A stretch of DNA of 64,000 bases from Methylotuvimicrobium buryatense 5G (GTDB taxonomy: Bacteria > Pseudomonadota > Gammaproteobacteria > Methylococcales > Methylomonadaceae): the NCBI RefSeq assembly GCF_000341735.1, contig NZ_KB455575.1, positions 4,529,973 to 4,593,972 on the forward strand. Reading direction: 5' to 3'. Position numbers and translations under genes: made by a program. Positions 1 through 64,000 of the stretch are shown here, piece after piece (positions within the stretch are counted from its first letter, which is position 1; the number at the start of each line of letters is the position of its first letter). The notes beneath the pieces were generated by a model. That model saw only the letters and a list, made by a program, of their open reading frames with translations. It was not told the origin of the DNA and made no database searches.

Positions 1-579
1 TTGATGACCGCAGGGACAGGTCGCCGAGAAGTAGTCATGTCGGCTATGTTCGATTTGTAATTTCGGCGATTCGGCGTTGCCGATTTCAAGCTCCAGTTCG
101 AACCGGGCGTTCCAGGGTCGGTAGTCGGTGTTGTCGGCAAACGATTGCCTACACGCGGCGCAGCAATCCGGGCGATGCTCAATTGTCCGTGTCACCGGTA
201 AGGTCAGGTTGCGGCTATAGCCTGGGCTACCGACTTGGCGCCCGGCTTTTTTAGGCTTTCCGCTATCACCGGTCGCCGCCGGAGGTGTTGCCGAGTCCTG
301 GCTAGGTAAGTCATCTGACGAAGACTCAGACGAATCCAGTGCCGACAAGTCGTCCGTTGCCGGCGCTTCTTCCGACGGTTCGGCGCTGGATTGATTCGAT
401 TGCCAAGGCTCCCGGGATGACGGCGGACGCGAACTCGTATCCGGGGATTGTTTGAGTCGTTCTCGGGCTTCTTTGAGATCCGCCAACAGTTGCTTACTCA
501 ATGGACGCAACTCACCCTCCGGCAAATCATCCAGATAGTCCGTGTCCATTTGGCTAAGGTCTCGGTCGCTCAACGTCAT
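1..579 (-). CDS. IS66-type transposase, N-terminal part (runs off the window)
   Basis: Reading the minus strand from an ATG at 579 gives an open frame of 193 codons continuing past the window edge, so only the N-terminal part is present. Residues about 1-100 are acidic, Ser/Pro-rich and low complexity. They are followed by a Gly/Lys-rich stretch and then a Cys-rich module (HRPDCCAAC about 50 residues before CPCGH), which matches the zinc-finger and linker layout of IS66-family TnpC transposases. The catalytic DDE core would lie outside the window. The start is directly upstream of a truncated MFS gene, which fits an insertion-sequence end lying between 579 and about 643. The alternative is an IS66-like orphan gene; the family call is fairly safe from the Cys pattern and composition. 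Confidence 0.7.
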   Translation of the reverse strand, partial: MTLSDRDLSQMDTDYLDDLPEGELRPLSKQLLADLKEARERLKQSPDTSSRPPSSREPWQSNQSSAEPSEEAPATDDLSALDSSESSSDDLPSQDSATPPAATGDSGKPKKAGRQVGSPGYSRNLTLPVTRTIEHRPDCCAACRQSFADNTDYRPWNARFELELEIGNAESPKLQIEHSRHDYFSATCPCGHQ

Positions 580-642
580 GTCCTATAGCTTTTCATGTTT
601 TAACGGGAGATGCTACTTTTTTAGTGATGGGGGGCTAAACGA

Positions 643-948
643 TTACCCAATCCCTAACAAAATTAAGATAAAGCTTCCTTGAGAATAGCTTGCAATGAGA
701 TACCCGGAAAAAAATAATAAACCCGAAATGTAGCCTATATATCTAAACTTAATTTTTCTTGCTAACTGCCCAACAAAAATCATAGTTATAGGAAATACCG
801 CGATAAGTGTTCCAAATATTATCTGAGACTGTAATAAAGAAAAGTTATATTTTTCAATTAGTTCAGCTGCAATTATGCTCCATGAGTATAAACTACCTAT
901 GCAAAGCATTATTATAAACGATGCAAAAACATTTAAATATTTTCTCAT
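643..948 (-). pseudogene. Truncated MFS transporter (OFA oxalate/formate antiporter-like)
   Basis: The 101-residue frame is the N-terminal quarter of a 12-helix major facilitator protein. Helix 1 (about residues 8-28) carries the YSWSI signature typical of the OFA (oxalate/formate antiporter) group. Helices 2 and 3 follow, with the loop motif GQLARKIKFR between them that corresponds to MFS motif A. The frame ends just after LLLGIG-type helix 3 residues, where full-length members continue into helix 4. The break coincides with the end of the adjacent IS66-type element, so insertion of that element probably cut the gene. It cannot encode a working transporter. The AT-rich composition differs from the nif genes that follow. 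Confidence 0.6.
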
Positions 949-1072
949 TGTTAAGGATTCCTCTATAAGCTAAAAAGCCTAATTAACTGACAAAACGTAA
1001 GGTAAGGTAAGGAATGTATTCAGATCATAGGCAACAACGTAATCGTTGTATATTGTGCTCCCCCCTTAAGGC

Positions 1073-1230
1073 CACTGCCATTAAGTTAAGGATTTTTCCG
1101 TTCGCCCTGAGCCTGTCGAAGGGTGAATGGAAAAATCCTGGGTCGATAAGTTAAGCCGTCCATGGTTCGACAGGGCTCTCCTGAGCGCAGCCGAAGGGCT
1201 CACCACGAACGGCTTAACTTAATGGCAGTG
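1073..1230. repeat. Family E palindromic element (copy E1), MITE-like, 11-bp target duplication
   Basis: The element begins CACTGCCATTAAGTTAAG and ends with the exact reverse complement. Inside are two hairpin arms built on CCGTTCGCCCTGAGCC-type and GTTCGACAGGGCTC-type palindromes. It is flanked on both sides by the same 11 bases, CCCCTTAAGGC (1062-1072 and 1231-1241), which marks it as transposed. A second copy (E2) in the other orientation lies at 38156-38289. It has no coding capacity. Confidence 0.85.
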
Positions 1231-1319
1231 CCCCTTAAGGCACGAGAAATTTATTTATAGTTGAAAAATAAATGTGAGGCCACAACACAGGATATTTTGA
1301 CCGACGAAAGCGAAAATTC

Positions 1320-1652
1320 CTATGAATTAACCGCAGCTAATTGATACGCTTTTTGATGACTTTTTGCAAGAACTCCCAGCAAATTTACAGTAGCAGGCCT
1401 ATGAATTAAAGGCGTTTGCACGGGCGAGGAAAATTCGATCACCGCTGCAGTGATTGCAATTAATATTGTTGTTTTGCGGACTAGACTTGTCGTTGCGCAG
1501 TTGCGCCGGCGAAATTGACAAACTACAGCGCTACTTGAGCGTCATGGCGATGACCAAACGGCTAGCAACCTGCGTATCGTGGATCAATTCGTTATTGCAA
1601 ACACGTGTGAAGAAGCCGCTTTCATCTTCAACGCTACAAAAATTCGGAGGAT
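1320..1652 (+). pseudogene. IS4-type transposase relic
   Basis: A string of in-frame pieces interrupted by stops resembles the N-terminal part of IS4-family transposases: a leucine-rich start, then FARARKIRS-like residues, then a readable stretch (from about 1454) with ILLFCGLDLSLRSCAGEID and MAMTKRLATC. TAA codons at the beginning and the missing DDE domain show it is dead. It lies just after element E1; IS4-group elements make target duplications of roughly 9-12 bp, so a shared origin with E1 is conceivable but not shown. The longest surviving open piece is 1454-1654. Confidence 0.5.
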
Positions 1653-1811
1653 AAGCATCGCATTTCATTTCATGAAGCTTCCATCTGCGCAACGCTTTTA
1701 AAGGAAATTTTGTAAAACATGCCATCTTAGCCAATAAGACCTCGATAGCTTTTCTTGTTACCCAACCCTTCCTGACTTCCAATCATCCGAACCGCTCCAA
1801 AAAGCTTCTAT

Positions 1812-1827
1812 TGTCGTAAATGCGACA
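1812..1827 (+). promoter_or_regulatory. NifA upstream activator sequence before nifE
   Basis: A perfect TGT-N10-ACA site embedded in the longer palindrome TTGTCG...CGACAA. It sits 44 bases upstream of the -24 element of the nifE promoter, somewhat closer than most NifA sites but on the expected side. The motif is the established binding site of the NifA enhancer-binding protein. Confidence 0.85.
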
Positions 1828-1871
1828 AAGCAAAATTCACAACAAATCAGATAAATCAATAATTTAAAAAT

Positions 1872-1887
1872 TGGCACATATTTTGCT
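1872..1887 (+). promoter_or_regulatory. Sigma-54 promoter of nifE
   Basis: TGGCAC-N5-TTGCT with the exact spacing of the RpoN -24/-12 consensus. It is 32 bases before the nifE ATG, and together with the NifA site upstream it makes the plus-strand nif block a standard NifA/RpoN target. Confidence 0.92.
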
Positions 1888-1919
1888 TAATGTCCAGTAA
1901 CCCTACTTAGAAGCGTGCC

Positions 1920-3368
1920 ATGAAATCGACCAAAGACATTGCCGAATTGCTGGACGAGCCGGCTTGCGAACACAACAAGAAGGAGAAGTCCGGCTGCGCG
2001 AAACCGAAACCCGGTTCGGCGGCGGGCGGTTGTGCGTTCGACGGCGCTCAGATCGCGTTGCTGCCGATCGCAGATGTCGCGCATATCGTGCACGGGCCGA
2101 TCGCCTGCGCCGGCAGTTCTTGGGACAACCGGGGCACGCGTTCGTCGGGTTCGGATTTGTACCGCTACGGCATGACGACTGACCTGACCGAGCAGGATGT
2201 GATCATGGGGCGTTCGGAAAAACGTTTGTTTCATTCGATCAAACAGGCGATCGACAGTTACGATCCGCCGGCGGTCTTCATCTATAACACCTGCGTGCCG
2301 GCTCTGGTCGGCGACGATATCGGCGCGATTTGCAAACAGGCCGAACAGCGCTGGGGCGTGACGGTCGTGCCGATCGATTGCGCCGGTTTCTACGGCACGA
2401 AGAATCTCGGCAACCGTATCGCCGGCGATGCGATGGTCAATCATGTGATCGGCACGCGCGACCCGGATTTGTTGCCGGAAGGCAGCGCAAGACCCGGCAT
2501 CCGGGTGCACGACGTCAATCTGGTCGGCGAATACAACATCGCCGGCGAATTCTGGCATGTGCTGCCGCTGCTCGACGAGCTCGGTTTGCGCGTGTTGTGT
2601 ACCTTATCCGGCGATGCGCGTTTCCGCGAGGTGCAGACGATGCACAAGGCCGAAGTGAATATGATGGTGTGTTCGAAGGCGATGGTCAACGTCGCGCGCA
2701 AATTGCAACAGAAATACGGTACGCCGTGGTTCGAAGGCAGCTTTTACGGCATCACTGACACGAGCCTAGCCCTGCGCGATTTCGCGCGCGTGATCGGCGA
2801 CTCCGATTTGACCGAACGCACCGAAGCGTTAATCGCCCGCGAGGAAACTCGTATCCGCAAGGCGTTGGAGCCGTGGCGCGAAAGACTGGCCGGCAAGCGA
2901 GTGCTGCTGTTCACCGGCGGCGTTAAGAGCTGGTCGGTGATTTCGGCATTGCAGGATTTGGGCATGGTCGTCGTCGCGACGGGCACGAAAAAGTCGACCG
3001 AGGAGGACAAGGCGCGCATCCGCGAATTGATGGGCGAGGATACCGTGATGATCGAGGACGGCAGCCCGAAAGCCTTGCTGAAGATCGTCCGCGATTACCA
3101 GGCCGATATTCTGATCGCCGGCGGCCGGAACATGTATACCGCATTGAAGGCGCGCGTGCCGTTTCTGGATATCAACCAGGAGCGGGAATTCGGCTACGAA
3201 GGCTATCAAGGGATGCTGGAGTTGGTCCGGCAATTGGCGCTGACGATCGAGAGTCCGGTTTGGCCGGCCGTTAGGGCGCCTGCGCCTTGGAAAGTAGAGT
3301 GCGCATCGCGCACCATATCAGCCTCCAAGATTGAAAAGGTACGCCTTGCGTACCCTTCGGCGGAGTAA
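1920..3368 (+). CDS. nifE: Nitrogenase FeMo-cofactor scaffold subunit NifE
   Basis: NifE is the alpha-like half of the NifEN scaffold on which the NifB product is matured to FeMo-cofactor in the cytoplasm. The 482-residue protein shows the family pattern: an N-terminal [11 protein letters not shown] Cys segment, the cluster-ligand Cys of [28 protein letters not shown], and [14 protein letters not shown]. It starts at the ATG directly downstream of the sigma-54 promoter and is followed 5 bases later by nifN. After the usual C-terminal APAPW the frame continues for about 27 residues encoded by palindromic DNA (hairpin at 3338-3354), so the tail looks repeat-derived. The assignment to NifE rather than NifD is clear from the NifN neighbour. 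Confidence 0.97.
3338..3354. repeat. Short palindrome inside the nifE 3' end
   Basis: GGTACGC-CTT-GCGTACC is a perfect 7-bp stem with a 3-base loop, preceded nearby by GTGCGC-ATC-GCGCAC. Similar GGTACGC-GAT-GCGTGCC DNA occurs between nifX and the DUF269 gene (about 5296-5312). The unit is therefore a small dispersed palindrome that has entered the nifE reading frame. Confidence 0.6.
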
Positions 3369-3373
3369 GCGCG

Positions 3374-4759
3374 ATGGCCGAGATACTCAAACGCAACAAG
3401 GCGCTGTCGGTCAATCCGCTGAAAGCCAGTCAGCCGATCGGGGGTTCGTTGGCGACGCTCGGCTTCGACCGCGCGATTCCGATGCTGCACGGCTCGCAAG
3501 GCTGCACGGCCTTCGCGAAGGTGTTTTTCGTGCGTCATTTCCGCGAACCGATTCCGTTGCAGACGACTGCGATGGATCAGGGTAGTTCGGTGATGGGCGC
3601 CGACGAAAACGTCGTCGAAGGCTTGAAGGCGATCGCCGATAAATCGAACCCGGCATTGATCACCGTGCTGACGACCGGTCTCGCCGAAACGCAGGGCGCC
3701 GACGTACACCGTAACGTTCGCGAATTCCGCGCCAAATATCCCGAATACGATCATGTCGCGGTCGTCGCGGTCAACACCCCGGATTTCACCGGCTGCGTCG
3801 AAACGGGTTATGCCGCGACCTTGACCGAAATCGTCCGCACGCAGGTGCCCGAGGCCGCAGAGGCCGGTACAAAGCCGGGCACCCGCAAACGGCAAGTCAA
3901 CGTCTTGGCCGGTCCGATGCTGACGCCGGGCGATCTCGAAGCCTTGCGCGATTTGATCGAGCAATTCCAATTACGTCCGGTTTTTGTGCCGGATATTTCC
4001 GATTCTCTGGACGGCGTGCTGACCGATCTGGATTTCTCTCCGGTTACGATCGGCGGTACGCCGCTGTCGGAAATGGCGGCCTTGGGCGAAGCGACTGCCA
4101 CGCTCGTGATCGGCGCATCGCTGAAAAAAGCAGGCGAATTGCTGCAGCAGAAAACCGGCGTCGCGAGTTTTTATTTCGATCATTTGTACGGACTTCAGGC
4201 GAACGACGCATTGATCGTAACCTTGAGCGAAATCGCCGGGCTCGACGTACCCGAGCGCATCGAACGGCAGCGCGCGCAGCTTCAGGATGCGATGCTCGAC
4301 ACGCATTTCATGCTCGGGCAGCTCCGCGTCGCGATCGCTGCCGATCCGGATCAGCTTAACGCGTTCGTCGACCTGATCGCCGAAATGGGCGGCGAAATCG
4401 TCGCGGCGGTCAGCGCGGCCAATGCCCCGGTGCTGGGCCGAACGAAAACGGACGCCATCAAAATCGGCGATCTCGAAGATCTCGAAGCGATCGCAAAGGA
4501 ACGCCGTGCGCAACTGTTGATCGGCAATTCGCATGCGGTCTCGGCCGCCGAGCGGCTCGGCATTCCGATCTTGCGCGCAGGTTTCCCGCTGTACGACATC
4601 ATCGGCGGATATCAGAAAACCTGGATCGGTTATCGCGGTACACGCCAAACCTTGTTCGATCTGGCCAATCTGGTCATCAATTTCGCGCATGAGGAAATCG
4701 AGCCGTATTACTCGATCTATGCGCAGAAACCCGAAACCGAACGCCGCCGGACCGCTTGA
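3374..4759 (+). CDS. nifN: Nitrogenase FeMo-cofactor scaffold subunit NifN
   Basis: NifN is the beta-like partner of NifE in the alpha2-beta2 cofactor scaffold. The 461-residue protein begins with the NifN-typical KRNKALSVNPLKASQPIG, followed by HGSQGCTAFAKVFFVRHFREPIP, where the Cys corresponds to the scaffold cluster ligand. It continues with the TTGLAETQGADV segment and ends with the GYRGTRQTLFDLANL region typical of NifK/NifN C-termini. Only 5 bases separate it from nifE, so the two are cotranscribed. Its stop lies just before the nifX region. Confidence 0.96.
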   Translation: MAEILKRNKALSVNPLKASQPIGGSLATLGFDRAIPMLHGSQGCTAFAKVFFVRHFREPIPLQTTAMDQGSSVMGADENVVEGLKAIADKSNPALITVLTTGLAETQGADVHRNVREFRAKYPEYDHVAVVAVNTPDFTGCVETGYAATLTEIVRTQVPEAAEAGTKPGTRKRQVNVLAGPMLTPGDLEALRDLIEQFQLRPVFVPDISDSLDGVLTDLDFSPVTIGGTPLSEMAALGEATATLVIGASLKKAGELLQQKTGVASFYFDHLYGLQANDALIVTLSEIAGLDVPERIERQRAQLQDAMLDTHFMLGQLRVAIAADPDQLNAFVDLIAEMGGEIVAAVSAANAPVLGRTKTDAIKIGDLEDLEAIAKERRAQLLIGNSHAVSAAERLGIPILRAGFPLYDIIGGYQKTWIGYRGTRQTLFDLANLVINFAHEEIEPYYSIYAQKPETERRRTA

Positions 4760-4815
4760 TCATGTCTGTGACCCGGCGCATGCATATCGTACAACCTTTG
4801 GAACAGAGGATGCCC

Positions 4816-5247
4816 ATGGATTCCGCGATCAAAATCGCTTTCGCGACGACCGATATGAACACGGTCAATCAACATTTCGGCTCGTCTAAATCGTTCGCGG
4901 TCTATGCGGTCGACCCGGACCGCAGCGAATTATTGGAAGCCGCGCAGTTCGGCGATCTCGCGCAGGACGGTAACGAAGACAAATTGTCGGTCAAGATGCA
5001 GATGCTTGAAGGCTGCGCCGCAGTGTATTGCCAGGCGGTTGGGGCGTCGGCGATCAAGCAATTGGTCGCGCACGGCATCCAACCGGTCAAGGTGCACGAA
5101 GGCAGCCGCATCGTTGATTTGATCGCCGACCTGCAGAACGAATTGAAATCGGGATCGTCCAGTTGGCTCGCGAAGGCGATCAATAAGGCTAAAGGTTTCG
5201 ATCCTTCGCGCTTCGACGCTATGGAAGAGGAGGGCTGGTCGGAATGA
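4816..5247 (+). CDS. nifX: NifX, FeMo-cofactor precursor carrier
   Basis: NifX binds NifB-co and the VK-cluster in transfer between NifB and NifEN. The protein has the NifX/NafY-type dinitrogenase iron-molybdenum cofactor fold from residue 4 on: IKIAFATTDMNTVNQHFG (including the His used for cofactor binding in relatives), then FGDLAQDGNEDKLSVKMQML and CAAVYCQAVGASA. I chose the ATG at 4816 because AGAGG lies 6 bases upstream; in-frame starts at 4756, 4762 and 4810 would add an unconserved leader overlapping nifN. The start gives 143 residues. The position after nifEN is the standard one. Confidence 0.93.
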   Translation: MDSAIKIAFATTDMNTVNQHFGSSKSFAVYAVDPDRSELLEAAQFGDLAQDGNEDKLSVKMQMLEGCAAVYCQAVGASAIKQLVAHGIQPVKVHEGSRIVDLIADLQNELKSGSSSWLAKAINKAKGFDPSRFDAMEEEGWSE

Positions 5248-5346
5248 GTAGGATACGCGAGTTCCCAAGGGTTTCGATTGTTTCAAATTTCAAGAAAGGT
5301 ACGCGATGCGTGCCCTACGGCTTTTATAAATCATAGAGGACACACC

Positions 5347-5820
5347 ATGAACCAAGCAGCAATGGCCATCGAAGAGAATGATCCCTTCATGAGCTCGGAT
5401 TTCGTCGCGGAAATGCTCAAACAATTGCGCGCGCTCGATACTTACGACACCTATGATGGCTGGTCCGAGGAAAAAATTATCGACCCGTTGATCCTAACCA
5501 AGGAGCGCAAGCGCGAAATCCCGATCGTCGGCGACCCTGACGAGACCACCGTGGCTCGCATCAAATCTTATTACAACGCGATCGCGTCGTTGATCGAAAA
5601 GAAATGCGGGCTGATGGCCGTGCCGTTCGTCAATCTGACGCACGAAGGTTTCGGCCGGGCGCTGGTGATGGTCGGCAAGTTGATCGTGGTCGACAAAACC
5701 TTGCGCGATGTGCACCGCTGGGGGTTTCCGAGCTTGGAAGCGTTGTGCGAGCAAAGCGAAAAACAGATCGACAAGGCGCTGGAATTGATCGAGCAATACA
5801 AAGAAGTCGCCGAAAGCTGA
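5347..5820 (+). CDS. NifX-associated nitrogen fixation protein (DUF269)
   Basis: The 157-residue product matches the DUF269 family found almost only next to nifX: DPFMSSDFVAEMLKQLRALDTYDTYDGWSEEKIIDPLILTK broken by the usual acidic and Lys positions, then VARIKSYYNAIASLIE and HEGFGRALVMVGKLIVVDKTLRDVHRWGF. Its biochemical role is not settled; the conserved linkage suggests work in cofactor assembly. I chose the ATG at 5347 (AGAGGA ribosome site upstream) over the longer frame from 5278, which would be translated from the short palindromic repeat DNA. It is followed closely by the CCE_0567-type gene. Confidence 0.9.
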   Translation: MNQAAMAIEENDPFMSSDFVAEMLKQLRALDTYDTYDGWSEEKIIDPLILTKERKREIPIVGDPDETTVARIKSYYNAIASLIEKKCGLMAVPFVNLTHEGFGRALVMVGKLIVVDKTLRDVHRWGFPSLEALCEQSEKQIDKALELIEQYKEVAES

Positions 5821-5830
5821 GGAGATCGAC

Positions 5831-6046
5831 ATGACAGCCGAAGACATCAAGCAACTGGAAAAACAAGTCAAGAAAACCAAACGTTTGGCCGGCGAACAAG
5901 CCATGGAGCTGCACGATTTGATCGAGGACCGTTTGCCCGACGCTTATCAGGAATTGATGGGCGTCGCCCAGGCAACTTATGAAGCGTGCAAGGCTTGGGA
6001 CGAAGCCAATCAAAAACTGCTCGCCGCGCAGGCGGAAACCGCATAG
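5831..6046 (+). CDS. CCE_0567 family (DUF683) small nif protein
   Basis: A 71-residue, highly charged, all-helical protein (two Lys/Glu-rich helices joined at [10 protein letters not shown]) that matches the DUF683/CCE_0567 group, small metal-binding proteins placed after the DUF269 gene in many diazotrophs. There is a good AGGAG-type ribosome site 5 bases before the ATG. It lies 10 bases after the DUF269 gene and 8 bases before fdxB, so it is within the nif operon. Exact function is unknown. Confidence 0.85.
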
Positions 6047-6054
6047 GTGGCGTC

Positions 6055-6372
6055 ATGGCGGAATTGGTAACCGGGGTAACATTCGGCGGGACGGTTTGGA
6101 CGCCTTCCTATGTCAACGATTTGAATCAGCGCACCTGCATCGGCTGCGGGCGTTGTTTCAAGGTTTGTCCGCGCGATGTCTTCGATTTGGTCGAGAAAGA
6201 CGAGGCGCTCGATCCGGAAGATTTCGACGACGATTACGGCGATTTCGAGGACGACGACGATAACAGCATGGTAATGAGCATCAAGAATGCGGACGATTGC
6301 ATCGGTTGCGAGGCCTGTTCGAGAGTCTGTCCGAAAAGTTGCTTTACCCACCAGCATAAGGAAGCGGCCTGA
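6055..6372 (+). CDS. fdxB: Nif-specific ferredoxin III (2x[4Fe-4S])
   Basis: The 105-residue protein has two cluster motifs: [14 protein letters not shown] (residues about 23-36) and [14 protein letters not shown] (about 82-95). They are separated by a very acidic insert ([14 protein letters not shown]), which is characteristic of ferredoxin III of nif clusters and longer than in ordinary ferredoxins. It is expected to supply electrons in cofactor assembly or to nitrogenase. The start at 6055 (ribosome site AGGTGG) leaves the usual short N-terminus; the longer frame from 5986 overlaps the preceding gene. Confidence 0.92.
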
Positions 6373-6392
6373 TAGCGGCCTAGAGAGGTTTT

Positions 6393-6503
6393 ATGTTCAA
6401 ACTGAAATCCGGACAGTTGCTTGCCGCGATATCCTTCGCGGCATTCGCACTGTTAATGGTGTATTTGATCGTCAGCGATTTGCATCTTGCCGGCCCCTAT
6501 TAA
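6393..6503 (+). CDS. 36-residue single-pass membrane peptide in the nif operon
   Basis: The frame MFKLKSGQLLAAISFAAFAL... ending GPY-stop encodes 36 residues with a basic N-terminus and one hydrophobic segment (about residues 9-28). It follows fdxB by 20 bases, has a GAGAGG ribosome site at a good distance, and ends 13 bases before nifW, so it fills a gap that would otherwise be unusually long for this tight operon. I do not recognise a family. The gene is proposed from spacing, ribosome site and composition only. Confidence 0.55.
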   Translation: MFKLKSGQLLAAISFAAFALLMVYLIVSDLHLAGPY

Positions 6504-6516
6504 CCCGGAGAAAACC

Positions 6517-6831
6517 ATGAGTTTTTTAGAAGAAATCGAAGAGCTGGAATCGGCCGAAGATTTTTTACAGTATTTCGAACTGGAATACGAGCCGTCGATC
6601 GTTCATGTCAATCGTCTTCATATTCTGCAGCGTTTTCACGACTATCTGGCTCAGGCCGAGAACAAGTTGCCTGAAGACGAAGGCGCTTTACGGGCGGTTT
6701 ACAAGCAATTATTACTACGCGCCTATCACGATTTTGTCGAATCCGACGCGCAGACCGAAAAGGTCTTCAAGGTCTTTAAGATGGGCGAGCCGCAAACGGT
6801 GTTCGTGCCCTTGGGCGACATCCAATTATGA
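6517..6831 (+). CDS. nifW: Nitrogenase-stabilizing/protective protein NifW
   Basis: NifW helps maturation or oxygen protection of the MoFe protein. The 104-residue product has the family signature: EEIEELESAEDFLQYFELEY at the N-terminus, then VNRLHILQRFHDYL and the C-terminal KVFKV...TVFVPLGDI. The length is typical. I chose the ATG at 6517 behind CCCGGAG. The stop overlaps the nifZ start as ATGA, so the two are translationally coupled. Confidence 0.93.
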   Translation: MSFLEEIEELESAEDFLQYFELEYEPSIVHVNRLHILQRFHDYLAQAENKLPEDEGALRAVYKQLLLRAYHDFVESDAQTEKVFKVFKMGEPQTVFVPLGDIQL

Positions 6832-7307
6832 TCGAGGAGCGTTTCGACGAAGAACGCTTCGACTTCGGCGAAGCGGTGCGGGTGACGCGGAACGTGCGTA
6901 ACGACGGCACCTATCCGGGTATGGCGATCGGCGAATTGCTGGTACGGCGCGGCAGCGTCGGTCATGTCATCGAAATGGGCACGTTTCTGCAGGACCAGGT
7001 GATTTACACGGTGCATTTTCTTGACCAGGGCCGCATGGTCGGCTGCCGCGCCGAGGAATTGGTTCCGGCCGACGCACCCTGGAATCCGAGCCGCTTCGAG
7101 TTTCGCGACAAGGTCGTGAGTACGATCGACTTGGGTATTCAGGGGGAAATTGTCGCTGAGCAGGGACAGGAGGGTGAAATTCTCAAAGTACTGAGGGATT
7201 TCAAGCCGATTCAATATTATGTCCGCTTCCCCGGCAGAACGCTGCAAGTACCCGAAACCGTCTTGCAACCGGCCCATCCGGAAGCCTTCGTCGAACCGGA
7301 GGATTGA
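6828..7307 (+). CDS. nifZ: NifZ, MoFe protein P-cluster maturation factor
   Basis: NifZ assists formation of the second P-cluster of the MoFe protein. The 159-residue protein carries tandem SH3-like NifZ segments: RFDFGEAVRVTRNVRNDGTYPG, RRGSVGHVIEMGTFLQDQVIYTVHF and, in the second half, GIQGEIVAEQGQEGEILKV with YYVRFPGRTLQVPE. The start overlaps the nifW stop. It lies directly before nifM, the order seen in Azotobacter. Confidence 0.93.
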   Translation: MIEERFDEERFDFGEAVRVTRNVRNDGTYPGMAIGELLVRRGSVGHVIEMGTFLQDQVIYTVHFLDQGRMVGCRAEELVPADAPWNPSRFEFRDKVVSTIDLGIQGEIVAEQGQEGEILKVLRDFKPIQYYVRFPGRTLQVPETVLQPAHPEAFVEPED

Positions 7308-7308
7308 T

Positions 7309-8163
7309 ATGAACGCAATTGCCGAAACCATCGCTAAAGTCGAGCCCTATACGCTGTTGCGAGCGTCTCTGGCCCTGTTCAAAAAGCCGCCTGCCGAACT
7401 CGATGCCGGACAGTTGCAACGAGTCGAAAGACAGGCGCGGAGCGAATTCGATATCGAATCGCGCGTGTTGCGTTCGAACGAGGCCGCGGGCGTGATCGTC
7501 ACCGATGAGGAACTGGATGCGGCATACCTGGAGGTGCGCGGCCGGTTCGACGATGACGGCGAATTCGATGCGGCGCTCGCCAGGAACGGACTCGATGCCG
7601 AGCGCTTGCGCGCGGCCTTATATCGGCAATGCAAGGTCAATACGGTTATGGAAAAAGTCGCTTCCCGTTCGCCCGAGGTCAGTGAGGTCGAGATCGGTAT
7701 TTATTATCACACCCATCCCGACAAATTCAATTTGCCGGAGCGCCGAGCGGTGCGTCATATCCTGATCACGGTCAATCCGGAATATGCCGAAAACAGCCGC
7801 GAGAAGTCGCTGCAACGCATTCAGGAACTACAGTTCAAACTGCAACGCAAGCCTCATAAATTCGAGGATTTGGCGTTGAAACATTCCGAATGTCCGACCT
7901 CGCTGCAAGGCGGAATGCTCGGTGTGTTCGCGCGGGGTACGTTGTATCCCGAAATCGACGAAGCGCTGTTTGCAATGAAAAAAAACGACATCAGCGGCAT
8001 CGTCGAAACCGAACTCGGCTTCCATTTGCTCCAGTGCGTCGAGATTCATAAGGCGGAAACGCTGTCGCTGCACAAGGCGGCGCCGAAGATCCGGCAGGTT
8101 ATGCAGGAACGTTACCGGCGCAATTGCCAAAGGTCCTGGTTGGCCGGGCTTTCTCGGGAATAG
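7309..8163 (+). CDS. nifM: NifM, peptidyl-prolyl isomerase for NifH maturation
   Basis: NifM is a parvulin-type prolyl isomerase needed for active Fe protein (NifH). The 284-residue protein has a helical N-terminal NifM domain (about 1-140; EPYTLLRASLALFKKPPAEL) and a C-terminal parvulin domain (about 145-265) with RRAVRHILITVN, HSECPTSLQGGMLGVFARG and EIDEALFAMKKNDISG. I chose the ATG at 7309 behind GGAGG, one base after the nifZ stop; the longer frame would overlap nifZ. It has no signal peptide, as expected for this cytoplasmic protein. Confidence 0.94.
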   Translation: MNAIAETIAKVEPYTLLRASLALFKKPPAELDAGQLQRVERQARSEFDIESRVLRSNEAAGVIVTDEELDAAYLEVRGRFDDDGEFDAALARNGLDAERLRAALYRQCKVNTVMEKVASRSPEVSEVEIGIYYHTHPDKFNLPERRAVRHILITVNPEYAENSREKSLQRIQELQFKLQRKPHKFEDLALKHSECPTSLQGGMLGVFARGTLYPEIDEALFAMKKNDISGIVETELGFHLLQCVEIHKAETLSLHKAAPKIRQVMQERYRRNCQRSWLAGLSRE

Positions 8164-8556
8164 TCGATAGTGAATAGTGAATAGTGAATGGTGAATAGGG
8201 AACAGAGAGCAGAGAGCAGATAATAATGAATAGTTCGCTGTTTCCCAAACTCCGGTTTGGGAAACCCTTCACGCAAGCTCTTGCTTGCCGGTTTTGAGAA
8301 GCAAGAGCTCATACGCATAAGATGAGCATTGCGGATAGGGGGCTTCGATCAAAGTCATGGTTGTTGAGCTTCAATGGCTTCGATAGTCGCGACGAGGGCG
8401 ACGCTCCCACTTGGGATTTGAATACTCTGTGGGAGCGATCCCCAGATCGCGATTTCGAAGCCGGGTGCGTTAGATGACAGTGTGCTATCAACGATTGATG
8501 TATAGGTTATCGTTTGCGATACGAATCCGGGAAACCTTAAGACAAGCGGAGCATTT
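8164..8556. repeat. Repeat-filled gap nifM-clpX2 (simple repeats and family B copy B1)
   Basis: The gap opens with tandem TAGTGAA-type units and GAGAGCA units (8164-8230), then a CCCAAACTCCGGTTTGGG palindrome and an inverted AAGCTCTTGCTT/AAGCAAGAGCTC pair (8240-8310). From about 8370 to 8477 there is family B, recognisable by CGCTCCCAC...GTGGGAGCG and CCCAGATCGCGATTTCGAAG. Other B copies lie near 9868-9947 and 54240-54352. No sigma-54 promoter or NifA site is visible here, so clpX2 probably relies on read-through or another promoter. Confidence 0.65.
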
Positions 8557-9849
8557 ATGCAAAAAACCAATAAGATATGTTCTTTTTGCGGGGTCGAGGC
8601 ATCGGTCGACGTACCGTTGATCGCTGGCAACGACGGGCAGATTTGCGAAGCTTGCGTAATCTTGGCGAATCAGGTCGTTTCAAGCTGGGGAAAGAAAAAG
8701 CAATTGGCCGAAATGCATGGCCCTTTGCCGAAACCGGCCGAAATCAAGCAACTGCTCGACGACTACATTATCGGGCAGGATCTCGCGAAAGAGATTCTGG
8801 CCGTTGCGGTCTACAACCATTACAAGCGCTTGAAGCACGAAAGTTCACAAATCGGCGGATTGGGCGCTTCCGACGACGGCGTCGAAATCGGCAAGTCCAA
8901 CATTTTGCTGATCGGGCCTTCCGGAACCGGTAAAACACTACTGGCCAGTACGCTGGCCAAGATCGTCGGTGTGCCGTTTGTAGTTGCCGACGCGACGACG
9001 CTGACTCAAGCCGGTTATGTCGGCGATGATGTCGAAAACATCCTGGTGCGTTTGCTCGATGTTGCCGACGGCCATATCGGCAAGGCGGAATGGGGCATCG
9101 TGTATTTGGACGAAGTCGACAAGATCGCTCGTAGCCCTGAACAGGCCTTCGGCACTCGGGATGTTTCGGGCGAAGGCGTGCAACAAGCGCTATTGCGCCT
9201 GGTCGAAGGCTCGCATGTCAAAGTTCCGAACAAAGGGCGGCGTAAGGACGGCAACACTGCCGATTCGGTCATCGTCGATACGCGCAACATCTTGTTCATC
9301 GCCGGAGGCGCGTTTCCGGGACTCGAAAAGCACGTCGAGAAACGCCTGGTGCCGGCGAATACCGCAATCGGTTTTCATCGCGAAATAGGCCGGTCCGAAC
9401 AAAAGCCGGATATTGAAGTTTTGCTCAATGCGACCGAACCAGACGATCTAAAACGCTTCGGCTTGATCCCGGAATTCATCGGGCGTTTTCCGGTATTGGC
9501 TCCCTTGGAACCGCTCGACGTCGATGCGCTGATTCAAATCCTGACCGAACCGAAAAATGCGCTGGTCAAACAATATCAGCACTTGTTTGCCTATGACGGC
9601 GTCAGTCTCGAATTCACGCCGGATGCATTGGTGGAAATCGCCGAAAAAGCGATCGTACGAAATACCGGGGCTCGAGGCTTGCGGAGCATCATGGAGACGA
9701 TTTTGCGCAAGGCGATGTTCGAATTACCGACTCGTGAAGATATTGAGATCTGCATCGTCGATGCGGAAGTCGTTAAGAACGGCGCGCCGCTCAGGTTGAT
9801 CGAACATGACCAAGAATCGCCATTGCAAAAACAGGCCGGGGCAGGGTGA
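8557..9849 (+). CDS. clpX2: Nif-linked ClpX paralogue (ClpX2)
   Basis: This AAA+ unfoldase feeds ClpP; the nif-linked copy of Azotobacter has been tied to turnover of cofactor-assembly proteins. The 430-residue protein has the C4 zinc-binding domain (CSFC at 8-11 and CEAC), Walker A GPSGTGKT, pore loop AGYVGDD, Walker B IVYLDEVDK, and the IGF loop (TAIGFH) needed to dock ClpP. The RKH pore loop of housekeeping ClpX reads GRRKDGNT here, so its conserved His is lost, which suggests changed substrate choice. The order nifM-clpX2-grx-nifF matches Azotobacter. Confidence 0.92.
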   Translation: MQKTNKICSFCGVEASVDVPLIAGNDGQICEACVILANQVVSSWGKKKQLAEMHGPLPKPAEIKQLLDDYIIGQDLAKEILAVAVYNHYKRLKHESSQIGGLGASDDGVEIGKSNILLIGPSGTGKTLLASTLAKIVGVPFVVADATTLTQAGYVGDDVENILVRLLDVADGHIGKAEWGIVYLDEVDKIARSPEQAFGTRDVSGEGVQQALLRLVEGSHVKVPNKGRRKDGNTADSVIVDTRNILFIAGGAFPGLEKHVEKRLVPANTAIGFHREIGRSEQKPDIEVLLNATEPDDLKRFGLIPEFIGRFPVLAPLEPLDVDALIQILTEPKNALVKQYQHLFAYDGVSLEFTPDALVEIAEKAIVRNTGARGLRSIMETILRKAMFELPTREDIEICIVDAEVVKNGAPLRLIEHDQESPLQKQAGAG

Positions 9850-10153
9850 CCCCGCAAAACAGTATTGTTTCGAAATCGCGACCGACGCTATTGTGGGAGC
9901 GATCCCCTGATCGCGATATCGAAGTCGAAAACGTCAGGTGACAATTAATGATATCGAAGTCACATTGGCTAAGATGGCAAGACTGTTTCTACAGTTTAAC
10001 TATAACTCTGAGTACAGAGCTTGGGAATTGATCTCTCCCTTTTTCTGGGAGAATACTGGGTTAAGGGGCGTCAACAACCTACGTTTTTTCGAGCCCACTC
10101 TTAAAAATTCGGCCTGATGGCCTTTCCACATTTATCATTAAGAGACAGTAAAA
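9850..10153. other. Gap clpX2-grx/bolA with family B repeat (B2)
   Basis: From about 9868 to 9947 this holds a family B palindrome (CGAAATCGCGACCGACG, GTGGGAGCGATCCCCTGATCGCG). The rest is unique AT-rich DNA. A TGGCAA-N5-TTTCT string at 9974 lacks the GC of a sigma-54 -12 box. I see no gene. Confidence 0.5.
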
Positions 10154-10774
10154 ATGAGCACCGAAGACAAAATACGCAAGCAACTAGCCGAAAATCCTAT
10201 CATCCTCTACATGAAAGGCGTTCCAACCGCTCCGGAATGCGGGTTTTCTGCGAAAACGGTCGGAATTTTAAACGCAACCGGAATTCCGTTCGCCTATGTT
10301 AATGTCCTGGCAGCGCCATTCATCCGCGAAAAACTGCCGAAAATTTCCCATTGGCCAACCTATCCGCAATTGTTCGTTAACGGCGAGCTGGTCGGCGGTT
10401 GCGATATCGTCGAAGCGATGCATAACGATGGCAGTTTGTTACTCTTATTGCAAAACACGTCGGTAAAAACGGAGTCGACGGCAGCGGCCGGTGATGCGAT
10501 AACGCACGTTGAAGTCGAAAGCCTGATCAAAAATAGTTTTCCCGATGCGGTCATCGAGATCGATGGCGAAGGCTGTAATCTGTCGATTACTGTGGTCAGC
10601 GAGGCGTTTTTAGATTTGCCGTTGGTCAAGCAACAACAGGGTGTCATGGCGGCCTTGGCCGGCGTCTTGGCATCGGGCCGTTTGCATGCGGTATCGATGA
10701 AGACTTTTACGCCCGAGCAACGGCGGGAGCAAGCCGAAACCCCTGCTTCCGGTTTACTGCAAATTCAAGCGTGA
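10154..10774 (+). CDS. CGFS glutaredoxin-BolA fusion protein (Grx-nif)
   Basis: Residues 1-105 are a monothiol glutaredoxin of the Grx4/Grx5 type: ILYMKGVPTAPECGFS with the CGFS site, HWPTYPQLFVNGELVGGCDI for glutathione and cluster binding. Residues about 118-195 are a BolA domain: VESLIKNSFPDAVIEIDGEG, LVKQQQGVMAALAG and LHAVSMKTFTPEQ with the conserved His. CGFS glutaredoxins and BolA proteins are known to form [2Fe-2S]-bridged pairs, so this fusion fixes the partners in one chain. The usual RHR of BolA is QQQ here. It stands between clpX2 and nifF, where Azotobacter has a stand-alone grx5nif. It likely carries or delivers [Fe-S] clusters. Confidence 0.88.
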   Translation: MSTEDKIRKQLAENPIILYMKGVPTAPECGFSAKTVGILNATGIPFAYVNVLAAPFIREKLPKISHWPTYPQLFVNGELVGGCDIVEAMHNDGSLLLLLQNTSVKTESTAAAGDAITHVEVESLIKNSFPDAVIEIDGEGCNLSITVVSEAFLDLPLVKQQQGVMAALAGVLASGRLHAVSMKTFTPEQRREQAETPASGLLQIQA

Positions 10775-10784
10775 GTAATTACCA

Positions 10785-11318
10785 ATGGCCAAAGTAGGTA
10801 TATTTTTCGGAACAGATACCGGCAGGACGAGAATGATCGCGAAAACGATCGCGAAAAAAATCGGCCCCTGTACCGCAAAGCCGGTCAATATTCGAACGGC
10901 TATCGTGGAAGATTTGCTTGATTACGATGTATTGATATTGGGCACACCGACCTATGGAGAAGGTGAGCTACCCGGCAAATCGACCGGTAATCAAACCGAA
11001 AGTTGGGAAGAGTTTTTGCCGAAATTGAACGGGCATGATTTCAACGGTAAAAAAGTGGCGCTTTACGGATTGGGTAACCAAAAAAGTTACGGCAAAAATT
11101 TTGGCAGCGCCGTACGTTATTTGTACGATGCTTTTGCCTCACGCGGCGCTGAGATCATCGGCGGAGCATGGGATACCGGGAATTATCAATTCACTTATTC
11201 GAAAGCGGTCATCGACGATAAATTTGTCGGGCTCATTTTGGATGAGGAAACGCAGAAAGAACTCACCGACGAGCGTTTAGACAAATGGCTGGAAGGCATT
11301 CGGCCGGTTTGGGCCTAG
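10785..11318 (+). CDS. nifF: Nif flavodoxin NifF
   Basis: NifF is an FMN flavodoxin that reduces the nitrogenase Fe protein. The 177-residue protein is a long-chain flavodoxin: FMN phosphate loop FGTDTGRTR (residues 8-16), then LGTPTYGEGELPG and GLGNQKSYGKNFG in the isoalloxazine-binding loops. It follows the Grx-BolA gene by 10 bases and ends the intact part of the plus-strand nif block. The single-base difference from housekeeping flavodoxins cannot be judged, but the location makes nifF the natural name. Confidence 0.92.
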   Translation: MAKVGIFFGTDTGRTRMIAKTIAKKIGPCTAKPVNIRTAIVEDLLDYDVLILGTPTYGEGELPGKSTGNQTESWEEFLPKLNGHDFNGKKVALYGLGNQKSYGKNFGSAVRYLYDAFASRGAEIIGGAWDTGNYQFTYSKAVIDDKFVGLILDEETQKELTDERLDKWLEGIRPVWA

Positions 11319-11406
11319 GCCTGGAGAACTCGGACTGCTGCGCCGTATCTCTTTTTAATAACCTCTGGCCTGATGTTTGCTGTAATGGAAAGCGGAGGTG
11401 AACACT

Positions 11407-11784
11407 GTGGCTATAAGAAGAGTTCCAGAGCCTATTTGTCAGGGATTTCAAATTCCGGAATTAGGAAAGTATTCTTTTAATATCAAATATCGAGGGAAAG
11501 CGTGCAGCGCCGTTCTGATTCGTTTTAACGGAGCGGTATACGGCTATTTGAATCAATGCGTACATATGCCGAGGGCATTAGATTGCGAGGAAAGTAACAT
11601 TTTTGATGAGTCTGGACGCTATTTGCAGTGTTCCATGCACAGTATTTGCTATGACCCGGTTAGCGGTGAATAGTTAAGTGAAATATGTGCAGGCAAAAAG
11701 TTGACGGCATTAAAGGTCAGGGAAGAGGGAAGCTGGGTGTATTTGCTTGATAGAAGAGCGATTATGGAGAGAAAATCAATTTAA
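11407..11784 (+). pseudogene. Rieske-type [2Fe-2S] protein interrupted by an in-frame TAG
   Basis: From a GTG at 11407 (GGAGG 8 bases upstream) the frame gives a small Rieske ferredoxin: the first Cys-His pair in LNQCVHMPRALDC and the second in LQCSMHSICYDPVSGE. A TAG at 11671-11673 stops it there, yet the same frame continues sensibly with LSEICAGKKLTALKVREEG and VYLLDRRA to a TAA at 11782. That is the normal C-terminal part of such proteins. So this is either a 125-codon gene killed by one nonsense mutation or a truncated but cluster-bearing protein of 88 residues. A Rieske gene after nifF fits an electron-transfer role. Confidence 0.7.
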
Positions 11785-11835
11785 CCGGATAGAAAAGTGC
11801 TCTATTAGGTCATGTGAAAACCACAGGGCTAGGTC

Positions 11836-12018
11836 TTGTTTTTTGCAAATGCGTATTTGCTTAAACGACACCTGATGCAATTTCCAAAACCTGATACCAA
11901 TCATCCAATATTTCAATTCCATAGTATCATTTCAGATGCGGATATTGACACTATTATTCATGAGCTTCAAAAGCGTAAGCACATAAAAATTGAGCAAAAT
12001 TGTGTCCGTTATCTATAA
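11836..12018 (+). pseudogene. Unrecognised short frame, possible gene remnant
   Basis: Sixty codons from a TTG, without a clear ribosome site: LLKRHLMQFPKPDTNHP, then ISDADIDTIIHELQKRKHIKI ending VRYL. The last 35 residues look like a small winged-helix end such as those at the C-terminus of NYN/OST-HTH proteins, so this may be the tail of a lost larger gene. This is a guess from residue pattern. The surrounding gap (11785-12168) otherwise holds only T-rich tracts at 12105-12132 before the next gene. Confidence 0.2.
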
Positions 12019-12168
12019 TCGACTAAGTTTGAGCATTGAGGTAAGTTATCTTCGTCCTTAATCAACCGCATCATTAACTGAGAGATCCTACGATTCTAGA
12101 CCCCTTTTTTCTTTTTTTTGCCCCTTTTTTTTCGATAATTTCAGCTGCCGACACAACTGGGAGCGACC

Positions 12169-13599
12169 ATGGCGGTTTTAAAGCGACGTTTGTTGTGGAT
12201 ATCTTTGGTGGCGCACACATTGGGCATTGTCTCTTCGGTCGATGCACTCATGTCGACGCGCACAGCGCCGGGCGCAGTGGCCTGGATAGTGTCTCTAAAC
12301 ACCTTTCCGTATGTGTCTGTTCCCGCCTATTGGGTTTTTGGCGACAATCGTTTTAGTGGGTATGTGATCGGGCGCAAAGAGGTCGATAGTCGTTTGCATC
12401 GCGAACTTGCTCAAAAAATGTCATTGGTCGAGCAATATGCGGCACCATTTCCATCGGCCCAACAAAGTTTTGAGGTAATGGAGCGCTTGGCCAAGATGCC
12501 GCTGCTGAGAGGCAATAATGTTGAGTTACTTATTGATGGCGAGACAACTTTTGCCAGTATTTTTGCCGGTATTGATGCCGCAGAGCACTATTTGCTGGTG
12601 CAGTTTTATATAGTACGCGACGACGTCTTGGGGTTAGAGCTGAAACACCGCCTTGCGGCACGGGCCCGCGATGGTGTTAAGGTATATTTCCTTTATGACG
12701 AAATTGGCAGTTACCTGCTGCCGCGTCGCTATTTGGACGATCTACGCGACGCAGGCGTTTTGGTGCGGTCGTTTCACTCTAGCCAGGGTTCAGGCAATCG
12801 CTTCCAATTGAATTTTCGTAATCACCGCAAAATCGTTATCGCCGATGGGCGCTTTGGATGGGTCGGGGGGTTGAATGTCGGCGATGAATATCTCGGACAA
12901 GATCCACGCATAGCTGCTTGGCGCGATACACATCTAAAAATTGAAGGGCCTGCAGTGTTCAGTTTACAACTGCCTTACTTAGAAGACTGGCACTGGTCGA
13001 GTGGCGATATTCTGGAATTAGATTGGCAGCCGCAATCCGCCGCGAATAATGGTGTGCCCATATTAATATTGCCTAGTGGACCTGCGGATCGTTTTGAAAC
13101 CGCAAGTTTAATGGTACAGCACGCGCTGGCCACGGCCCGCCGACGTGCGTGGATCAGCAGTCCTTATTTCGTGCCGGATGAAGGCGTGCAGTCCGCTCTT
13201 AAACTGGCAGCTTTACGCGGTGTGGATGTCCGCGTGTTAATTCCCGAACGCCCAGACAATATCTTGACCTACTTGGCCGCCTTCGCATTTACCCAACCCC
13301 TGCTGGAAGCCGGTGTGAAAATATACCGCTACAAAGCCGGTTTTTTGCACACTAAAACGCTGCTAGTGGACGAGGGCGCGTCGTCGGTGGGCACAGTGAA
13401 TTTGGACAATCGCTCATTTCGACTTAATTTTGAAATCAGCGCTTGGGTGTTCGATGAGACCTTTGCACAGCGTATGGGAACGGTATTTGAGCAGGATTTC
13501 GCTAACTCACGAGAAATGTCGACCACTGATATTCTCAACCAACCCTGGTGGTTTAAGGTCGCCTCACGAGCGGCTTATTTGGCTGCGCCAGTGTTGTGA
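12169..13599 (+). CDS. cls: Cardiolipin synthase (phospholipase D family)
   Basis: This enzyme condenses phosphatidylglycerol to cardiolipin at the inner membrane. The 476-residue protein has two N-terminal hydrophobic segments (about 8-30 and 38-58, with the PGAVAWIVSLNTFPYVSVPAYW-like linker) and two HKD motifs. The first is NHRKIVIADGRFGWVGG (about residue 220) and the second LHTKTLLVDEGASSVGT (about 390). The domain order and length are those of ClsA-type synthases. It is unrelated to nitrogen fixation and lies between the two nif blocks, so it is likely an inserted or residual housekeeping gene. The ATG at 12169 follows GGGAGCG. Confidence 0.9.
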   Translation: MAVLKRRLLWISLVAHTLGIVSSVDALMSTRTAPGAVAWIVSLNTFPYVSVPAYWVFGDNRFSGYVIGRKEVDSRLHRELAQKMSLVEQYAAPFPSAQQSFEVMERLAKMPLLRGNNVELLIDGETTFASIFAGIDAAEHYLLVQFYIVRDDVLGLELKHRLAARARDGVKVYFLYDEIGSYLLPRRYLDDLRDAGVLVRSFHSSQGSGNRFQLNFRNHRKIVIADGRFGWVGGLNVGDEYLGQDPRIAAWRDTHLKIEGPAVFSLQLPYLEDWHWSSGDILELDWQPQSAANNGVPILILPSGPADRFETASLMVQHALATARRRAWISSPYFVPDEGVQSALKLAALRGVDVRVLIPERPDNILTYLAAFAFTQPLLEAGVKIYRYKAGFLHTKTLLVDEGASSVGTVNLDNRSFRLNFEISAWVFDETFAQRMGTVFEQDFANSREMSTTDILNQPWWFKVASRAAYLAAPVL

Positions 13600-13819
13600 T
13601 CCGTGCAAAAAAAAGAGGCAGGATAATGGGTGTGGCCCAGCTATTCAGAATTAGAATTGCTGATGTATGTTAGTAAATCCAGAACAGAACAACGGGGTCA
13701 AGAACAACGGGGTCCGGCAAAACAGGCCTGCCCCCCCTTTCTTTATGTCGCCCGCTCCGAATCCGCCCTATGATTTTTCGGTTTTGCCGGGAGATAGGGC
13801 GCCGGAATGAGTCAACCCA

Positions 13820-14782
13820 CTAGACTTGATAGGGATCGGCAACCCAGTCGCGCAGCACTGCTTCGTCGCGTTGCGGCAGATAGGCGAAGTCGCCGCTGAT
13901 GTCCTGAAAGACCGCTTGCGCACAGTATGGCGACACGAGTTTGCCTTTGACCATGTAAAAGAACCAGGCGAAAGGATAACCGGCTTGCCGGTCGAATCGG
14001 GTCAGCAGTCCATTCAGGGTATTGCCTTTTTTGCCGGCCAGGTCTTCGAGATAGGGCAGGCGGTTTTGCCGGATATTGATGATTTCGGCGTTGACGATCT
14101 GCTCGCCGAAGCGGCCGGTATGTTGCGACGGTCGGATTAGCCAGTCTTCGCAGAAGCGGTGTTTTTGTCCGGCGCTGCTGCGGTTCCAATCGTCCAAGAA
14201 ACGTCGCACCGGATGTTCGACGGCATGATGTTGATCGATCGCTTCGATGAACAGGGGCATGTCGGTCTTGCGACGGTAGGCATAGCGAGTCGCCCCGACC
14301 GAGACGCTTTCGACCGTAGTCGGATTCAGCGGGTCGATGATCTCGTCCAAGTCTTCCGGCGCTTCGTTTTCGTTGACGAGCAGGCGGTCGTACACTTCCC
14401 TGGTCTTGTCGATTTCGATCAGCGTGAAGTCCTCGGCGCGGCTTCCTGTTTGCACGACGAAATACAGCGATCGTCCGGACTGGCGCGTCGCGATCAAATT
14501 TCGTTCGCGGGCATGATCGACCAGTGTTTGCAAATCACGGCCGCATTCGATATAAGTGCGCTCGCTCCATTCGATCAAATCGTGAGCGATGCGCTGGCCA
14601 TCGCGGTCGACGACGCCGCCGATCCGATACCATTCTTCGCCGATCCAGGACAGCCGAACAGGATAGGCGGGCAGCAACGACTGCAATGTTTTCAACAAGG
14701 ATTCGTCGTTTTGTCCCGGAATCAGTTTCTTGCAACAGTCGGCCAGTATCCGGCCGGCAATCAACGAGGGCGATTCATTCAT
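13820..14782 (-). CDS. Nif-cluster protein of unknown function
   Basis: The 320-residue soluble protein has no signal peptide, membrane segment or motif I can name. Visible features are a Cys pair near the N-terminus (ILADCCKKLIPGQ), an Arg/Asp-rich middle (YDRLLVNENEAPEDLDEIIDPL), and an aromatic-rich C-terminal part (YPFAWFFYMVKGKLVSPYCAQAVF). It is the last gene of the nifHDKT block; its ATG at 14782 overlaps the stop of the LRV gene (ATGAATGA), with GGAG 6 bases upstream, so translation is coupled. A role linked to nitrogenase is inferred only from this position. Confidence 0.8.
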   Translation of the reverse strand: MNESPSLIAGRILADCCKKLIPGQNDESLLKTLQSLLPAYPVRLSWIGEEWYRIGGVVDRDGQRIAHDLIEWSERTYIECGRDLQTLVDHARERNLIATRQSGRSLYFVVQTGSRAEDFTLIEIDKTREVYDRLLVNENEAPEDLDEIIDPLNPTTVESVSVGATRYAYRRKTDMPLFIEAIDQHHAVEHPVRRFLDDWNRSSAGQKHRFCEDWLIRPSQHTGRFGEQIVNAEIINIRQNRLPYLEDLAGKKGNTLNGLLTRFDRQAGYPFAWFFYMVKGKLVSPYCAQAVFQDISGDFAYLPQRDEAVLRDWVADPYQV

Positions 14783-15539
14783 TGTCGGCTCCATCGGAAG
14801 CAGAAATATGCAGGCGCTTTCGCGCCAGTTCGCGCACGTCCGGCTCGGGATCGTCGCAGAGCGCCGACAGGTCGGCAGGATCGGCGCGTAGCGCGGCGGT
14901 ATAGCGCACCAGCCAATCGTCGTCGCTCAGCAGCGATGCCAGGTCATGCGGTGGCATGCGTTCAGCCAATACGCGCCGGACTTCGGGAGCCGGGTCATTG
15001 ATCATCAAGCCCAGACTGACTTCGGGCAAGCGTTCGGCGACGAGTTGACGTACTTTTGGGTCTACATCCTTGATTAGACGGAACAGCCGGCCCGGCGACA
15101 ATCGTTTCGCGACCGTTAACCGGACTATGTAATCCGGGTCGTCGGCCAATCGTTCCAGATGTTCCAGATCGATGCGGTCGGCGACGGTCATACGCACCTC
15201 GCGGTCGGGATCATCGAGCAACGGCGCCAATTGTTGAGACGGCAGACGATATGCGACAGCGCGGCGGACGACTTCGTCCTCGTCGTCGATCAGATCGGTT
15301 AGGGCTTTGATCGGTGCGTAACGTACTGCGATCGCGCGCCGTTCCCAGAATGGGTCGTGCAAGAACTGCTCGGCATAGTGCGGATTGATGCGGAAGAAGC
15401 GGTCGATCTGCCGGCCGCTTTCGACCAGGACGCAGGTGTCGCCCGGCATGCAGCGACCTCTCAACAGCGTTTTGCCTCGGAACGGGCACAGGCTGCAATC
15501 GGCGATCGGCGTCGTAACGGGGTTGGGCTGATCGGACAT
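14775..15539 (-). CDS. LRV protein: [4Fe-4S] domain plus leucine-rich repeat variants
   Basis: The 254-residue protein starts with a Cys cluster (CSLCPFRGKTLLRGRCMPGDTC, residues about 15-36, given here by its Cys positions 15, 18, 30, 36) that matches the Fe-S module of the Azotobacter leucine-rich repeat variant (LRV) protein. From residue 60 on there are at least seven 24-residue repeats of the form LxxLxxDxDxxVRxxVAxRLP. The LRV fold forms a right-handed superhelix and probably serves protein binding. The gene sits in the nifH operon, as in Azotobacter; its precise partner is unknown. Confidence 0.88.
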   Translation of the reverse strand: MSDQPNPVTTPIADCSLCPFRGKTLLRGRCMPGDTCVLVESGRQIDRFFRINPHYAEQFLHDPFWERRAIAVRYAPIKALTDLIDDEDEVVRRAVAYRLPSQQLAPLLDDPDREVRMTVADRIDLEHLERLADDPDYIVRLTVAKRLSPGRLFRLIKDVDPKVRQLVAERLPEVSLGLMINDPAPEVRRVLAERMPPHDLASLLSDDDWLVRYTAALRADPADLSALCDDPEPDVRELARKRLHISASDGADNE

Positions 15540-15548
15540 CGCATCGCC

Positions 15549-15815
15549 TCAGTCGTTGATGATTTCGGCGACGACGAAACCGGAAGCCTGTTCGTAGTTT
15601 TGCGTCAGACACAAACAATGGTCGCGGCCGTCGACCAGATACAGATTGAAACCGGGGCATTCCAACACCGGTTCGTGGTTCGGGATGTCGTCGTCGATGC
15701 AATAGGTGAAATGAATACCGGGATGATCGGCCCTAAGCCGGCCGATCACGGTTTCATCGATGCCGAGGCTTTCGACCGTTGCGGCGATCGTGTCGGCCAG
15801 TTCTTGCGTGACCAT
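15549..15815 (-). CDS. DUF6129 family nif-cluster protein
   Basis: An 88-residue protein with LADTIAATVESLGIDETVIGRLRADHPGIHFTYCIDDDI and then FNLYLVDGRDHCLCLTQ, a pattern I recognise from the small DUF6129 proteins next to nifT and ferredoxin genes. The long quoted part is conserved chiefly at the PGIHFTYC and NLYLVDG positions. It lies 3 bases after the ferredoxin stop and 9 bases before the LRV gene, so it is cotranscribed with them. Function is unknown; the name rests on memory of the family. Confidence 0.7.
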   Translation of the reverse strand: MVTQELADTIAATVESLGIDETVIGRLRADHPGIHFTYCIDDDIPNHEPVLECPGFNLYLVDGRDHCLCLTQNYEQASGFVVAEIIND

Positions 15816-15818
15816 CGC

Positions 15819-16019
15819 TCAAGCCGGCAAAGGCAGGATGCAATTATCGACCGGACACACCCGGACGCATTGCGGTTTGTCGAAATCGCCTTCGCATTCG
15901 GTACAGGTCTTTTTGTCGATCTCGAACACGATCTTGCCTTCCGTGATCGAATTGGTCGGACAGACCGGTTCGCAATCGCCGCAGGATATACATTCGTCGG
16001 CAACAATATATAAAGCCAT
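15819..16019 (-). CDS. Nif 2x[4Fe-4S] ferredoxin
   Basis: A 66-residue bacterial-type ferredoxin: CISCGDCEPVCPTNS for one cluster and CTECEGDFDKPQCVRVCPVDN for the second, with the 8-residue insert between the second and third Cys of motif two that marks the FdxN/VnfFd-like type. It is expected to move low-potential electrons to nitrogenase or to NifB. It lies 11 bases after nifT and a GGAGG ribosome site precedes the ATG. Confidence 0.92.
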   Translation of the reverse strand: MALYIVADECISCGDCEPVCPTNSITEGKIVFEIDKKTCTECEGDFDKPQCVRVCPVDNCILPLPA

Positions 16020-16029
16020 GACAGCCTCC

Positions 16030-16242
16030 TTATAAACGTTTCGCTTGTAGAGTCGTCGGAATCTTAGGCGCGGGCGACAGCGGTTCGAAGTAATAACGCG
16101 AACCGTCGCCTAACACCACTTCGCCGCCCCATTTTTCGGGCGCGTCGAATTCCAGCGACTCGATGGTTTCTTCCAGATCTTTCTTCGCGACATAAAACAG
16201 CAGTTTGCCGTCGTCGCGTTTTCTGAGCATGACGCTGGGCAT
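16030..16242 (-). CDS. nifT: NifT/FixU
   Basis: A 70-residue protein with the NifT pattern MLRKRDDGKLLFYVAKKDLEE, WGGEVVLGDGSRYYFEPL. NifT always follows nifK in gammaproteobacterial clusters; its loss causes little phenotype in model strains and the role is unclear. I chose the ATG at 16242 because GGAG lies 6 bases before it; the frame from 16254 would add four residues with no ribosome site. Confidence 0.93.
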   Translation of the reverse strand: MPSVMLRKRDDGKLLFYVAKKDLEETIESLEFDAPEKWGGEVVLGDGSRYYFEPLSPAPKIPTTLQAKRL

Positions 16243-16268
16243 AGGGTTCTCCAATCAAAAACAAGTAG

Positions 16269-16298
16269 GTCGGGTTAGGCAAAAAGCCGTAACCCGAC
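16269..16298 (-). repeat. Hairpin between nifK and nifT
   Basis: GTCGGGTTA-CGGC-TTTTT-GCC-TAACCCGAC forms a strong stem of 12 pairs with one bulge. A closely related hairpin lies between nifH and nifD. It has no long T-run after it, so it probably dampens transcription or protects the nifHDK mRNA end rather than stopping it. Confidence 0.6.
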
Positions 16299-16314
16299 GG
16301 TCTGGTTTATACGA

Positions 16315-17886
16315 TCAACGAATCAAATCGTAGTTGTAATCGGTCGTGCCCATGCCTTTGGTTTCCTTGTCCAACTGCTCCAGGACCGCATTGACCAATG
16401 TGGTCAAAATGTACATCGCGCCTTCGTAGCCCAATGTGGTCATTCTATGCAGATGGTGGCGGTCGAAGATCGGGAAGCCGATGCGGATCAGCGGCACCTC
16501 GAATTCCTCGCCTTTGTAGAAGGTGTCGCGCTGTATGAACTTGCCGTAGGAATTACCGATCATGAAATCCGGCTTGTTCGTGAATACCAGCGAACGGAAG
16601 TGCCATAAATCCTTGCCGATATGCACGGTGGAGTTTTTACCGTAAGGCGAGGCTTCCAAAACCGCTTCACAGGCTTTTTTCCAGCGTTTGTTGGCGTGAT
16701 TGACCAGGATCTCGGTAGGCTCGGCGCCGAGTTCCAGCAGGAATTTGACCATGCCCAGCACGAAATCGGCATCGCCGTACAGCGCGAATTTTTTGCCGTG
16801 CAGCCAGGCGTGCGAGTCGGTCATCATGTCGACCAGGCGACCGCGCTCCTTTTCCAAGGATTCGGGAATCGGCTTTCCGGTGATTTCCGATACTTTCATC
16901 AACAACTCGTCGGTCCATTCCAGGCCCATCGGTATATTCAATTTAGGCACGTCGTGCTTCCAGGTGTTCTGTACGTATTTCTTGGTTTTTTCGAGCTGCC
17001 AAGGCTGTAGCAGAATCGTATCGTACGCGTTCGGCGCGTCTTTGACTTCGTCCATCGTCGTGCCGCCCGCGTACATGCGGAAATGGCCGTCGGCCGGCGT
17101 GTCGAGCACTTCGGTCGGATCGCTGAGCAGCGAATAATCTACGCTCATTTCCTTCATCATCCGGTGGATCATGCGGAAGTTGCCGAGATAGGTCTCAAAA
17201 CCGGGCACGAAGTTGATCTTGCCGTTCGAGCCGGCTTCCTTGCCCTCCATGAAGTTCAGCGTGAAATAGCGCGCAATGCCTTCGAACATGTTGTCCCAGC
17301 CGGTCGTGTGGCTGCCGACGAAACTCGGCGTATGCGCGAACGGTGTCGGAAAGTCCTGTTCGATATGGCCTTCTTTTTTGGCATTGCCGATGAAAGCGTT
17401 CAAATCGTCGCCGATCACTTCGGCCATGCAGGTCGTCGAAACGGCGATCATGTCAGGCTGGTACAAGGCTTTGACGTTTTCCAGTCCGGCGAACATGTTT
17501 TTCTGACCGCCGAAAACGGCAGCGTCTTCGGTCATCGAATCCGATACGCAAGCGACCGGTTCCTTGAAATGACGGTTAAAGTAAGTGCGGAAATACGCGA
17601 CGCAACCCTGCGAACCGTGCACATACGGCATGGTTTTTTCGAAGCCCAGCGCACAAAGTACCGCGCCCAACGGTTGGCAGGCTTTGGCCGGATTGACAGT
17701 CAAGGCTTCACGGTTGAAGTTTAGCTCTTGGTATTCCTTCGTGGTTGTCCATTGAAATACTTCGTCAATTTGTTCTTGCGGATGACGCTCTTCGTATTCC
17801 GCGCGTTTGGTGGCCAGGTTTTCCTTGTATTCGTCGGTGCGGAATAAAGGGTAGCTGGGTTGAATATTGTCGACGTGTTGACTCAT
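16315..17886 (-). CDS. nifK: Nitrogenase MoFe protein beta subunit NifK
   Basis: NifK pairs with NifD in the MoFe protein and holds half of each P-cluster. The 523-residue protein begins with the long NifK N-terminus (YPLFRTDEYKENLATKR) and carries the P-cluster Cys ligands in NPAKACQPLGAVL (Cys 70 region), HGSQGCVAYFR (Cys 95 region) and STTCMAEVIGDD (Cys 153 region). The length equals that of the Azotobacter protein. It follows nifD by about 140 bases in the nifHDK operon. Confidence 0.98.
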   Translation of the reverse strand: MSQHVDNIQPSYPLFRTDEYKENLATKRAEYEERHPQEQIDEVFQWTTTKEYQELNFNREALTVNPAKACQPLGAVLCALGFEKTMPYVHGSQGCVAYFRTYFNRHFKEPVACVSDSMTEDAAVFGGQKNMFAGLENVKALYQPDMIAVSTTCMAEVIGDDLNAFIGNAKKEGHIEQDFPTPFAHTPSFVGSHTTGWDNMFEGIARYFTLNFMEGKEAGSNGKINFVPGFETYLGNFRMIHRMMKEMSVDYSLLSDPTEVLDTPADGHFRMYAGGTTMDEVKDAPNAYDTILLQPWQLEKTKKYVQNTWKHDVPKLNIPMGLEWTDELLMKVSEITGKPIPESLEKERGRLVDMMTDSHAWLHGKKFALYGDADFVLGMVKFLLELGAEPTEILVNHANKRWKKACEAVLEASPYGKNSTVHIGKDLWHFRSLVFTNKPDFMIGNSYGKFIQRDTFYKGEEFEVPLIRIGFPIFDRHHLHRMTTLGYEGAMYILTTLVNAVLEQLDKETKGMGTTDYNYDLIR

Positions 17887-18028
17887 GGTAATCTCCTAAC
17901 GCGCCACCAATCTGTGGACAGGCGTAATAGGCTAAAGATGAAAGGTACAAGACGAAAGGACATGAAGAGATGATCGCCGGCGATATTTGGCTTTTCATAT
18001 TTCATTTTTCGCCTTGCTCCTCGATTTA

Positions 18029-19507
18029 TTAAGCGGCGGCTTTAACCGGCTCGCTGGCGGTCTCTTTTTTCCAGGGTGCTTTAATGTTTTTCCAGCAGGG
18101 ATTGTTCAATGTCATATCCATATCGCGGGCGAAGATCGCAAAACCGTCGAAGCCGTGATAGGGGCCGGAATAATCCCAGGAATGCATTTGCCGGAACGGA
18201 ATGCCCATCTTCTGGAAGATGTATTTTTCCTTGATGCCGGAGCCGATCAGATCGGGCTGGATTTTCTTGACGAACTCTTCGAACTCGTAGCCTGTCACAT
18301 CGTCGTATAGTAGGGTGGCATTGCCCATTTCCTTGATCGTACGGTCGTAGTCGTCGTTGTGCGCGAATTCGTAGCCGGTGCCGACCACTTCCATGCCTAA
18401 GTCTTCATAGGCGCCGATGACATGTCTTGGACGCAGGCCGCCGACATACAGCATCACGCGCTTGCCTTCCAGGCGCGGGCGGTATTTTGCGATGACCGCT
18501 TCGTATTCTGCCTTGTAACGTTCTATGACGCGTTCGGCGCCTTCCTTGATCGTATCGTCGAAGTGCGCGGCGATTCTGCGCAAGGACTCGGCGATCTTGG
18601 TCGGGCCGAAGAAGTTGTATTCGATCCACGGAATGCTGTATTTCTCCTCCATGTGCCTGGCGATGTAGTTCATCGAACGGTAGCAGTGGATCAGATTCAA
18701 TTTGACTTTCGGCGTTTTCTCGATTTCTGCGATCGTGCCGTCGCCGGACCATTGCGCGACGACGCGCAGACCCATTTCCTCGAGCAGAGTCCGCGAAGCC
18801 CAGGCATCGCCGCCGATGTTGTAATCGCCGATCACGGCTACGTCGTAAGGCGTGGTCGGGAAGCTGTCGTCGCCGTCGCGGGCTTCGAGCACCCAATCGC
18901 GGATCGCATCGTTCGCGATATGGTGTCCGAGCGATTGCGAAACGCCTCGGAAACCTTCGCAGCGCACCGGCACGACCGTTTTGCCGTGTTCCTTTTTCTT
19001 CATCTTGGCAACCGCTTCGATGTCGTCGCCGATCAGTCCGATCGGACATTCCGATTGAATCGAGATGCCTTTGTTGAGCGGGAACAACACTTCGATCTCG
19101 TCGATCAATTTCGCGAGTTTTTTGTCGCCGCCGAACACGATGTCCTTTTCCTGGAAATCGGACGTGAAGTTCATCGTGCCGAAGGTGTTGACGCCGGTCG
19201 TGCCGACATAATAGTTACGGCGTCCGGCTCGGGAATACTGGCCGCAGCCGACCGGGCCGTGCGAAATGTGGATCATGTCCTTGATCGGACCCCACACCAC
19301 ACCTTTCGAACCTGCGTAGGCGCAACCGCGGATCGTCATCACGCCAGGCAACGATTTGCGGTTCGAGGTGATGCATTTGTTGGCTTTTTCCAAACTTTGA
19401 TCGTTGACGGCCAAATGTTTGGCCCGATCATTTTTGGCTTTTTCCGGATAGACCTCGAGCACTTCCTGAATGAGCGCTTCGGTCTCTTCTCTTGTCATGG
19501 CTGGCAT
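18029..19507 (-). CDS. nifD: Nitrogenase MoFe protein alpha subunit NifD
   Basis: NifD carries the FeMo-cofactor active site. In the 492-residue protein the P-cluster ligands are Cys62 (IRGCAYAG), Cys88 (GPVGCGQYS) and Cys154-type ([12 protein letters not shown]). The cofactor ligands are the Cys of [11 protein letters not shown] and the His of [18 protein letters not shown] and the RGCAY spacing match Azotobacter numbering, so this is a molybdenum nitrogenase rather than VnfD or AnfD, both of which are shorter. It lies 137 bases after nifH. Confidence 0.98.
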
Positions 19508-19564
19508 AATCTTATCCTCTCTTGCCGTGGGTAATCCCCCAACAGGCAGTTGTGGAAATCGTGG

Positions 19565-19593
19565 GTTGGGTTAGGCGCTGGCCGTAACCCAAC
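19565..19593 (-). repeat. Hairpin between nifH and nifD
   Basis: GTTGGGTTA-GGC-GCTG-GCC-G-TAACCCAAC, a strong stem-loop of the same design as the one between nifK and nifT. Hairpins after nifH are known in diazotrophs to raise the amount of nifH mRNA relative to nifDK; that role is an inference here. Confidence 0.6.
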
Positions 19594-19644
19594 ATAGTTT
19601 GCTTGAAGTAGGCTATAGCTCTTGCGAACTTGCCCGGCTAGCCG

Positions 19645-20721
<1,077 letters not shown>

Positions 20722-20728
20722 CTATAGT

Positions 20729-20889
20729 TATACCTTTCGCACTTCAAATTTCGGCAGTGCCTTAGGAGTCGTCGGGGTGCTCGGCAAAGGCTTTGCCAGC
20801 ATGGAGCTGGCATTGAGCCTACATGGACGTATTCACGGCGTCCTTTGACGGGCGCACCGGTGCCAAATTTTGATCTACGATTGAGTATA
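20729..20889. repeat. Family A MITE-like repeat (copy A1) between nifH and the SIR2-like gene
   Basis: Starts TATACCTTTCGCACTTCAAATTTCGGC and ends GCCAAATTTTGATCTACGATTGAGTATA (given by its ends only), which are imperfect inverted copies of each other. The core carries a GGCTTTGCCAGCATGG...GCTGGCAT hairpin and the GACGCCGTGAATACGTCCATGTAGG-type arm. The outer TA on each side suggests a TA target, as for IS630/Tc1-type elements. It has no coding capacity. Confidence 0.8.
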
Positions 20890-20928
20890 GTAAGGCAGTG
20901 CAGGGTATTTGATGAGTAGAAGTCGGGT

Positions 20929-20944
20929 TGTTAGAAACCCGACA
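20929..20944 (+). promoter_or_regulatory. NifA upstream activator sequence, SIR2-like gene and possibly nifH
   Basis: A perfect TGT-N10-ACA site within the palindrome GTCGGGTTGTTAGAAACCCGAC. It is 85 bases upstream of the -24 box of the SIR2-like gene and 342 bases from the nifH promoter, with repeat A1 in between. Confidence 0.8.
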
Positions 20945-21029
20945 AGTGTTAATGTTATGTTGCCTATAGAATTCGCTGATTTTCAAATTTGCGATAAAAA
21001 AATTCAAATATTACAAAGGGATATATGTT

Positions 21030-21045
21030 TGGTTCGGAAGTTGCT
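21030..21045 (+). promoter_or_regulatory. Sigma-54 promoter of the SIR2-like gene
   Basis: TGGTTC-N5-TTGCT has the invariant GG and GC at the right spacing, 36 bases before the ATG at 21082. With the NifA site upstream it puts the gene under nitrogen-fixation control. Confidence 0.78.
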
Positions 21046-21081
21046 TTCACTTTAGAATGTTAATTCAAACAGGAGCAAAAC

Positions 21082-21933
21082 ATGAACAACAACGTCTTTT
21101 CCGAAATTCTTTCCGGTCTCTACGATAACGAGGTTGTACCTTACTTAGGCCCGGGTGTTTTATTCGATTCAAATCATAAAAAAACCGGTCAGCCGATTCC
21201 AGCCGATAGCGAAAGCCTGATTTTGGCGATGAACGACGGGCAGCCGATGGCGCCGAAGCTGATGTACGAATTTCCCCGAGCGGCGATGAATCGAGAATTG
21301 AAACGGGGGAGGAATTTTCTGACCCAGTTTTTGGACGGCGTTTACGGTCATTCGGATTGGACGCGGGCGAGTATCCATAATTGGCTTGCCGAATGGCGGC
21401 CGCATTATGTCGTCGATATTAATCGCGATACGCAATTGCTCGACAGCTATGCCGATGTCGAGCACACGCTGATTGTCGGCGTCGCGCGTATAACGGCCAG
21501 TCAAAATCGATTCAAGATTTTTCACTACGACGGCAAAGAGTATCTCGAAATCGACCAGGCCGACGCAAATTCGAACATTCCGATTTTGTTTAAGCCGATG
21601 GGTACGCCTAAACCGGTGTCGAACTACATCGCTTCGGATGCCGATTATGTCGACTACATTACCGAATTGATGGGCGGATTCGCGATTCCGCAATTTTTAA
21701 AAGAATATCGGAAGGATAAGAAATATTTGTTGCTGGGTCTGCCGCTGAACCGTGACTCCGAACGTATGGTCATGAGCGACATCGTTTACGCGGCTAGCGA
21801 ACCGAAAGGTTGGGTGATGCGGAAAAACCCTACTGTGAAGGAGCAACGATTCTGTAAACGGCTGGGGTTAGAAATTATTCCGGTTGATTGCAAAGACTTT
21901 ATGGATTATATGATAGCGAAAGAGGCGGCTTAG
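21082..21933 (+). CDS. SIR2-like domain protein divergent from nifH
   Basis: The 283-residue soluble protein has the outline of SIR2-like (SIR2_2) proteins, an NAD-binding Rossmann fold. The N-terminal glycine loop is VVPYLGPGVLF, the strand with the conserved Asn/Asp is HYVVDINRDTQLLD, and the later region is LFKPMGTPKPVSNYIASDADYVDYI. C-terminal KYLLLGLPLNRDSERMV and LGLEIIPVDCKDFMDYM complete the fold. The catalytic His of active sirtuins and SIR2_2 enzymes (KLHG) is replaced by Met (KPMG), so deacylase or NADase activity is doubtful. A sigma-54 promoter and NifA site precede it. A role around nitrogenase, perhaps NAD-dependent regulation, is inference. Confidence 0.75.
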   Translation: MNNNVFSEILSGLYDNEVVPYLGPGVLFDSNHKKTGQPIPADSESLILAMNDGQPMAPKLMYEFPRAAMNRELKRGRNFLTQFLDGVYGHSDWTRASIHNWLAEWRPHYVVDINRDTQLLDSYADVEHTLIVGVARITASQNRFKIFHYDGKEYLEIDQADANSNIPILFKPMGTPKPVSNYIASDADYVDYITELMGGFAIPQFLKEYRKDKKYLLLGLPLNRDSERMVMSDIVYAASEPKGWVMRKNPTVKEQRFCKRLGLEIIPVDCKDFMDYMIAKEAA

Positions 21934-21985
21934 AGATAAGGTGGCGTTATTATTCTCTAATGGACCGCTTATCGAGTTTGCATTG

Positions 21986-22374
21986 TATACCTTTCGCACT
22001 TCAAATTTCGGCAGTGCCTAAGGAGGCACCGGGGTGCTAGGTCGATTATTGCTCCTGCAAAATCGACATTCACGCCATCCATGGCGCTCGCAAAGGCTTT
22101 GCCAGCATGGAGCTGGCATAGAGCCTACAGGGACGGCGTCCTTTGAGGGGGGCACCCCGGCATAAGCGCCAACTTAAGGAAGGAACGCGTCATTCCGCCA
22201 GGGATTGGCGGAATCCAGGGCCAAGGATGGCAATGCGTAGCACCGCATCCATGCAACATGGATATCAACAACCCATACCGATATGACGAATAAAGCCATA
22301 AACGCACCATAGAATAGGCACTAAGTTGGCGCTTATGGGGCACCCCGGTGCCGAATTTGATCTACGCTGGTATA
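21986..22374. repeat. Family A repeat (copy A2) with nested family C element
   Basis: The ends match family A (TATACCTTTCGCACTTC at the left, GATCTACGCTGGTATA at the right). It is longer than other copies because family C has jumped into it at 22161-22337, and because a short CTCCTGCAAAATCGAC palindromic insert is present near 22045-22075. This covers nearly the whole gap between the SIR2-like gene and proA; no gene is seen there. Confidence 0.8.
22161..22337. repeat. Family C element (copy C1), perfect 16-bp terminal inverted repeats
   Basis: Begins CATAAGCGCCAACTTA and ends with its exact reverse complement. The ten bases GGCACCCCGG occur on both sides (22151-22160 and 22339-22348), a target duplication created inside repeat A2. 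Length 177 bp, non-coding. A diverged second copy (C2) is at 25722-25900 in the other orientation. Confidence 0.85.
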
Positions 22375-22376
22375 GG

Positions 22377-23630
22377 TTAATTCCTCAAATGACCATTTCC
22401 ATAGGCTACCCACTTATAGGTTGTCAGTTCATCCGGCCCGACCGGGCCGCGGGCGTGTAATTTGTCGGTGCTGATGCCGACTACCGATCCCAAGCCGTAA
22501 TCGCCGCCGCCCGATAATCTTGTGGAAGCATTGATCAATACCGAGGCCGAGTCAACCTGATGCTCGAATTGTTGAGCCATGTTAAGGCTTTGCGTAACAA
22601 TGGCATCGGTATGCCCCGATCCATAGTGATTGATGTGATCGATTGCTTCATCGATGCCGTTGACGATTTTTATTGAAAGTATCGGCGCCAGATATTCGCT
22701 ATGCCAATCTTCTTCTGTCGCAGGGGCAATACTTGGTAAGAGCTTTTGTGTCTTTTCGCAGCCGCGTAGCTCGATATGGTTTGCGTCAAATGCCGCCTGA
22801 AGCAGCGGTAGCATTTGTTCCGCGCATTTTTGGTCGATCAATAAGGTTTCAAGTGCGTTACAGACTTGAACGCTTTGGCATTTCGAATTAATTGCTAGAT
22901 CGACCGCTTGAGTAGGAGCGGCGTCTGCCGCGATATAGAGATGACAGATGCCGTCGTAGTGTTTGATGACGGGAATTCGGGTGCCTTCGGCGATACGTTT
23001 GATCAAGTCCTTGCCGCCGCGCGGAATCAATACGTCCACATAGTCGTCCATCTTGAGCAGTTCTCCAACGGCTTCATGCCCCGGCGTGCGGATAATCTGT
23101 ATCGCATGATCAGGAAGTCCTGCTGCTACAGCGCCTTCAATCATCGCATCGGTCAGGAGCATGTTGGTTTGCAGTGCTTCCGATCCGCCTCGCAAGATGA
23201 CGGCATTACCGCTTTTGATACAGACACCAGCGGCATCGGTGGTGACATTAGGCCTCGATTCGTAAATGATGCCGATGACGCCAAGCGGTACCGATTTTTT
23301 AAATACCTGGAGCCCGGCGGGATTGGTATGGCCTTCAAGTACGCGATTTAACGGGTCCGGCCTCCGAGCGACTTCATTTAGCCTGGATATCATGTATTGA
23401 AAAACTTTATCGTCGATCGTCAAACGTTTGACCAGTGCATTCGACTGTCCGGCTTGCCGAGCTTTTTCGACTTCTTCGGCATTGACTTCCAAAACTCGGC
23501 GTTTAGCTGATTGAAGCGAGTCGACCATTTTTGAAAGCGCAAGATTACGCAGTGACTCTGATGTCGATGATAATTGACGTGCCGCAAGACGGCTTTGTTT
23601 GGCGATGGCTTGAACGGAAATGCTACTCAT
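22377..23630 (-). CDS. proA: Gamma-glutamyl phosphate reductase
   Basis: ProA reduces gamma-glutamyl phosphate to glutamate semialdehyde with NADPH, the second step of proline synthesis. The 417-residue protein has the family's AKQSRLAARQLSS start, GVIGIIYESRPNVTTDAAGVCIKSGNAVILRGG, and the catalytic Cys region KCQSVQVCNALETLL. The C-terminal GPVGPDELTTYKW is typical. The length is normal. It stands alone here, with repeat A2 immediately downstream and A3 upstream, so it has no visible operon partner. Confidence 0.97.
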   Translation of the reverse strand: MSSISVQAIAKQSRLAARQLSSTSESLRNLALSKMVDSLQSAKRRVLEVNAEEVEKARQAGQSNALVKRLTIDDKVFQYMISRLNEVARRPDPLNRVLEGHTNPAGLQVFKKSVPLGVIGIIYESRPNVTTDAAGVCIKSGNAVILRGGSEALQTNMLLTDAMIEGAVAAGLPDHAIQIIRTPGHEAVGELLKMDDYVDVLIPRGGKDLIKRIAEGTRIPVIKHYDGICHLYIAADAAPTQAVDLAINSKCQSVQVCNALETLLIDQKCAEQMLPLLQAAFDANHIELRGCEKTQKLLPSIAPATEEDWHSEYLAPILSIKIVNGIDEAIDHINHYGSGHTDAIVTQSLNMAQQFEHQVDSASVLINASTRLSGGGDYGLGSVVGISTDKLHARGPVGPDELTTYKWVAYGNGHLRN

Positions 23631-23704
23631 AATGGATCCATGGTTATTTTTTAAAACCTCAACCTACTCCCTATATATTCAAAAATGGCTAACTAAATAT
23701 AAAG

Positions 23705-23866
23705 TATACCCTTTGCTGGTCAAATTTCGGCGCCGGGGTGTCCGTCAAAGGACGCCGTGAATACGTCCATGTAGGCTCTGTGACAGCATCCCTGCTGTCA
23801 AAGCCTTTGCCGAACACCCCTGCACCTCCATGCGTCAATGCCGAAATTTGAAGTGCGATGGTTATA
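23705..23866. repeat. Family A repeat (copy A3)
   Basis: Ends TATACCCTTTGCTGGTCAAATTTCGGC and GCCGAAATTTGAAGTGCGATGGTTATA, with the shared GGACGCCGTGAATACGTCC core and a GACAGCATCCCTGCTGTC hairpin. It occupies the upstream flank of proA. Confidence 0.8.
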
Positions 23867-24229
23867 TAAGGTGCGGCTAGGGAAGATGTCGGCGGCAGGG
23901 GGGATTTGTGCGCCTCCCTCGGCAACTGTTCTTGCGTCGCTTAAAGCGCCTATGATTGGTGCACTGCCACTAAGTTAAGAAAAAGCTCCCTCTCCTGCTA
24001 GAATATAGGTATCTACAAAAGTTTTCAGCTTTATAAAACAATTAGTTAAGTTAATTTTTCTGTAATCTAGGAAAAAAGTAGACTAGACTAAAAACTTCAA
24101 TTTTTAGTCCCTATCTTCATAAAAAACCAGAAACTTTATAACGGCATGATTATAAATGATAAAGATGTGTAGATACGTATGGAGGGAGAGGGGGAATGCG
24201 GAAGTCACTTTTAATGGAGTCCTAAATCG
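23867..24229. other. Gap between repeat A3 and the TIG-domain gene
   Basis: Contains a solitary family E end (CACTGCCACTAAGTTAAG at 23962-23979) and AT-rich unique DNA. Matching CTCCCTCTCC and GGAGGGAGAGGGGG strings near 23988 and 24180 could bound a degenerate element. No gene seen. Confidence 0.4.
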
Positions 24230-25327
24230 CTATTCCAACACTTTAACGGTAAAAGTACCCGACGACATCTGAAGCTTTTCGTTTTTATTGAGAGAGTTAC
24301 GCAGAAACCCGCTGAAAGAGCCATAAAGATAGCCATTTTCATACTGATGGAAAATGATGCGCCATTCATCGGAGTTATTTTCCGACTGATATTGGCTATT
24401 TCCAGTCACGTTGGGAATCTGATAAATGATGTCGCCAGGCCCGAATCCAGGTCCAATCGCAGCGGGCAAGTTACCAAGATCCACTTGGCCGGTCAAAGTC
24501 AAATTACTTACGGACATGCCGGATACCTTGAGTGCCATGATCGTGATTTGCTTGGTGACCGGGCTGTAAACGGCATTGAGCGTCATGCCAGCGACCGAAT
24601 AGTTTTTGCCGGCGAATTTTACGTTTAACCGGTGTTGTTTTTTCAACTTGACGGGACTGTTGATGACTTCGAACAATGTAGAAGAAACACTGTCTCCCGC
24701 TCGGTTGCGTACGGTTACTTCGTGTAGTCCGTTGGCGATTCTAGGAATCCGAATTACGGCAAAGTCTTCACCGAAATCAGTTATTTTTGCCTTTTTCCCT
24801 CCAATGAATACTTGAGGGCGGCGGTTTCCGAAGAAATCACCGGAAACTTCGATTTCGTCGTTGACCTCGCCCTGCTCAGCGGATAGCATCAGATTCTCCG
24901 GCGCGGCAATGGTAAATTCTTGCGTTGCCTTTATTGCCGGGGTGCCGGCGGATTTCACCTCGAGCACATAGTTGTCCGCTTTGCCTCCCTTGAGTTGAGC
25001 GGTAATTGTTGTATCATTATTAGCAATGACTCGAAGAGCCACCTTTTGCGCGCGATTGCCTGCAGGATTGGACTCAATTAGTGTTACTCTCGGCTTGTTG
25101 CTGCCAAATCCGGTACCCTCAATAACAATCTCCGCACCATGACCTGCTTTCTGTGGATCGATCGAGGTGATTGCAGCTTGCGCTTCGAGCGTGAGCAGCG
25201 AAAATATGATGCCTGCCAAGAAAACGCTGTACCCCTTAGATAGCAACGCTCTCTGTTGCTGTCTCTCCTTTGCGAACCCAATCGGTTCGGTTCTTTCGGT
25301 TATTTTTTTAAAATCAATTAGTTTCAT
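24230..25327 (-). CDS. Exported protein with two IPT/TIG domains
   Basis: The 365-residue protein has a long basic leader and a hydrophobic segment (about residues 33-50, VFLAGIIFSLLTLEAQA) that looks like a signal peptide cleaved after AQA. Two IPT/TIG immunoglobulin-like domains follow: ITSIDPQKAGHGAEIVIEGTGFG (about 54-140, split by the usual Gly residues) and LSAEQGEVNDEIEVSGDFFG (about 146-220). The last 140 residues are a separate beta-rich region that I do not recognise. It is probably periplasmic or surface-exposed. AAGGA precedes the ATG. No operon partner. Confidence 0.75.
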   Translation of the reverse strand: MKLIDFKKITERTEPIGFAKERQQQRALLSKGYSVFLAGIIFSLLTLEAQAAITSIDPQKAGHGAEIVIEGTGFGSNKPRVTLIESNPAGNRAQKVALRVIANNDTTITAQLKGGKADNYVLEVKSAGTPAIKATQEFTIAAPENLMLSAEQGEVNDEIEVSGDFFGNRRPQVFIGGKKAKITDFGEDFAVIRIPRIANGLHEVTVRNRAGDSVSSTLFEVINSPVKLKKQHRLNVKFAGKNYSVAGMTLNAVYSPVTKQITIMALKVSGMSVSNLTLTGQVDLGNLPAAIGPGFGPGDIIYQIPNVTGNSQYQSENNSDEWRIIFHQYENGYLYGSFSGFLRNSLNKNEKLQMSSGTFTVKVLE

Positions 25328-25721
25328 GAAACCATCCTTATAAAATATTTTAAATATTCGGCATTATGGCGAATTAAGCGTAATATATTGATATATAATG
25401 ACTTTTAATTGGTAAGTTGTTTGCTTTTATGAAGGCGGGACGTATTTAGCGAGGATGGTGTTCGAGCTGACGCCAAACTCCTGGAACCGGATCACGGTAG
25501 TCCTCGATTAGCGTATTCCGAGCCGCTTCATTCTTAAATGATTTTTCGATTAAGAGAGTAAGCCTAAGAATTATACATAATTACATTTGTTTCGCGCCAC
25601 GTTTGACTTAATGAAGCGTCCAGTCGGCTCTTATGATAAGTTCATCCTAAAAATAATCAGTTGGAGCGTTTGGAATACGTTCGTGCTAAACAAAGTAAGC
25701 TCCTATAGGAGGAGGGGGCGG

Positions 25722-25900
25722 CATAAGCGCCAACTTAGTGTCTATTTTATTTATGGTGTATTTGTGGCTTTATACGTCATATCGGCATGGATTGCCGATA
25801 TCCTGGTTGCATGGATGTAAGCTATGCATTGCCATCCCCGGCACTGGATTCCGCCAATCCCTGGCGGAATGACGCGTCTTTCCTTAAGTTGGAGCCTATG
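25722..25900. repeat. Family C element (copy C2)
   Basis: Begins CATAAGCGCCAACTTA, as does copy C1, with a decayed right end (TAAGTTGGAGCCTATG). The middle carries the CCGCCAATCCCTGGCGG hairpin also present in C1. The short open frames overlapping it on both strands are products of the repeat, not genes. The rest of the gap 25328-26053 has no supported feature. Confidence 0.75.
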
Positions 25901-26053
25901 GGGGCTTCCTCTCAGTCTGGTGATTGGTATGGAACTGTTGCAGTCAGCCGAAGCGAGCGAGGTCGTATACAAGCGATTTCAATGTGTATCGGAGCCTGAG
26001 TGCGACGTCCATGCTGTGCACACTTCTTCCATCTGCTATTTCCCAAGCTGAGG

Positions 26054-26356
26054 TTATTCCCATGGCGGCTCATCGCCGCTGTAGGCTACAAAGTCTTTAT
26101 CCGTTGCATAGGTAATAACGCCCGAGCCGGGGTTATTGGTTGTGTGGCTTTTTTTGATGGATGAAGCTGATCCAGCTCCGAGATCCGCATTCAAGGTGGG
26201 TGCTGCCTCTTGTGATTGCCATTGCGAAAAAAGTGATATGTCCTTATTGCCTGGAACATACCATTTCTTTTGGGCAGGATCCCATCTTGCGCCGAGCGCT
26301 TTAGCCGCATCTTTTTGCGCATACGGCACATTCAGGTAAGTTTTTGATTCGGCCAT
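26054..26356 (-). CDS. DUF5710 domain protein
   Basis: A 100-residue protein whose first 45 residues match DUF5710: YLNVPYAQKDAAKALGARWDPAQKKWYVP. The domain also occurs in phage and plasmid primases and DNA-modifying enzymes, where it is thought to be a small DNA- or nucleotide-associated module. The C-terminal half is Ser/Gly-rich and probably disordered. The gene stands alone next to repeats and may be a plasmid or phage leftover; function is unknown. Confidence 0.75.
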   Translation of the reverse strand: MAESKTYLNVPYAQKDAAKALGARWDPAQKKWYVPGNKDISLFSQWQSQEAAPTLNADLGAGSASSIKKSHTTNNPGSGVITYATDKDFVAYSGDEPPWE

Positions 26357-26385
26357 TTTTTGCGGTAAGTCCTCAATGCGCTGTT

Positions 26386-26577
26386 TTACGCGAAGCTAGC
26401 CGGTTTAAAGTTAATTAAACTAAAGAAACGATCGCGTAGATTTGAATACGATTCTTGTAAAGGCGACCAAATGCCTGGTAATACACGAAGACAAAATGCA
26501 GTGATGTTCTCCCCCTCGGCCTCTTTAACCACAAAAATAAAATAAATAACGGTTAACACATAAATAAACTCTGACAT
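26386..26577 (-). CDS. Small hypothetical membrane-anchored protein
   Basis: Sixty-three codons: a hydrophobic N-terminus (FIYVLTVIYFIFVV, residues 4-17) and then a mixed polar tail. It has no recognisable family. It lies 30 bases upstream of the DUF5710 gene on the same strand, so the two could be cotranscribed. Support is limited to position and the membrane segment. Confidence 0.3.
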   Translation of the reverse strand: MSEFIYVLTVIYFIFVVKEAEGENITAFCLRVLPGIWSPLQESYSNLRDRFFSLINFKPASFA

Positions 26578-26744
26578 ATTTTCGTCCTGATAGCATTGAT
26601 TGTTGTTGTAATTTTCCGTCTGAAAATGATGATTCGGAATGTGTTTTCATTTCTTGTTGGCGAGTGAATATAGCAGAAGTACTCAAATTAGGTAAGTGAA
26701 TGTAATTCAGGTCATCGGGAAAATCAGGGCGGAGGGCGAAATAT

Positions 26745-26936
26745 CAGCAATTCCCAGTTTGAGCAGTTTCGCCGATTTTAGGGTGTGAGGTATGCCTGTC
26801 GAGGAACGCCGTAAACCCATCCATGGCGCTCATAAAGGCTTTGCCAGCATGGATCTGGCATAGAGACTACATGGACGTATTCACGGCGTCCTTTAGCGGA
26901 CACCCAGGTGCCGAATTTTGATCTACGACGGGTATA
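26745..26936. repeat. Chimeric repeat: family D left part (D1) joined to family A right part (A4)
   Basis: From 26745 to about 26822 it matches family D (CAGCAATTCCCAGTTTGAG, GAACGCCGTAAACCCATCC). From there to 26936 it matches the right part of family A (GGCTTTGCCAGCATGG, CCGAATTTTGATCTACGACGGGTATA). The join lies in the shared CCATCCATGG region, so recombination between the two families is likely. The gap on to 27462 has no gene; it is AT-rich and presumably carries the promoter of the next gene. Confidence 0.7.
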
Positions 26937-27462
26937 TCACTGGACAATCGCTTTATATTTGGATGTCTTTTGCTTGATACGTTTCATAGTTCTCAAATAT
27001 CTGCTTGAAAATCATATAATCTTTATCCTGGTTTCTGTCGGTTGGACCCGGGGTGGCGCTTCCGAGTCGTTCAAGAGATCGCACGGTTCGTGGTGTGCTT
27101 TAAATCAAAGTACAATGAGTTTGAGAAATGTATGGGTGTTAATGCCGGATCAAAACGTATTTCGACAAGCTTAGGATTGGGTCATAAATAACTTCTTTAT
27201 TTTAGAGTAGGTAGGTTCGGTAATTCGATGATCAGGTGTCGGTGGTTGTCAAGCGAGTTACCGAATCCGTTCTTAAGCTCATAGCTTCAGAAAGTTATTT
27301 GTCACGAAATTCTTAGTACGAACAGAAGGTGTTAAAACTATTGAAATTTTATGTTCTAGGGTAGAGGTTATGGGTAATTGTACATTGCCGGCTTGACGTT
27401 TTTCACATAATCTACCTGCATTCTGCAATTTTTAACGATAATCGATATAAGCAGCCACTATT

Positions 27463-29493
27463 ATGGATAACAATACCGCTTCAGCAAACGAAGATTTGCT
27501 TGGCTATCCCGCAGGGATTGCCAAGGCGGCTCGCGCGGTTCTAAAAAAGGAAGTCAGACATTTGCAGTTGATCCCGGCTGCAGCGATTAAATTACTTAAA
27601 CTTACCAACGATGAAAACACCCGAGTAAAAGATCTATCGAAAGTGATTGAGACGGAGCCGGCGTTGGCGGCTAAAGTGCTAAGGATAGTTAATTCGGCGG
27701 CATTTTGTCTGCCTAAAAAAATCACTTCGATCAAGCATGCAGTCAATATGCTCGGGTTTTCAGCCGTTAGGCAGGCCGCCTTGGATCAGTTATTTTATAA
27801 TCGGCTAATAAGGCATAAATCGAAGCAATCGTTCAATCAGATGTTTTTTTGGCAGCATTGTTTGTTCGTCGCATCGATGAGTAAGGCGATTGCCGTAACC
27901 TTGAAACATCCCGATCCGGATATGATCTACACAGGCGGTTTGTTGCACGATGTCGGCAAAGTCGTATTGGAAAGTTATGGGCGTGTGTCGTATAGCGATT
28001 ATTTAACGGCATACGATAAAAGCGATCGATCGCTGATGGAAAGCGAGAAAACTTTTTTCGGCTTAACGCATACCGAAATCGGTTTAGTTTTCTGCGCGAC
28101 TTGGAACTTACCTCCTGCGATTACCGCAATGATCGGTTTTCATCACGAAATGCCGCCCGCCGATTCCCCGTATGCTCAATTTAAAACCGAGACCGCGATT
28201 ATTTCATTTGCCAATTATATTGCATGGGTTCAGGGGGTGGGGTCCAGCGAAAAAATTTGTAGTCCGGATCTAAAAGCAGAAGTCTTAAAAATTATCGATA
28301 TCGATAAGTTGAATTTGGAGCAGTTACTTGAGCATGTCGATCGGGAAATGGCCAATACCCGAGAGTTTTACGGTATTTCATTTCCCAATATTCATAAACT
28401 TAGAGCGACACTGGTACAGGCGACAATCAAACTAAGCGTCATCGGCAACAAAACCCGGCATGAAAGATCGAATGGAGACAATGCTGGTGTGGCCTCGAAC
28501 GGTTCAATTTTAACGATCCCTCACCGGAGTCTCGATCCGGAAGAGTTTTTACCGTGGACTTTAGAGGCGATTCAAAGTGATTTCGGTTTCGATCGAATCA
28601 TAATGTTAAATATCGACCCGAAACGCCGGGGCTTGATTGCCGCGCATTGGTGGCCGGAGTCGATTCTTGAAGACGAATTGCAACCGTTTGAAATTCCAAT
28701 CGGTGAAGTCACCGGTAAGCTGTTGGATTGTTTGCGTAATAAAAAGCCGGTCTTGATAAGAAAGGATGATAATCTCGACCGGAAAATGCTTCATAGGATC
28801 AATGTCGATGAGTTTATCGCAATGCCTGTCTTGCGGCATAACAAGTTGGTTGGTGTGCTCTATGCCGATAATTCGTTAAGCGGTCGGGGAATGGATGAAA
28901 AAATTCTCGGTGAAATGTTGCCGATCGTTAACGAGCTAGGTATCGCGTTGATGAATGCCAAGCAGTATACCCTAGCCAGAAAGGAGTCTCAGATCGACCC
29001 GTTGACGCAGTTATTTAACAAGCGTGTAATAAACGAGTTTTTGGCGCGTCTTTTCGAAAGCGAGCCTCAGGTATTGACAAAAATCGCGGTAGGTTTTATC
29101 GATGTCGACCGATTTAAGCATTTTAATGATGTGTGCGGTCATCAGGCGGGTGACGATGTTTTGAAGATTGTTGCGGATATTTTACGGAGCATGACGCGCC
29201 CAGGTGATTTGATCGGTCGCTATGGCGGCGAAGAATTTTTATTTGTGTTGCGCAATACCGATCAAGCCGGCGCATTAGGTTACGCAGAAAGAATACGGGG
29301 TGAAATCGAGCAGCGTGGTAAAGTCATGAGCGAGCGTTTCCACAATCATGAACTAACGGTCAGTGTCGGTTTGGCCATGTATACTCCGGAGTATAAAAGT
29401 TATCCTGCGATGATCGAAGCGGCCGATAAGGCGATGTATCGAGCCAAGCATAGTGGACGAAATCGGGTGGTTGTTTATCAAGAGTCTCTATAG
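27463..29493 (+). CDS. HDOD-GAF-GGDEF signalling protein (diguanylate cyclase)
   Basis: The 676-residue cytoplasmic protein has three parts. An HDOD domain (about 20-225) carries LIPAAAIKLLKLTNDE, GGLLHDVGKVVLES and FHHEMP. A GAF-like sensor domain (about 355-500) follows. The C-terminal GGDEF domain (about 505-676) has RYGGEEFLFVLR, an active-type motif, with the inhibitory-site RPGD five residues before it. It should make cyclic di-GMP from GTP. HDOD proteins often act in stress or surface responses. No neighbour explains its input signal; the following membrane gene starts 33 bases later. Confidence 0.92.
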   Translation: MDNNTASANEDLLGYPAGIAKAARAVLKKEVRHLQLIPAAAIKLLKLTNDENTRVKDLSKVIETEPALAAKVLRIVNSAAFCLPKKITSIKHAVNMLGFSAVRQAALDQLFYNRLIRHKSKQSFNQMFFWQHCLFVASMSKAIAVTLKHPDPDMIYTGGLLHDVGKVVLESYGRVSYSDYLTAYDKSDRSLMESEKTFFGLTHTEIGLVFCATWNLPPAITAMIGFHHEMPPADSPYAQFKTETAIISFANYIAWVQGVGSSEKICSPDLKAEVLKIIDIDKLNLEQLLEHVDREMANTREFYGISFPNIHKLRATLVQATIKLSVIGNKTRHERSNGDNAGVASNGSILTIPHRSLDPEEFLPWTLEAIQSDFGFDRIIMLNIDPKRRGLIAAHWWPESILEDELQPFEIPIGEVTGKLLDCLRNKKPVLIRKDDNLDRKMLHRINVDEFIAMPVLRHNKLVGVLYADNSLSGRGMDEKILGEMLPIVNELGIALMNAKQYTLARKESQIDPLTQLFNKRVINEFLARLFESEPQVLTKIAVGFIDVDRFKHFNDVCGHQAGDDVLKIVADILRSMTRPGDLIGRYGGEEFLFVLRNTDQAGALGYAERIRGEIEQRGKVMSERFHNHELTVSVGLAMYTPEYKSYPAMIEAADKAMYRAKHSGRNRVVVYQESL

Positions 29494-29525
29494 CTACTTG
29501 ATATGGCCTTCAAAAATGAGCGACT

Positions 29526-30329
29526 ATGATTCTTTTTGCAATTCTCGAAGGATGCTGGATGATGACAAATAATCTCGACTATCGGGCTTCGATATTAATA
29601 ACCATCTCTTTGATTTCTGTTATCTTGATGTTTTTTTTTCCGGCAATTCCCCAAGATAGGTTTTATCATGAGTTTGCCGATCAAAGAGAATTACTTGGCA
29701 TCAAGCACTTTTTCAATGTTGTATCCAACTTGCCATTTATCTTGGTAGGGTTAGTCGGTATCAAGACTCTTTTTTCCGTAGATCGTTCTAAAATCGTCGT
29801 TGTCGTTTTACCGTCTTACATACTGTTTTTTAGCAGCGTAGCCTTGGTGGGATTCGGTTCGATTTATTATCACCTCGACCCGAATAACCGCACATTGATT
29901 TGGGATAGGCTCCCGATAACCTTGGCTTTTATGTCATTTTTTTCGGTGATTGTCGGCGAGTATATATCTGAAGAGGTTGCGTCTAAGTTATTGTATCCGC
30001 TACTGTTAACTGGGTTGGTTTCCGTTTTTTACTGGTACTATAGCGAGTTGCAAGGCCGTGGCGATTTACGTTTATACGGTCTAGTTCAATTCTTGCCGTT
30101 ACTGCTGATGCCGTTGATATTAGTGATGTATAAACCCCGTTTTACCCATGGGCGTGCCTATTGGTTTTTTTTGGGTTTATATGGTGTGGCGAAGACTTTT
30201 GAGGTCGCGGATAGTCCTGTCTACCATTGGTTATATGGTATTAGCGGGCATACTCTTAAGCATTTACTCGCGGCGTTAGGGTGTTATGTTTTTCTTCGGC
30301 AAATCGCAGAAAGGCAACGGTTGTTTTAA
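29526..30329 (+). CDS. Alkaline ceramidase-like integral membrane protein
   Basis: The 267-residue protein has about seven hydrophobic helices. It carries motifs of the CREST superfamily that holds alkaline ceramidases: a Ser before GSIYYHLDPNNRTLIWDRLP (the His and Asp being metal ligands in relatives) and the His pair in SGHTLKHLLAA near the C-terminus. Activity on sphingolipids is unlikely to be the only option in a bacterium, so it may be a lipid amidase or a receptor-like member. The ATG at 29526 lacks a strong ribosome site; ATG at 29559 (MMTNN) is an alternative. Confidence 0.75.
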   Translation: MILFAILEGCWMMTNNLDYRASILITISLISVILMFFFPAIPQDRFYHEFADQRELLGIKHFFNVVSNLPFILVGLVGIKTLFSVDRSKIVVVVLPSYILFFSSVALVGFGSIYYHLDPNNRTLIWDRLPITLAFMSFFSVIVGEYISEEVASKLLYPLLLTGLVSVFYWYYSELQGRGDLRLYGLVQFLPLLLMPLILVMYKPRFTHGRAYWFFLGLYGVAKTFEVADSPVYHWLYGISGHTLKHLLAALGCYVFLRQIAERQRLF

Positions 30330-30444
30330 TGTAGTGCAGGCTAAGCACGCTATTGTGGATTGGAAAAATTTTTAACTCTTAATTTGGATTTAAGGACTCT
30401 ATAATAGGTCTTCGAATCGAGTTTTTCCGCCAGGTAACCTAAAG

Positions 30445-31581
30445 ATGTATAAAAAAATAGCCGTCGTTATTTTAATGCTAACCGGATGTTCCTCAACCGC
30501 TCAGCAGCACCCGCCGTTTCAAAAATCTGCCGATAAAGCGTCTGTTCCGGTTGTTGCCAAACCGGTTACTAAACCCTCCTTACAGCCTAAACAAATCGGT
30601 CCCTATCGTGCCGCGTCAGTTTCCGGAGACTATGCGGGGTATAGCGATTTGCAGCGTTTCATCGATGGCATGGTTCAAAAGCATGGTTTCAGCCGGGATT
30701 ATTTAAATGGCTTGTTTTCACAGGCGAAACGAAAACAATGGACCTTGGATTACTTGCATAAATCGGATCAAGCCGCAAAACCGGGGGCGAAGCCGGCGCC
30801 GGGCGGCTGGACGCGTTATCGCGCGCAATTTTTGGACGAGCGCCATATCAACAGCGGCGTTTCGTTTTGGATGAAACATGGCGAGACATTGCGACGAGCG
30901 GAAGATAAATACGGCGTTCCGGCAGAATATATTTTAGGCATTCTCGGTGTTGAAACCTCCTATGGAGGTTATATCGGCAGTCACCGTATCATTGATGCGT
31001 TGACGACATTAGCTTTCGACTATAAGCGCCGCGGCGACTATTTTCGCGGCGAACTCGAAAACTTTCTGATCATGGCCGGCTCGGAAGGTTTTGATCCGTC
31101 CAAGCCGGTCGGTTCGTTTGCCGGCGCGATGGGTTTGGGACAGTTTATGCCGACCAGTTTTCTAAAATGGGCTGTTGATTTTAACGGGAATGGGCGCAAA
31201 GATTTATGGAGCCCTGAAGATGCTATCGGCAGTGTGGCCAATTATTTCGCGCAACACGGTTGGCAACCGGGGCAACCGGTTGTGACGCCTGCTAAACTGA
31301 ACGGTGCGCAAGCTCATACGCTTGAAACCGGTGTCAATCATCAATATACGCTGTCTCAATTCAAGCAAGTAGGAGTTATTCCGGCGAGCTATTGCCAATG
31401 CGACGGAAAGTTGCATTTAATATTACTGAGAAAATCTATTGGCGATGATTACTGGATTGGTCATCCCAACTTCTATGTCATAACTCGCTATAACCAAAGT
31501 TCTTATTATGCGATGGCGGTTCACGATTTGGCGATGGCGATCAAATCGCGTTACCGGAAAACGCAAATGGTTTCCCGATGA
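30445..31581 (+). CDS. mltB: Lytic murein transglycosylase B
   Basis: MltB cleaves peptidoglycan glycan strands to 1,6-anhydro products from the inner face of the outer membrane. The 378-residue protein has a lipoprotein signal (LMLTGCSS, Cys at 15). The transglycosylase domain has the catalytic Glu in LGVETSYGGYIG and the SFAGAMGLGQFMPTSF and DFNGNGRKDLW segments of the family. A linker rich in Pro and Lys (residues 20-50) spans from the membrane. It stands alone, and repeat D2 begins 60 bases after it. Confidence 0.95.
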   Translation: MYKKIAVVILMLTGCSSTAQQHPPFQKSADKASVPVVAKPVTKPSLQPKQIGPYRAASVSGDYAGYSDLQRFIDGMVQKHGFSRDYLNGLFSQAKRKQWTLDYLHKSDQAAKPGAKPAPGGWTRYRAQFLDERHINSGVSFWMKHGETLRRAEDKYGVPAEYILGILGVETSYGGYIGSHRIIDALTTLAFDYKRRGDYFRGELENFLIMAGSEGFDPSKPVGSFAGAMGLGQFMPTSFLKWAVDFNGNGRKDLWSPEDAIGSVANYFAQHGWQPGQPVVTPAKLNGAQAHTLETGVNHQYTLSQFKQVGVIPASYCQCDGKLHLILLRKSIGDDYWIGHPNFYVITRYNQSSYYAMAVHDLAMAIKSRYRKTQMVSR

Positions 31582-31640
31582 TTGGCTAAGGAATATGTGC
31601 AAAATAAATTCTCGAAACAGTAAGCTTTGTAGAGTTTCGG

Positions 31641-31740
31641 CAGCAATTCCCAGTTTGAGCAGTTTCGCCGATTTTAGGGTGTGGGGTATGCCTGTCGAGG
31701 AACGCCGTAAACCCATCCATGGGGGCTTGGCGGCAGCTCC
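31641..31740. repeat. Family D repeat, partial copy (D2)
   Basis: Matches copy D3 from CAGCAATTCCCAGTTTGAG through the GGCGGCAGCTCCCTGCTGCCGA hairpin and then stops matching. The intact right end is missing. Confidence 0.75.
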
Positions 31741-31810
31741 CTGCTGCCGAACCCCATTCCAGTATTTGAAGAAGGTATTTTATGCCCGTTCTTAAATGAG
31801 TCGTTAAGCG

Positions 31811-32626
31811 GTGAATAGGCTGAAATATTGGTTGGTATTCATCGGTGGATTCTGGAGCGTTGTTTGCGGTGCAACCGATGCCGCCCGTGAGGCCGATTAC
31901 GCCGAACGAATTGCCGCAACTTTGAATATCGGCGAAATTGTTTGGCTGCAAGCGAATGAACGCAAATTCTTAAGTATCTATACCGAGACCGAATATCCGG
32001 ATATCAAAGAAGCGGCAATTATATTGCACGATAAAGGTGCGCATCCGGACAGAAAGCCATTGATTCATGGGCTTAGAACCGAGTTGCCGAAACATCGTTG
32101 GTCCACGTTAGCCCTACAGATGCCGTTAAGAGAGTCTGGGGCCGAGGCGGAAGATTATTTTGACTTGTTTGTCGAGGCGACGGCACGTTTACGAGCGGCA
32201 ATAAATTTCTTGGAAAAAAAGGAATACGAAACTATCGCGATCGTCGGGCATGGTATGGGGGCATTGATAGCTTTGCAGGCTCAAAGCGCTTTGCAAGACG
32301 ATATTAAGGCATTGGCGATGATCGATATTCCGGTGACTGGTAATAGATCCGCTAGCACATTGGAATGGATTAGACAGGCCGAACTTCCGATACTTGACCT
32401 ATTGGTTGGTCGCGAGATGCCGATTGTGGCTGTTAGCGCTGCGAAAAGACGTTTGGCGGCAAAAGACAATACGCATTATCGTCAAGTTAGCATTAACGAC
32501 GATGAAGCCATGATGGTCAAGCGGGTGTATAGTTGGTTAAGGCGCGCAATGGAAGCCTTTGCATCAGCCGAGAATGACGACGAAAAAGAGCCTGCTAAAA
32601 ACGAAGCCGATATTCAAGGCAATTGA
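31811..32626 (+). CDS. DUF3530 family alpha/beta hydrolase-like protein, exported
   Basis: The 271-residue protein has a signal peptide (cleavage after VCGA, residue about 20) and an alpha/beta-hydrolase outline. AAIILHDKGAHPDRK contains the oxyanion-side loop, ALQMPLRE follows, and the nucleophile elbow position reads IVGHGMGALIALQ. The elbow has Gly-His-Gly-Met-Gly instead of GxSxG, so the usual serine nucleophile is absent, as is common in DUF3530. It is probably periplasmic; substrate unknown. The C-terminus is acidic and likely disordered. Confidence 0.75.
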   Translation: MNRLKYWLVFIGGFWSVVCGATDAAREADYAERIAATLNIGEIVWLQANERKFLSIYTETEYPDIKEAAIILHDKGAHPDRKPLIHGLRTELPKHRWSTLALQMPLRESGAEAEDYFDLFVEATARLRAAINFLEKKEYETIAIVGHGMGALIALQAQSALQDDIKALAMIDIPVTGNRSASTLEWIRQAELPILDLLVGREMPIVAVSAAKRRLAAKDNTHYRQVSINDDEAMMVKRVYSWLRRAMEAFASAENDDEKEPAKNEADIQGN

Positions 32627-32786
32627 ACCGCTTGGCAAGCCGTCCGTGGCTGTGGATGCCTGGTTTCACAGGCATGTGGGAAGGGTTTGAAAGTTTAAAG
32701 TTAAGCGCTTCGAACCGGTTGATTAGCCGAAAGCCATTATTTTCGGAAAAAACCGGATTGTTGCGCCATAGGCCAAACAAAAAAAG

Positions 32787-32903
32787 CTACATCAATTGGA
32801 TTGCGACCAATACGGTGACGGAAACAAGCTGTAACACCACCATTTTGATCAAACCGCTTCGGTCTTCGCTTTTTGTCATTTGTCGAACGGCAACTTTTTT
32901 CAT
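32787..32903 (-). CDS. 38-residue single-pass membrane peptide
   Basis: Minus-strand frame from ATG 32903, behind AAGGGG, to a TAG at 32787: a basic N-terminus (MKKVAVRQMTKSEDR) and one hydrophobic segment (LIKMVVLQLVSVTVLVAIQLM). The ribosome site and the clean charge/hydrophobic layout support translation. I do not recognise the family. It is alone in a 1.1-kb gap on either side of which lie the DUF3530 gene and repeat A5. Confidence 0.45.
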   Translation of the reverse strand: MKKVAVRQMTKSEDRSGLIKMVVLQLVSVTVLVAIQLM

Positions 32904-33203
32904 GATAATCCCCTTGAATAAGAGTAAATCGAAAATAACATGACCCTTTGAAAAGGAATCTAATACAGATTACCTCGTAATCCCACAATTCCAAATTCAA
33001 TTTAAATTAAGCAATATCGTTGCCAGGTTAATAAAGGAAACGTTGAGACGAGCGCTAAAGCTCTATATTCGGCATTATGCCGGGATTGAGGGGGCTATTG
33101 TAACGGCCTAATTGCAAAATTGATTGGGAATGCCGAGTATATGAGTCGATCCAACGGGCTGTTTTTGCACTATTATAGTGCGTTTCACCCGTCGTGAATT
33201 AAT

Positions 33204-33364
33204 TATACCCATCGCGGATCAAAATTCGGCACCGGGGTGATCGTCAAAGGACGCCGTGAATACTTCCATGTAGGCTCTATGTCAGCATCCATGCTGGCAA
33301 AGCCTTTACCGATCACCCCGGCGCCTCCTTAAGCATCGCCGAAATTTGAAGTGCGAAAGGTATA
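33204..33364. repeat. Family A repeat (copy A5)
   Basis: A full copy: TATACCCATCGCGGATCAAAATTCGGC at the left, GCCGAAATTTGAAGTGCGAAAGGTATA at the right, with a TCAGCATCCATGCTGGCAAAGCC hairpin in the core. The remaining gap to 33722 has only short overlapping frames and no supported gene. Confidence 0.82.
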
Positions 33365-33722
33365 TTTACGCCTCTATCGTTTCCATGTTCATTCGACGGG
33401 GTGGAAAACGATGGGTTTCGGCTTCCGCCTCTACCCATCCTACGCAAGAACGGCCATGCGGGATGGCCGAAAATGTTGCAGACGCCGTTTAAAAACCTCA
33501 TTCGGCGGGGGGCGGCACACCAATTTAGCCCTCGATTGTTGTGAAAGGGTATATAAGGGGTGGTTAAGTTTTCCAAGTTGCTCATCCAAAAAGAACATGG
33601 CAGTTAAGGTTGCCGTCCATGGCGTTGAGTCGTGACAATCGTTGTTAAGCGCCTATGCTACATCAATTCAAATCGGTTGATGTGTGTTGGGCTTCGGCGT
33701 CGAGGTATCGGTATTTGACGCA

Positions 33723-34829
33723 TTAATTCCAAAATCTTGGAATCGGCAGGTTATTATCAATGTCTTGCGATGAAGGCTCAATCAGTACGTCATAACCTAG
33801 GTCGCAAGTTCCCGGTAATGGATTGGCCGTTAAATCACGCTGGACGGTCAGTGTCGGCGCCTCTCCGATGCCGTGAATCGAGTCATTGTTGAAACGGGAT
33901 GTCGTGCTCGGTATCCAAAGATTAGCCGTTCCCGGTTGAGGCGGGAATGCGTTGCCTCGGCAGATCTCGGCCACGGCCAGTTGAATGATTAGGTTTCTAG
34001 CGCACGATTCCGGCTTGAACTGAATGCGTCCTAGGCGAAATGGAATAAGGCCCTCTAAGCCTGGAGCGAGTCGGGTTCTGATATGGTTAAAACCGATGAC
34101 ATCTCCATTGGCATTCGTTTTTTCGCTTTGTCTGGCCGATAGGCTGTTGCTTTGGATGAGTTGCGGTAGATTGGCTAGGCTGTTAACGGTCAATTCATTG
34201 CTTAATGCTCGGATTTCGCCCGTATCGATGCGAGTCACGATAGGGGCTTGCGTCGGAAATAAGACGCTATGCCCCATGACGCGGGTGTTGCCGGTTCCGC
34301 CTTGGCAGTTGTCGTGTACCGCAATGCCGCCGTAGAAGTTTTCGCCTTCGCTAATAATGGACTCGGTCAGTAATTCAAAGGATGAACTCAGATCGGGCAC
34401 TATGCCTCCTCCATTTAAAGGACTGTTGGTTTTTACGGTCGAACGTGAAGTCTCCGTATGATCGGTTTCATTTTGGCAATGGTATTCGAGCGCGAAGAGG
34501 GAAGTGCCGGCGTCGAATTTTCTAATGCTTACCGTATAACCGCCGCCGCCGCCCGGAATGTCAATCATCGGGCTAAAGCCGCTTGCAGGGGTGCTTGTTT
34601 CGTTCGAAAGTCCGTCTTTTTCTATGTGCAGGGCTAAGGTTGGGCCTGATATCGCGCGAAGCCGCGCCTCCATGCGGGTAGAGTTGTTTGCGCAGGTGAC
34701 GGTATAGACGTTCTCTATTCCGGCTGGGCTTCCAAGGTTGCCGGTAAGGTCATGAGCCCATGTCGTATTGCCGACTAAGTAGGAGGTCAAAACAGCGGTT
34801 TTGACAAAAAAAACAGATTTTGCATGCAT
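33723..34829 (-). CDS. Secreted protein of unknown function, paralogue 1
   Basis: The 368-residue protein has a signal peptide (cleavage after WA, about residue 25) and is beta-rich without transmembrane segments. The N-terminal 150 residues look like an immunoglobulin-type domain of its own (GGGGGYTVSIRKFDAG). The C-terminal 210 residues are homologous to the gene at 35447-36196. Shared positions are QSEKT.A.G.VIGF, RL.P.L.GL.PFR, AEICR and GTANLWIPSTTSRF, plus SQDIDNNLPIPR. No known family comes to mind. Confidence 0.7.
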   Translation of the reverse strand: MHAKSVFFVKTAVLTSYLVGNTTWAHDLTGNLGSPAGIENVYTVTCANNSTRMEARLRAISGPTLALHIEKDGLSNETSTPASGFSPMIDIPGGGGGYTVSIRKFDAGTSLFALEYHCQNETDHTETSRSTVKTNSPLNGGGIVPDLSSSFELLTESIISEGENFYGGIAVHDNCQGGTGNTRVMGHSVLFPTQAPIVTRIDTGEIRALSNELTVNSLANLPQLIQSNSLSARQSEKTNANGDVIGFNHIRTRLAPGLEGLIPFRLGRIQFKPESCARNLIIQLAVAEICRGNAFPPQPGTANLWIPSTTSRFNNDSIHGIGEAPTLTVQRDLTANPLPGTCDLGYDVLIEPSSQDIDNNLPIPRFWN

Positions 34830-34906
34830 GATAATTAAGACCTCTGTTTGTTTGATGAATAAATGAGTGAGGGTTGGGGTGAAAAATCCATCATTTTAGT
34901 GCTTAT

Positions 34907-35258
34907 CCTAAAAAGAGCGGTTGACATGTGTTGTAGACCGTTCGTGCTGAGTCGAGTCGAAGCATGAAGGGGCTACAACACTTTCACCGGCTTGGTGAGG
35001 CCTCAAACTATACCCTTTGCTAGTCAAATTTCGGTGCCGGGGTGTCCGTCAAAGGACGCCGTAAATACATCCATGTAGGCTCTATGATAGCATCCATGCT
35101 ATCAAAGCCTTTGCCGGACACCCCGGCACCTCCATAGGCTAATGCTGAAATTTGAAGTGCGAAAGGTATGCCCATCGCCCTTCGACAGGGCTCTCCTGTG
35201 CGCAGCCAAAGGGCTCAGGACGAACGGTAGTTTGAGGCTCTCAACTGCTCTTTTTAGG
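34907..35258. repeat. Family F element (copy F1) interrupted by family A (A6)
   Basis: Terminal inverted repeats CCTAAAAAGAGCGGTTGA and CAACTGCTCTTTTTAGG, with a 5-base duplication CTTAT on both sides (34902-34906 and 35259-35263). The middle is split by repeat A6 at 35009-35169, so F1 landed first and A6 later. A second F copy spans 42411-44249 and holds the IS110 element. Confidence 0.82.
35009..35169. repeat. Family A repeat (copy A6), nested in F1
   Basis: TATACCCTTTGCTAGTCAAATTTCGGT at the left and GAAATTTGAAGTGCGAAAGGTAT at the right. It entered F1 at a TA in the CTCAAACTACC sequence seen intact in the other F copy. Confidence 0.8.
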
Positions 35259-35357
35259 CTTATGGGAATGGTTCGGTTGATGCTGCTTTCATTGTCTATT
35301 CGTGATGATAAAGTGCGATTCTCGATGAAATGTCTGGGGCTTTTGAGAAAAAGGTAA

Positions 35358-35386
35358 GCCACAAGCACCCGAAGGGTGTTTGTGGC
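35358..35386 (-). terminator. Hairpin terminator candidate after the secreted-protein gene
   Basis: GCCACAAGCACCC-GAA-GGGTGTTTGTGGC is a 13-pair stem with a 3-base loop and one wobble pair. Read on the minus strand it lies 60 bases after the stop of the gene at 35447-36196 and is followed by TTACCTTTTTC. On the plus strand it is followed by TTTG only. Confidence 0.6.
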
Positions 35387-35446
35387 TTTGCGGCTATTTC
35401 GCTAACAGTAACTAAAGGTAGGGCCGGCTTATGCGGATGTTACTGG

Positions 35447-36196
35447 TTATCGGCCCCATCTTCTTTGGATAGGCAAATTGGCGTCGACGTCTTGATCGGA
35501 TGGCCACATCACCACGGTTTCGCCTTCCGCGCAATTGGGGTTGTTGATCGTTAATGTCGCCGGCGCGCCGCTACGAGGAACTGAAGTGGCACGGTTCATT
35601 TCAGTAGTGAATTTAGAAGTGGTATTCGGTATCCATGTGTTTGCTGTGCCTTCGACGGGAGGAAATTTGTTTCTGCAAATATCGGCAATCGCGATTTTTA
35701 TTTGCAGTCGTTGAATGCAGGCTGCCCCGACTATGTTTGTGGTGTCCTCTTTGAAGCTAATGCCGGCTGTGCGAAATGGCACTAAGCCATGTAAGGTAGG
35801 GTCGAGTCTGCCATTGATGCCCTCGAAACCGATGACGTTACCCTGGGCGTCGGTTTTTTCGCTTTGACGTCTGAAAATGTTGTTATCTTGAATCAGCTGC
35901 GGCCATCCGGCCAAGGTCGATCTGTTCGTAAAATCTTCCAGTTTGAGGTCGGTTACTGGACTTATACCAACGGTAAAATAAGGATTGACCGTGGGAAATA
36001 CCACGCTTTGTGCGGTGACAGGTAAAGGTCTTCCGTTGAGTGCGCAGGTGTGGCCGATGACAATATTGTTATAGGTAGTTCCCGTGCCGTTGATCTGGTT
36101 TTGAATTCCGGTGTGAGCGTAGGCGTTTGAGCCCAATCCGCAAAGCGCTAAGCTTAGCCCGGCAAAGAGGGTTTTTTTTATGGTGATGTTTGTCAT
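35447..36196 (-). CDS. Secreted protein of unknown function, paralogue 2
   Basis: The 249-residue protein has a classical signal peptide cleaved after NAYA (about residue 27). The mature part corresponds to the C-terminal two thirds of the gene at 33723-34829: QSEKTDAQGNVIGFEGINGRL, GLVPFRTAGISFKE, IADICRNKFPPVEGTANTWIP (conserved at the QSEKT, VIGF, PFR, ADICR and GTAN positions) and SDQDVDANLPIQR. Cys residues pair likely in the mature domain. The two genes are about 620 bases apart on the same strand, separated by element F1. Function unknown. Confidence 0.7.
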   Translation of the reverse strand: MTNITIKKTLFAGLSLALCGLGSNAYAHTGIQNQINGTGTTYNNIVIGHTCALNGRPLPVTAQSVVFPTVNPYFTVGISPVTDLKLEDFTNRSTLAGWPQLIQDNNIFRRQSEKTDAQGNVIGFEGINGRLDPTLHGLVPFRTAGISFKEDTTNIVGAACIQRLQIKIAIADICRNKFPPVEGTANTWIPNTTSKFTTEMNRATSVPRSGAPATLTINNPNCAEGETVVMWPSDQDVDANLPIQRRWGR

Positions 36197-36640
36197 TACG
36201 TTCCTCTGGTTAATTAATTGGCAGTTGTTATTTTCATTTCAGCTTTCTCGGCGAGAAAGATGAGTTTGAATTGGGGTATCGGCAATAAGCATGCCAAAAA
36301 TAAATAATGATTTAATATCCTACTGATAGGCTCAGTTTTTATTGAGAGGGTGCATGCTTTTTAATTAAACTGTGTTATATAGCATAAAAATAAAACGCAT
36401 TTATCGGGTATTAGGCTATCAACTTAAATTCGGCAGTCAGTTTATGAAGGTCGCGAAAGTAATCATGGGGCTATATAAATCTTTGAATCATACATTTAGC
36501 CGGTAATTTGAAAAGTATAACTAATTGAATATTATTGTGGTTTTCGTGTGTGTTCGTGCAAAAAATGCTTTTTATAGGATCAAGGTAATTCGGTTGTAAC
36601 CGAACGACGCCGACTCGTGCCAAGCCTCCATGTTGATCGT

Positions 36641-36801
36641 TATACCCATCGTGGATCAAAATTCGGCACCGGGGTGATCGTCAAAGGACGCCGTGAATAC
36701 GTCTATGTAGGCTCTATGCCAGCATCCATGCTGGCATAGTCTTTACCGATCACCCCGGCGCCTCTTTAAGCATCGCCGAAATTTGAAGTGCGAAAGGTAT
36801 A
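36641..36801. repeat. Family A repeat (copy A7)
   Basis: A full copy nearly identical to A5 (TATACCCATCGTGGATCAAAATTCGGC at the left, GCCGAAATTTGAAGTGCGAAAGGTATA at the right). It lies in the 1.4-kb gap 36197-37584. Confidence 0.82.
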
Positions 36802-37584
36802 AACGATTATTGTTAATTAGAGATAAAGCAAGAAAATCATGCTGTTAGTTTTCATGGTGCGTTGATGTTGGGCTAGATTGACGAATATTTGCGATTATCT
36901 GTTAGGTTTATCCGATATCTTTTGAATCGGTCGGAGGAAGGTGGCGGGTTTAAGGAGGAAGTTGTTCGGTTGATTTGGGTTTTGTTGTCTTGACGTATCG
37001 GTAAGGTCGCGTGGCGCTTGAGGTTCTCGCAGGCTTACATTGTTTTTTCGATGCTGCCCGGAGAGTGGGATTTCAATTAAACTGTGTTATTTAACTCATG
37101 TTGTGCGTGATATCCCGCATTTTTTAAAGATTGCTCGTGCTGCGAAGATGAGGATATCGGTAGCGGTGCAGATTTTTACTCCTGCAAAATCTGCACTCAC
37201 GCCATCCATGGCGCTTGACGATTTTTTTCTCCTCGGCAATTGCTGAGTTACGTAGATGTAATGAATGCAGAAAATGCAGAAGCGTTTTTCTAGTTGCTTG
37301 CCCTGCTACACGCCATCCATGGCGATCAGACTGCCGGTTTTCGGTGATGAAGGGTGACATCTTCAATATAATAATGGCGGCTAATCAAGCCGAATTCAGT
37401 GTAGGGTTTAAATATGACAAACATATGACAAATGTGGAGGGGTAAAATGGTCCTGTTATTGCATACTTTTATTGTTTGGTATTGACTCAAAAATGGACGA
37501 AATCCATACGCACATTTCAAAATTTGAAGTGCGAAAGGTAATACACAAAACTGAAAAATTGTTCCCTTAACTAACGAATAAAAA
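36802..37584. other. Repeat-bearing gap before the thioredoxin-like gene
   Basis: Contains a GCAGATTTT...AAAATCTGC palindrome followed by CGCCATCCATGGCG at 37168-37212, like the insert inside repeat A2, and a second CGCCATCCATGGCG at 37311. An isolated family A right end (TTTGAAGTGCGAAAGGTA) lies at 37523-37541. The short frames in this stretch overlap these repeats and none has convincing coding features. Confidence 0.5.
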
Positions 37585-38088
37585 ATGTCCCGTACAAAAT
37601 TGATAGCATTGGTAGCCGGTTTTGCTTCGCTGGTTTTTTTTAATCCCGCTAATGCCGACTTAACTGGCCAACCGGCCCCGCAATGTCAATTGGCGGCAAT
37701 GCCAGACAATCCGGCAGTTTCCTGGCAAGAGCTCGAAGGAAAAGTCGTATATCTCGATTTTTGGGCTTCTTGGTGTGTTCCTTGTCGGCAATCGTTTCCT
37801 TTTATGTCGCAAATGCAACGCGAACTCAAGGATCAAGGCCTTGAGGTGATTGCTGTCAATCTCGACGAGAATTTGCAAGATGCCGAGGATTTTTTGGCGC
37901 GAAATCCTGCGCAATTTTCAGTCGTCGTCGACGTTAATCAGCAGTGTGCTCAACAGTATGCTGTCAAAGCTATGCCGTCTTCTTATCTAATCGACCGGAA
38001 CGGTATCGTTAGAAAAGTGCATCTTGGATTTCGCTCCGGTGAGGCTTTGGACTTTAGAAAGGCAGTCGAACAGGTTTTGATGGAATAA
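37585..38088 (+). CDS. Periplasmic thioredoxin-like protein (TlpA/ResA type)
   Basis: The 167-residue protein has a signal peptide (cleaved after ANA, residue 24) and a thioredoxin fold with the redox site WASWCVPCRQSFP (residues about 62-74), LEVIAVNLDE and the cis-Pro in KAMPSSYLIDRNG. It should reduce disulfides or cytochrome/copper-site thiols in the periplasm. It is the first gene of a set with DUF4266, DUF3570 and ApbE genes, though a 280-base gap with repeats lies between. Such genes recur together in other proteobacteria. Confidence 0.88.
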   Translation: MSRTKLIALVAGFASLVFFNPANADLTGQPAPQCQLAAMPDNPAVSWQELEGKVVYLDFWASWCVPCRQSFPFMSQMQRELKDQGLEVIAVNLDENLQDAEDFLARNPAQFSVVVDVNQQCAQQYAVKAMPSSYLIDRNGIVRKVHLGFRSGEALDFRKAVEQVLME

Positions 38089-38096
38089 GCGCTTAG

Positions 38097-38344
38097 GATT
38101 GGAGCATATATCCTCCGTAGATCAAGATTTGGCACCGGGGTCCTCAGCAAAGGCCCACTGCCATTAAGTTAAGCCGTTCGTGGTGAGCCTGTCGAACCAT
38201 GGACGGCTTAACTTATCGACCCAGGATTTTTCCATTCACCCTTCGACAGGCTCAGGGCGAACGGAAAAATCCTTAACTTAATGGCAGTGCAGCAAAGGCC
38301 CGGTACCTCTGTAGGTCAATGCCGGAGCTTGAGTGCGATGGGTA
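38097..38344. repeat. Family A remnant carrying family E element E2
   Basis: The outer parts are a diverged family A copy (CGTAGATCAAGATTTGGCACCGGGG at the left, GAGCTTGAGTGCGATGGGTATA at the right). Element E2 sits at 38156-38289 in between, flanked by an exact 11-base duplication CAGCAAAGGCC (38145-38155 and 38290-38300). Confidence 0.8.
38156..38289. repeat. Family E palindromic element (copy E2)
   Basis: Same ends as E1 (CACTGCCATTAAGTTAAG and its reverse complement), opposite internal orientation, and one shorter hairpin arm, giving 134 instead of 158 bp. The flanking 11-base duplication shows it transposed here. Confidence 0.87.
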
Positions 38345-38369
38345 TAAAAAATAATAAGAACACTAAATC

Positions 38370-38594
38370 ATGAATGTATTGACTAAATTAATACCTTGGT
38401 ATTTTTTCATATGGGGTTTCGCATTGCAGGGCTGTGCGACGGTCGAGCCGTGGGAGCGAGGCACTCTGGCCAAGCCGCAAATGGCATTGGATCGCCATCC
38501 GTTGCTAAACGATTTGCGTGGACACAATTATGGTAGCCGCGAAGCGGCAGGAGCGGGTAGTTCTGCAACTGGAGGCGGTTGTGGCTGTTATTGA
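38370..38594 (+). CDS. DUF4266 small lipoprotein
   Basis: The 74-residue protein has a lipoprotein signal (FALQGCATVEPW, Cys at about 22) and then the DUF4266 signature: WERGTLAKPQMALDRHPL and the end GGGCGCY, with a Gly/Ser-rich tail and two terminal Cys. It overlaps the DUF3570 gene by 14 bases and is always found next to it in other genomes as far as I recall, so the two probably act together at the outer membrane. Function unknown. Confidence 0.88.
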   Translation: MNVLTKLIPWYFFIWGFALQGCATVEPWERGTLAKPQMALDRHPLLNDLRGHNYGSREAAGAGSSATGGGCGCY

Positions 38595-41271
38595 CGAATC
38601 CAAATCTGTCAAGGACGATGGCAAGCCGGCGCGAACCAGTTTACAAGCATTGACGGCCGCGGCATTGATTTTGCCTGGACTGGCTCCGGCGGCGGCGCAA
38701 GACAATGAGTTTACTTTTCAGTACGGCCGTTATGAAGAGAGTCGACGCGATTTGGGTGAAGTGACCAATTTAGATGGTGAAGTTGTTCTCAATAGAAGCC
38801 AATTCAAACCGATAACTGTCGATAGTCTGCAAACGACCGCGAATGTCAGATTGGCCGACCGTATCAAATTCGCTTTCAAGTATGTGCAAGACACCTGGTC
38901 CGGCGCCACGCCGGTGAGTACCGCACCGGCAACTCGTCAAGGCAATGTCGCATTTGGTTCCGGCGCGACGATGGCGGGGGCTTCGCCGTTTTTAAATACG
39001 GGTGGCTCGGCTGCGGGTAGAGTCTTTTTTGACTCGCAGTTAAGACCGATTCGCACGAAGCTGGATATGAATTCATTTCAAGTGCGAAGTCTCGGAGTCG
39101 ATGAAAGAAATGTTCATACGATGTCGGTTGCCTCTCCGGAAGTTCGCAAGGAAGGCAGTTTCAACCTGACTTATGAATGGGATGAGGCTACAGTCAGCGC
39201 AGGCGGAGGATTGTCCATCGAAAACGATTATGAGTCGCGCTTTGCCAATTTGGGCATGACGCTCGATTTCAATCAAAAAACGACCACGGTCAGCGGAGGC
39301 TTGAGCTATGCGAACAGCTCGACGTCGGCTCTGCTTAACCATGACGCGCAAAATTATATCAATACCAGCGCGTATGATGGCGCGTTGCCTGGGTTACAGC
39401 CCCGATACGCAAAGCTCGAAGCCGTTCCGTTCGGTCAAAATGTGCTGCGCGGTAAACGCGAGGATTGGACGGTCAATTTAGGCTTGACGCAAATTGTAAC
39501 CAAAAGCGCGTTGGCTAAATTCGGTGCTAGCTACACCCGCAGTACCGGTTATTTGAGCAACCCTTATAAAGCCGTCACGGCGATTTTTATCGACTCTAAT
39601 GTTTCGGGACAATGCGATTTCGGCTTGGATTGCCCCGCCGATGTACGATATGTGGGTCAATCGAAGGCCTTTTTGGAGCAGCGGCCGGAATTGCGCAATC
39701 AATGGAGTTTCGATACAGGCTGGGTGCAATATATCAATCCGCTCGATGCCGCGTTGCATTTCGATTACCGGTTTTATTTCGACGATTGGGGTATCAATGC
39801 GCATACCTTCGATGCCGATTGGGTGCAGCCGTTGGGCTTGGGCTGGTCGGTCACGCCTCGGGTGCGTTACTATTCCCAAAGCGAAGCCGATTTCTATACG
39901 CCTTTCTTGATAGCCGGTCCGTCTGATGACCCTGGCAACGCAAGGGATTCCAGCGATAACAGCAAGCTGCCGACACAAACCTTTTCCAGCGATCACAGGC
40001 TTTCAGGCTTTGGCGCGCTGAGTGGCGGTGTGACGGTCAGTAAGCAATTCACTAAGGGTGTCAGACTCGATGCTTCCGTGGAATATTACATGCATCGCGG
40101 CGATTGGAAAATCGGCGGTGGAGGCGAGCCGGCTTATGCCGATTTTAACTTTCTCGTTGCAAATGCCGAACTCAATGTTAATTTTTCCGATTTGGGACGC
40201 AGTTTGACCGATGATCATAGCCATCATCACCATAATATGACCGAGCACGAACCGCTCATGCCGGCCGGCTTGATGTGTACCGGAGGGCACATGCTTAATC
40301 AGGAAGGCGACTTCATGGTGGGGTATGTGTATCAGTATTTTCGGGAAACCGGAAATATGCTGAATCGAACCGGTAAAGCTAGCGATACGTCAATGGTCGC
40401 CAACGGTTATCGAACGGTGCCGACCTTTCATGACATGCATATGCATATGATCGATCTGATGTATGCGCCGACCGATTGGTTTAATATCATGGTGATGCCG
40501 ATGTTTATGGATATGGGTATGAATCAACGGCCATTGACCGGTATCAATCCGCCGGTTAACGTAGGAGCCGACCACTTGCATGGCGGACATGAGACCGGGG
40601 GGATTGGCGATACCTTGATGTTCGGCATGTTTAAGCTGTTTAAGCATCGCGGTCACCATGTGAATTTAGGGATTGGATTTAGCGCTCCGACGGGCGATAC
40701 CGACATGAAGCTCAATCGTCAACATACGCAAGACGGCGGTTTTATTCATTACCAAATGCAACTCGGTAGCGGGACCTGGGATTTTTTACCGAGTCTGACT
40801 TATCTTGGCCAGTACGACAAGTTATCGTGGGGCGCGCAAGCAAGCGGAACTGTCCGTATGCAGAATCAAAACTCATCCGGGTATGCGCTGGGTAATATGT
40901 TTCAAGCTACCGCTTGGGGTAGCTATAGTATTTTCAATTGGCTGTCCGGTTCCGTGCGTGGTGTTTATACGACCGAAGGGTCGATCAGCGGTCGATTCAA
41001 TCCGATAGCGGGTAATTGCTCGGTAAACTATTCTAATGCTTCCGAGCCTTGCAATAACGTCAATCCGACAGGGTCCACATTGGATGACCCGCGAAACTAT
41101 GGCGGCCGATTTTGGGATGTCGGTTTCGGTTTGAATGTCGTAGTGCCGGGCGGTGAGTTTTCCGGTAATCATTTAAGCGTCGAATGGCTGCAGCCTGTCC
41201 ATGAAGATGTCAACGGCTTCCAATTAGAGCGTAAGGGCTCTCTGTTTGCATCGTGGAGTTATATGTTTTAA
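38581..41271 (+). CDS. DUF3570 outer-membrane protein fused to a Met/His-rich barrel domain
   Basis: I chose the GTG at 38581 because GGAGG lies 5 bases upstream; it gives 896 residues and overlaps the DUF4266 stop. A signal-like segment (LTAAALILPGLAPAAAQ) precedes the DUF3570 beta-barrel (about 40-555), which is aromatic-rich with alternating strands. A His/Met linker (DDHSHHHHNMTEHEP) leads to a second barrel-like domain (about 565-896) beginning MPAGLMCTGGHM and with HDMHMHMIDLMY, MVMPMFMDMGM and DHLHGGHETGGIGD. It ends in an aromatic (YMF), as outer-membrane proteins do. The Met/His content suggests copper handling; this is inference. Confidence 0.82.
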   Translation: MAVIDESKSVKDDGKPARTSLQALTAAALILPGLAPAAAQDNEFTFQYGRYEESRRDLGEVTNLDGEVVLNRSQFKPITVDSLQTTANVRLADRIKFAFKYVQDTWSGATPVSTAPATRQGNVAFGSGATMAGASPFLNTGGSAAGRVFFDSQLRPIRTKLDMNSFQVRSLGVDERNVHTMSVASPEVRKEGSFNLTYEWDEATVSAGGGLSIENDYESRFANLGMTLDFNQKTTTVSGGLSYANSSTSALLNHDAQNYINTSAYDGALPGLQPRYAKLEAVPFGQNVLRGKREDWTVNLGLTQIVTKSALAKFGASYTRSTGYLSNPYKAVTAIFIDSNVSGQCDFGLDCPADVRYVGQSKAFLEQRPELRNQWSFDTGWVQYINPLDAALHFDYRFYFDDWGINAHTFDADWVQPLGLGWSVTPRVRYYSQSEADFYTPFLIAGPSDDPGNARDSSDNSKLPTQTFSSDHRLSGFGALSGGVTVSKQFTKGVRLDASVEYYMHRGDWKIGGGGEPAYADFNFLVANAELNVNFSDLGRSLTDDHSHHHHNMTEHEPLMPAGLMCTGGHMLNQEGDFMVGYVYQYFRETGNMLNRTGKASDTSMVANGYRTVPTFHDMHMHMIDLMYAPTDWFNIMVMPMFMDMGMNQRPLTGINPPVNVGADHLHGGHETGGIGDTLMFGMFKLFKHRGHHVNLGIGFSAPTGDTDMKLNRQHTQDGGFIHYQMQLGSGTWDFLPSLTYLGQYDKLSWGAQASGTVRMQNQNSSGYALGNMFQATAWGSYSIFNWLSGSVRGVYTTEGSISGRFNPIAGNCSVNYSNASEPCNNVNPTGSTLDDPRNYGGRFWDVGFGLNVVVPGGEFSGNHLSVEWLQPVHEDVNGFQLERKGSLFASWSYMF

Positions 41272-41273
41272 TT

Positions 41274-41323
41274 CTACCCTCGTAGATCAAAATGGGGCCG
41301 AATTTTGATCTGCGATGGGTATA
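41274..41323. repeat. Minimal family A remnant (both ends joined)
   Basis: TACCCTCGTAGATCAAAAT followed almost at once by CCGAATTTTGATCTGCGATGGGTA. Only the two inverted ends remain, with no core. Confidence 0.6.
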
Positions 41324-42293
41324 CGACAATCAAGTCCTGTCTCTATTGCCACGCCCACTGAACTTCGATTTGAAAAAGCCATCCCTAAACTATTTTCGAT
41401 TCAACTTTAAAGCCATGGGTACGCCCTGCGAGATACAGTTGTTTGCTCGCTCGCGGCAGTCCGCCCAACAAGCAGCGAATATCGTTATCGCCGATGTGCA
41501 GCGTTTGGAGCGTTTATATTCGCGTTACCGATCGGATAGTTTCTTATCCGAAATAAACCGTACCGCCGCTCGGGCGGGGTCGATAAGTGTCGATGACGAA
41601 ACGGCCGGCTTGTTGAATTATGCACAAACCTGCTACGAACAAAGTGACGGCTTGTTTGATATCAGTTCCGGTATCTTGCGCAAGGCTTGGCGTTTCGACC
41701 GGAATATCTTGCCGGATGAAGGGCAAATTCGAGCGCTATTGGAGAAAATCGGTTGGCATAAGATCGGCTGGCAACAGCCGAAATTAAGTTTTTCTGTGTT
41801 CGGTATGGAGCTTGATTTCGGCGGAATCGTCAAAGAGTATGCAGTAGATCGCGCCGCCGGGTTATGCTTGCAAGCCGGCATCGAGCATGGTCTGATCAAT
41901 CTTGGCGGCGATATTAAAATCGTCGGACCCCGGCCGGACGGTTCGCCTTGGCAAATCGGCATCGCGCATCCGCGGCGTAAAGGCGAGGTCATGCAATCAT
42001 TGGGTTTGGTTAGCGGGGCCTTGGCGAGCAGCGGCGATTACGAGCGTTGTTTAGAAATCGGCGGCGTGCGCTATGGCCATGTTCTCAATCCTAAAACAGG
42101 GTGGCCGGTGCGTTTTTTGGCTTCGGTTAGTGTCGTCGGCGACTTTTGCGTGGTTTCGGGTAGTGCTTCGACCATTGCGATGCTTAAAGAAGAGCAAGGC
42201 CCTGCCTGGCTAGAGACTTTGGGGTTGCCCTATCTTTGGGTCGATGTCAACGGCAATGCAGGCGGCCCGCTTATGGAAAATTCGTCCATGTAG
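41292..42293 (+). CDS. apbE: FAD:protein FMN transferase (ApbE)
   Basis: ApbE attaches FMN to a Thr/Ser of exported redox proteins using FAD. The protein core begins at FKAMGTPCEIQLFA and contains ELDFGGIVKEYAVDRAA (Asp and Lys of the FAD-binding loop), GLINLGGDIKIVG, ALASSGDYERC and HVLNPKTG. These are the usual order and spacing. The first 41 residues from the ATG at 41292 come partly from the repeat remnant; the true start may be a TTG at 41346 or further down, so the N-terminus and any signal peptide are uncertain. The neighbours suggest it serves the thioredoxin/DUF3570 system. Confidence 0.9.
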   Translation: MGPNFDLRWVYDNQVLSLLPRPLNFDLKKPSLNYFRFNFKAMGTPCEIQLFARSRQSAQQAANIVIADVQRLERLYSRYRSDSFLSEINRTAARAGSISVDDETAGLLNYAQTCYEQSDGLFDISSGILRKAWRFDRNILPDEGQIRALLEKIGWHKIGWQQPKLSFSVFGMELDFGGIVKEYAVDRAAGLCLQAGIEHGLINLGGDIKIVGPRPDGSPWQIGIAHPRRKGEVMQSLGLVSGALASSGDYERCLEIGGVRYGHVLNPKTGWPVRFLASVSVVGDFCVVSGSASTIAMLKEEQGPAWLETLGLPYLWVDVNGNAGGPLMENSSM

Positions 42294-42394
42294 ATACTCT
42301 ATGCTGGCCTCTTACCTAGCGTTAGGTGAGGTGAGGGATCGAACGCTTCGGCGCCTCCGCGGGTACGGCCAAAATTTGAAGTGCGAAAAGTATA
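42294..42394. repeat. Degenerate family A right half after apbE
   Basis: CATGTAGATACTCTATGCTGG, GGCGCCTCC and AAAATTTGAAGTGCGAAAAGTATA match the right half of family A. The left end is lost. Confidence 0.5.
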
Positions 42395-42499
42395 ATCACG
42401 AAATCTTAAACCTAAAAAGAGCAGTTGAGAGCCTCAAACTACCGTTCGCCCTGAGCAAAGTAAGCGCCCTTCGGTCGCATGGCGTTAGCAAGAAACAGG

Positions 42500-42697
42500 G
42501 GAAGGCTACCGTTGAAAGTGTATTATATATGGACCTTACCAGCAAAGACCGAATAAGCACTGGTGCTAATTGCCCGTTGTCTGAGTGTGGTTTGGTGACG
42601 TCGGCGACTTTGGTGAGCTTTTGCATCCCGCTTGAGAGAATGAGCAAGACGATGTCCCCAGCTGGCAAGGCTATTTATGAACTTTCATCAGGAGTTT
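42500..42697 (+). ncRNA. Possible bridge-RNA region of the IS110 element
   Basis: IS110-family elements express a structured RNA from the non-coding end next to the transposase, which pairs with donor and target DNA. About 200 bases here lie between the presumed left end and the transposase start and have no coding frame of note. A location argument only: I did not fold the RNA or identify guide loops. Confidence 0.3.
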
Positions 42698-42703
42698 ATG
42701 CCC

Positions 42704-44029
42704 ATGGCTATGCGCGTCAGCAAAGTATTGAATATTCAGTATCCCAATGCGGCCGGTATTGATATTGGTAGCCGCAGCCACTTTGTGGCGGTTCCGGCGG
42801 ATCGCGCGACAGAGTCGGTGCGGGAATTTGGTTGTTATACCGAAGATCTCAATGCGCTAGCCTTGTGGTTGCTGGACTGCGGCATTACGATAGCCGCGCT
42901 TGAATCAACAGGCGTCTATTGGATTCCGGTGTTCGAGGTTTTGGAAGCACATGGCATTCAGGTGATGTTGGTCAATGCGCGTAGCGTTAAAAATGTCTCG
43001 GGCCGTAAATCCGATGTCCTGGATTGTCAGTGGCTCCAGCAATTGATGAGTTTTGGTTTGCTCAGTTCGGCATTTCGCCCGCCTGCGGATGTTTGCGCGT
43101 TACGTGCCGTCTCGCGCCAGCGCGACACGTTGCTGCAAGACCAAGCGCGTTGCGTACAACGCATGCAAAAAGCGCTGACACAGATGAACCTGCAATTAAC
43201 CAATGTCATCACGGATATCACTGGACAAACTGGACTGAACATCATACGAGCCATTGTCGCCGGGGAGCGAAATCCTATCGAACTGGCCAAACATCGAAAT
43301 TACCGCATCAAGGCAAGTGAAGTTGAAATAGCCAAGAGCTTGGAAGGAACATGGAAAGCAGAGCATTTATTTTGCTTGTCGCAAGCCTTATCGCTTTATG
43401 ACACCTATCGAGCCTTAATCGCTGAGGCAGACGCGAAGTTGGAGACCCTCATTGCTCCATTACGTCGTCAAGACGTGCAAACGGCCAAAGGCAAAACCAA
43501 GCGAGGCGGCAAGAATGCGCCCGGCTTTGATGTGCAGGAGGCTTTGAGGGAATGGGCAGGCGTTGATTTAACCCAGATTGGTGGTATTGATGTTTGCACG
43601 GCACTTAAAGTTTTGGTGGAGTTAGGTACGGACCTATCCAAGTTTAAAACGGCCAAGCATTTTTGTTCCTGGCTGGGATTATGCCCAGGGACCCGAATCT
43701 CAGGCGGCAAACGTCTTTCAGGCGCTAGCAAACGGATACCTAACCGGGTGGCGCGTGCGCTTAAGTTAGCGGCGCAAGGATTGCATCGCAGCCAATGCGG
43801 ATTAGGCGCCTATTACCGAAAAACGGCGGCTCGCTTGGGTAAAGGAAAAGCTATCACCGCCACAGCGCATAAATTAGCCCGATTAATCTATGCCATGTTA
43901 ACGAAGGGCACCGAGTATGTTCAGCAATCACAAGCTGAATATGAAGCGAAATTCCATGACCGTACCCTTAAGTATCTTCAACTAAAGGCGAAAACACTCG
44001 GATTTGACCTCGTGCCTCAAGCTGTTTGA
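42704..44029 (+). CDS. IS110-family transposase (DEDD recombinase)
   Basis: The protein (441 residues from the ATG at 42704, AGGAG 9 bases upstream) has the RuvC-like N-terminal domain with AGIDIGSRSHFVAV (Asp), IAALESTGVYWIP (Glu) and SGRKSDVLDCQWLQ (two Asp). A coiled middle follows, and then the C-terminal transposase_20 domain with GLCPGTRISGGKRLSGASKR, which holds the Ser used in strand exchange. It is full length and undamaged, so the element may be active. Longer starts at 42677 or 42698 exist but are poorly spaced from the ribosome site. Confidence 0.93.
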   Translation: MAMRVSKVLNIQYPNAAGIDIGSRSHFVAVPADRATESVREFGCYTEDLNALALWLLDCGITIAALESTGVYWIPVFEVLEAHGIQVMLVNARSVKNVSGRKSDVLDCQWLQQLMSFGLLSSAFRPPADVCALRAVSRQRDTLLQDQARCVQRMQKALTQMNLQLTNVITDITGQTGLNIIRAIVAGERNPIELAKHRNYRIKASEVEIAKSLEGTWKAEHLFCLSQALSLYDTYRALIAEADAKLETLIAPLRRQDVQTAKGKTKRGGKNAPGFDVQEALREWAGVDLTQIGGIDVCTALKVLVELGTDLSKFKTAKHFCSWLGLCPGTRISGGKRLSGASKRIPNRVARALKLAAQGLHRSQCGLGAYYRKTAARLGKGKAITATAHKLARLIYAMLTKGTEYVQQSQAEYEAKFHDRTLKYLQLKAKTLGFDLVPQAV

Positions 44030-44249
44030 AGGCCTATTTAATGATTTTATTTATCCTGTAACCTATTGATTAAGAATAACTAAATTAGCTGTTTCTTGAG
44101 AGCCCTTCGGTTACGCTCAGGAGAGCCATGTCAAAGGGTGAACGGTAGTTTGAGGCTTCACCAGGCCGGTGAACGTGTTGTAGACCCTTCATGCTTCGAC
44201 TTTACTCAGCACGAACGGTCTACATCACATGCCAACTGCTCTTTTTAGG

Positions 44250-45614
44250 TTAAACCGACTCCGGTGTTTCCGTTTTACGGAGGAGGTCGTGATATAGCCG
44301 GATGCGGTCTATGTATTTAACCGAATCCTTGCCTGCTGCATAACCGTATTTCAGGTTTTTGAAATGGCGCCTTTCTGATAGCAGCGGTAGCACTTGTTTG
44401 ATATCGGCCCAGACATTCGGGTTTTTGCCCATTTTTCTAGCCAGTTCGCGCGCGTCCAGCAAGTGTGCGATACCGATGTTGTAGGCAGCCATCGCGAACC
44501 AGATGCGGTCTTCTTCGGCGACTTCCTGAGGAATTCTTTTCAGCAATTGTTGCATGTATTTCGCGCCGCCGCGGATACTTTGCCTGGGATTGAGCCGGTC
44601 ATTGACGCCCAGCGATTTGGCGGTGGTGTTGGTCAACATCATCAAGCCGCGTACGCCGGTCGGACTTTCCGCGTCGGGATTCCATTCCGATTCGCCGTAA
44701 GCCTGGGTTGCCAGTAGCGTCCACGGAATGTTGTAGTCGGCCGCGACTTGTTTGAAATAGGATTTGTATTTGGGCAGACGTTTTTTGACGCGTTGGAAAA
44801 AAACCGCCGCGTCATGGTAGTCGAAGAGCTCGGCGTAGCCGTAATAGCGTTCGTTGAGTGCTTTTAGCGTCGAGTCGCTTTGTATGCGTGCGAGCCAGTC
44901 TTCGATGTATACCCTGAGGCTCGAGGAATTGTGCGGCAATGCCCAGGCGAGCTTTTCCTCGGACAGCGTGTAGGCGTTGATTAGATTTGGATAATGCAGG
45001 CGGTTGACTGCAACGATGTTCGATTCGACGACCGTGCAATCGACCGCGCCGTTGCTGACTTGTTCGAGAACTTGCTCGGTCGATAGCGTCGAGGTGCTTT
45101 GCCATGACAGTTCGGGGTAGTGTTGTTGGATTTCGGACAGTTTTTCATCGCTACGGCTGTCGGCAATGACCAGTAGCGAATGATTCAGCAAGTCTTCGTT
45201 GGTTTTCGGCAGTTTGCTGCGTTTGTTGCAGACGACCTGCTGTTCGACCGTTTTGTAACTCGGCCCGTACTGGAAGTGTTTCGGGCTGAGTTCGCTTCGG
45301 GTCAATCCGGCCGCGGCGATATGGCCTTCGCCGGCCGCCAGCGCCGCCATGATCGCGGCGGTATTGTCGTAGACCTTGTATTCGACGTCGATATTCAGCG
45401 ATTGTGCTAATTGCTGTGTCAATTCGTATTCAAAGCCTTGTTGCGTGGCGTCGTCGCCATGGTAATACGTCGTCGGCGCGTGGCGGGTCAAAACGATCAG
45501 CTTGCCTTTTTCGCGGATGTCTTCCCAGACGCTGACCGGCTTGCGGTTCAGGTCGGCATCGTGAACCGGCAGTTGGACGAATAGCGGGATGAACAAAGCA
45601 TTTAACCTTCTCAT
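44250..45614 (-). CDS. mltF: Membrane-bound lytic murein transglycosylase F
   Basis: MltF combines a solute-binding-protein-like regulatory domain with a lytic transglycosylase domain on the outer membrane. The 454-residue protein shows the first (about 35-265; GKLIVLTRHAPTTYY, GFEYELTQQLAQSLNID) and second part (about 285-440) with LLATQAYGESEWNP (catalytic Glu), PTGVRGLMMLTNTTAKSLGV and AMAAYNIGIAHL. The N-terminus has a weak signal segment (LNALFIPLFVQLPV). Its stop codon TAA lies in the 5-base duplication made by element F2, so F2 inserted exactly at the gene end. Confidence 0.93.
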   Translation of the reverse strand: MRRLNALFIPLFVQLPVHDADLNRKPVSVWEDIREKGKLIVLTRHAPTTYYHGDDATQQGFEYELTQQLAQSLNIDVEYKVYDNTAAIMAALAAGEGHIAAAGLTRSELSPKHFQYGPSYKTVEQQVVCNKRSKLPKTNEDLLNHSLLVIADSRSDEKLSEIQQHYPELSWQSTSTLSTEQVLEQVSNGAVDCTVVESNIVAVNRLHYPNLINAYTLSEEKLAWALPHNSSSLRVYIEDWLARIQSDSTLKALNERYYGYAELFDYHDAAVFFQRVKKRLPKYKSYFKQVAADYNIPWTLLATQAYGESEWNPDAESPTGVRGLMMLTNTTAKSLGVNDRLNPRQSIRGGAKYMQQLLKRIPQEVAEEDRIWFAMAAYNIGIAHLLDARELARKMGKNPNVWADIKQVLPLLSERRHFKNLKYGYAAGKDSVKYIDRIRLYHDLLRKTETPESV

Positions 45615-45635
45615 AACGGTACCTTCAAGTAGTGA

Positions 45636-48600
45636 TCAGTCCTTTTCCAGGCGGTATTTCAAGTCAAGCCTTTGCGATTCGCCGGCTCGGGTCTGTAGAC
45701 TAAAATGTTGACTCAATTTTTGTTCCAAAATGACGGCATAGGTATTGGAAAACAGGCCTAACGAAAAACCCAGATATAAATCGGGATTAATGTATTTGCC
45801 GAGTCGCACTGCGGTGTCTTCGAGACGCTGGGCTTCCTCGACCTCGAACTGATCGAAGCCTAGCTGGTTGCTGAGCCATGAAAGTTCGCCTGCGCCGTAG
45901 TTGATTGCGGCCTTGGCTAGCATGTTGGCTTGCGATTCGCCGGTACGTTGCAAGGAACGGCCGGTCAGCAGATAGGCCAGCGCATCGGATTCCGGCATCG
46001 GCGGCCGGCTCGATACTTTGGTTTGCGGCGATTTGACCGGCCCGGTCACGGTCAATATTGCGGTTACATCTTCGCCGATGGCTTTACGCGTTGCTTCGAT
46101 GTTTAGCCAAGGGTTGTCCACCGGCCCGTTGAATAAAAATTCGCCTCTGGTTATCGTCAAATCCTGTCCGTAAGCCTTGTATCTCGCATCTTGCATCGCA
46201 ACTCGGCCTTGCATGCGTTGCGTGCCGGGCGAGGAAGTATAACGGAGGTTGCCGGTCAGCCGGGTATCCATGCCGTAGCCGGAGAAACGCACCTGTTCGC
46301 TCAACAAGATGCCGATATCGGTTTGTACGTTCAAGGCAGTCTCTACTTCCTCGACGATTTCCCGACCGATGATGATTTCATCGGCGCTGGGTGCAATCGC
46401 GGTTTCCGGTAGTTCGACTAGCTTCAATTCGGCGCTGTCGACGGTGACATCGCCGGTGACCTGAACAGATGCCTCACTTTGTTTAACCGTCAAGCGCGGC
46501 GATACGCTAATTTCCGCTTCGGGTAAGCGAGCTATTTCGAATTCGCTGCCGGTGATCGTCAGTTCAGCAGGAAAACCGGCTTCCGGATTCAGATCGAAGG
46601 TGCCGTCGAGATACAGCGATCCTTTGCCGGAATCGATGCGTCCGGACAAGGTCAACTGTTCGGGCTGTCCCGGCTGCCCCGATAATCTGAGGTTGATGTT
46701 GTGCGGATGAATGCCGATTTCAGGCACATCGAGTTCGGCATTGCTGAGTTGCAGCAGGCCGCTGAGTGCCGGTCGTTCGGTGTCGCCGGCGAGGGTCAGA
46801 TCGGCCGTGATCCGGCCTTTGAGATTTTCGATATCCTGCACTAACTGATCTATCAGGCTTAAGTCGGCAATCGATGCTTGCAAGTTGCCTGTCAAAGACT
46901 GTGCGTTTGTTGCGGCGAGCGGTGCGGTTTTGACTTGCGCACTGATAAAGTCCCGGCCGGTCAATCCGATTCTCAACTCGGCATCGAGCCGCTCATCACC
47001 GTATTGCGCTTTCAGCCGAGTTTCGGACAAAGCAAAAATAAGGGGTTTCTCGCCGTCTCGGGAAAGTTGTAGCGATGCATTTACGACCGTGGCGTCGGCA
47101 TCGGCCGTCAGGCGTTCGCCTCGTTTCAGGAAATTGGCGTTGGCATTGAGCGCACCGTCGAGGCTCAAGTTTTCGGGCAACCACGGTTTAACCATGGCCA
47201 AGTCGATATTGCGCAATTCGGCAGTGGCGTTCAGGCGGCGCTCGATTGAGCCGTCGGCGCTCAGGCAGATCGCCGCACCGGTCTGAACGAAGCAATTTTG
47301 CGGCAGGTTGACACCGATATCGTCGCCGGCGAAATCCAGCCGAATCGGCCAAGGTCGGTCGAGTCGCCATTGCTTTATTTGCGCTTGGTCGATGTCAAGA
47401 CGTTCCAGCGTCGCAAGCCAGCGTTGATTTCGTAAACTGCCGTTGAGTACGGTATCGAGCTTGACGATTTCGGAACTCAATTTCGCGTCGAACCGGTGAT
47501 CGTTTAACGATCCCGAGCCTTGCAGCGTTAATTCATCGATCGCTTGCCCGTCCAACTCTACGCCTTGCAAAACCAGGTCGAGTTGCGAACGTTGGCCCAA
47601 GGCTTCGGCATAGTCGAGATTCAGCGTCAACAGGCCGATACTGAAATCTTGGTAACTTAGTTTGTTGGCATTCAATTGAGCTTTGACGGCAGGGTCCAGG
47701 TAGTTGCCTCGTACGGTGCCGCTGCCTTTGATCGAGCCGGAAAGTCCCGGCCAAACGGCCGCGAGATTGGGTGCATCGATCGAAAAATCGAGATTGGAGC
47801 GGGTTTCGGCCAGAATGCCGTCGGCCGTAAGGCGATTCTCGGACGATTGCAGCAGCAGTTGGTCTATGGTAAGGCGTTGCTCGGCGAAAGCCAGTTTGCC
47901 ATGACCTTGAATCGGGCTATCGAAAAGCGTGCCGTGCAGTTTTTCGATAGTGAGCGTGGCGGTCAATTGTTCTTCGGCAAAGCGTCCTGATGCAGCGGCT
48001 TGAAGATTCAATGAGCCGCTGATGTCGGGCGTAAAGTCGCCCGGATCGAGCTGTTGGGCATTCAGGTCCAGCGCGAAATCTATCGCGTCGCGCCACGAAA
48101 CTTTGCCTTTCAGATCCAGCCGTCCTTGTTTCGGACGTAGAGACAGTTGATGTATATCGATCGCTTCGGTACTGCCTTGTCCATTGAAAAGCACGTCGAA
48201 CGGCGGCAATTGTTCCATTGCCAGCTTGGCGGTCAGATCGATTCGGTAATCGTCCAAGGTTCCGCTCAAATCGAAACGGCCTTGGTCGGTTTCGACCTGG
48301 GGAGGGCCGGACAGCGGCCATTGAAGTTTTTTCCAGTCGCCGGTCAAATTTACGCTGATCGGTTCGTCGGCCCATATCACACGGCCCGCCAACGTAAGGC
48401 GGCCTTGCTTCGGCGCCAGTTCCAACCGTTCGAGCGTCAACGAATCGCTATCGGCATAGCCGGCCAATTGCAACGCAAACGATTCCTGCTCGGCCGACAG
48501 TTGTGCGGCCAGATCGATACGGTAATCGTCCGAGTTGCCGTCGATCGTGAACTCACCCTCCGGGCTCACAATATCGGCTTCGCCGTCCAGCGGCCATTGC

Positions 48601-49379
48601 AACCGTTGCCAGCGGCCGGAGACCGAAAAAACCGGCACACTTTCGGCCAAATTGAGCCGGGCTTCATGATAAAACTGAAAAGGGCCTTCGGCATGGCCCG
48701 TCAGCATGAGTTCCTTTAGCGTGCCCAGCACCGTCATTTCACCGTCAATCGCCGGCGTTTCCGGTAGTTTCAATTGCCAGGCCAATTGCGCCGATAACGG
48801 AAAATGCGGTTGAAGTTCGATTTCCGCGCGCCCGTAAACGGTTGCCTCCGGCATTTCCAGCGCGAGGCCGGTCAGGCGCAACGTATTATCGATCAAGGCG
48901 GCGCGCAGGCGAAAGCGGTCGATCGCAATGTCTTGCTCGCCGCTTCGGAAACGCGTCGCTTGCAAGTCGATATCATCGATTAGGATAGCCAAAGGAATGT
49001 TCGGCATCGAAAAAGGCTCGTCATCGTCGGACTCGGGCGCTTCGTCTGTTATCTCGACCGATAAGCCGTTCGCTGCAAGCCTGTCGATATGCAGCGTGCC
49101 GCTCAACAATGCCGAGGGCCTCCAGGCGAAAATGAAGGTGTCCAGCGTAACTCGTTCGGTTTCGCTAAGATAGACGAGTTTGTTCAGGGTCAGTTCGCTA
49201 AGCAGCGTACCGTCGATGCGCTCTACTTCGGCATCGAGTTCGGCGGCGCTGATCACAGTTTGTATCAGCCAACGGCTGCCCGGTTCGCTGCCGAGTATCG
49301 CCAGCAGTGCGATCGGCAGGCTCAAGAGCGTTCCGCTCAGCGTCAGCACGAGCGCTTTGAAAATAGCCTTTGCGTTCAC
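45636..49379 (-). CDS. tamB: Translocation and assembly module subunit TamB
   Basis: TamB spans the periplasm as a long beta-groove and, with TamA, moves lipids or outer-membrane proteins outward. The 1247-residue protein has one N-terminal membrane segment (ALVLTLSGTLLSLPIALLAIL) and then over a thousand residues of repeated beta-strand units (DGEMTVLGTLKEL, LTLSGRIDSGKG). The C-terminal DUF490 domain carries YLLTGRSLQ and the end LDLKYRLEKD. The start overlaps the tamA stop (ATGA), so the pair is coupled. The length is normal. Confidence 0.95.
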   Translation of the reverse strand: MNAKAIFKALVLTLSGTLLSLPIALLAILGSEPGSRWLIQTVISAAELDAEVERIDGTLLSELTLNKLVYLSETERVTLDTFIFAWRPSALLSGTLHIDRLAANGLSVEITDEAPESDDDEPFSMPNIPLAILIDDIDLQATRFRSGEQDIAIDRFRLRAALIDNTLRLTGLALEMPEATVYGRAEIELQPHFPLSAQLAWQLKLPETPAIDGEMTVLGTLKELMLTGHAEGPFQFYHEARLNLAESVPVFSVSGRWQRLQWPLDGEADIVSPEGEFTIDGNSDDYRIDLAAQLSAEQESFALQLAGYADSDSLTLERLELAPKQGRLTLAGRVIWADEPISVNLTGDWKKLQWPLSGPPQVETDQGRFDLSGTLDDYRIDLTAKLAMEQLPPFDVLFNGQGSTEAIDIHQLSLRPKQGRLDLKGKVSWRDAIDFALDLNAQQLDPGDFTPDISGSLNLQAAASGRFAEEQLTATLTIEKLHGTLFDSPIQGHGKLAFAEQRLTIDQLLLQSSENRLTADGILAETRSNLDFSIDAPNLAAVWPGLSGSIKGSGTVRGNYLDPAVKAQLNANKLSYQDFSIGLLTLNLDYAEALGQRSQLDLVLQGVELDGQAIDELTLQGSGSLNDHRFDAKLSSEIVKLDTVLNGSLRNQRWLATLERLDIDQAQIKQWRLDRPWPIRLDFAGDDIGVNLPQNCFVQTGAAICLSADGSIERRLNATAELRNIDLAMVKPWLPENLSLDGALNANANFLKRGERLTADADATVVNASLQLSRDGEKPLIFALSETRLKAQYGDERLDAELRIGLTGRDFISAQVKTAPLAATNAQSLTGNLQASIADLSLIDQLVQDIENLKGRITADLTLAGDTERPALSGLLQLSNAELDVPEIGIHPHNINLRLSGQPGQPEQLTLSGRIDSGKGSLYLDGTFDLNPEAGFPAELTITGSEFEIARLPEAEISVSPRLTVKQSEASVQVTGDVTVDSAELKLVELPETAIAPSADEIIIGREIVEEVETALNVQTDIGILLSEQVRFSGYGMDTRLTGNLRYTSSPGTQRMQGRVAMQDARYKAYGQDLTITRGEFLFNGPVDNPWLNIEATRKAIGEDVTAILTVTGPVKSPQTKVSSRPPMPESDALAYLLTGRSLQRTGESQANMLAKAAINYGAGELSWLSNQLGFDQFEVEEAQRLEDTAVRLGKYINPDLYLGFSLGLFSNTYAVILEQKLSQHFSLQTRAGESQRLDLKYRLEKD

Positions 49380-51214
49380 AACTGTGGCCCTGCCGAGAAA
49401 TGCACCTGAAACGACGAGCCTGATTCATGAAACGGCACCGCGAAATCGATCCGTATCGGTCCAACCGGCGATATCCAGCGAACGCCGAGTCCCGCGCCGA
49501 TTTTTACGTCGATATCGCCGAAATCGTTATGCGCGTTACCGCCGTCGACAAAAGCCGCGACACCCCATTGATCGCCGATGAATTGTTCGTATTCGAGGCT
49601 CAACACGGATAGCATCTTGCCGCCGATCACATGTCCGGCCGCATTGGTCGGGCCGAGTTCCTTGTATTCATACCCTCGTATCGATTGCGTGCCACCGGCG
49701 TAATAACGGTAAGTCGTCGGTAAATCGTCGAAGTTGCTGACCAGGCTCGCGCCGACGTCGCCGCGCATGATGAAGCGCCCGGACCACGGCACGCCAGTAA
49801 TCAAGCGCGCTCCAGCGCCGGCTTGTACGAAACTCAGCGTCGACACGACCGATTCGTGCGCGCCGGCCAGGGAAAAATTCAAATGGTAACCTTCGGTGGG
49901 TCGGATCGGCGAGTTGCTGCGCGTGTATTGCAGGCGAACGCCGGGTATCAATAGCAAGGCGCTGCTATCGACATCGACATCGGCAGATCGGAACGATTCG
50001 TAAACGAGATCCAGAAAGCCGATTTGTTGCCAGCCGCTCGGGGCTATGCGTTGACGCTGTGCCGATAGTTTGAACATATTCGAAGTGAATGTATCCGGTT
50101 CTTCATGCTTGAATCCCGCGCCGAAACTGAAAAAGTCGCTGGTCGGTTGTTGCAGCGGAATGTTGTAACGGCTTTCCGCGGTCGACAGCACCGGCGACAG
50201 GTCCAAGGCCGCGTTGAAAGTATGTCCGCGCCTATTTAGCCGCCGGTTGGTATAACCTAAGCTGAACAGCGGGCCGAAATTCGTGTCGTAACCGACGCCG
50301 ACTTCGTAGCTGTGTTTCTTTTGAGGATAGAGCGCGATGTCGACCGGCACTTTTAAATCGATCGCGTCGTCGATACGAGGTCGGATTTCTATGGTTCTGA
50401 AATAGCCGCCCGCAGTTAGATTGTTGTAGGTGTCGGCCAGTTTTCGGCTCGAATAAGGCTCGTCTTCTTCAAATGGGATAAAGCGTTGGACGAAGTCCGG
50501 ATTCAGGATGTCCTGATCGATCTTGACTTCACCGAAGAAGTAACGCTGTCCGGAAGCGAAGTCGAGAACGATTTTGGCGCTGTTGCGTTCGGTATCGACT
50601 CTGATCGCGCTTTCCAGAAAGCGGGCATCGAAATAGCCGCGTTCCTGGGCGAGCGATTGAAAACTGCTTTTGAACGATTCGTAGCGTCCATGGTGCAGAA
50701 TGTTACCAGTTTTGATGGGGTTCCCTGCGAGCAATTGGTTATAAGCCGTATCAAATTCCGCTTCCCCCGAGACGCTTATGGCGAGTTCTTCGATGCGCAC
50801 CGGCGGGCCTCGGGTGATTTTGAATTCGGCCTGCCAGCAGTCTTCATTGAAGCCGAGGTTTTTTTCGACGCGGGTGTGATAGTAGCCTAGCGCCCGCATC
50901 GCTTTGTCGATTTCGGTGTCGGCCTGCGCGAACAAGCGATTGATCCGCCATTGTGGAGCGTCACAAGCTTCTTTCGATAGGCTCAAGAAGGCGCGCACAT
51001 TGGCTTTTTGCCCGCTGCTGACGCCTGAAATGACGATGTCCGGCGTATCGGGTTCGAAGACGTCGAACGGCAGCAGACGGCGCAGCATGGCTTGAAAACC
51101 GCTTTCGCTTTCAGGTGTCGTAGCGGCGATGCCGTTGCAAGAAACAAGCAACAATGCCGGGAGACAGAGACTTTTTCGGCACTTGAAGATGCTTATCATA
51201 ACAGTGAAGGCCAA
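49376..51214 (-). CDS. tamA: Translocation and assembly module subunit TamA
   Basis: TamA is a BamA-like outer-membrane barrel. The 612-residue protein has a signal peptide (cleavage near ATTPES, residue about 30), three POTRA domains (about 55-300; AMRALGYYHTRVEKNLGF, GNPIKTGNILHHGRY and SSRKLADTYNNLTAGGYF) and a C-terminal barrel (about 310-612). The barrel includes the conserved RGYEYKELGP lid-lock-type RGY motif and ends in PIRIDFAVP and a terminal strand. Overlap with tamB supports an operon. Confidence 0.95.
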   Translation of the reverse strand: MAFTVMISIFKCRKSLCLPALLLVSCNGIAATTPESESGFQAMLRRLLPFDVFEPDTPDIVISGVSSGQKANVRAFLSLSKEACDAPQWRINRLFAQADTEIDKAMRALGYYHTRVEKNLGFNEDCWQAEFKITRGPPVRIEELAISVSGEAEFDTAYNQLLAGNPIKTGNILHHGRYESFKSSFQSLAQERGYFDARFLESAIRVDTERNSAKIVLDFASGQRYFFGEVKIDQDILNPDFVQRFIPFEEDEPYSSRKLADTYNNLTAGGYFRTIEIRPRIDDAIDLKVPVDIALYPQKKHSYEVGVGYDTNFGPLFSLGYTNRRLNRRGHTFNAALDLSPVLSTAESRYNIPLQQPTSDFFSFGAGFKHEEPDTFTSNMFKLSAQRQRIAPSGWQQIGFLDLVYESFRSADVDVDSSALLLIPGVRLQYTRSNSPIRPTEGYHLNFSLAGAHESVVSTLSFVQAGAGARLITGVPWSGRFIMRGDVGASLVSNFDDLPTTYRYYAGGTQSIRGYEYKELGPTNAAGHVIGGKMLSVLSLEYEQFIGDQWGVAAFVDGGNAHNDFGDIDVKIGAGLGVRWISPVGPIRIDFAVPFHESGSSFQVHFSAGPQL

Positions 51215-51243
51215 AAGTTTCGGCCCATGCTGTCAGGGATTTA

Positions 51244-51645
51244 TTAATCTGACAACGGAAAGACTTCGATCGACTCGGCAGGTTGGGGCGCCGGGTAAGA
51301 CGGATAAGCGCTTTCTTGCGGTCGACCGGTTTGGTAAAGCCTTTCGCCTTCTTCGAGTAGTTTTTTGCCTTGTTCGATCATATTTTGGCCATCTTTGACC
51401 TGAAGTTCGCCCTGGGCAATTATTTTCTTGCCTTCGTTAATTGTATCGCGGCCTTCGGCAATTCTTTTATTGCCGTCCTTGACTAGGCGGTTGCCTTCAT
51501 TCCATTTAATGCCGGCTTCGATGAATGGGCCGCCTTGTTTAATCATCAGATCGCCTTTGCTCGGTGCGGGAGTGTTGCAACCGGTCAATTGGGTAGCGAA
51601 TACCGAAAGTACCGGCAATAGGATCGATAATTTGGTTTTAGACAT
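51244..51645 (-). CDS. Small lipoprotein with Gly/acidic repeats
   Basis: A 133-residue lipoprotein (lipobox LTGC, Cys at about 23). From about residue 40 to 110 it is a run of 7-residue units of the kind I.EG...I..GK, such as IAEGRDTINEGKKIIAQGEL, predicting one long helix. The Pro-rich end follows. No known family is apparent; it resembles outer-membrane helical spacers. Its promoter region (51646-51912) is shared with the ZnuD-like receptor and holds two Zur-box-like sites, the nearer 33 bases from its ATG, so zinc control is possible. Confidence 0.7.
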   Translation of the reverse strand: MSKTKLSILLPVLSVFATQLTGCNTPAPSKGDLMIKQGGPFIEAGIKWNEGNRLVKDGNKRIAEGRDTINEGKKIIAQGELQVKDGQNMIEQGKKLLEEGERLYQTGRPQESAYPSYPAPQPAESIEVFPLSD

Positions 51646-51677
51646 GACAAGACCTTATTAATTGGAAAAAACGAGCC

Positions 51678-51688
51678 GTTATTATAAC
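51678..51688. promoter_or_regulatory. Zur-box-like palindrome 1 (lipoprotein side)
   Basis: GTTAT-T-ATAAC, a perfect 5-1-5 palindrome, one base pair shorter per half than the Zur consensus GTTATA-N-TATAAC. It is 33 bases before the lipoprotein ATG on the minus strand. It may bind the zinc repressor Zur weakly or be chance in AT-rich DNA. Confidence 0.4.
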
Positions 51689-51809
51689 GTAATTAAGGAA
51701 TTGGCGGGTTTCAGGAGGGTGATTTATTCGAATGGGGAGGAGATGAAATCCTTCGAAAGCGATTTTGAGTTTGAGCTCAGATGGCAAAATAAAAATCTAC
51801 TTGATGATC

Positions 51810-51822
51810 GTTACACTATAAC
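51810..51822. promoter_or_regulatory. Zur box before the ZnuD-like receptor
   Basis: GTTACA-C-TATAAC, which matches the gammaproteobacterial Zur consensus GTTATA-N-TATAAC at all but one position, in the wider palindrome CGTTACACTATAACG. It lies 90 bases upstream of the receptor ATG. Zur with zinc bound represses from such sites. Confidence 0.75.
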
Positions 51823-51912
51823 GTATCTTATTGTTTTTTTTATGGATCTCTTTGCTGCTTTGCAGAGAAAATTACGAAATTGTCGCGATAAATTGCCGAT
51901 CAGTCTGAACTC

Positions 51913-54006
51913 ATGCGCAAATCACTCACATTATTGTTAGCTCCCTTCGCTTCGGTGGCTCATGCCTCCGATGTAAACAAAGCTTCGAAATCCATTATGT
52001 TGGATAAAATCGTCGTCAGCTCACCCTTGCCGCAATCGGCTTCCGATACCGCTTTGCCCGTGACTATTTTGAGCGGCGAAGAATTGCGTTTGAAAGCGGG
52101 CAGCACGATCGGTGATACCTTGAAGAATGAGCCGGGCATTCATAGTCAATCCTTCGGTCCCGGTGTCGGTCAGCCGGTCATTCGGGGTCAAACCGGATCG
52201 CGAGCGCAAGTTCTGCAAAACGGCTTGGGCAGTCTCGATGCGGCTTCGATAAGCCCTGATCACGCGAACAGCACCGAGGGCTTTTGGGCCGAACGTATCG
52301 AGGTATTGAAAGGCCCGGCTACGCTACTTTACGGCGGCGGCGCGATCGGCGGCGTGGTTAACGTAATCGACAACCGCATTCCGGATCGTGTTCCGGATAA
52401 AATGATCGAGGGCGCGGCCGAGCAGCGTTATAACTTCGTCAACGAAGGCAAGACCACGGCTTTCAAATTGGAAGGCGGCAAGGATTTCTTTGCGTGGCAT
52501 CTGGACGGCATGTTCCGGGAAAGCATCGATATGCAGATACCCGGTTGGGCAGTCGACGAATCCGCCGAGGCCGAAAGCCATGAAGACCATGAAGATGAAG
52601 ATTCTTTTAATAATCGGGGGCGTTTGTTGAATTCGAACACGCGAGCTCGTTCCGGTACCGTAGGCTTTTCCTTTGTCGGCGATCCCGGGTTTATCGGCTT
52701 TTCCATCAACCATCTCGACAATAATTATGGGGTGCCGCTGGGTGCTCATGCGCATCATGAGGACGAGGGAGACGAAGATGCTATGCCCGAACGCGTGCGT
52801 ATCGATCTCAAACAAACCCGTTACGATATGAAAAGCGAGATCAAGGACCCTGTGTGGTTTGCCGACAGTTTGCGGATTCGGCTGGGTTATAACGATTACC
52901 AGCATACCGAATTGGAAAACGGCGAAAAAGGCACGGTCTATACCAACACCGGATTCGATAGCCGCCTTGAGTTGATTCAAAAACCTTGGTTACTGTTCGA
53001 TCACGGCGTGGTCGGCGTGCAAACCAAAAATAGCGAATTCGAAGCAAAGGGCGATGAAGCGGTCGTGCCGCGTTCCGATATCGATTCGTTCGGATTTTTT
53101 ACGGTTCAGGACATTCATGTAGGGCCGATGACCTATGAATTCGGCGCACGCGTCGAGCAACAATTCATCGATCCGGACGGCCAAAATCAAAGTACGCATA
53201 CGCCGGTCAGCGGTTCGGCGTCGGCGCTCTGGCATTTTACCGATCAAGACTCGGTTCGGTTGTCGTTTACACATGCTCAGCGCGCGCCGGACGTACAGGA
53301 ATTGTTTTCCAACGGCCCGCATTTGGCGACCAACAGTTACGATATCGGGAATGCAGGCCTTACGGTCGAGGCTGCGAATAATCTGGAATTGGGGCTGCAT
53401 TTCGAGCGCGACTGGGTTCATGCCGACTTCAATCTTTATCATAACTGGGTCAACAATTACATCGCGCAAATCAGAACCGGCGAGTTTTTCGACGAAGATC
53501 ATGGCGAAATCGAGGATGAATGCGATCATGATCACGAGTGTTTGCCGGTTTTCCGGGCGCAACAGCGCGATGCGATTTTGAAAGGTTTCGAAGCGCAAGT
53601 GACCTTTCCGTTGCTGGAAACGCGTTACGGACATTTGGACAGTCAGTTTTTCGGCGATTACGTGCGAGGACAATTTACCGACGGTAGCGATATTCCCCGA
53701 ATGCCGCCTTTACGTTACGGCATGCAGCTTTCGTGGGAGCATACGGCTTGGGCCGCGAATGTGCGCATTACGCGCGCCGAAAGACAGGAAAACCCGGGTT
53801 ACAACGAAACGGAGACGCCCAGTTATTGGTTGTTGAACAGTACAGCCAATTACCGAGTGGCTGCCGGAGACGAAACCGATGTTTTGCTATTCGTCAAAGC
53901 CAGTAACCTTCTGAATCAGGATATCCGTAATTCGGTGTCTTATTTGCGCAATATCGCACCTGAAGCCGGACGTGCCGTGGAGTTGGGTATTCGCGTCGCA
54001 TTTTAG
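51913..54006 (+). CDS. znuD: ZnuD-like TonB-dependent zinc receptor
   Basis: A 697-residue outer-membrane receptor: signal peptide (cleaved after AHA, about residue 19), TonB-box/plug domain (about 30-160; TILSGEELRLKAGSTIGDTL, GPGVGQPVIRGQTGSRAQVLQNG, EVLKGPATLLYGGGAIGGVVNVID) and a barrel ending in VAF with a terminal Phe. Long loops are rich in His, Asp and Glu: SHEDHEDEDS (about 217-226), HAHHEDEGDED and DEDHGEIEDECDHDHEC. These fit zinc capture as in Neisseria ZnuD. A Zur box precedes it. The DNA from 51662 has a 92-codon frame that I regard as chance. Confidence 0.9.
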   Translation: MRKSLTLLLAPFASVAHASDVNKASKSIMLDKIVVSSPLPQSASDTALPVTILSGEELRLKAGSTIGDTLKNEPGIHSQSFGPGVGQPVIRGQTGSRAQVLQNGLGSLDAASISPDHANSTEGFWAERIEVLKGPATLLYGGGAIGGVVNVIDNRIPDRVPDKMIEGAAEQRYNFVNEGKTTAFKLEGGKDFFAWHLDGMFRESIDMQIPGWAVDESAEAESHEDHEDEDSFNNRGRLLNSNTRARSGTVGFSFVGDPGFIGFSINHLDNNYGVPLGAHAHHEDEGDEDAMPERVRIDLKQTRYDMKSEIKDPVWFADSLRIRLGYNDYQHTELENGEKGTVYTNTGFDSRLELIQKPWLLFDHGVVGVQTKNSEFEAKGDEAVVPRSDIDSFGFFTVQDIHVGPMTYEFGARVEQQFIDPDGQNQSTHTPVSGSASALWHFTDQDSVRLSFTHAQRAPDVQELFSNGPHLATNSYDIGNAGLTVEAANNLELGLHFERDWVHADFNLYHNWVNNYIAQIRTGEFFDEDHGEIEDECDHDHECLPVFRAQQRDAILKGFEAQVTFPLLETRYGHLDSQFFGDYVRGQFTDGSDIPRMPPLRYGMQLSWEHTAWAANVRITRAERQENPGYNETETPSYWLLNSTANYRVAAGDETDVLLFVKASNLLNQDIRNSVSYLRNIAPEAGRAVELGIRVAF

Positions 54007-54239
54007 ACGGTAAAGCCGTATTTGCTTCGAATTATGGTTCTAAACAAACTGCGCACTTTTTCTGCTTTCCCATCGTTCCAGCGTGGGAATGCATACCGAT
54101 TCTTTTTCGGCAGCCAAAGCATGGATTCCCAAGGAGGACCACTCATCGTTATGCACAAATATCGGTAAACTTGCTAAACAGAGGTCATCGTATAACTGGA
54201 AACGGTGCTGTTTGATAAATCTGCGGATATTGAACATCA

Positions 54240-54352
54240 GTGACTTCGAAATCGCGACGAAGGCGTTGCTCCCACAAGGGGCCGGATGCTCTGTGGGAGC
54301 GATCCCCAGATCGCGATTTCGAAGTCGGGAACGTTGGGCGACAAAAAATGGT
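54240..54352. repeat. Family B palindrome (copy B3)
   Basis: CGAAATCGCGACGAAGGCG, TGCTCCCACAAGG, CTGTGGGAGCGATCCCCAGATCGCGATTTCGAAG: two inverted arms flanked by ATCGCG units. Matches B1 near 8370-8477 and the shorter B2 near 9868-9947. Confidence 0.75.
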
Positions 54353-54367
54353 ATCGAGGCCTTATTG

Positions 54368-54531
54368 CAGCAATTCCCAGTTTGAGCAGTTTCGCCGATT
54401 TTAGGGTGTGGGGTATGCCTGCCGAGGAACGCCGTAAACCCATCCATGGGGGCTTGGCGGCAGCTCCCTGCTGCCGACATCCTCGCCAAGCATACCCCAC
54501 ACCCTTTTTGATCTCCAAATTGGGAATTTCT
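54368..54531. repeat. Family D element (copy D3), complete with 10-bp target duplication
   Basis: Left end CAGCAATTCCCAGTTTGAG and right end CTCCAAATTGGGAATTTCT are imperfect inverted repeats; the middle has a long hairpin (GGGTGTGGGGTATGC against GCATACCCCACACCC and GGCAGCTCCCTGCTGCC). The ten bases GGCCTTATTG flank both ends (54358-54367 and 54532-54541). Non-coding, 164 bp. Confidence 0.85.
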
Positions 54532-54712
54532 GGCCTTATTGGCTAAGATTGCAAAACGGTAATTTTTGACTTATGTACAACGATGAGCGGAGGACCGTGG
54601 GAACCAGAAATAACCTTATCTAATTGACATTAAGCATTCTTGCGGTAAAAAATCCAGGATAGGTCGAAACAGTTGACCGAGTTCTATTCGTTTACGCTAG
54701 CCGGGTGGAAAA

Positions 54713-55402
54713 ATGAGCCGGATTCGAAGTGTCGGATTATTTTGGTTTTCAATCGGGCTTTTTTGCTCGTCCCAGGCTTGTGCCATAGAGCCCGACATGC
54801 AACTTTCGCTCAGCGTCGTCAAAGTGATCGCCCGAGATGCAGCCGGAAAAACTTATATGGGATCCGGCGTCATTATAGCGCCGGGCAAGGTTGCGACCAA
54901 TTGTCATGTCACGCGAAATGCGGAGCAAATCGTCTTATTTAAATCGGGCCATGCTTATCCGGTGTTGAAACAGGCCGCCCTGACGGAATTGGATGCTTGT
55001 ATTCTCGAAACCGATTCCATTCCTTTACCTGCTGCGAAGCTGGCTTTATCCGCAGACTTCGCGGTTGGAACGCCGGTTTACATGTATGGCTATCCTTTCG
55101 CCTTAGGGATGCGCTCCAGGCCGGCCTCGATCGTTGCCTTTCATCCCTATCGTGCCGGTCATGTGCTCGAAATCGATGCCGGTTTCATGCAAGGAGCCAG
55201 CGGCGGCGGTATTTTTAACGAAGCGGGCGAATTGGTCGGTTTGATGACCTTTATCGGAAAGGACGGCAACGATTTCCATTATTATGTGATTCCCGCCGAC
55301 TGGTTGCTCAAAGCGGCGCAAGCGCCTTTTGTCGCGGTCCATGCTTTCAAAGGACTCAGCTTTTGGGAGAGCGGCTCTTTCAAGCCTGAAACCAAATATT
55401 GA
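54713..55402 (+). CDS. Exported trypsin-like serine protease
   Basis: The 229-residue protein has a signal peptide (FSIGLFCSSQACA, cleaved near residue 25) and a chymotrypsin fold of the HtrA/DegP core type. The catalytic His is in VATNCHVTRN, the Asp in LTELDACILE and the Ser in GFMQGASGGGIFNEAGELVG. There is no PDZ domain, so it is a stand-alone periplasmic protease. Its placing between the zinc receptor and the first COG0523 gene suggests, without proof, a part in the same response; no Zur-type site is seen before it. Confidence 0.88.
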   Translation: MSRIRSVGLFWFSIGLFCSSQACAIEPDMQLSLSVVKVIARDAAGKTYMGSGVIIAPGKVATNCHVTRNAEQIVLFKSGHAYPVLKQAALTELDACILETDSIPLPAAKLALSADFAVGTPVYMYGYPFALGMRSRPASIVAFHPYRAGHVLEIDAGFMQGASGGGIFNEAGELVGLMTFIGKDGNDFHYYVIPADWLLKAAQAPFVAVHAFKGLSFWESGSFKPETKY

Positions 55403-55468
55403 GATAAGGTATCGATTTGGTTTCCGACTTGTTATAGCGACACTGAAATTGCGATATCTTAAAGATAT

Positions 55469-55481
55469 GTTATATTGTAAC
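55469..55481. promoter_or_regulatory. Zur box before the first COG0523 gene
   Basis: GTTATA-T-TGTAAC within ATGTTATATTGTAACAAT, a near-perfect match to the Zur consensus. It lies 27 bases before the ATG at 55509, a position where a bound repressor would block the promoter. Confidence 0.82.
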
Positions 55482-55508
55482 AATTAATTCAATACAAAGA
55501 CCTTCCCA

Positions 55509-56750
55509 ATGTTTATCGAAGACGCACCATCCAAGTTGCCAGTAACGGTTTTGTCCGGGTTTTTAGGGGCCGGTAAAACCACTCTGCTCAATCACATTTT
55601 GACCAATCGGGACAATCTCAAGATCGCCGTGATCGTCAACGACATGAGCGAAGTCAATATCGATGCCGCGACGGTCAAGAACGAGATCGAACTCAACCGT
55701 TCCGAGGAAAAACTGGTTGAAATGAGCAACGGCTGTATCTGCTGTACGCTGCGCGAGGATTTGCTCATTGAAGTCGGACAAATGGCTCGCGAAGGCCGTT
55801 TCGATTATTTGTTGATCGAATCGACCGGTATTGCCGAACCGATGCCGATTGCCGAAACCTTCACGTTTCGTGACGAAGAAGGTCGCAGTCTATCCGATGT
55901 CGCGCGGCTCGACACCTTGGTGACCGTCGTCGATGCGGTCAATTTCATGCGTGATTACATGGAAGCCCAATCCTTGAAGGAAGTCGAAGCCGAATTGGGC
56001 GAGGACGACGAACGTAATATCGCCGATCTCTTGGTCGATCAAATCGAGTTCAGCAATGTCATTCTGATTTCCAAGGTCGATCTGATCAGCCGCGACGAAC
56101 TGGCCAATTTGACCGGAATACTGACGCATTTGAATCCCGATGCGGAAATTATCCCGATGATCATGGGACAAGCTCCGCTCGCCAAAATTTTGAATACCGG
56201 GAGATTTGATTTTGACAAAGCGTCGCAGGCACCCGGTTGGCTCCAAGAGATGCGCGGGGCGCATACGCCCGAAACCGAAGAATACGGCATCGCCAGTTTT
56301 GTTTATCATGCCCGCCGTCCGTTTCATCCGGGGCGTTTCTATGACTATCTGCACTACGGCGATTGGAATAACGGGACATTATTGCGCTCGAAAGGCTTTT
56401 TTTGGCTCGCGTCGCGGCCCGAATGGGTCGGTACCTGGTCGCAAGCCGGCGGCATCATGCAGCACGGTTGCGCAGGCCGCTGGTGGGCTTCAGTGCCGAA
56501 AAGCGAATGGCCCGAAGCCTATAAAGCCGATATCGAAGCGCAGTGGCAGCCGCCGTTCGGCGATTGTCGCCAGGAATTGGTGTTCATCGGACAGAATGTC
56601 GATGCCGAACAAACTCGGCGCGAGCTCGATGCCTGTTTATTGACCGATGAAGAGCTCGCGGCGGGAGCCGAAGCTTGGCAACACTATCAAGACGATTTTC
56701 CGCCTTGGCTGGAAACGGCTGCAACGGAAGTCGAAGAAGTCATGTATTGA
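55509..56750 (+). CDS. COG0523 GTPase, ZigA/ZagA type
   Basis: G3E GTPase metallochaperone of 413 residues: Walker [10 protein letters not shown] (residues 17-25), the metal-binding CxCC motif [11 protein letters not shown] (about 76-86), [11 protein letters not shown], and SKVDLI as the base-recognition motif. The long C-terminal CobW_C domain (about 265-380; [19 protein letters not shown]) is typical of the ZigA subgroup that is induced by zinc starvation and supplies zinc to enzymes. A Zur box lies directly upstream. It is followed 12 bases later by the DUF1826 gene, its usual neighbour. Confidence 0.93.
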
Positions 56751-56762
56751 ACGAGGTAAATC

Positions 56763-57431
56763 ATGTCCGCCTTAGCCCAACCTCTATTTCGCGCGCCTTA
56801 TTCGGAAGCGGTTCAGTCCGACGATTTGGCCGATTTAAGCAGAATCTATCAGGATGAAGTCAACCTATGCGTGATCGAGCGAAGCATCGATCCGCGTATC
56901 GAGTCGTTCATCGATTCATTGCTCGCAAGCCCTCAAGAAATCAGCGAGATTCATAATCTTTCGATCGCCGATTTCGATTTTAGCGGCTTGATTCCTCATG
57001 CATCGACTATCGACGGCTATCTTGAATTTTATCGCGACGCGGCGATGCTGACGACGCTGTTTTGCGATTTATTCGAGCTCGAGCGCGTCGGCTTGCGTTT
57101 GCGAACCCTCGACCGGCCGATGTGCCCGAAATTCCATGTCGATCATGTGCCGTGCCGCATGGTCTCGACTTACGGTGGCATCGGTACCGAATGGCTCGAA
57201 GACCGAGCGGTCGACCGCGCCAAATTGGGTATCAATACGCATGGCTTAAACGATAGGCAAGCCGGCGTAATTTTGGACGAATCCTCGATTCATCGAATGC
57301 CCGCATTTTCGGTCGGTCTGCTGAAAGGCAGCAATTGGGCCGGGAACGAACAGCACGGCGCGGTGCACCGTTCGCCGAATCCGAGCGAAGATTGCCCGCG
57401 ACGGCTGTTATTGACATTGGATTTTGCCTAA
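56763..57431 (+). CDS. DUF1826 domain protein
   Basis: The 222-residue cytoplasmic protein matches DUF1826, a family that commonly accompanies COG0523 GTPases of the zinc-starvation response. Visible motifs are CPKFHVDHVPCRMVSTYGGIGTEWL (HxD and a Cys, perhaps a metal site; given by those residues) and AVHRSPNPSEDCPRRLLLTLDFA, where a second His is placed as in the double-stranded beta-helix oxygenases. Function is unknown. Coupling to the GTPase upstream suggests it is a client. Confidence 0.88.
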   Translation: MSALAQPLFRAPYSEAVQSDDLADLSRIYQDEVNLCVIERSIDPRIESFIDSLLASPQEISEIHNLSIADFDFSGLIPHASTIDGYLEFYRDAAMLTTLFCDLFELERVGLRLRTLDRPMCPKFHVDHVPCRMVSTYGGIGTEWLEDRAVDRAKLGINTHGLNDRQAGVILDESSIHRMPAFSVGLLKGSNWAGNEQHGAVHRSPNPSEDCPRRLLLTLDFA

Positions 57432-57615
57432 TGAACTTTACTGAGGAATATGCACACAATGACTTATACAAGTAATAGGCTTTGCGGCGGTTCATTGACT
57501 CGCTTGAAAGGACGCCGTGAATACCTCCATGTAGGCTTGACGGCGGCTATCCCTGCCGCCGACACCTTTCAATCGAGCCACCGCCCCCCCTTCCACCAGT
57601 TGTCGAAGTTATATC

Positions 57616-57855
57616 ATGCTCGTTCTTAACGGTATACCGTCTACCTACCAAGAATGGCGCCATTGCATCACCGTCGATTGCAATATTGCACTGACTGAGC
57701 CGTTTGTCGGCGAGCGGATTGCCATATTGAGCAATGCCGGATGCGAAGAAACCCGGCGCTTCGAGCAACTTTACGGCATAGAGCACCGAAAAGCCGTATT
57801 GGGTTGGTTCAGGCAGGCGCAACAAGAATCGACAAAGAAAATGCTGCATTCATGA
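57616..57855 (+). CDS. Small unknown protein coupled to hisI
   Basis: A 79-residue soluble protein: LNGIPSTYQEWRHCITVDCNIALTE, then NAGCEETRRFEQLYGIEHRKAVLGWFRQA, conserved-looking at the Cys and Trp positions. No signal or membrane segment. It ends in a TGA that overlaps the hisI ATG (ATGA), so the two are translated together. I do not recognise the family. The 180 bases before it hold a GGCGGC...GCCGCC palindrome with the GACGCCGTGAATACCTCC core of family A. Confidence 0.55.
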   Translation: MLVLNGIPSTYQEWRHCITVDCNIALTEPFVGERIAILSNAGCEETRRFEQLYGIEHRKAVLGWFRQAQQESTKKMLHS

Positions 57856-58298
57856 TCGAGCAAAACGAAAATCGTGATGTAGGTGAGGCGCTTCCGTGGG
57901 CCGACGTGTTAACCGGTCTGCCGTTCAATGAACAAGGCCTGGTGCCGGCGATCGCGCAACAATACGATACCGGTGAAGTCTTGATGATGGCCTGGATGAA
58001 TCGGGATGCGATACTCGAAACCTTGCAGCACGGGCACGTCTGTTATTGGTCCCGGTCGCGTGCGAAATTGTGGCGCAAAGGCGAAAGCTCGGGGCAAATC
58101 CAAATGCTGAAAGAATTTTATTTGGATTGCGACGGAGACACTTTGCTGCTGAAAGTCGACCAACAAGGGCCTGCCTGTCACACTGGGCGGCGCAGTTGTT
58201 TTTACAATAGGGTGAGCGGTGATCGTGTTGAAGTCGTCAGCGCGCCGCTTATAGCGCCCGATCAATTATACAAACAGTCCCATGGAGCCGAATCATGA
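57852..58298 (+). CDS. hisI: Phosphoribosyl-AMP cyclohydrolase (HisI), zinc-island copy
   Basis: HisI opens the adenine ring of phosphoribosyl-AMP in histidine synthesis and is a zinc enzyme. The 148-residue protein has PAIAQQYDTGEVLMMAWMN, HVCYWSRSRAKLWRKGESSG and all three zinc Cys positions in LDCDGDTLLLKVDQQGPACHTGRRSCF. I chose the ATG at 57852, behind the coupled small gene. HisI duplicates under Zur control are known in other bacteria. Since the ligands are kept, this copy is probably helped by the COG0523 protein overlapping its stop rather than being zinc-free. Confidence 0.93.
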   Translation: MIEQNENRDVGEALPWADVLTGLPFNEQGLVPAIAQQYDTGEVLMMAWMNRDAILETLQHGHVCYWSRSRAKLWRKGESSGQIQMLKEFYLDCDGDTLLLKVDQQGPACHTGRRSCFYNRVSGDRVEVVSAPLIAPDQLYKQSHGAES

Positions 58299-59293
58299 AC
58301 GAAGCGAACGCATTCAATCCCGTACCTGTGACCATTTTAACCGGTTTTCTCGGAGCCGGGAAAACGACATTGCTGAACCGCATCTTATCGGAGGATCACG
58401 GTCACCGGATTGCCGTGATCGAGAACGAGTTCGGAGAGGAGGGGGTCGATAACGACTTGCTGATTCAAGGCGAAGAGCAGATCGTCGAAATGAACAACGG
58501 CTGTATTTGTTGTACCGTGCGCGGGGATTTGGTGCGCATACTCGGCGAATTGGCCGACAAACGCACGGCCGGTGGGGCCGAATTCGATCGCGTGATCATC
58601 GAAACGACCGGATTGGCCGATCCGGCACCGGTCGCGCAAACCTTTTTCGCCGACCGGAATATTGCCGACTTTTACACGCTTGATGCGATCGTGACCGTGG
58701 TTGACGCAAAGCACGCCTCAAACCAGCTTGACGATCATCACGAGGCGCAAGAGCAAGTGGGTTTCGCCGATCGTTTGTTATTATCCAAAACTGATTTAGT
58801 AAGCGCTGAAGAGGTCGAAAATCTCGAAAACCGTTTGCGGGCGATGAATTCGCGGGCGCCTATTCGGCATGTCCATTTCGGTTCTTGCGACATAGGCGAA
58901 GTACTCGACATCCGGGGGTTTAATTTGCAGGCGATTCTGGAGATCGAGCCGGATTTTCTCGAAGACGTCACTCACAAACACGACGATGACATTTCGTCTT
59001 TCGTTTATCGTAGCGACCGCGCTTTCGATGCGGCCCGGATCATGGCTTTTTTTGATGTCATGGTGCGAGTCTACGGCGAAGATTTGTTGCGCTACAAAGG
59101 CATCCTGCAGATCGAAGGCCAGGAAAACCGGATCATCTATCAAGGCGTGCACATGATGATGAATACCGATTTCGGTAAACCTTGGTCGGCGGATGAAAAA
59201 AGTGAAAGCGTGATGGTATTCATCGGGCGCGATTTGCCGAAGCAGGCCTTTATCGACGCGATGGACGAATGCCGGGTTCCTGCCGTAGCGTAA
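58295..59293 (+). CDS. COG0523 GTPase, YjiA/CobW-like
   Basis: The 332-residue G3E GTPase has Walker [10 protein letters not shown] (residues 17-25), CxCC NGCICCTVRGDL, VIIETTGLADPAP and LLSKTDLV, and a C-terminal domain with SSFVYRSDRAFDAAR and the end GRDLPKQAF. A His/Asp patch (VTHKHDDD) before that domain could hold metal. The ATG overlaps the hisI stop, pointing to metal delivery to HisI. It differs from the 413-residue relative upstream by its shorter C-terminal domain. Confidence 0.93.
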   Translation: MNEANAFNPVPVTILTGFLGAGKTTLLNRILSEDHGHRIAVIENEFGEEGVDNDLLIQGEEQIVEMNNGCICCTVRGDLVRILGELADKRTAGGAEFDRVIIETTGLADPAPVAQTFFADRNIADFYTLDAIVTVVDAKHASNQLDDHHEAQEQVGFADRLLLSKTDLVSAEEVENLENRLRAMNSRAPIRHVHFGSCDIGEVLDIRGFNLQAILEIEPDFLEDVTHKHDDDISSFVYRSDRAFDAARIMAFFDVMVRVYGEDLLRYKGILQIEGQENRIIYQGVHMMMNTDFGKPWSADEKSESVMVFIGRDLPKQAFIDAMDECRVPAVA

Positions 59294-59299
59294 CTCCGT

Positions 59300-60076
59300 A
59301 TGCCGATATCTGCCGAAGTCATTTTCTATACGCTGAGTGCATCGTTACTGGTCAGTCTCGTATCGCTGAGCGGTGCTTTCGTTTTTTACCTGGACAGGCA
59401 ATTGCTCAAGCGGCTGCTGCCCTATCTGATCGCGTTGGCGGTCGGCGTTTTATTGGGCGACGCCTTCATTCATTTGATACCCGATGCGGCGGAACGCCAA
59501 GGGTCGATAGCCACGGTTTGTTTGACGACCTTGGCCGGCGTGTTTTTGTTTTTCGTGCTCGAGAAAATCGTACGTTGGCGTCACGACCATACCGTATTTG
59601 CCGACGACTCGATCAAGCCGATGGCGAAGATGAATTTGATGGGCGATGCGGTTCATAATTTTGTCGACGGTATTTTAATCGGCGGCAGTTTTTTGGTGGA
59701 TCCCGTTATCGGGCTGACTACGACGCTTGCCATCGTCGTTCATGAAATACCGCAGGAGATAGGCGATGTCGGCGCACTGGTTTACGGCGGATATAGCCCT
59801 AAAGATGCCGTGCTGTATAACTTTTATTGCTCTTTGACCGTGGTTATGGGTGCGGTGTTTACTCTGCTGCTTGGGCAGTTTGCCGAGGCTTCGTTGATTT
59901 TGCTGCTGCCGATAGCAGCAGGGGGATTTATTTATATTGCCGCGACCGACTTCATTCCGGTATTGCATGAACATTCGAGCCTACGCAATCTTTGCGGACA
60001 ATCGTTCGTGTTCGCTTTAGGTATCGGTTTCATGCAAGCGATCGTCGTACTCGAGGGGAATTTATTGATGCCGTGA
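59300..60076 (+). CDS. ZIP family zinc transporter
   Basis: The 258-residue inner-membrane protein has eight hydrophobic segments with the ZIP metal-site motifs DAFIHLIPDA, MGDAVHNFVDGILIGG (His-Asn-x-x-Asp) and VVHEIPQEIGDVGALV (His-Glu-x-x-Glu). ZIP proteins move zinc into the cytoplasm. The ATG lies 6 bases after the stop of the COG0523 gene, so it belongs to the same operon and fits a zinc-scarcity role. Other metals cannot be excluded. Confidence 0.92.
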   Translation: MPISAEVIFYTLSASLLVSLVSLSGAFVFYLDRQLLKRLLPYLIALAVGVLLGDAFIHLIPDAAERQGSIATVCLTTLAGVFLFFVLEKIVRWRHDHTVFADDSIKPMAKMNLMGDAVHNFVDGILIGGSFLVDPVIGLTTTLAIVVHEIPQEIGDVGALVYGGYSPKDAVLYNFYCSLTVVMGAVFTLLLGQFAEASLILLLPIAAGGFIYIAATDFIPVLHEHSSLRNLCGQSFVFALGIGFMQAIVVLEGNLLMP

Positions 60077-60093
60077 AAAAGGTAGGCCAAGCT

Positions 60094-60507
60094 TTAAACC
60101 TGCTCTACGCGCAGGCCTGCTTGAATGGCGGCGGTAATCTGTCGTTTGTCGGAGGAAATGAAAACATCGGCTTGCAAGACTATGGCGCTGCCGATATGTA
60201 TGGCATCCATTCCTCGAGGTGTGTTGTTTTCCAAGCTGGAAACTGCATGCATCAATACTTGCGGAGACAAATCGCAAATCGCTGCGTCTTCGATGTCGGC
60301 CATTAAAAGCGATTTTAGTTGTCGGTATTGAACATCGGTGATTTTGTTGTCACGGTATAAACGACAAAATGCCGAGATAATTTCCGGCAAGGCAATGCCG
60401 GATAAACCGATTTCTGTTGCTTTGTCGCACCATTGCAACACGCTATCGGTTCCGTGCTCGCTGATGTAGCGCTTTACAAAAGCTGAGCTATCGAAAAATA
60501 CGCGCAT
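60094..60507 (-). CDS. PIN-domain toxin (VapC-like)
   Basis: The 137-residue protein begins MRVFFDSSAFVKRYISE with the first catalytic Asp, has GLSGIALPEIISAF with the conserved Glu, and PRGMDAIHIGSAIVL and FISSDKRQ with further Asp residues. These are the RNase site of PIN toxins. I chose the ATG at 60507, since the longer frame reads into the antitoxin gene. It lies between the zinc transporter and fhcA on the opposite strand. Confidence 0.88.
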   Translation of the reverse strand: MRVFFDSSAFVKRYISEHGTDSVLQWCDKATEIGLSGIALPEIISAFCRLYRDNKITDVQYRQLKSLLMADIEDAAICDLSPQVLMHAVSSLENNTPRGMDAIHIGSAIVLQADVFISSDKRQITAAIQAGLRVEQV

Positions 60508-60520
60508 GATTAAAGTCGAT

Positions 60521-60748
60521 CTACAGCCCGGCTTCGCGCTCTTCAATAATCATCCGGCTGATCGAAACGCCATCGAGTACTAAGGGTTGGGCTTTTCGAC
60601 GTCGCCAAGAAGGTAAATCCGCTGTGATCGGGATGATGTCGGCGATGGGTTTGCCGTTACGTAGGACCCGAACCGATTCGCCGGCTTCGACGATATCGAA
60701 ATACATTTTTGCGTGGTTTCGAATTTCGGTGAAGTTTGCTTGTTTCAT
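60521..60748 (-). CDS. Phd/YefM-type antitoxin
   Basis: A 75-residue protein with the Phd/YefM N-terminus: TEIRNHAKMYFDIVEAGESVRVLRNGKPIADIIPI (key positions NFTEIR, VRVLRNGKP and PIADIIP), a DNA-binding domain, and a C-terminal toxin-binding tail. It overlaps nothing and lies 13 bases before the PIN gene, so the pair is an operon. The ATG at 60748 is favoured over the frame from 60775. Confidence 0.85.
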   Translation of the reverse strand: MKQANFTEIRNHAKMYFDIVEAGESVRVLRNGKPIADIIPITADLPSWRRRKAQPLVLDGVSISRMIIEEREAGL

Positions 60749-60780
60749 GGTTACCCTTATGAATAAAACGTACAAAATAA

Positions 60781-60793
60781 TGCACAGTATAAC
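60781..60793. promoter_or_regulatory. Weak Zur-box candidate before fhcA
   Basis: TGCACA-G-TATAAC: the right half is perfect and the ACA-N-TATAACG stretch equals that of the receptor's box, but the left half is poor. It lies 65 bases before the fhcA ATG, also between fhcA and the divergent antitoxin, so it may instead be an antitoxin operator. Confidence 0.35.
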
Positions 60794-60857
60794 GATGCTT
60801 GACCAAATGACTCAACCCTTGATTTCTTCTTCAGCAATCATTTAAGGAATTCACACC

Positions 60858-62531
60858 ATGCTGATTCGACTCAAAGGCGGGAAAGTTTACGATCCTGCGC
60901 AAGCGCTCGATGGCGAGATTCGGGATATTTATTTCCGGGACAGTGTCATCGTCGACAAACCGGAAGCCGGCGCCATGATCGATGCCGATTACGACATCGC
61001 CGGCTGCGTGGTCATGGCCGGCGCGATCGATATTCACAGCCATATCGCCGGCGGTAACGTCAACACCGCGCGCTTGTTGCTGCCGGAACAGCACCGCAAT
61101 TTCGTGGCGCGCAAACTCGGTCATCGATTCAGCACCTCCCGCTGGTCGGCGACCGAAACCGGTTATCGTTATGCCCGCATGGGCTATACCACCGTCGTCG
61201 AACCGGCCATACTGCCGATCAATGCCTTGGATGCGCATTTGCAGATGGCCGACATTCCGATCATCGACACGGCGGGGCTCGCGATTCTCGGTAACGACGA
61301 TTATTTGTTGCGTTTAATGCGGAGCGGCGCGTCTCAATCGCAAATCAACGATTACGTCGCCTGGACCTTACACTCGACGCGTTGCCTCGGTTTGAAAGTC
61401 ATCAATGCCGGCGGAGCGAATGCGTTTAAGTCCAATGCCCGTAGCTTCGATCTGGACGATGTCGTTCCCGAATACGGCGTCAGCTCGCGTCATATTTTGC
61501 AAACTTTACAGCGCGCCGCTTGTGAGGTCGAAATTCCGCATCCGGTGCATGTGCATTGCAACAATCTGGGCGTACCCGGCAATGTCGATACCGCATTGGC
61601 GACAATGGAAGCGGCTCAGGGCCTGCCGATGCATTTGGCGCACATTCAATTCTACGGCTACGGCAACGAAGGCGATCGAGGCTTTTCGTCGGCGGCCGCG
61701 AAGCTAATCGACGGATTCAAAAAACACCCGAACATTACGATGGACGTCGGCCAGGTTTTGTTCGGACAAACCGTCACGATATCCGGCGATGTGATCGCGC
61801 AATACAGCCGCAGGAACGATGCTTCGCCGAATAAATGGATCGCCTGGGATGCCGAATGCGAAGGCAGCGGCGGCGTCGTGCCTTACCGCTACAAAGAAAC
61901 GAGTTTCGTCAACAGTCTGCAATGGCTAATCGGCCTGGAAATCTTCTTGTTGGCCGAGGATCCGTGGCGCTTGTTCTTCACGACCGACCATCCGAACGGC
62001 GCGCCGTTTACGATGTATCCTTACCTGATCCGCCTGTTGATGGATCGCGATTATCGATTGCAATGCCTCGAACAATTGAATCAGGAAGCGGTCGCGATGA
62101 GTCTATTGAAGGATCTCGACAAAGAATTTTCGCTCTATGACATCGCCGTGATGACCCGAACCGCCGCCGCCCGTTTGCTGGGCTTGCCGGACCGGGGGCA
62201 TTTGCGGCCCGGTGCGGTAGCCGATATTGCCGTTTACCGCGAACAAGCCGATAAGGCCGCGATGTTCGCCGATGCCGAACTGCTGTTCAAAAACGGCCGC
62301 CTGGCCGTGCAAAACGGTGCGGTCGTCGAACGGTGCAACGGGACGGCACAAGTCGTTCAGCCGCTTTTCGATCACCGTATCGAACGCGATTTGCAAAACT
62401 ATTACGACCGCTTCTACAACCTCGGCCTGGCCAATTTTACGGTCGGCGACGTCGATGCGGGGCAGGCCGATAGCGAACGTTTCCGCGCGCATGCCTGCGG
62501 CCGTCCTTATTTGGCGGAGAATGCCCGGTGA
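60858..62531 (+). CDS. fhcA: Formyltransferase/hydrolase complex subunit A (FhcA)
   Basis: FhcA hydrolyses the formyl group from formyl-methanofuran in the tetrahydromethanopterin pathway of methylotrophs; it is an amidohydrolase with a binuclear zinc site. The 557-residue protein has GAIDIHSHIAGGNVNTAR (His60, His62), the Lys of LGLKVINAGG (residue 180, the carbamylated position), HPVHVHCNNLGVPGNVDT, HLAHIQFYGYGNEGDRGFSS and TTDHPNGAP (Asp377). No fhcB, fhcC or fhcD lies in this window; instead a COG0523 gene overlaps its stop and folE2 follows. It is either the sole copy or, more interesting, a zinc-starvation paralogue. Confidence 0.88.
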   Translation: MLIRLKGGKVYDPAQALDGEIRDIYFRDSVIVDKPEAGAMIDADYDIAGCVVMAGAIDIHSHIAGGNVNTARLLLPEQHRNFVARKLGHRFSTSRWSATETGYRYARMGYTTVVEPAILPINALDAHLQMADIPIIDTAGLAILGNDDYLLRLMRSGASQSQINDYVAWTLHSTRCLGLKVINAGGANAFKSNARSFDLDDVVPEYGVSSRHILQTLQRAACEVEIPHPVHVHCNNLGVPGNVDTALATMEAAQGLPMHLAHIQFYGYGNEGDRGFSSAAAKLIDGFKKHPNITMDVGQVLFGQTVTISGDVIAQYSRRNDASPNKWIAWDAECEGSGGVVPYRYKETSFVNSLQWLIGLEIFLLAEDPWRLFFTTDHPNGAPFTMYPYLIRLLMDRDYRLQCLEQLNQEAVAMSLLKDLDKEFSLYDIAVMTRTAAARLLGLPDRGHLRPGAVADIAVYREQADKAAMFADAELLFKNGRLAVQNGAVVERCNGTAQVVQPLFDHRIERDLQNYYDRFYNLGLANFTVGDVDAGQADSERFRAHACGRPYLAENAR

Positions 62532-63496
62532 ATCGGGCTTCTTCGAAAACGATTCAACGGATACCGGTGATCGTGCTGAGCGGTTTTCTCGGCAGCGGCA
62601 AAACGACGCTATTAAATCATCTGCTCCGCGCCGCACCGCATTCGGCTGTGATCATTAACGAATTCGGCTCGACGCCGATTGATCAAGAATTGCTCGCGGA
62701 GCATAAGATCCCGTTAACAACGCTGTCCGGCGGTTGTTTATGCTGCCAAGTGCGCGGCTCGTTGGCGCCGATGTTAAAAAATCTGCGCATGGCCTACGAT
62801 GCAAAGCCGGTCAAACCGTTTAGCCGTATTTTTATCGAAACCAGCGGCGTGGCGAGTCCCGAGCCGATTCTCGATAAGCTGTTGAACGAACGCTGGCTGG
62901 CGCCGCGCTATCGTTATCAAGGCATGATTACGACCGTCTCGGCGTTGGCCGCCGAAACCTATCTGACGCGCTTTCCCGAAGCCCAAGCGCAGATCGCCTG
63001 GGCCGATAAGCTCGTACTGACCCAAGCCGATTTGGCCGAGGCGGCGCAAGTCGAACGCGTGCAAAACCGACTGCAAGAATTAGCGCCTTCGATTGCGCAT
63101 CTCGAATCGGCACAAACCTCCGGTTTGGCGGAGGCTCTGCTCGATTTTGGCGGCCTATTTCGCCCGATCGCTCAACCTCGGTCGGACGATTTACCCGAGC
63201 ACGGTTTCAATAGCGTGTCGTTGCAACTGGAACAACCGGTTGCTTGGGCGCGCTTGCAAGCGGTGCTTGAAATACTGCTCAGCGACCCGCAAAGTCATAT
63301 CGTCAGAGTGAAGGGCGTGATTTTTACCGAAGAACACGATGGGCCGATGGCGGTCCACGGCATTGCCGGCCATTTGTTTCCGCCGGCGCCGATGCCGCTG
63401 CGGGAGAATGTCGATAACCGAGGGCGCCTGGTCTTTATCGCCGGCGGCGACATCAAGACCTTGGCCGAAACCGTCATGAACGCATTGCGGCAATGA
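62528..63496 (+). CDS. Third COG0523 GTPase
   Basis: The 322-residue G3E GTPase starts with a GTG overlapping the fhcA stop (GTGA). It has Walker A GFLGSGKTT, the metal motif GGCLCCQVRGSL, FIETSGVASPEP and TQADLAE in place of the usual NKxD. This places it in a different subgroup from the other two. C-terminal domain residues HIVRVKGVIF and GRLVFIAGG follow. The coupling to fhcA suggests a metal-delivery role for FhcA or FolE2. Confidence 0.9.
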   Translation: MNRASSKTIQRIPVIVLSGFLGSGKTTLLNHLLRAAPHSAVIINEFGSTPIDQELLAEHKIPLTTLSGGCLCCQVRGSLAPMLKNLRMAYDAKPVKPFSRIFIETSGVASPEPILDKLLNERWLAPRYRYQGMITTVSALAAETYLTRFPEAQAQIAWADKLVLTQADLAEAAQVERVQNRLQELAPSIAHLESAQTSGLAEALLDFGGLFRPIAQPRSDDLPEHGFNSVSLQLEQPVAWARLQAVLEILLSDPQSHIVRVKGVIFTEEHDGPMAVHGIAGHLFPPAPMPLRENVDNRGRLVFIAGGDIKTLAETVMNALRQ

Positions 63497-63540
63497 GATA
63501 TCGACTCCGGCGTTCAATATTTATTTAAAGGAATTCATCA

Positions 63541-64000
63541 ATGAACAATCAATCAAGCATCCCCTCTTTAGAAAACTCTATTGTCGACGTGCAAGGCATT
63601 GCCGACTCGCGGCGTATTGCGATCGACAAGGTCGGCATCAAGGCGATTCGCCATCCGATACGGGTTAAAGATCGGTCGGTCGGCGAACAGCATACGATCG
63701 GTTTATTCGATATGTATGTCAATTTGCCGCACGACTTCAAAGGCACGCATATGTCGCGCTTCGTTGAGATTCTGAATCAACACGACCGCGAAATCAGCGT
63801 CGAATCGTTCGGCTTGATGCTCGAAGAAATGGTGCAGCGCTTGGATGCACAGTCGGGCTACATCGAAATGCAGTTTCCGTTTTTTATCGACAAAGCCGCG
63901 CCGGTCAGCGGCGTGCGCAGCCTGCTCGATTATCAAGTGAGCTTGATCGGCGAAATTGCCGGCAGTGAAGTGCAAACGCGTATCAAAGTCGTCGTCCCGG
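63541..64000 (+). CDS. folE2: Zinc-independent GTP cyclohydrolase FolE2 (cut by the window end)
   Basis: FolE2 (GCYH-IB) makes dihydroneopterin triphosphate and can replace the zinc-dependent FolE when zinc is scarce. Residues 1-153 are in the window: [69 protein letters not shown], which are typical of the family (key positions [15 protein letters not shown] and APVSG). The frame continues beyond 64000. It is the classic partner of COG0523 genes in zinc regulons and confirms the character of the island. Confidence 0.94.

Follow-up and report, generated by a model that had tools for sequence, protein, structure and literature searches.

The 64,000-nucleotide window analyzed here, from Methylotuvimicrobium buryatense 5G, carries a second gene for FhcA, the amidohydrolase subunit of the formyltransferase/hydrolase (Fhc) complex, and this gene lies in a zinc-starvation locus. 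To judge from sequence, the gene, fhcA2, is probably a spare catalytic Fhc subunit in the Zur regulon of aerobic methylotrophs, one that would replace FhcA1 at low zinc. The original prediction of a Zur-controlled replacement FhcA is partly supported by our analysis.

A second fhcA in a zinc-starvation locus

The fhcA2 product scores 654.5 bits against TIGR03121 (FhcA / formylmethanofuran dehydrogenase subunit A), above the curated cut-off of 392.75, and it matches chain 6s6y_A with an E value of 4.3e-151. The predicted placement of the gene inside a zinc-starvation locus was confirmed by its neighbors: a ZnuD-like receptor, three COG0523 GTPases, DUF1826, HisI, ZIP and FolE2, which functions without zinc (PMC2770081). 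Upstream of fhcA2, the plus strand encodes, in order, the ZnuD-like receptor, a trypsin-like protein, ZigA, DUF1826, HisI, a YjiA-type COG0523 GTPase and ZIP. The features are as follows.

51809..51823, plus strand: weak Zur-box-like site (3 mismatches), ahead of the ZnuD-like receptor gene
51913..54006, plus strand: ZnuD-like TonB-dependent receptor; best NCBIfam match Zn_piracy_ZnuD, 432.2 bits, below the cut-off of 950
55468..55482, plus strand: Zur-box-like site TGTTATATTGTAACA (1 mismatch), 26 bases before zigA
55509..56750, plus strand: ZigA-type COG0523 zinc metallochaperone GTPase; 669.5 bits, above the curated cut-off of 600
56763..57431, plus strand: DUF1826 protein
57741..58298, plus strand: HisI (phosphoribosyl-AMP cyclohydrolase), of which the genome has two copies
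58295..59293, plus strand: YjiA-type COG0523 GTPase
59300..60076, plus strand: ZIP-family metal transporter
60094..60775, minus strand: vapBC-like toxin-antitoxin pair, between ZIP and fhcA2
60094-60546, minus strand: PIN member of the vapBC-like pair, above cut-off
60521-60775, minus strand: Phd/YefM-like member of the pair, just under cut-offs
60858..62531, plus strand: fhcA2, second FhcA, 557 aa, TIGR03121
62528..63496, plus strand: COG0523 GTPase of a third type (C0523c), its start overlapping the fhcA2 stop by GTGA
63541..64000, plus strand: folE2, cut by the end of the window; the gene extends to about 64353

The overlap of the fhcA2 stop with the start of the metallochaperone GTPase, and the position of folE2 as the next gene, were both as first described. 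C0523c carries the Walker A sequence GFLGSGKT and a CLCC motif. The vapBC-like pair had gone unnoticed in the first reading; it splits fhcA2 from the zigA operon.

The fhcA gene in the window had been said to stand without fhcBCD, and none of these genes was found near it. The chance that they lie just beyond the window was also ruled out: inspection by eye of the open reading frames that follow folE2 over some 14 kb of the source genome revealed no fhcB, fhcC or fhcD. In 28 relatives, a search of the fhcA2 neighborhoods (3.4 to 20 kb) at E 1e-10 likewise found no fhcB, fhcC or fhcD, and all 28 neighborhoods contained at least one other zinc-locus gene. FhcBCD is encoded elsewhere, with fhcA1. 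A genome-wide check for a second fhcA beside fhcBCD, as the prediction had proposed, located fhcA1 3.17 Mb away within a complete fhcB-A-D-C cluster; its product is 54% identical to FhcA2. The genome hence holds two copies of this zinc enzyme, and we rejected the idea that fhcA2 is its sole fhcA.

Zur boxes and the control of fhcA2

We surveyed 74 FhcA2 loci, 73 of them distinct (one pair is the same contig). In 59 of the 73, a same-strand zinc-locus gene lies directly upstream of fhcA2 (<450 bases), and in 30 of the 73 a Zur box heads a gene run that reaches fhcA2. Across 29 zinc loci (510 kb), a search for Zur boxes with up to two mismatches gave 41 matches, a few of which overlap each other; 40 fhc loci (464 kb) gave none. 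A scan of the source genome yielded three one-mismatch places, of which one is the zigA promoter, and three two-mismatch places. Two-mismatch boxes in a single genome mean little, because the pattern in reverse, used as a control, gave more matches (19 per strand versus 6). The source genome also encodes a Zur-like protein that scores 139.7 bits, below the cut-off of 167; the next FUR model scores 44.3.

In the window, the Zur box of the zigA operon lies 5.4 kb upstream of fhcA2, with the divergent vapBC-like pair intervening. The 82 intergenic bases before fhcA2 revealed no Zur box. A TATAAC half site in front of the gene was rejected as a Zur box of its own, with six mismatches to the full box by hand count. 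The proposed Zur control is favored by the conserved zinc setting and the Zur boxes that go with it, but no box directly before fhcA2 was found in this strain.

Perhaps the source strain's fhcA2 escaped Zur after insertion of the vapBC-like pair and uses another promoter? This would be compatible with a Zur-linked spare subunit in the relatives. The pair between ZIP and fhcA2 and the intergenic stretch in which no Zur box was found both favor escape, as does the overlap of the TATAAC half site with a promoter-like -10 that belongs to the antitoxin gene, on the opposite strand. The same pair probably lies between ZIP and fhcA2 in a second genome (G010), whose upstream sequence and spacing match. 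However, the downstream genes, folE2 and that for the COG0523 GTPase, are classic for zinc starvation and would be driven by the same promoter, and read-through past vapBC is possible. Moreover, the promoter-like site is in itself no more than shuffles yield (1 found, 1.4 expected). We consider escape rather unlikely.

Metal ligands and the origin of FhcA2

The binuclear metal site of the FhcA family comprises four His, one Asp and one carboxylated Lys (PMC11656701). We aligned 75 FhcA2 rows (74 distinct), 15 near cluster-type sequences, 60 FhcA1 and 4 of a third type. With gaps uncounted, H60, H62, K180, H231, H233, H259, H262 and D377 were invariant across these four groups. FhcA2 has the residues for the binuclear site, as candidate ligands read from the alignment, which does not single out the four binding His. 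The proposed comparison of metal ligands revealed no difference between the two copies, and nothing in the sequence shows a zinc-free replacement. Zinc-binding residues have not been lost as they have in the DksA or PyrC paralogs; we rejected a "zinc-free" FhcA2 arising by ligand loss, since all candidate metal ligands are unchanged.

Other Cys and His positions do differ. In FhcA1 numbering, FhcA1 has C238 in 52 of 60 sequences (Ser in the other 8) and C337, C341 and H269 in every one (60/60 each), whereas all 75 FhcA2 rows have N238, Y269 and G341, and C337 is found in 50 of the 75. The near cluster-type FhcA share N238, Y269 and, mostly, G341 with FhcA2. We take these differences to be a matter of lineage and no proof of a lost metal site, because the near cluster-type sequences share them.

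FhcA2 forms one clade and belongs to a different lineage from FhcA1 (about 50-54% identity). In a quick tree, forcing the family FhcA1 and FhcA2 together cost 727 log-likelihood units (p-AU 0.00018), and an origin of fhcA2 as a duplicate of the host fhcA1 was rejected. By its placement, FhcA2 is horizontally acquired, with an alphaproteobacterial-type lineage nearest.

Could FhcA2 simply raise the dose? Under this alternative, the cell would answer zinc starvation with additional copies of one and the same zinc enzyme, of which some become metallated, with metal properties unchanged. Conservation of every candidate ligand fits such a role. However, any copy could serve as a pure dosage gene, and FhcA2 comes from that different lineage, with 65 positions fixed differently between FhcA2 and FhcA1 within the family set. 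We regard a pure dosage role as unlikely.

FhcA2 and the Fhc complex

Less likely still is a role for FhcA2 outside the Fhc complex, as an amidohydrolase that acts on a different substrate and is required under zinc starvation. Its gene lacks fhcB, fhcC and fhcD alongside, and ten positions are nearly fixed in FhcA2 and rare in its nearest cluster-type relatives, both of which would suit such a role. Yet the protein falls within a known family, exceeding the TIGR03121 cut-off, and of the 158 positions that canonical FhcA holds fixed it keeps 133, a rate similar to that of control, cluster-encoded lineages (134/161 and 143/186). The FhcA2 genomes that we checked also all encode FhcB. All 28 FhcA1 loci fetched from 27 FhcA2-bearing genomes have fhcB beside fhcA1; among 17 further distinct FhcA2 genomes, FhcB was present in 17 and canonical FhcA1 in 16 (the two sets overlap in one genome, G499 being G020). 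Both fhcA genes are present in Methylomonas sp. LW13, Methylococcus capsulatus Texas and Methylophaga aminisulfidivorans, among other strains. In the alphaproteobacterial lineage closest to FhcA2, FhcB shares only 25-35% identity with the host FhcB; therefore, assembly of FhcA2 with the host FhcBCD is not guaranteed.

Conservation across genomes

FhcA2 was found in at least 29 of 121 family genomes. ZigA (E <= 1e-120) is encoded in 25 of these 29 versus 15 of the 92 other family genomes; in the four FhcA2 genomes with no ZigA match, fhcA2 lies on short or edge contigs. FhcA relatives were found in 50 of 369 genomes in a class search and in 14 of 299 in a phylum search. The zinc-starvation location is conserved across genomes. 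Zinc loci with relatives are present in Methylobacter, Methylomonas, Methylococcus, Methylocaldum, Methylophaga and one Filomicrobium MAG. In Methylophaga the partners are the same but differently arranged (zigA, DUF1826, zrgA, zur-like, COG0523 and fhcA2). The association is more than chance would give, because it recurs in many genomes. A few copies lie outside zinc loci (L162, L166 and L114/L202), and two are broken (G013 and G108).

It is very improbable that fhcA2 is a passenger of a mobile or shuffled zinc island with no link to zinc: its horizontal origin, its patchy presence, its copies elsewhere in some genomes and its clean absence from the otherwise intact locus of a genome of the same genus (G037) would suit a passenger, but zinc loci with fhcA2 recur in differing gene order across Methylomonadaceae, Methylococcus, Methylophaga and Filomicrobium, a hisI-fhcA2 pair stands behind a double Zur box in L211/L117, and fhcA2 is under purifying selection (dN/dS 0.04-0.10).

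The suggested coupling of fhcA to a COG0523 chaperone was upheld as to the gene overlap but not as to a fixed tie. C0523c (E <= 1e-45) is encoded in 49 of the 121 family genomes, 26 of them among the 29 with FhcA2; the other 23 are without FhcA2 among the matches listed, by which three of them (G041, G052 and G107) are unsure. The clearest case is G037, in which C0523c (92% identity) follows DUF1826 without fhcA2. A dedicated chaperone-client pair of C0523c and FhcA2 was rejected, since C0523c also occurs in genomes without fhcA2.

A model for a proposed subunit exchange

The second copy, its locus, the Zur-box-like sites, the conserved ligands, the separate origin and the purifying selection are sequence-based; induction of FhcA2, its assembly with FhcBCD and its metal use we infer. 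When zinc is ample, Zur would repress the fhcA2 locus and FhcA1 from the fhcBADC cluster would serve the Fhc complex. When zinc is low, the locus would be derepressed and FhcA2 would join FhcBCD, keeping the flux from formyl-H4MPT to formate going. FhcA2 might either have a firmer grip on its two metals than FhcA1 has, or take another metal. In its fullest form, the proposal is that zinc-starved methanotrophs and other H4MPT methylotrophs swap the Fhc catalytic subunit for a Zur-controlled, horizontally gained, alphaproteobacterial-type FhcA, active at zinc levels or with a metal barred to FhcA1; we offer this version tentatively, with a little less than even confidence.

If FhcA is indeed Zur linked, the supply of zinc can affect the formaldehyde-to-formate step of methane and methanol oxidation, and zinc would join copper and lanthanides as a possible limit on methanotrophy. 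The zinc-sparing paralogs in the papers compared here serve translation, folate, histidine, pyrimidine, haem and cell-wall functions; should the subunit swap be true, metal sparing would extend to methane oxidation itself, with its flux of carbon and energy. Among the papers listed in a literature search, none showed a tie of FhcA or formylmethanofuran dehydrogenase to Zur or zinc starvation.

Comparison with known systems

Canonical Fhc FhcA (PDB 6s6y chain A) belongs to the same family as FhcA2 and has the same ligand positions. N67, C234-N235, Y266 and G338 (FhcA2 numbering) are common to both and also occur in most alphaproteobacterial and Sedimenticola-type cluster FhcA. Unlike canonical FhcA, FhcA2 is encoded without fhcBCD and inside a zinc locus.

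ShyB of Vibrio cholerae is a Zur-controlled cell-wall endopeptidase with zinc-dependent siblings, which it replaces under chelation; its activity still needs a metal-coordinating residue (PMC6381278). FhcA2 resembles it as a putatively Zur-linked paralog of a zinc-dependent sibling with its metal ligands kept. Chelator resistance is experimental for ShyB (PMC6381278) and hypothetical for FhcA2.

Haas et al. 2009 described Zur-linked zinc-enzyme paralogs beside COG0523, namely HisI, PyrC, Cam, HemB, CysRS, ThrRS, AmiA, QueD and DksA, plus FolE2 (PMC2770081). Like them, fhcA2 is a second zinc-enzyme copy, clustered with COG0523, folE2, hisI, DUF1826 and Zur boxes. FhcA is absent from the nine families in that paper, whose main text does not contain the term "formyl." FhcA2 retains its ligands like the HisI and CysRS cases, whereas the PyrC, HemB and DksA cases lost theirs (PMC2770081). 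In contrast to the housekeeping enzymes of that study (PMC2770081), FhcA belongs to a dissimilatory C1 enzyme complex as one of its subunits.

A second fhcA in the zinc locus

As originally noted, the stop codon of fhcA2 overlaps the start of a COG0523 GTPase gene, and folE2 comes next.

Features around fhcA2 in the last 3.2 kb of the window and just upstream
60094-60775, minus strand: vapBC-like pair, between the ZIP gene and fhcA2
60858-62531, plus strand: fhcA2 (FhcA, 557 aa)
From 62528, plus strand: COG0523 GTPase gene, GTG start overlapping the fhcA2 stop (GTGA)
From 63541, continuing beyond the window end, plus strand: folE2

Upstream on the plus strand are genes for a ZnuD-like receptor, a trypsin-like protein, ZigA, DUF1826, HisI (one of two copies in the genome), a second COG0523 protein and a ZIP transporter. 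A genome search gave seven PF02492 matches: three are the window's COG0523 genes, two lie within genes beside UreF-like and HypD-like genes (presumably UreG and HypB, respectively), and two are weak and partial. In the related genome G060, fhcA2 begins 147 bases after DUF1826 with no vapBC-like pair between. The 180 bases upstream of fhcA2 are identical in the window's genome and G010, and nearly so in G078. It thus seems that the vapBC-like pair inserted into this operon in the window's genome and G010, but not in G060.

Does the genome encode another FhcA near fhcBCD, a condition of the original prediction? The assembly (5.07 Mb, two contigs, estimated 100% complete) contained exactly one other FhcA2 match at E ≤ 10, 54% identical and 3.17 Mb distant. 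This gene, fhcA1, is flanked by fhcB and fhcD-fhcC. The zinc-locus copy does stand apart from its usual partners: no fhcB, fhcC or fhcD was seen in the ~14 kb downstream of folE2, where ORFs were read by eye.

Distribution of FhcA2

An FhcA 68 to 100% identical to the window protein is encoded by at least 28 of the 121 Methylomonadaceae genomes; with a broken copy in G108, FhcA2 genomes number at least 29. Any FhcA match occurs in 119 of the 121, most being, among the matches listed, a second type of ~50 to 55% identity. In 28 of 28 neighborhoods (3.4 to 20 kb), fhcA2 neighbors at least one other zinc-locus gene. At all 28 FhcA1 loci fetched from 27 FhcA2-bearing genomes, fhcB adjoins fhcA1, and fhcD and fhcC are also within the fetched stretch at 25 (exceptions L077, L078 and L089); FhcA1 was not found in G025, a 76% complete genome. 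ZigA is present in 25 of 29 FhcA2 genomes versus 15 of 92 others, with FhcA2 status taken from the matches listed, and these counts are not independent because the genomes are related. The FhcA2 genomes without a ZigA match (G065, G082, G025 and G108) are all cases of short or edge contigs. Separately, G033, G021, G047 and G087 carry a divergent fhcB-A-D-C set (L097 8867-13535; L098, L099, L100) with subunits 26 to 58% identical to the usual ones; in G033 it directly adjoins the canonical cluster.

We also scanned named genomes outside the family set; among the best 80 of 285 relatives, zinc loci with FhcA2 occur in Methylobacter, Crenothrix, Methylomonas, Methylocucumis, Methylocaldum, Methylococcus, Methyloprofundus and Methylophaga. 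The Methylomicrobium sp. wino1 protein (L210) is 96% identical and the same as that of G060, which belongs to the window's genus group. Methylophaga muralis has the order zigA, DUF1826, zrgA, zur-like, ABC transporter, receptor, ABC permeases, COG0523, fhcA2. Its transporter and receptor genes were identified by eye, and the COG0523 gene and fhcA2 share 17 bases. In a Filomicrobium MAG (L209), FhcA2 is encoded in the same stretch as a COG0523 protein and a binding protein of ZnuA/AztC-like type, and at L211, whose protein is the same as that of L117, a double Zur box precedes hisI and fhcA2. Among 18 genomes reached via such loci (17 distinct, G239 being G501), canonical FhcA1 was found in 16 of 17 and FhcB in all 17; the genome lacking FhcA1 is G503, a 2.6-Mb MAG.

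Some FhcA2-type genes lie outside zinc loci: L162 among genes reading as cysN, ilvD, bioA and bioD, L166 beside a SulP-like transporter and a cysD-like gene, and L114/L202 adjoining groEL without a zinc gene. In "Ca. Methylobacter titanis", a copy of this sort accompanies one in a zinc locus (L147). Marine alphaproteobacteria (a HIMB59-like record and single-cell genomes; L212, L213, L215) carry a stand-alone FhcA-like gene; as read by eye, in L213 it is transcribed divergently from a pair of folE1-like and hisI genes. In Sedimenticola- and Thiohalocapsa-type genomes (L200, L204, L205, L206, L207), an FhcB-like gene is followed by FhcA; the fetched stretches gave no fhcD or fhcC match at E 1e-6.

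Zur boxes and operon structure

We surveyed 74 FhcA2 loci, 73 of them distinct since L049 and L156 are one contig. The survey omitted loci with proteins identical to counted ones, six cluster-type loci and loci L210 and above; two more distinct proteins, L114/L202 (no zinc gene) and L117/L211 (zinc), fall outside it. A same-strand zinc-locus gene stands directly upstream of fhcA2, within 450 bases and often under 20, at 59 of 73 loci. Such a run is missing at the other 14 loci: the window, L034, L036, L053, L162, L166, L167, L189, L191, L197, L198, L199, L203 and L209. A Zur box (≤2 mismatches) heads the run at 30 of 73 loci; in the remaining runs, the box is internal, the contig end is reached first, or no box was found.

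At ≤2 mismatches, 29 zinc loci (510 kb) held 41 boxes, some overlapping, versus none in 40 fhc loci (464 kb). At ≤3 mismatches the counts were 59 versus 7; at ≤4 they were 184 versus 144, which is noise. The window has a good site at 55468, 26 bases upstream of zigA (chance expectation for a related pattern, 0.10 per 64 kb). No Zur box was found directly upstream of fhcA2 in the window; the TATAAC half site present there, at ~60788, shares bases with a promoter-like -10 element of the antitoxin gene. Hence, in this genome it is comparison with other loci, and not the promoter of fhcA2 itself, that points to the proposed Zur control. Elsewhere in the window's genome, one of its three 1-mismatch boxes (L258, 1501) lies where an unclassified, secreted-looking protein begins; a gene for zinc uptake of the ZrgA family (2-391) is ~1.1 kb away.

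Origin of FhcA2

In a quick tree of 74 representatives (SH-aLRT support only), 33 FhcA2 sequences, 28 labelled zinc and 5 labelled other, fall on one side of a branch with support of 96. One of the five (L196) lies immediately downstream of a FUR-family match. Nearest to FhcA2 are canonical-cluster FhcA proteins of alphaproteobacteria, with Sedimenticola-type and G175-type bacteria further out; host FhcA1 is distant. L117 and L209 form two long branches whose exact placement is unsure. A topology constrained to unite FhcA1 with FhcA2 of the family was rejected (p-AU 0.00018). The simplest account would be that an FhcA of this sort moved into a zinc locus once and then spread horizontally, with later loss and a few relocations. 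An example of such loss would be G037, where fhcA2 is cleanly absent between DUF1826 and the COG0523 gene; the relocated copies would be L162 and L166, with their sulfur- and biotin-gene surroundings, and L114/L202.

FhcA2 resembles a working enzyme

Do FhcA2 and FhcA1 differ in their metal ligands, a comparison that the original prediction called for? The binuclear site comprises four His, one Asp and one carboxylysine, according to a review (PMC11656701). We compared 75 FhcA2 rows (74 distinct) with 15 near cluster-type, 60 FhcA1 and 4 third-type sequences: the eight positions that are candidate ligands (six His, Lys and Asp) do not vary within or between the four groups. FhcA2 retains 133 of 158 positions fixed in canonical FhcA, a rate like that of cluster-encoded control lineages (134 of 161 and 143 of 186). 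dN/dS is 0.04 to 0.10 for FhcA2 and 0.02 to 0.04 for FhcA1 (genus and near relatives; pairs with computable dS). Ligands, retained positions and low ratios together give FhcA2 the look of a functional, constrained FhcA.

At low zinc, FhcA2 could be of advantage by binding metal more tightly, by using a different metal or by adding to the number of copies. Help from the COG0523 protein is possible, although the adjoining GTPase is not specific to FhcA2 and is kept in G037 without fhcA2.

C238, C337, C341 and H269 (FhcA1 numbering) are almost invariant in beta/gamma-type FhcA1 (e.g., L003 6305-7963); FhcA2 and most alpha-type FhcA are without C238, C341 and H269. This Cys/His set could form an additional thiol or metal site close to the active site. 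We take chain 6s6y to be the Methylorubrum extorquens enzyme.

Comparison with known Zur-linked paralogs

Our literature search, covering part of the literature, found no paper that connects FhcA with Zur or with zinc starvation. Haas et al. (PMC2770081) describe nine Zur-linked paralogs of zinc enzymes, several of which keep their ligands, and they name both alternatives for such paralogs; "formyl" is absent from their main text. On these grounds we take fhcA2 as a new case. Judged by sequence comparison, it would be a Zur-linked spare of a zinc enzyme, new in its C1 metabolism setting and of a kind already known. ShyB (PMC6381278) is under Zur control, requires a metal-coordinating residue and is EDTA resistant; it provides FhcA2 with a precedent for a Zur-linked paralog that is still metal dependent.
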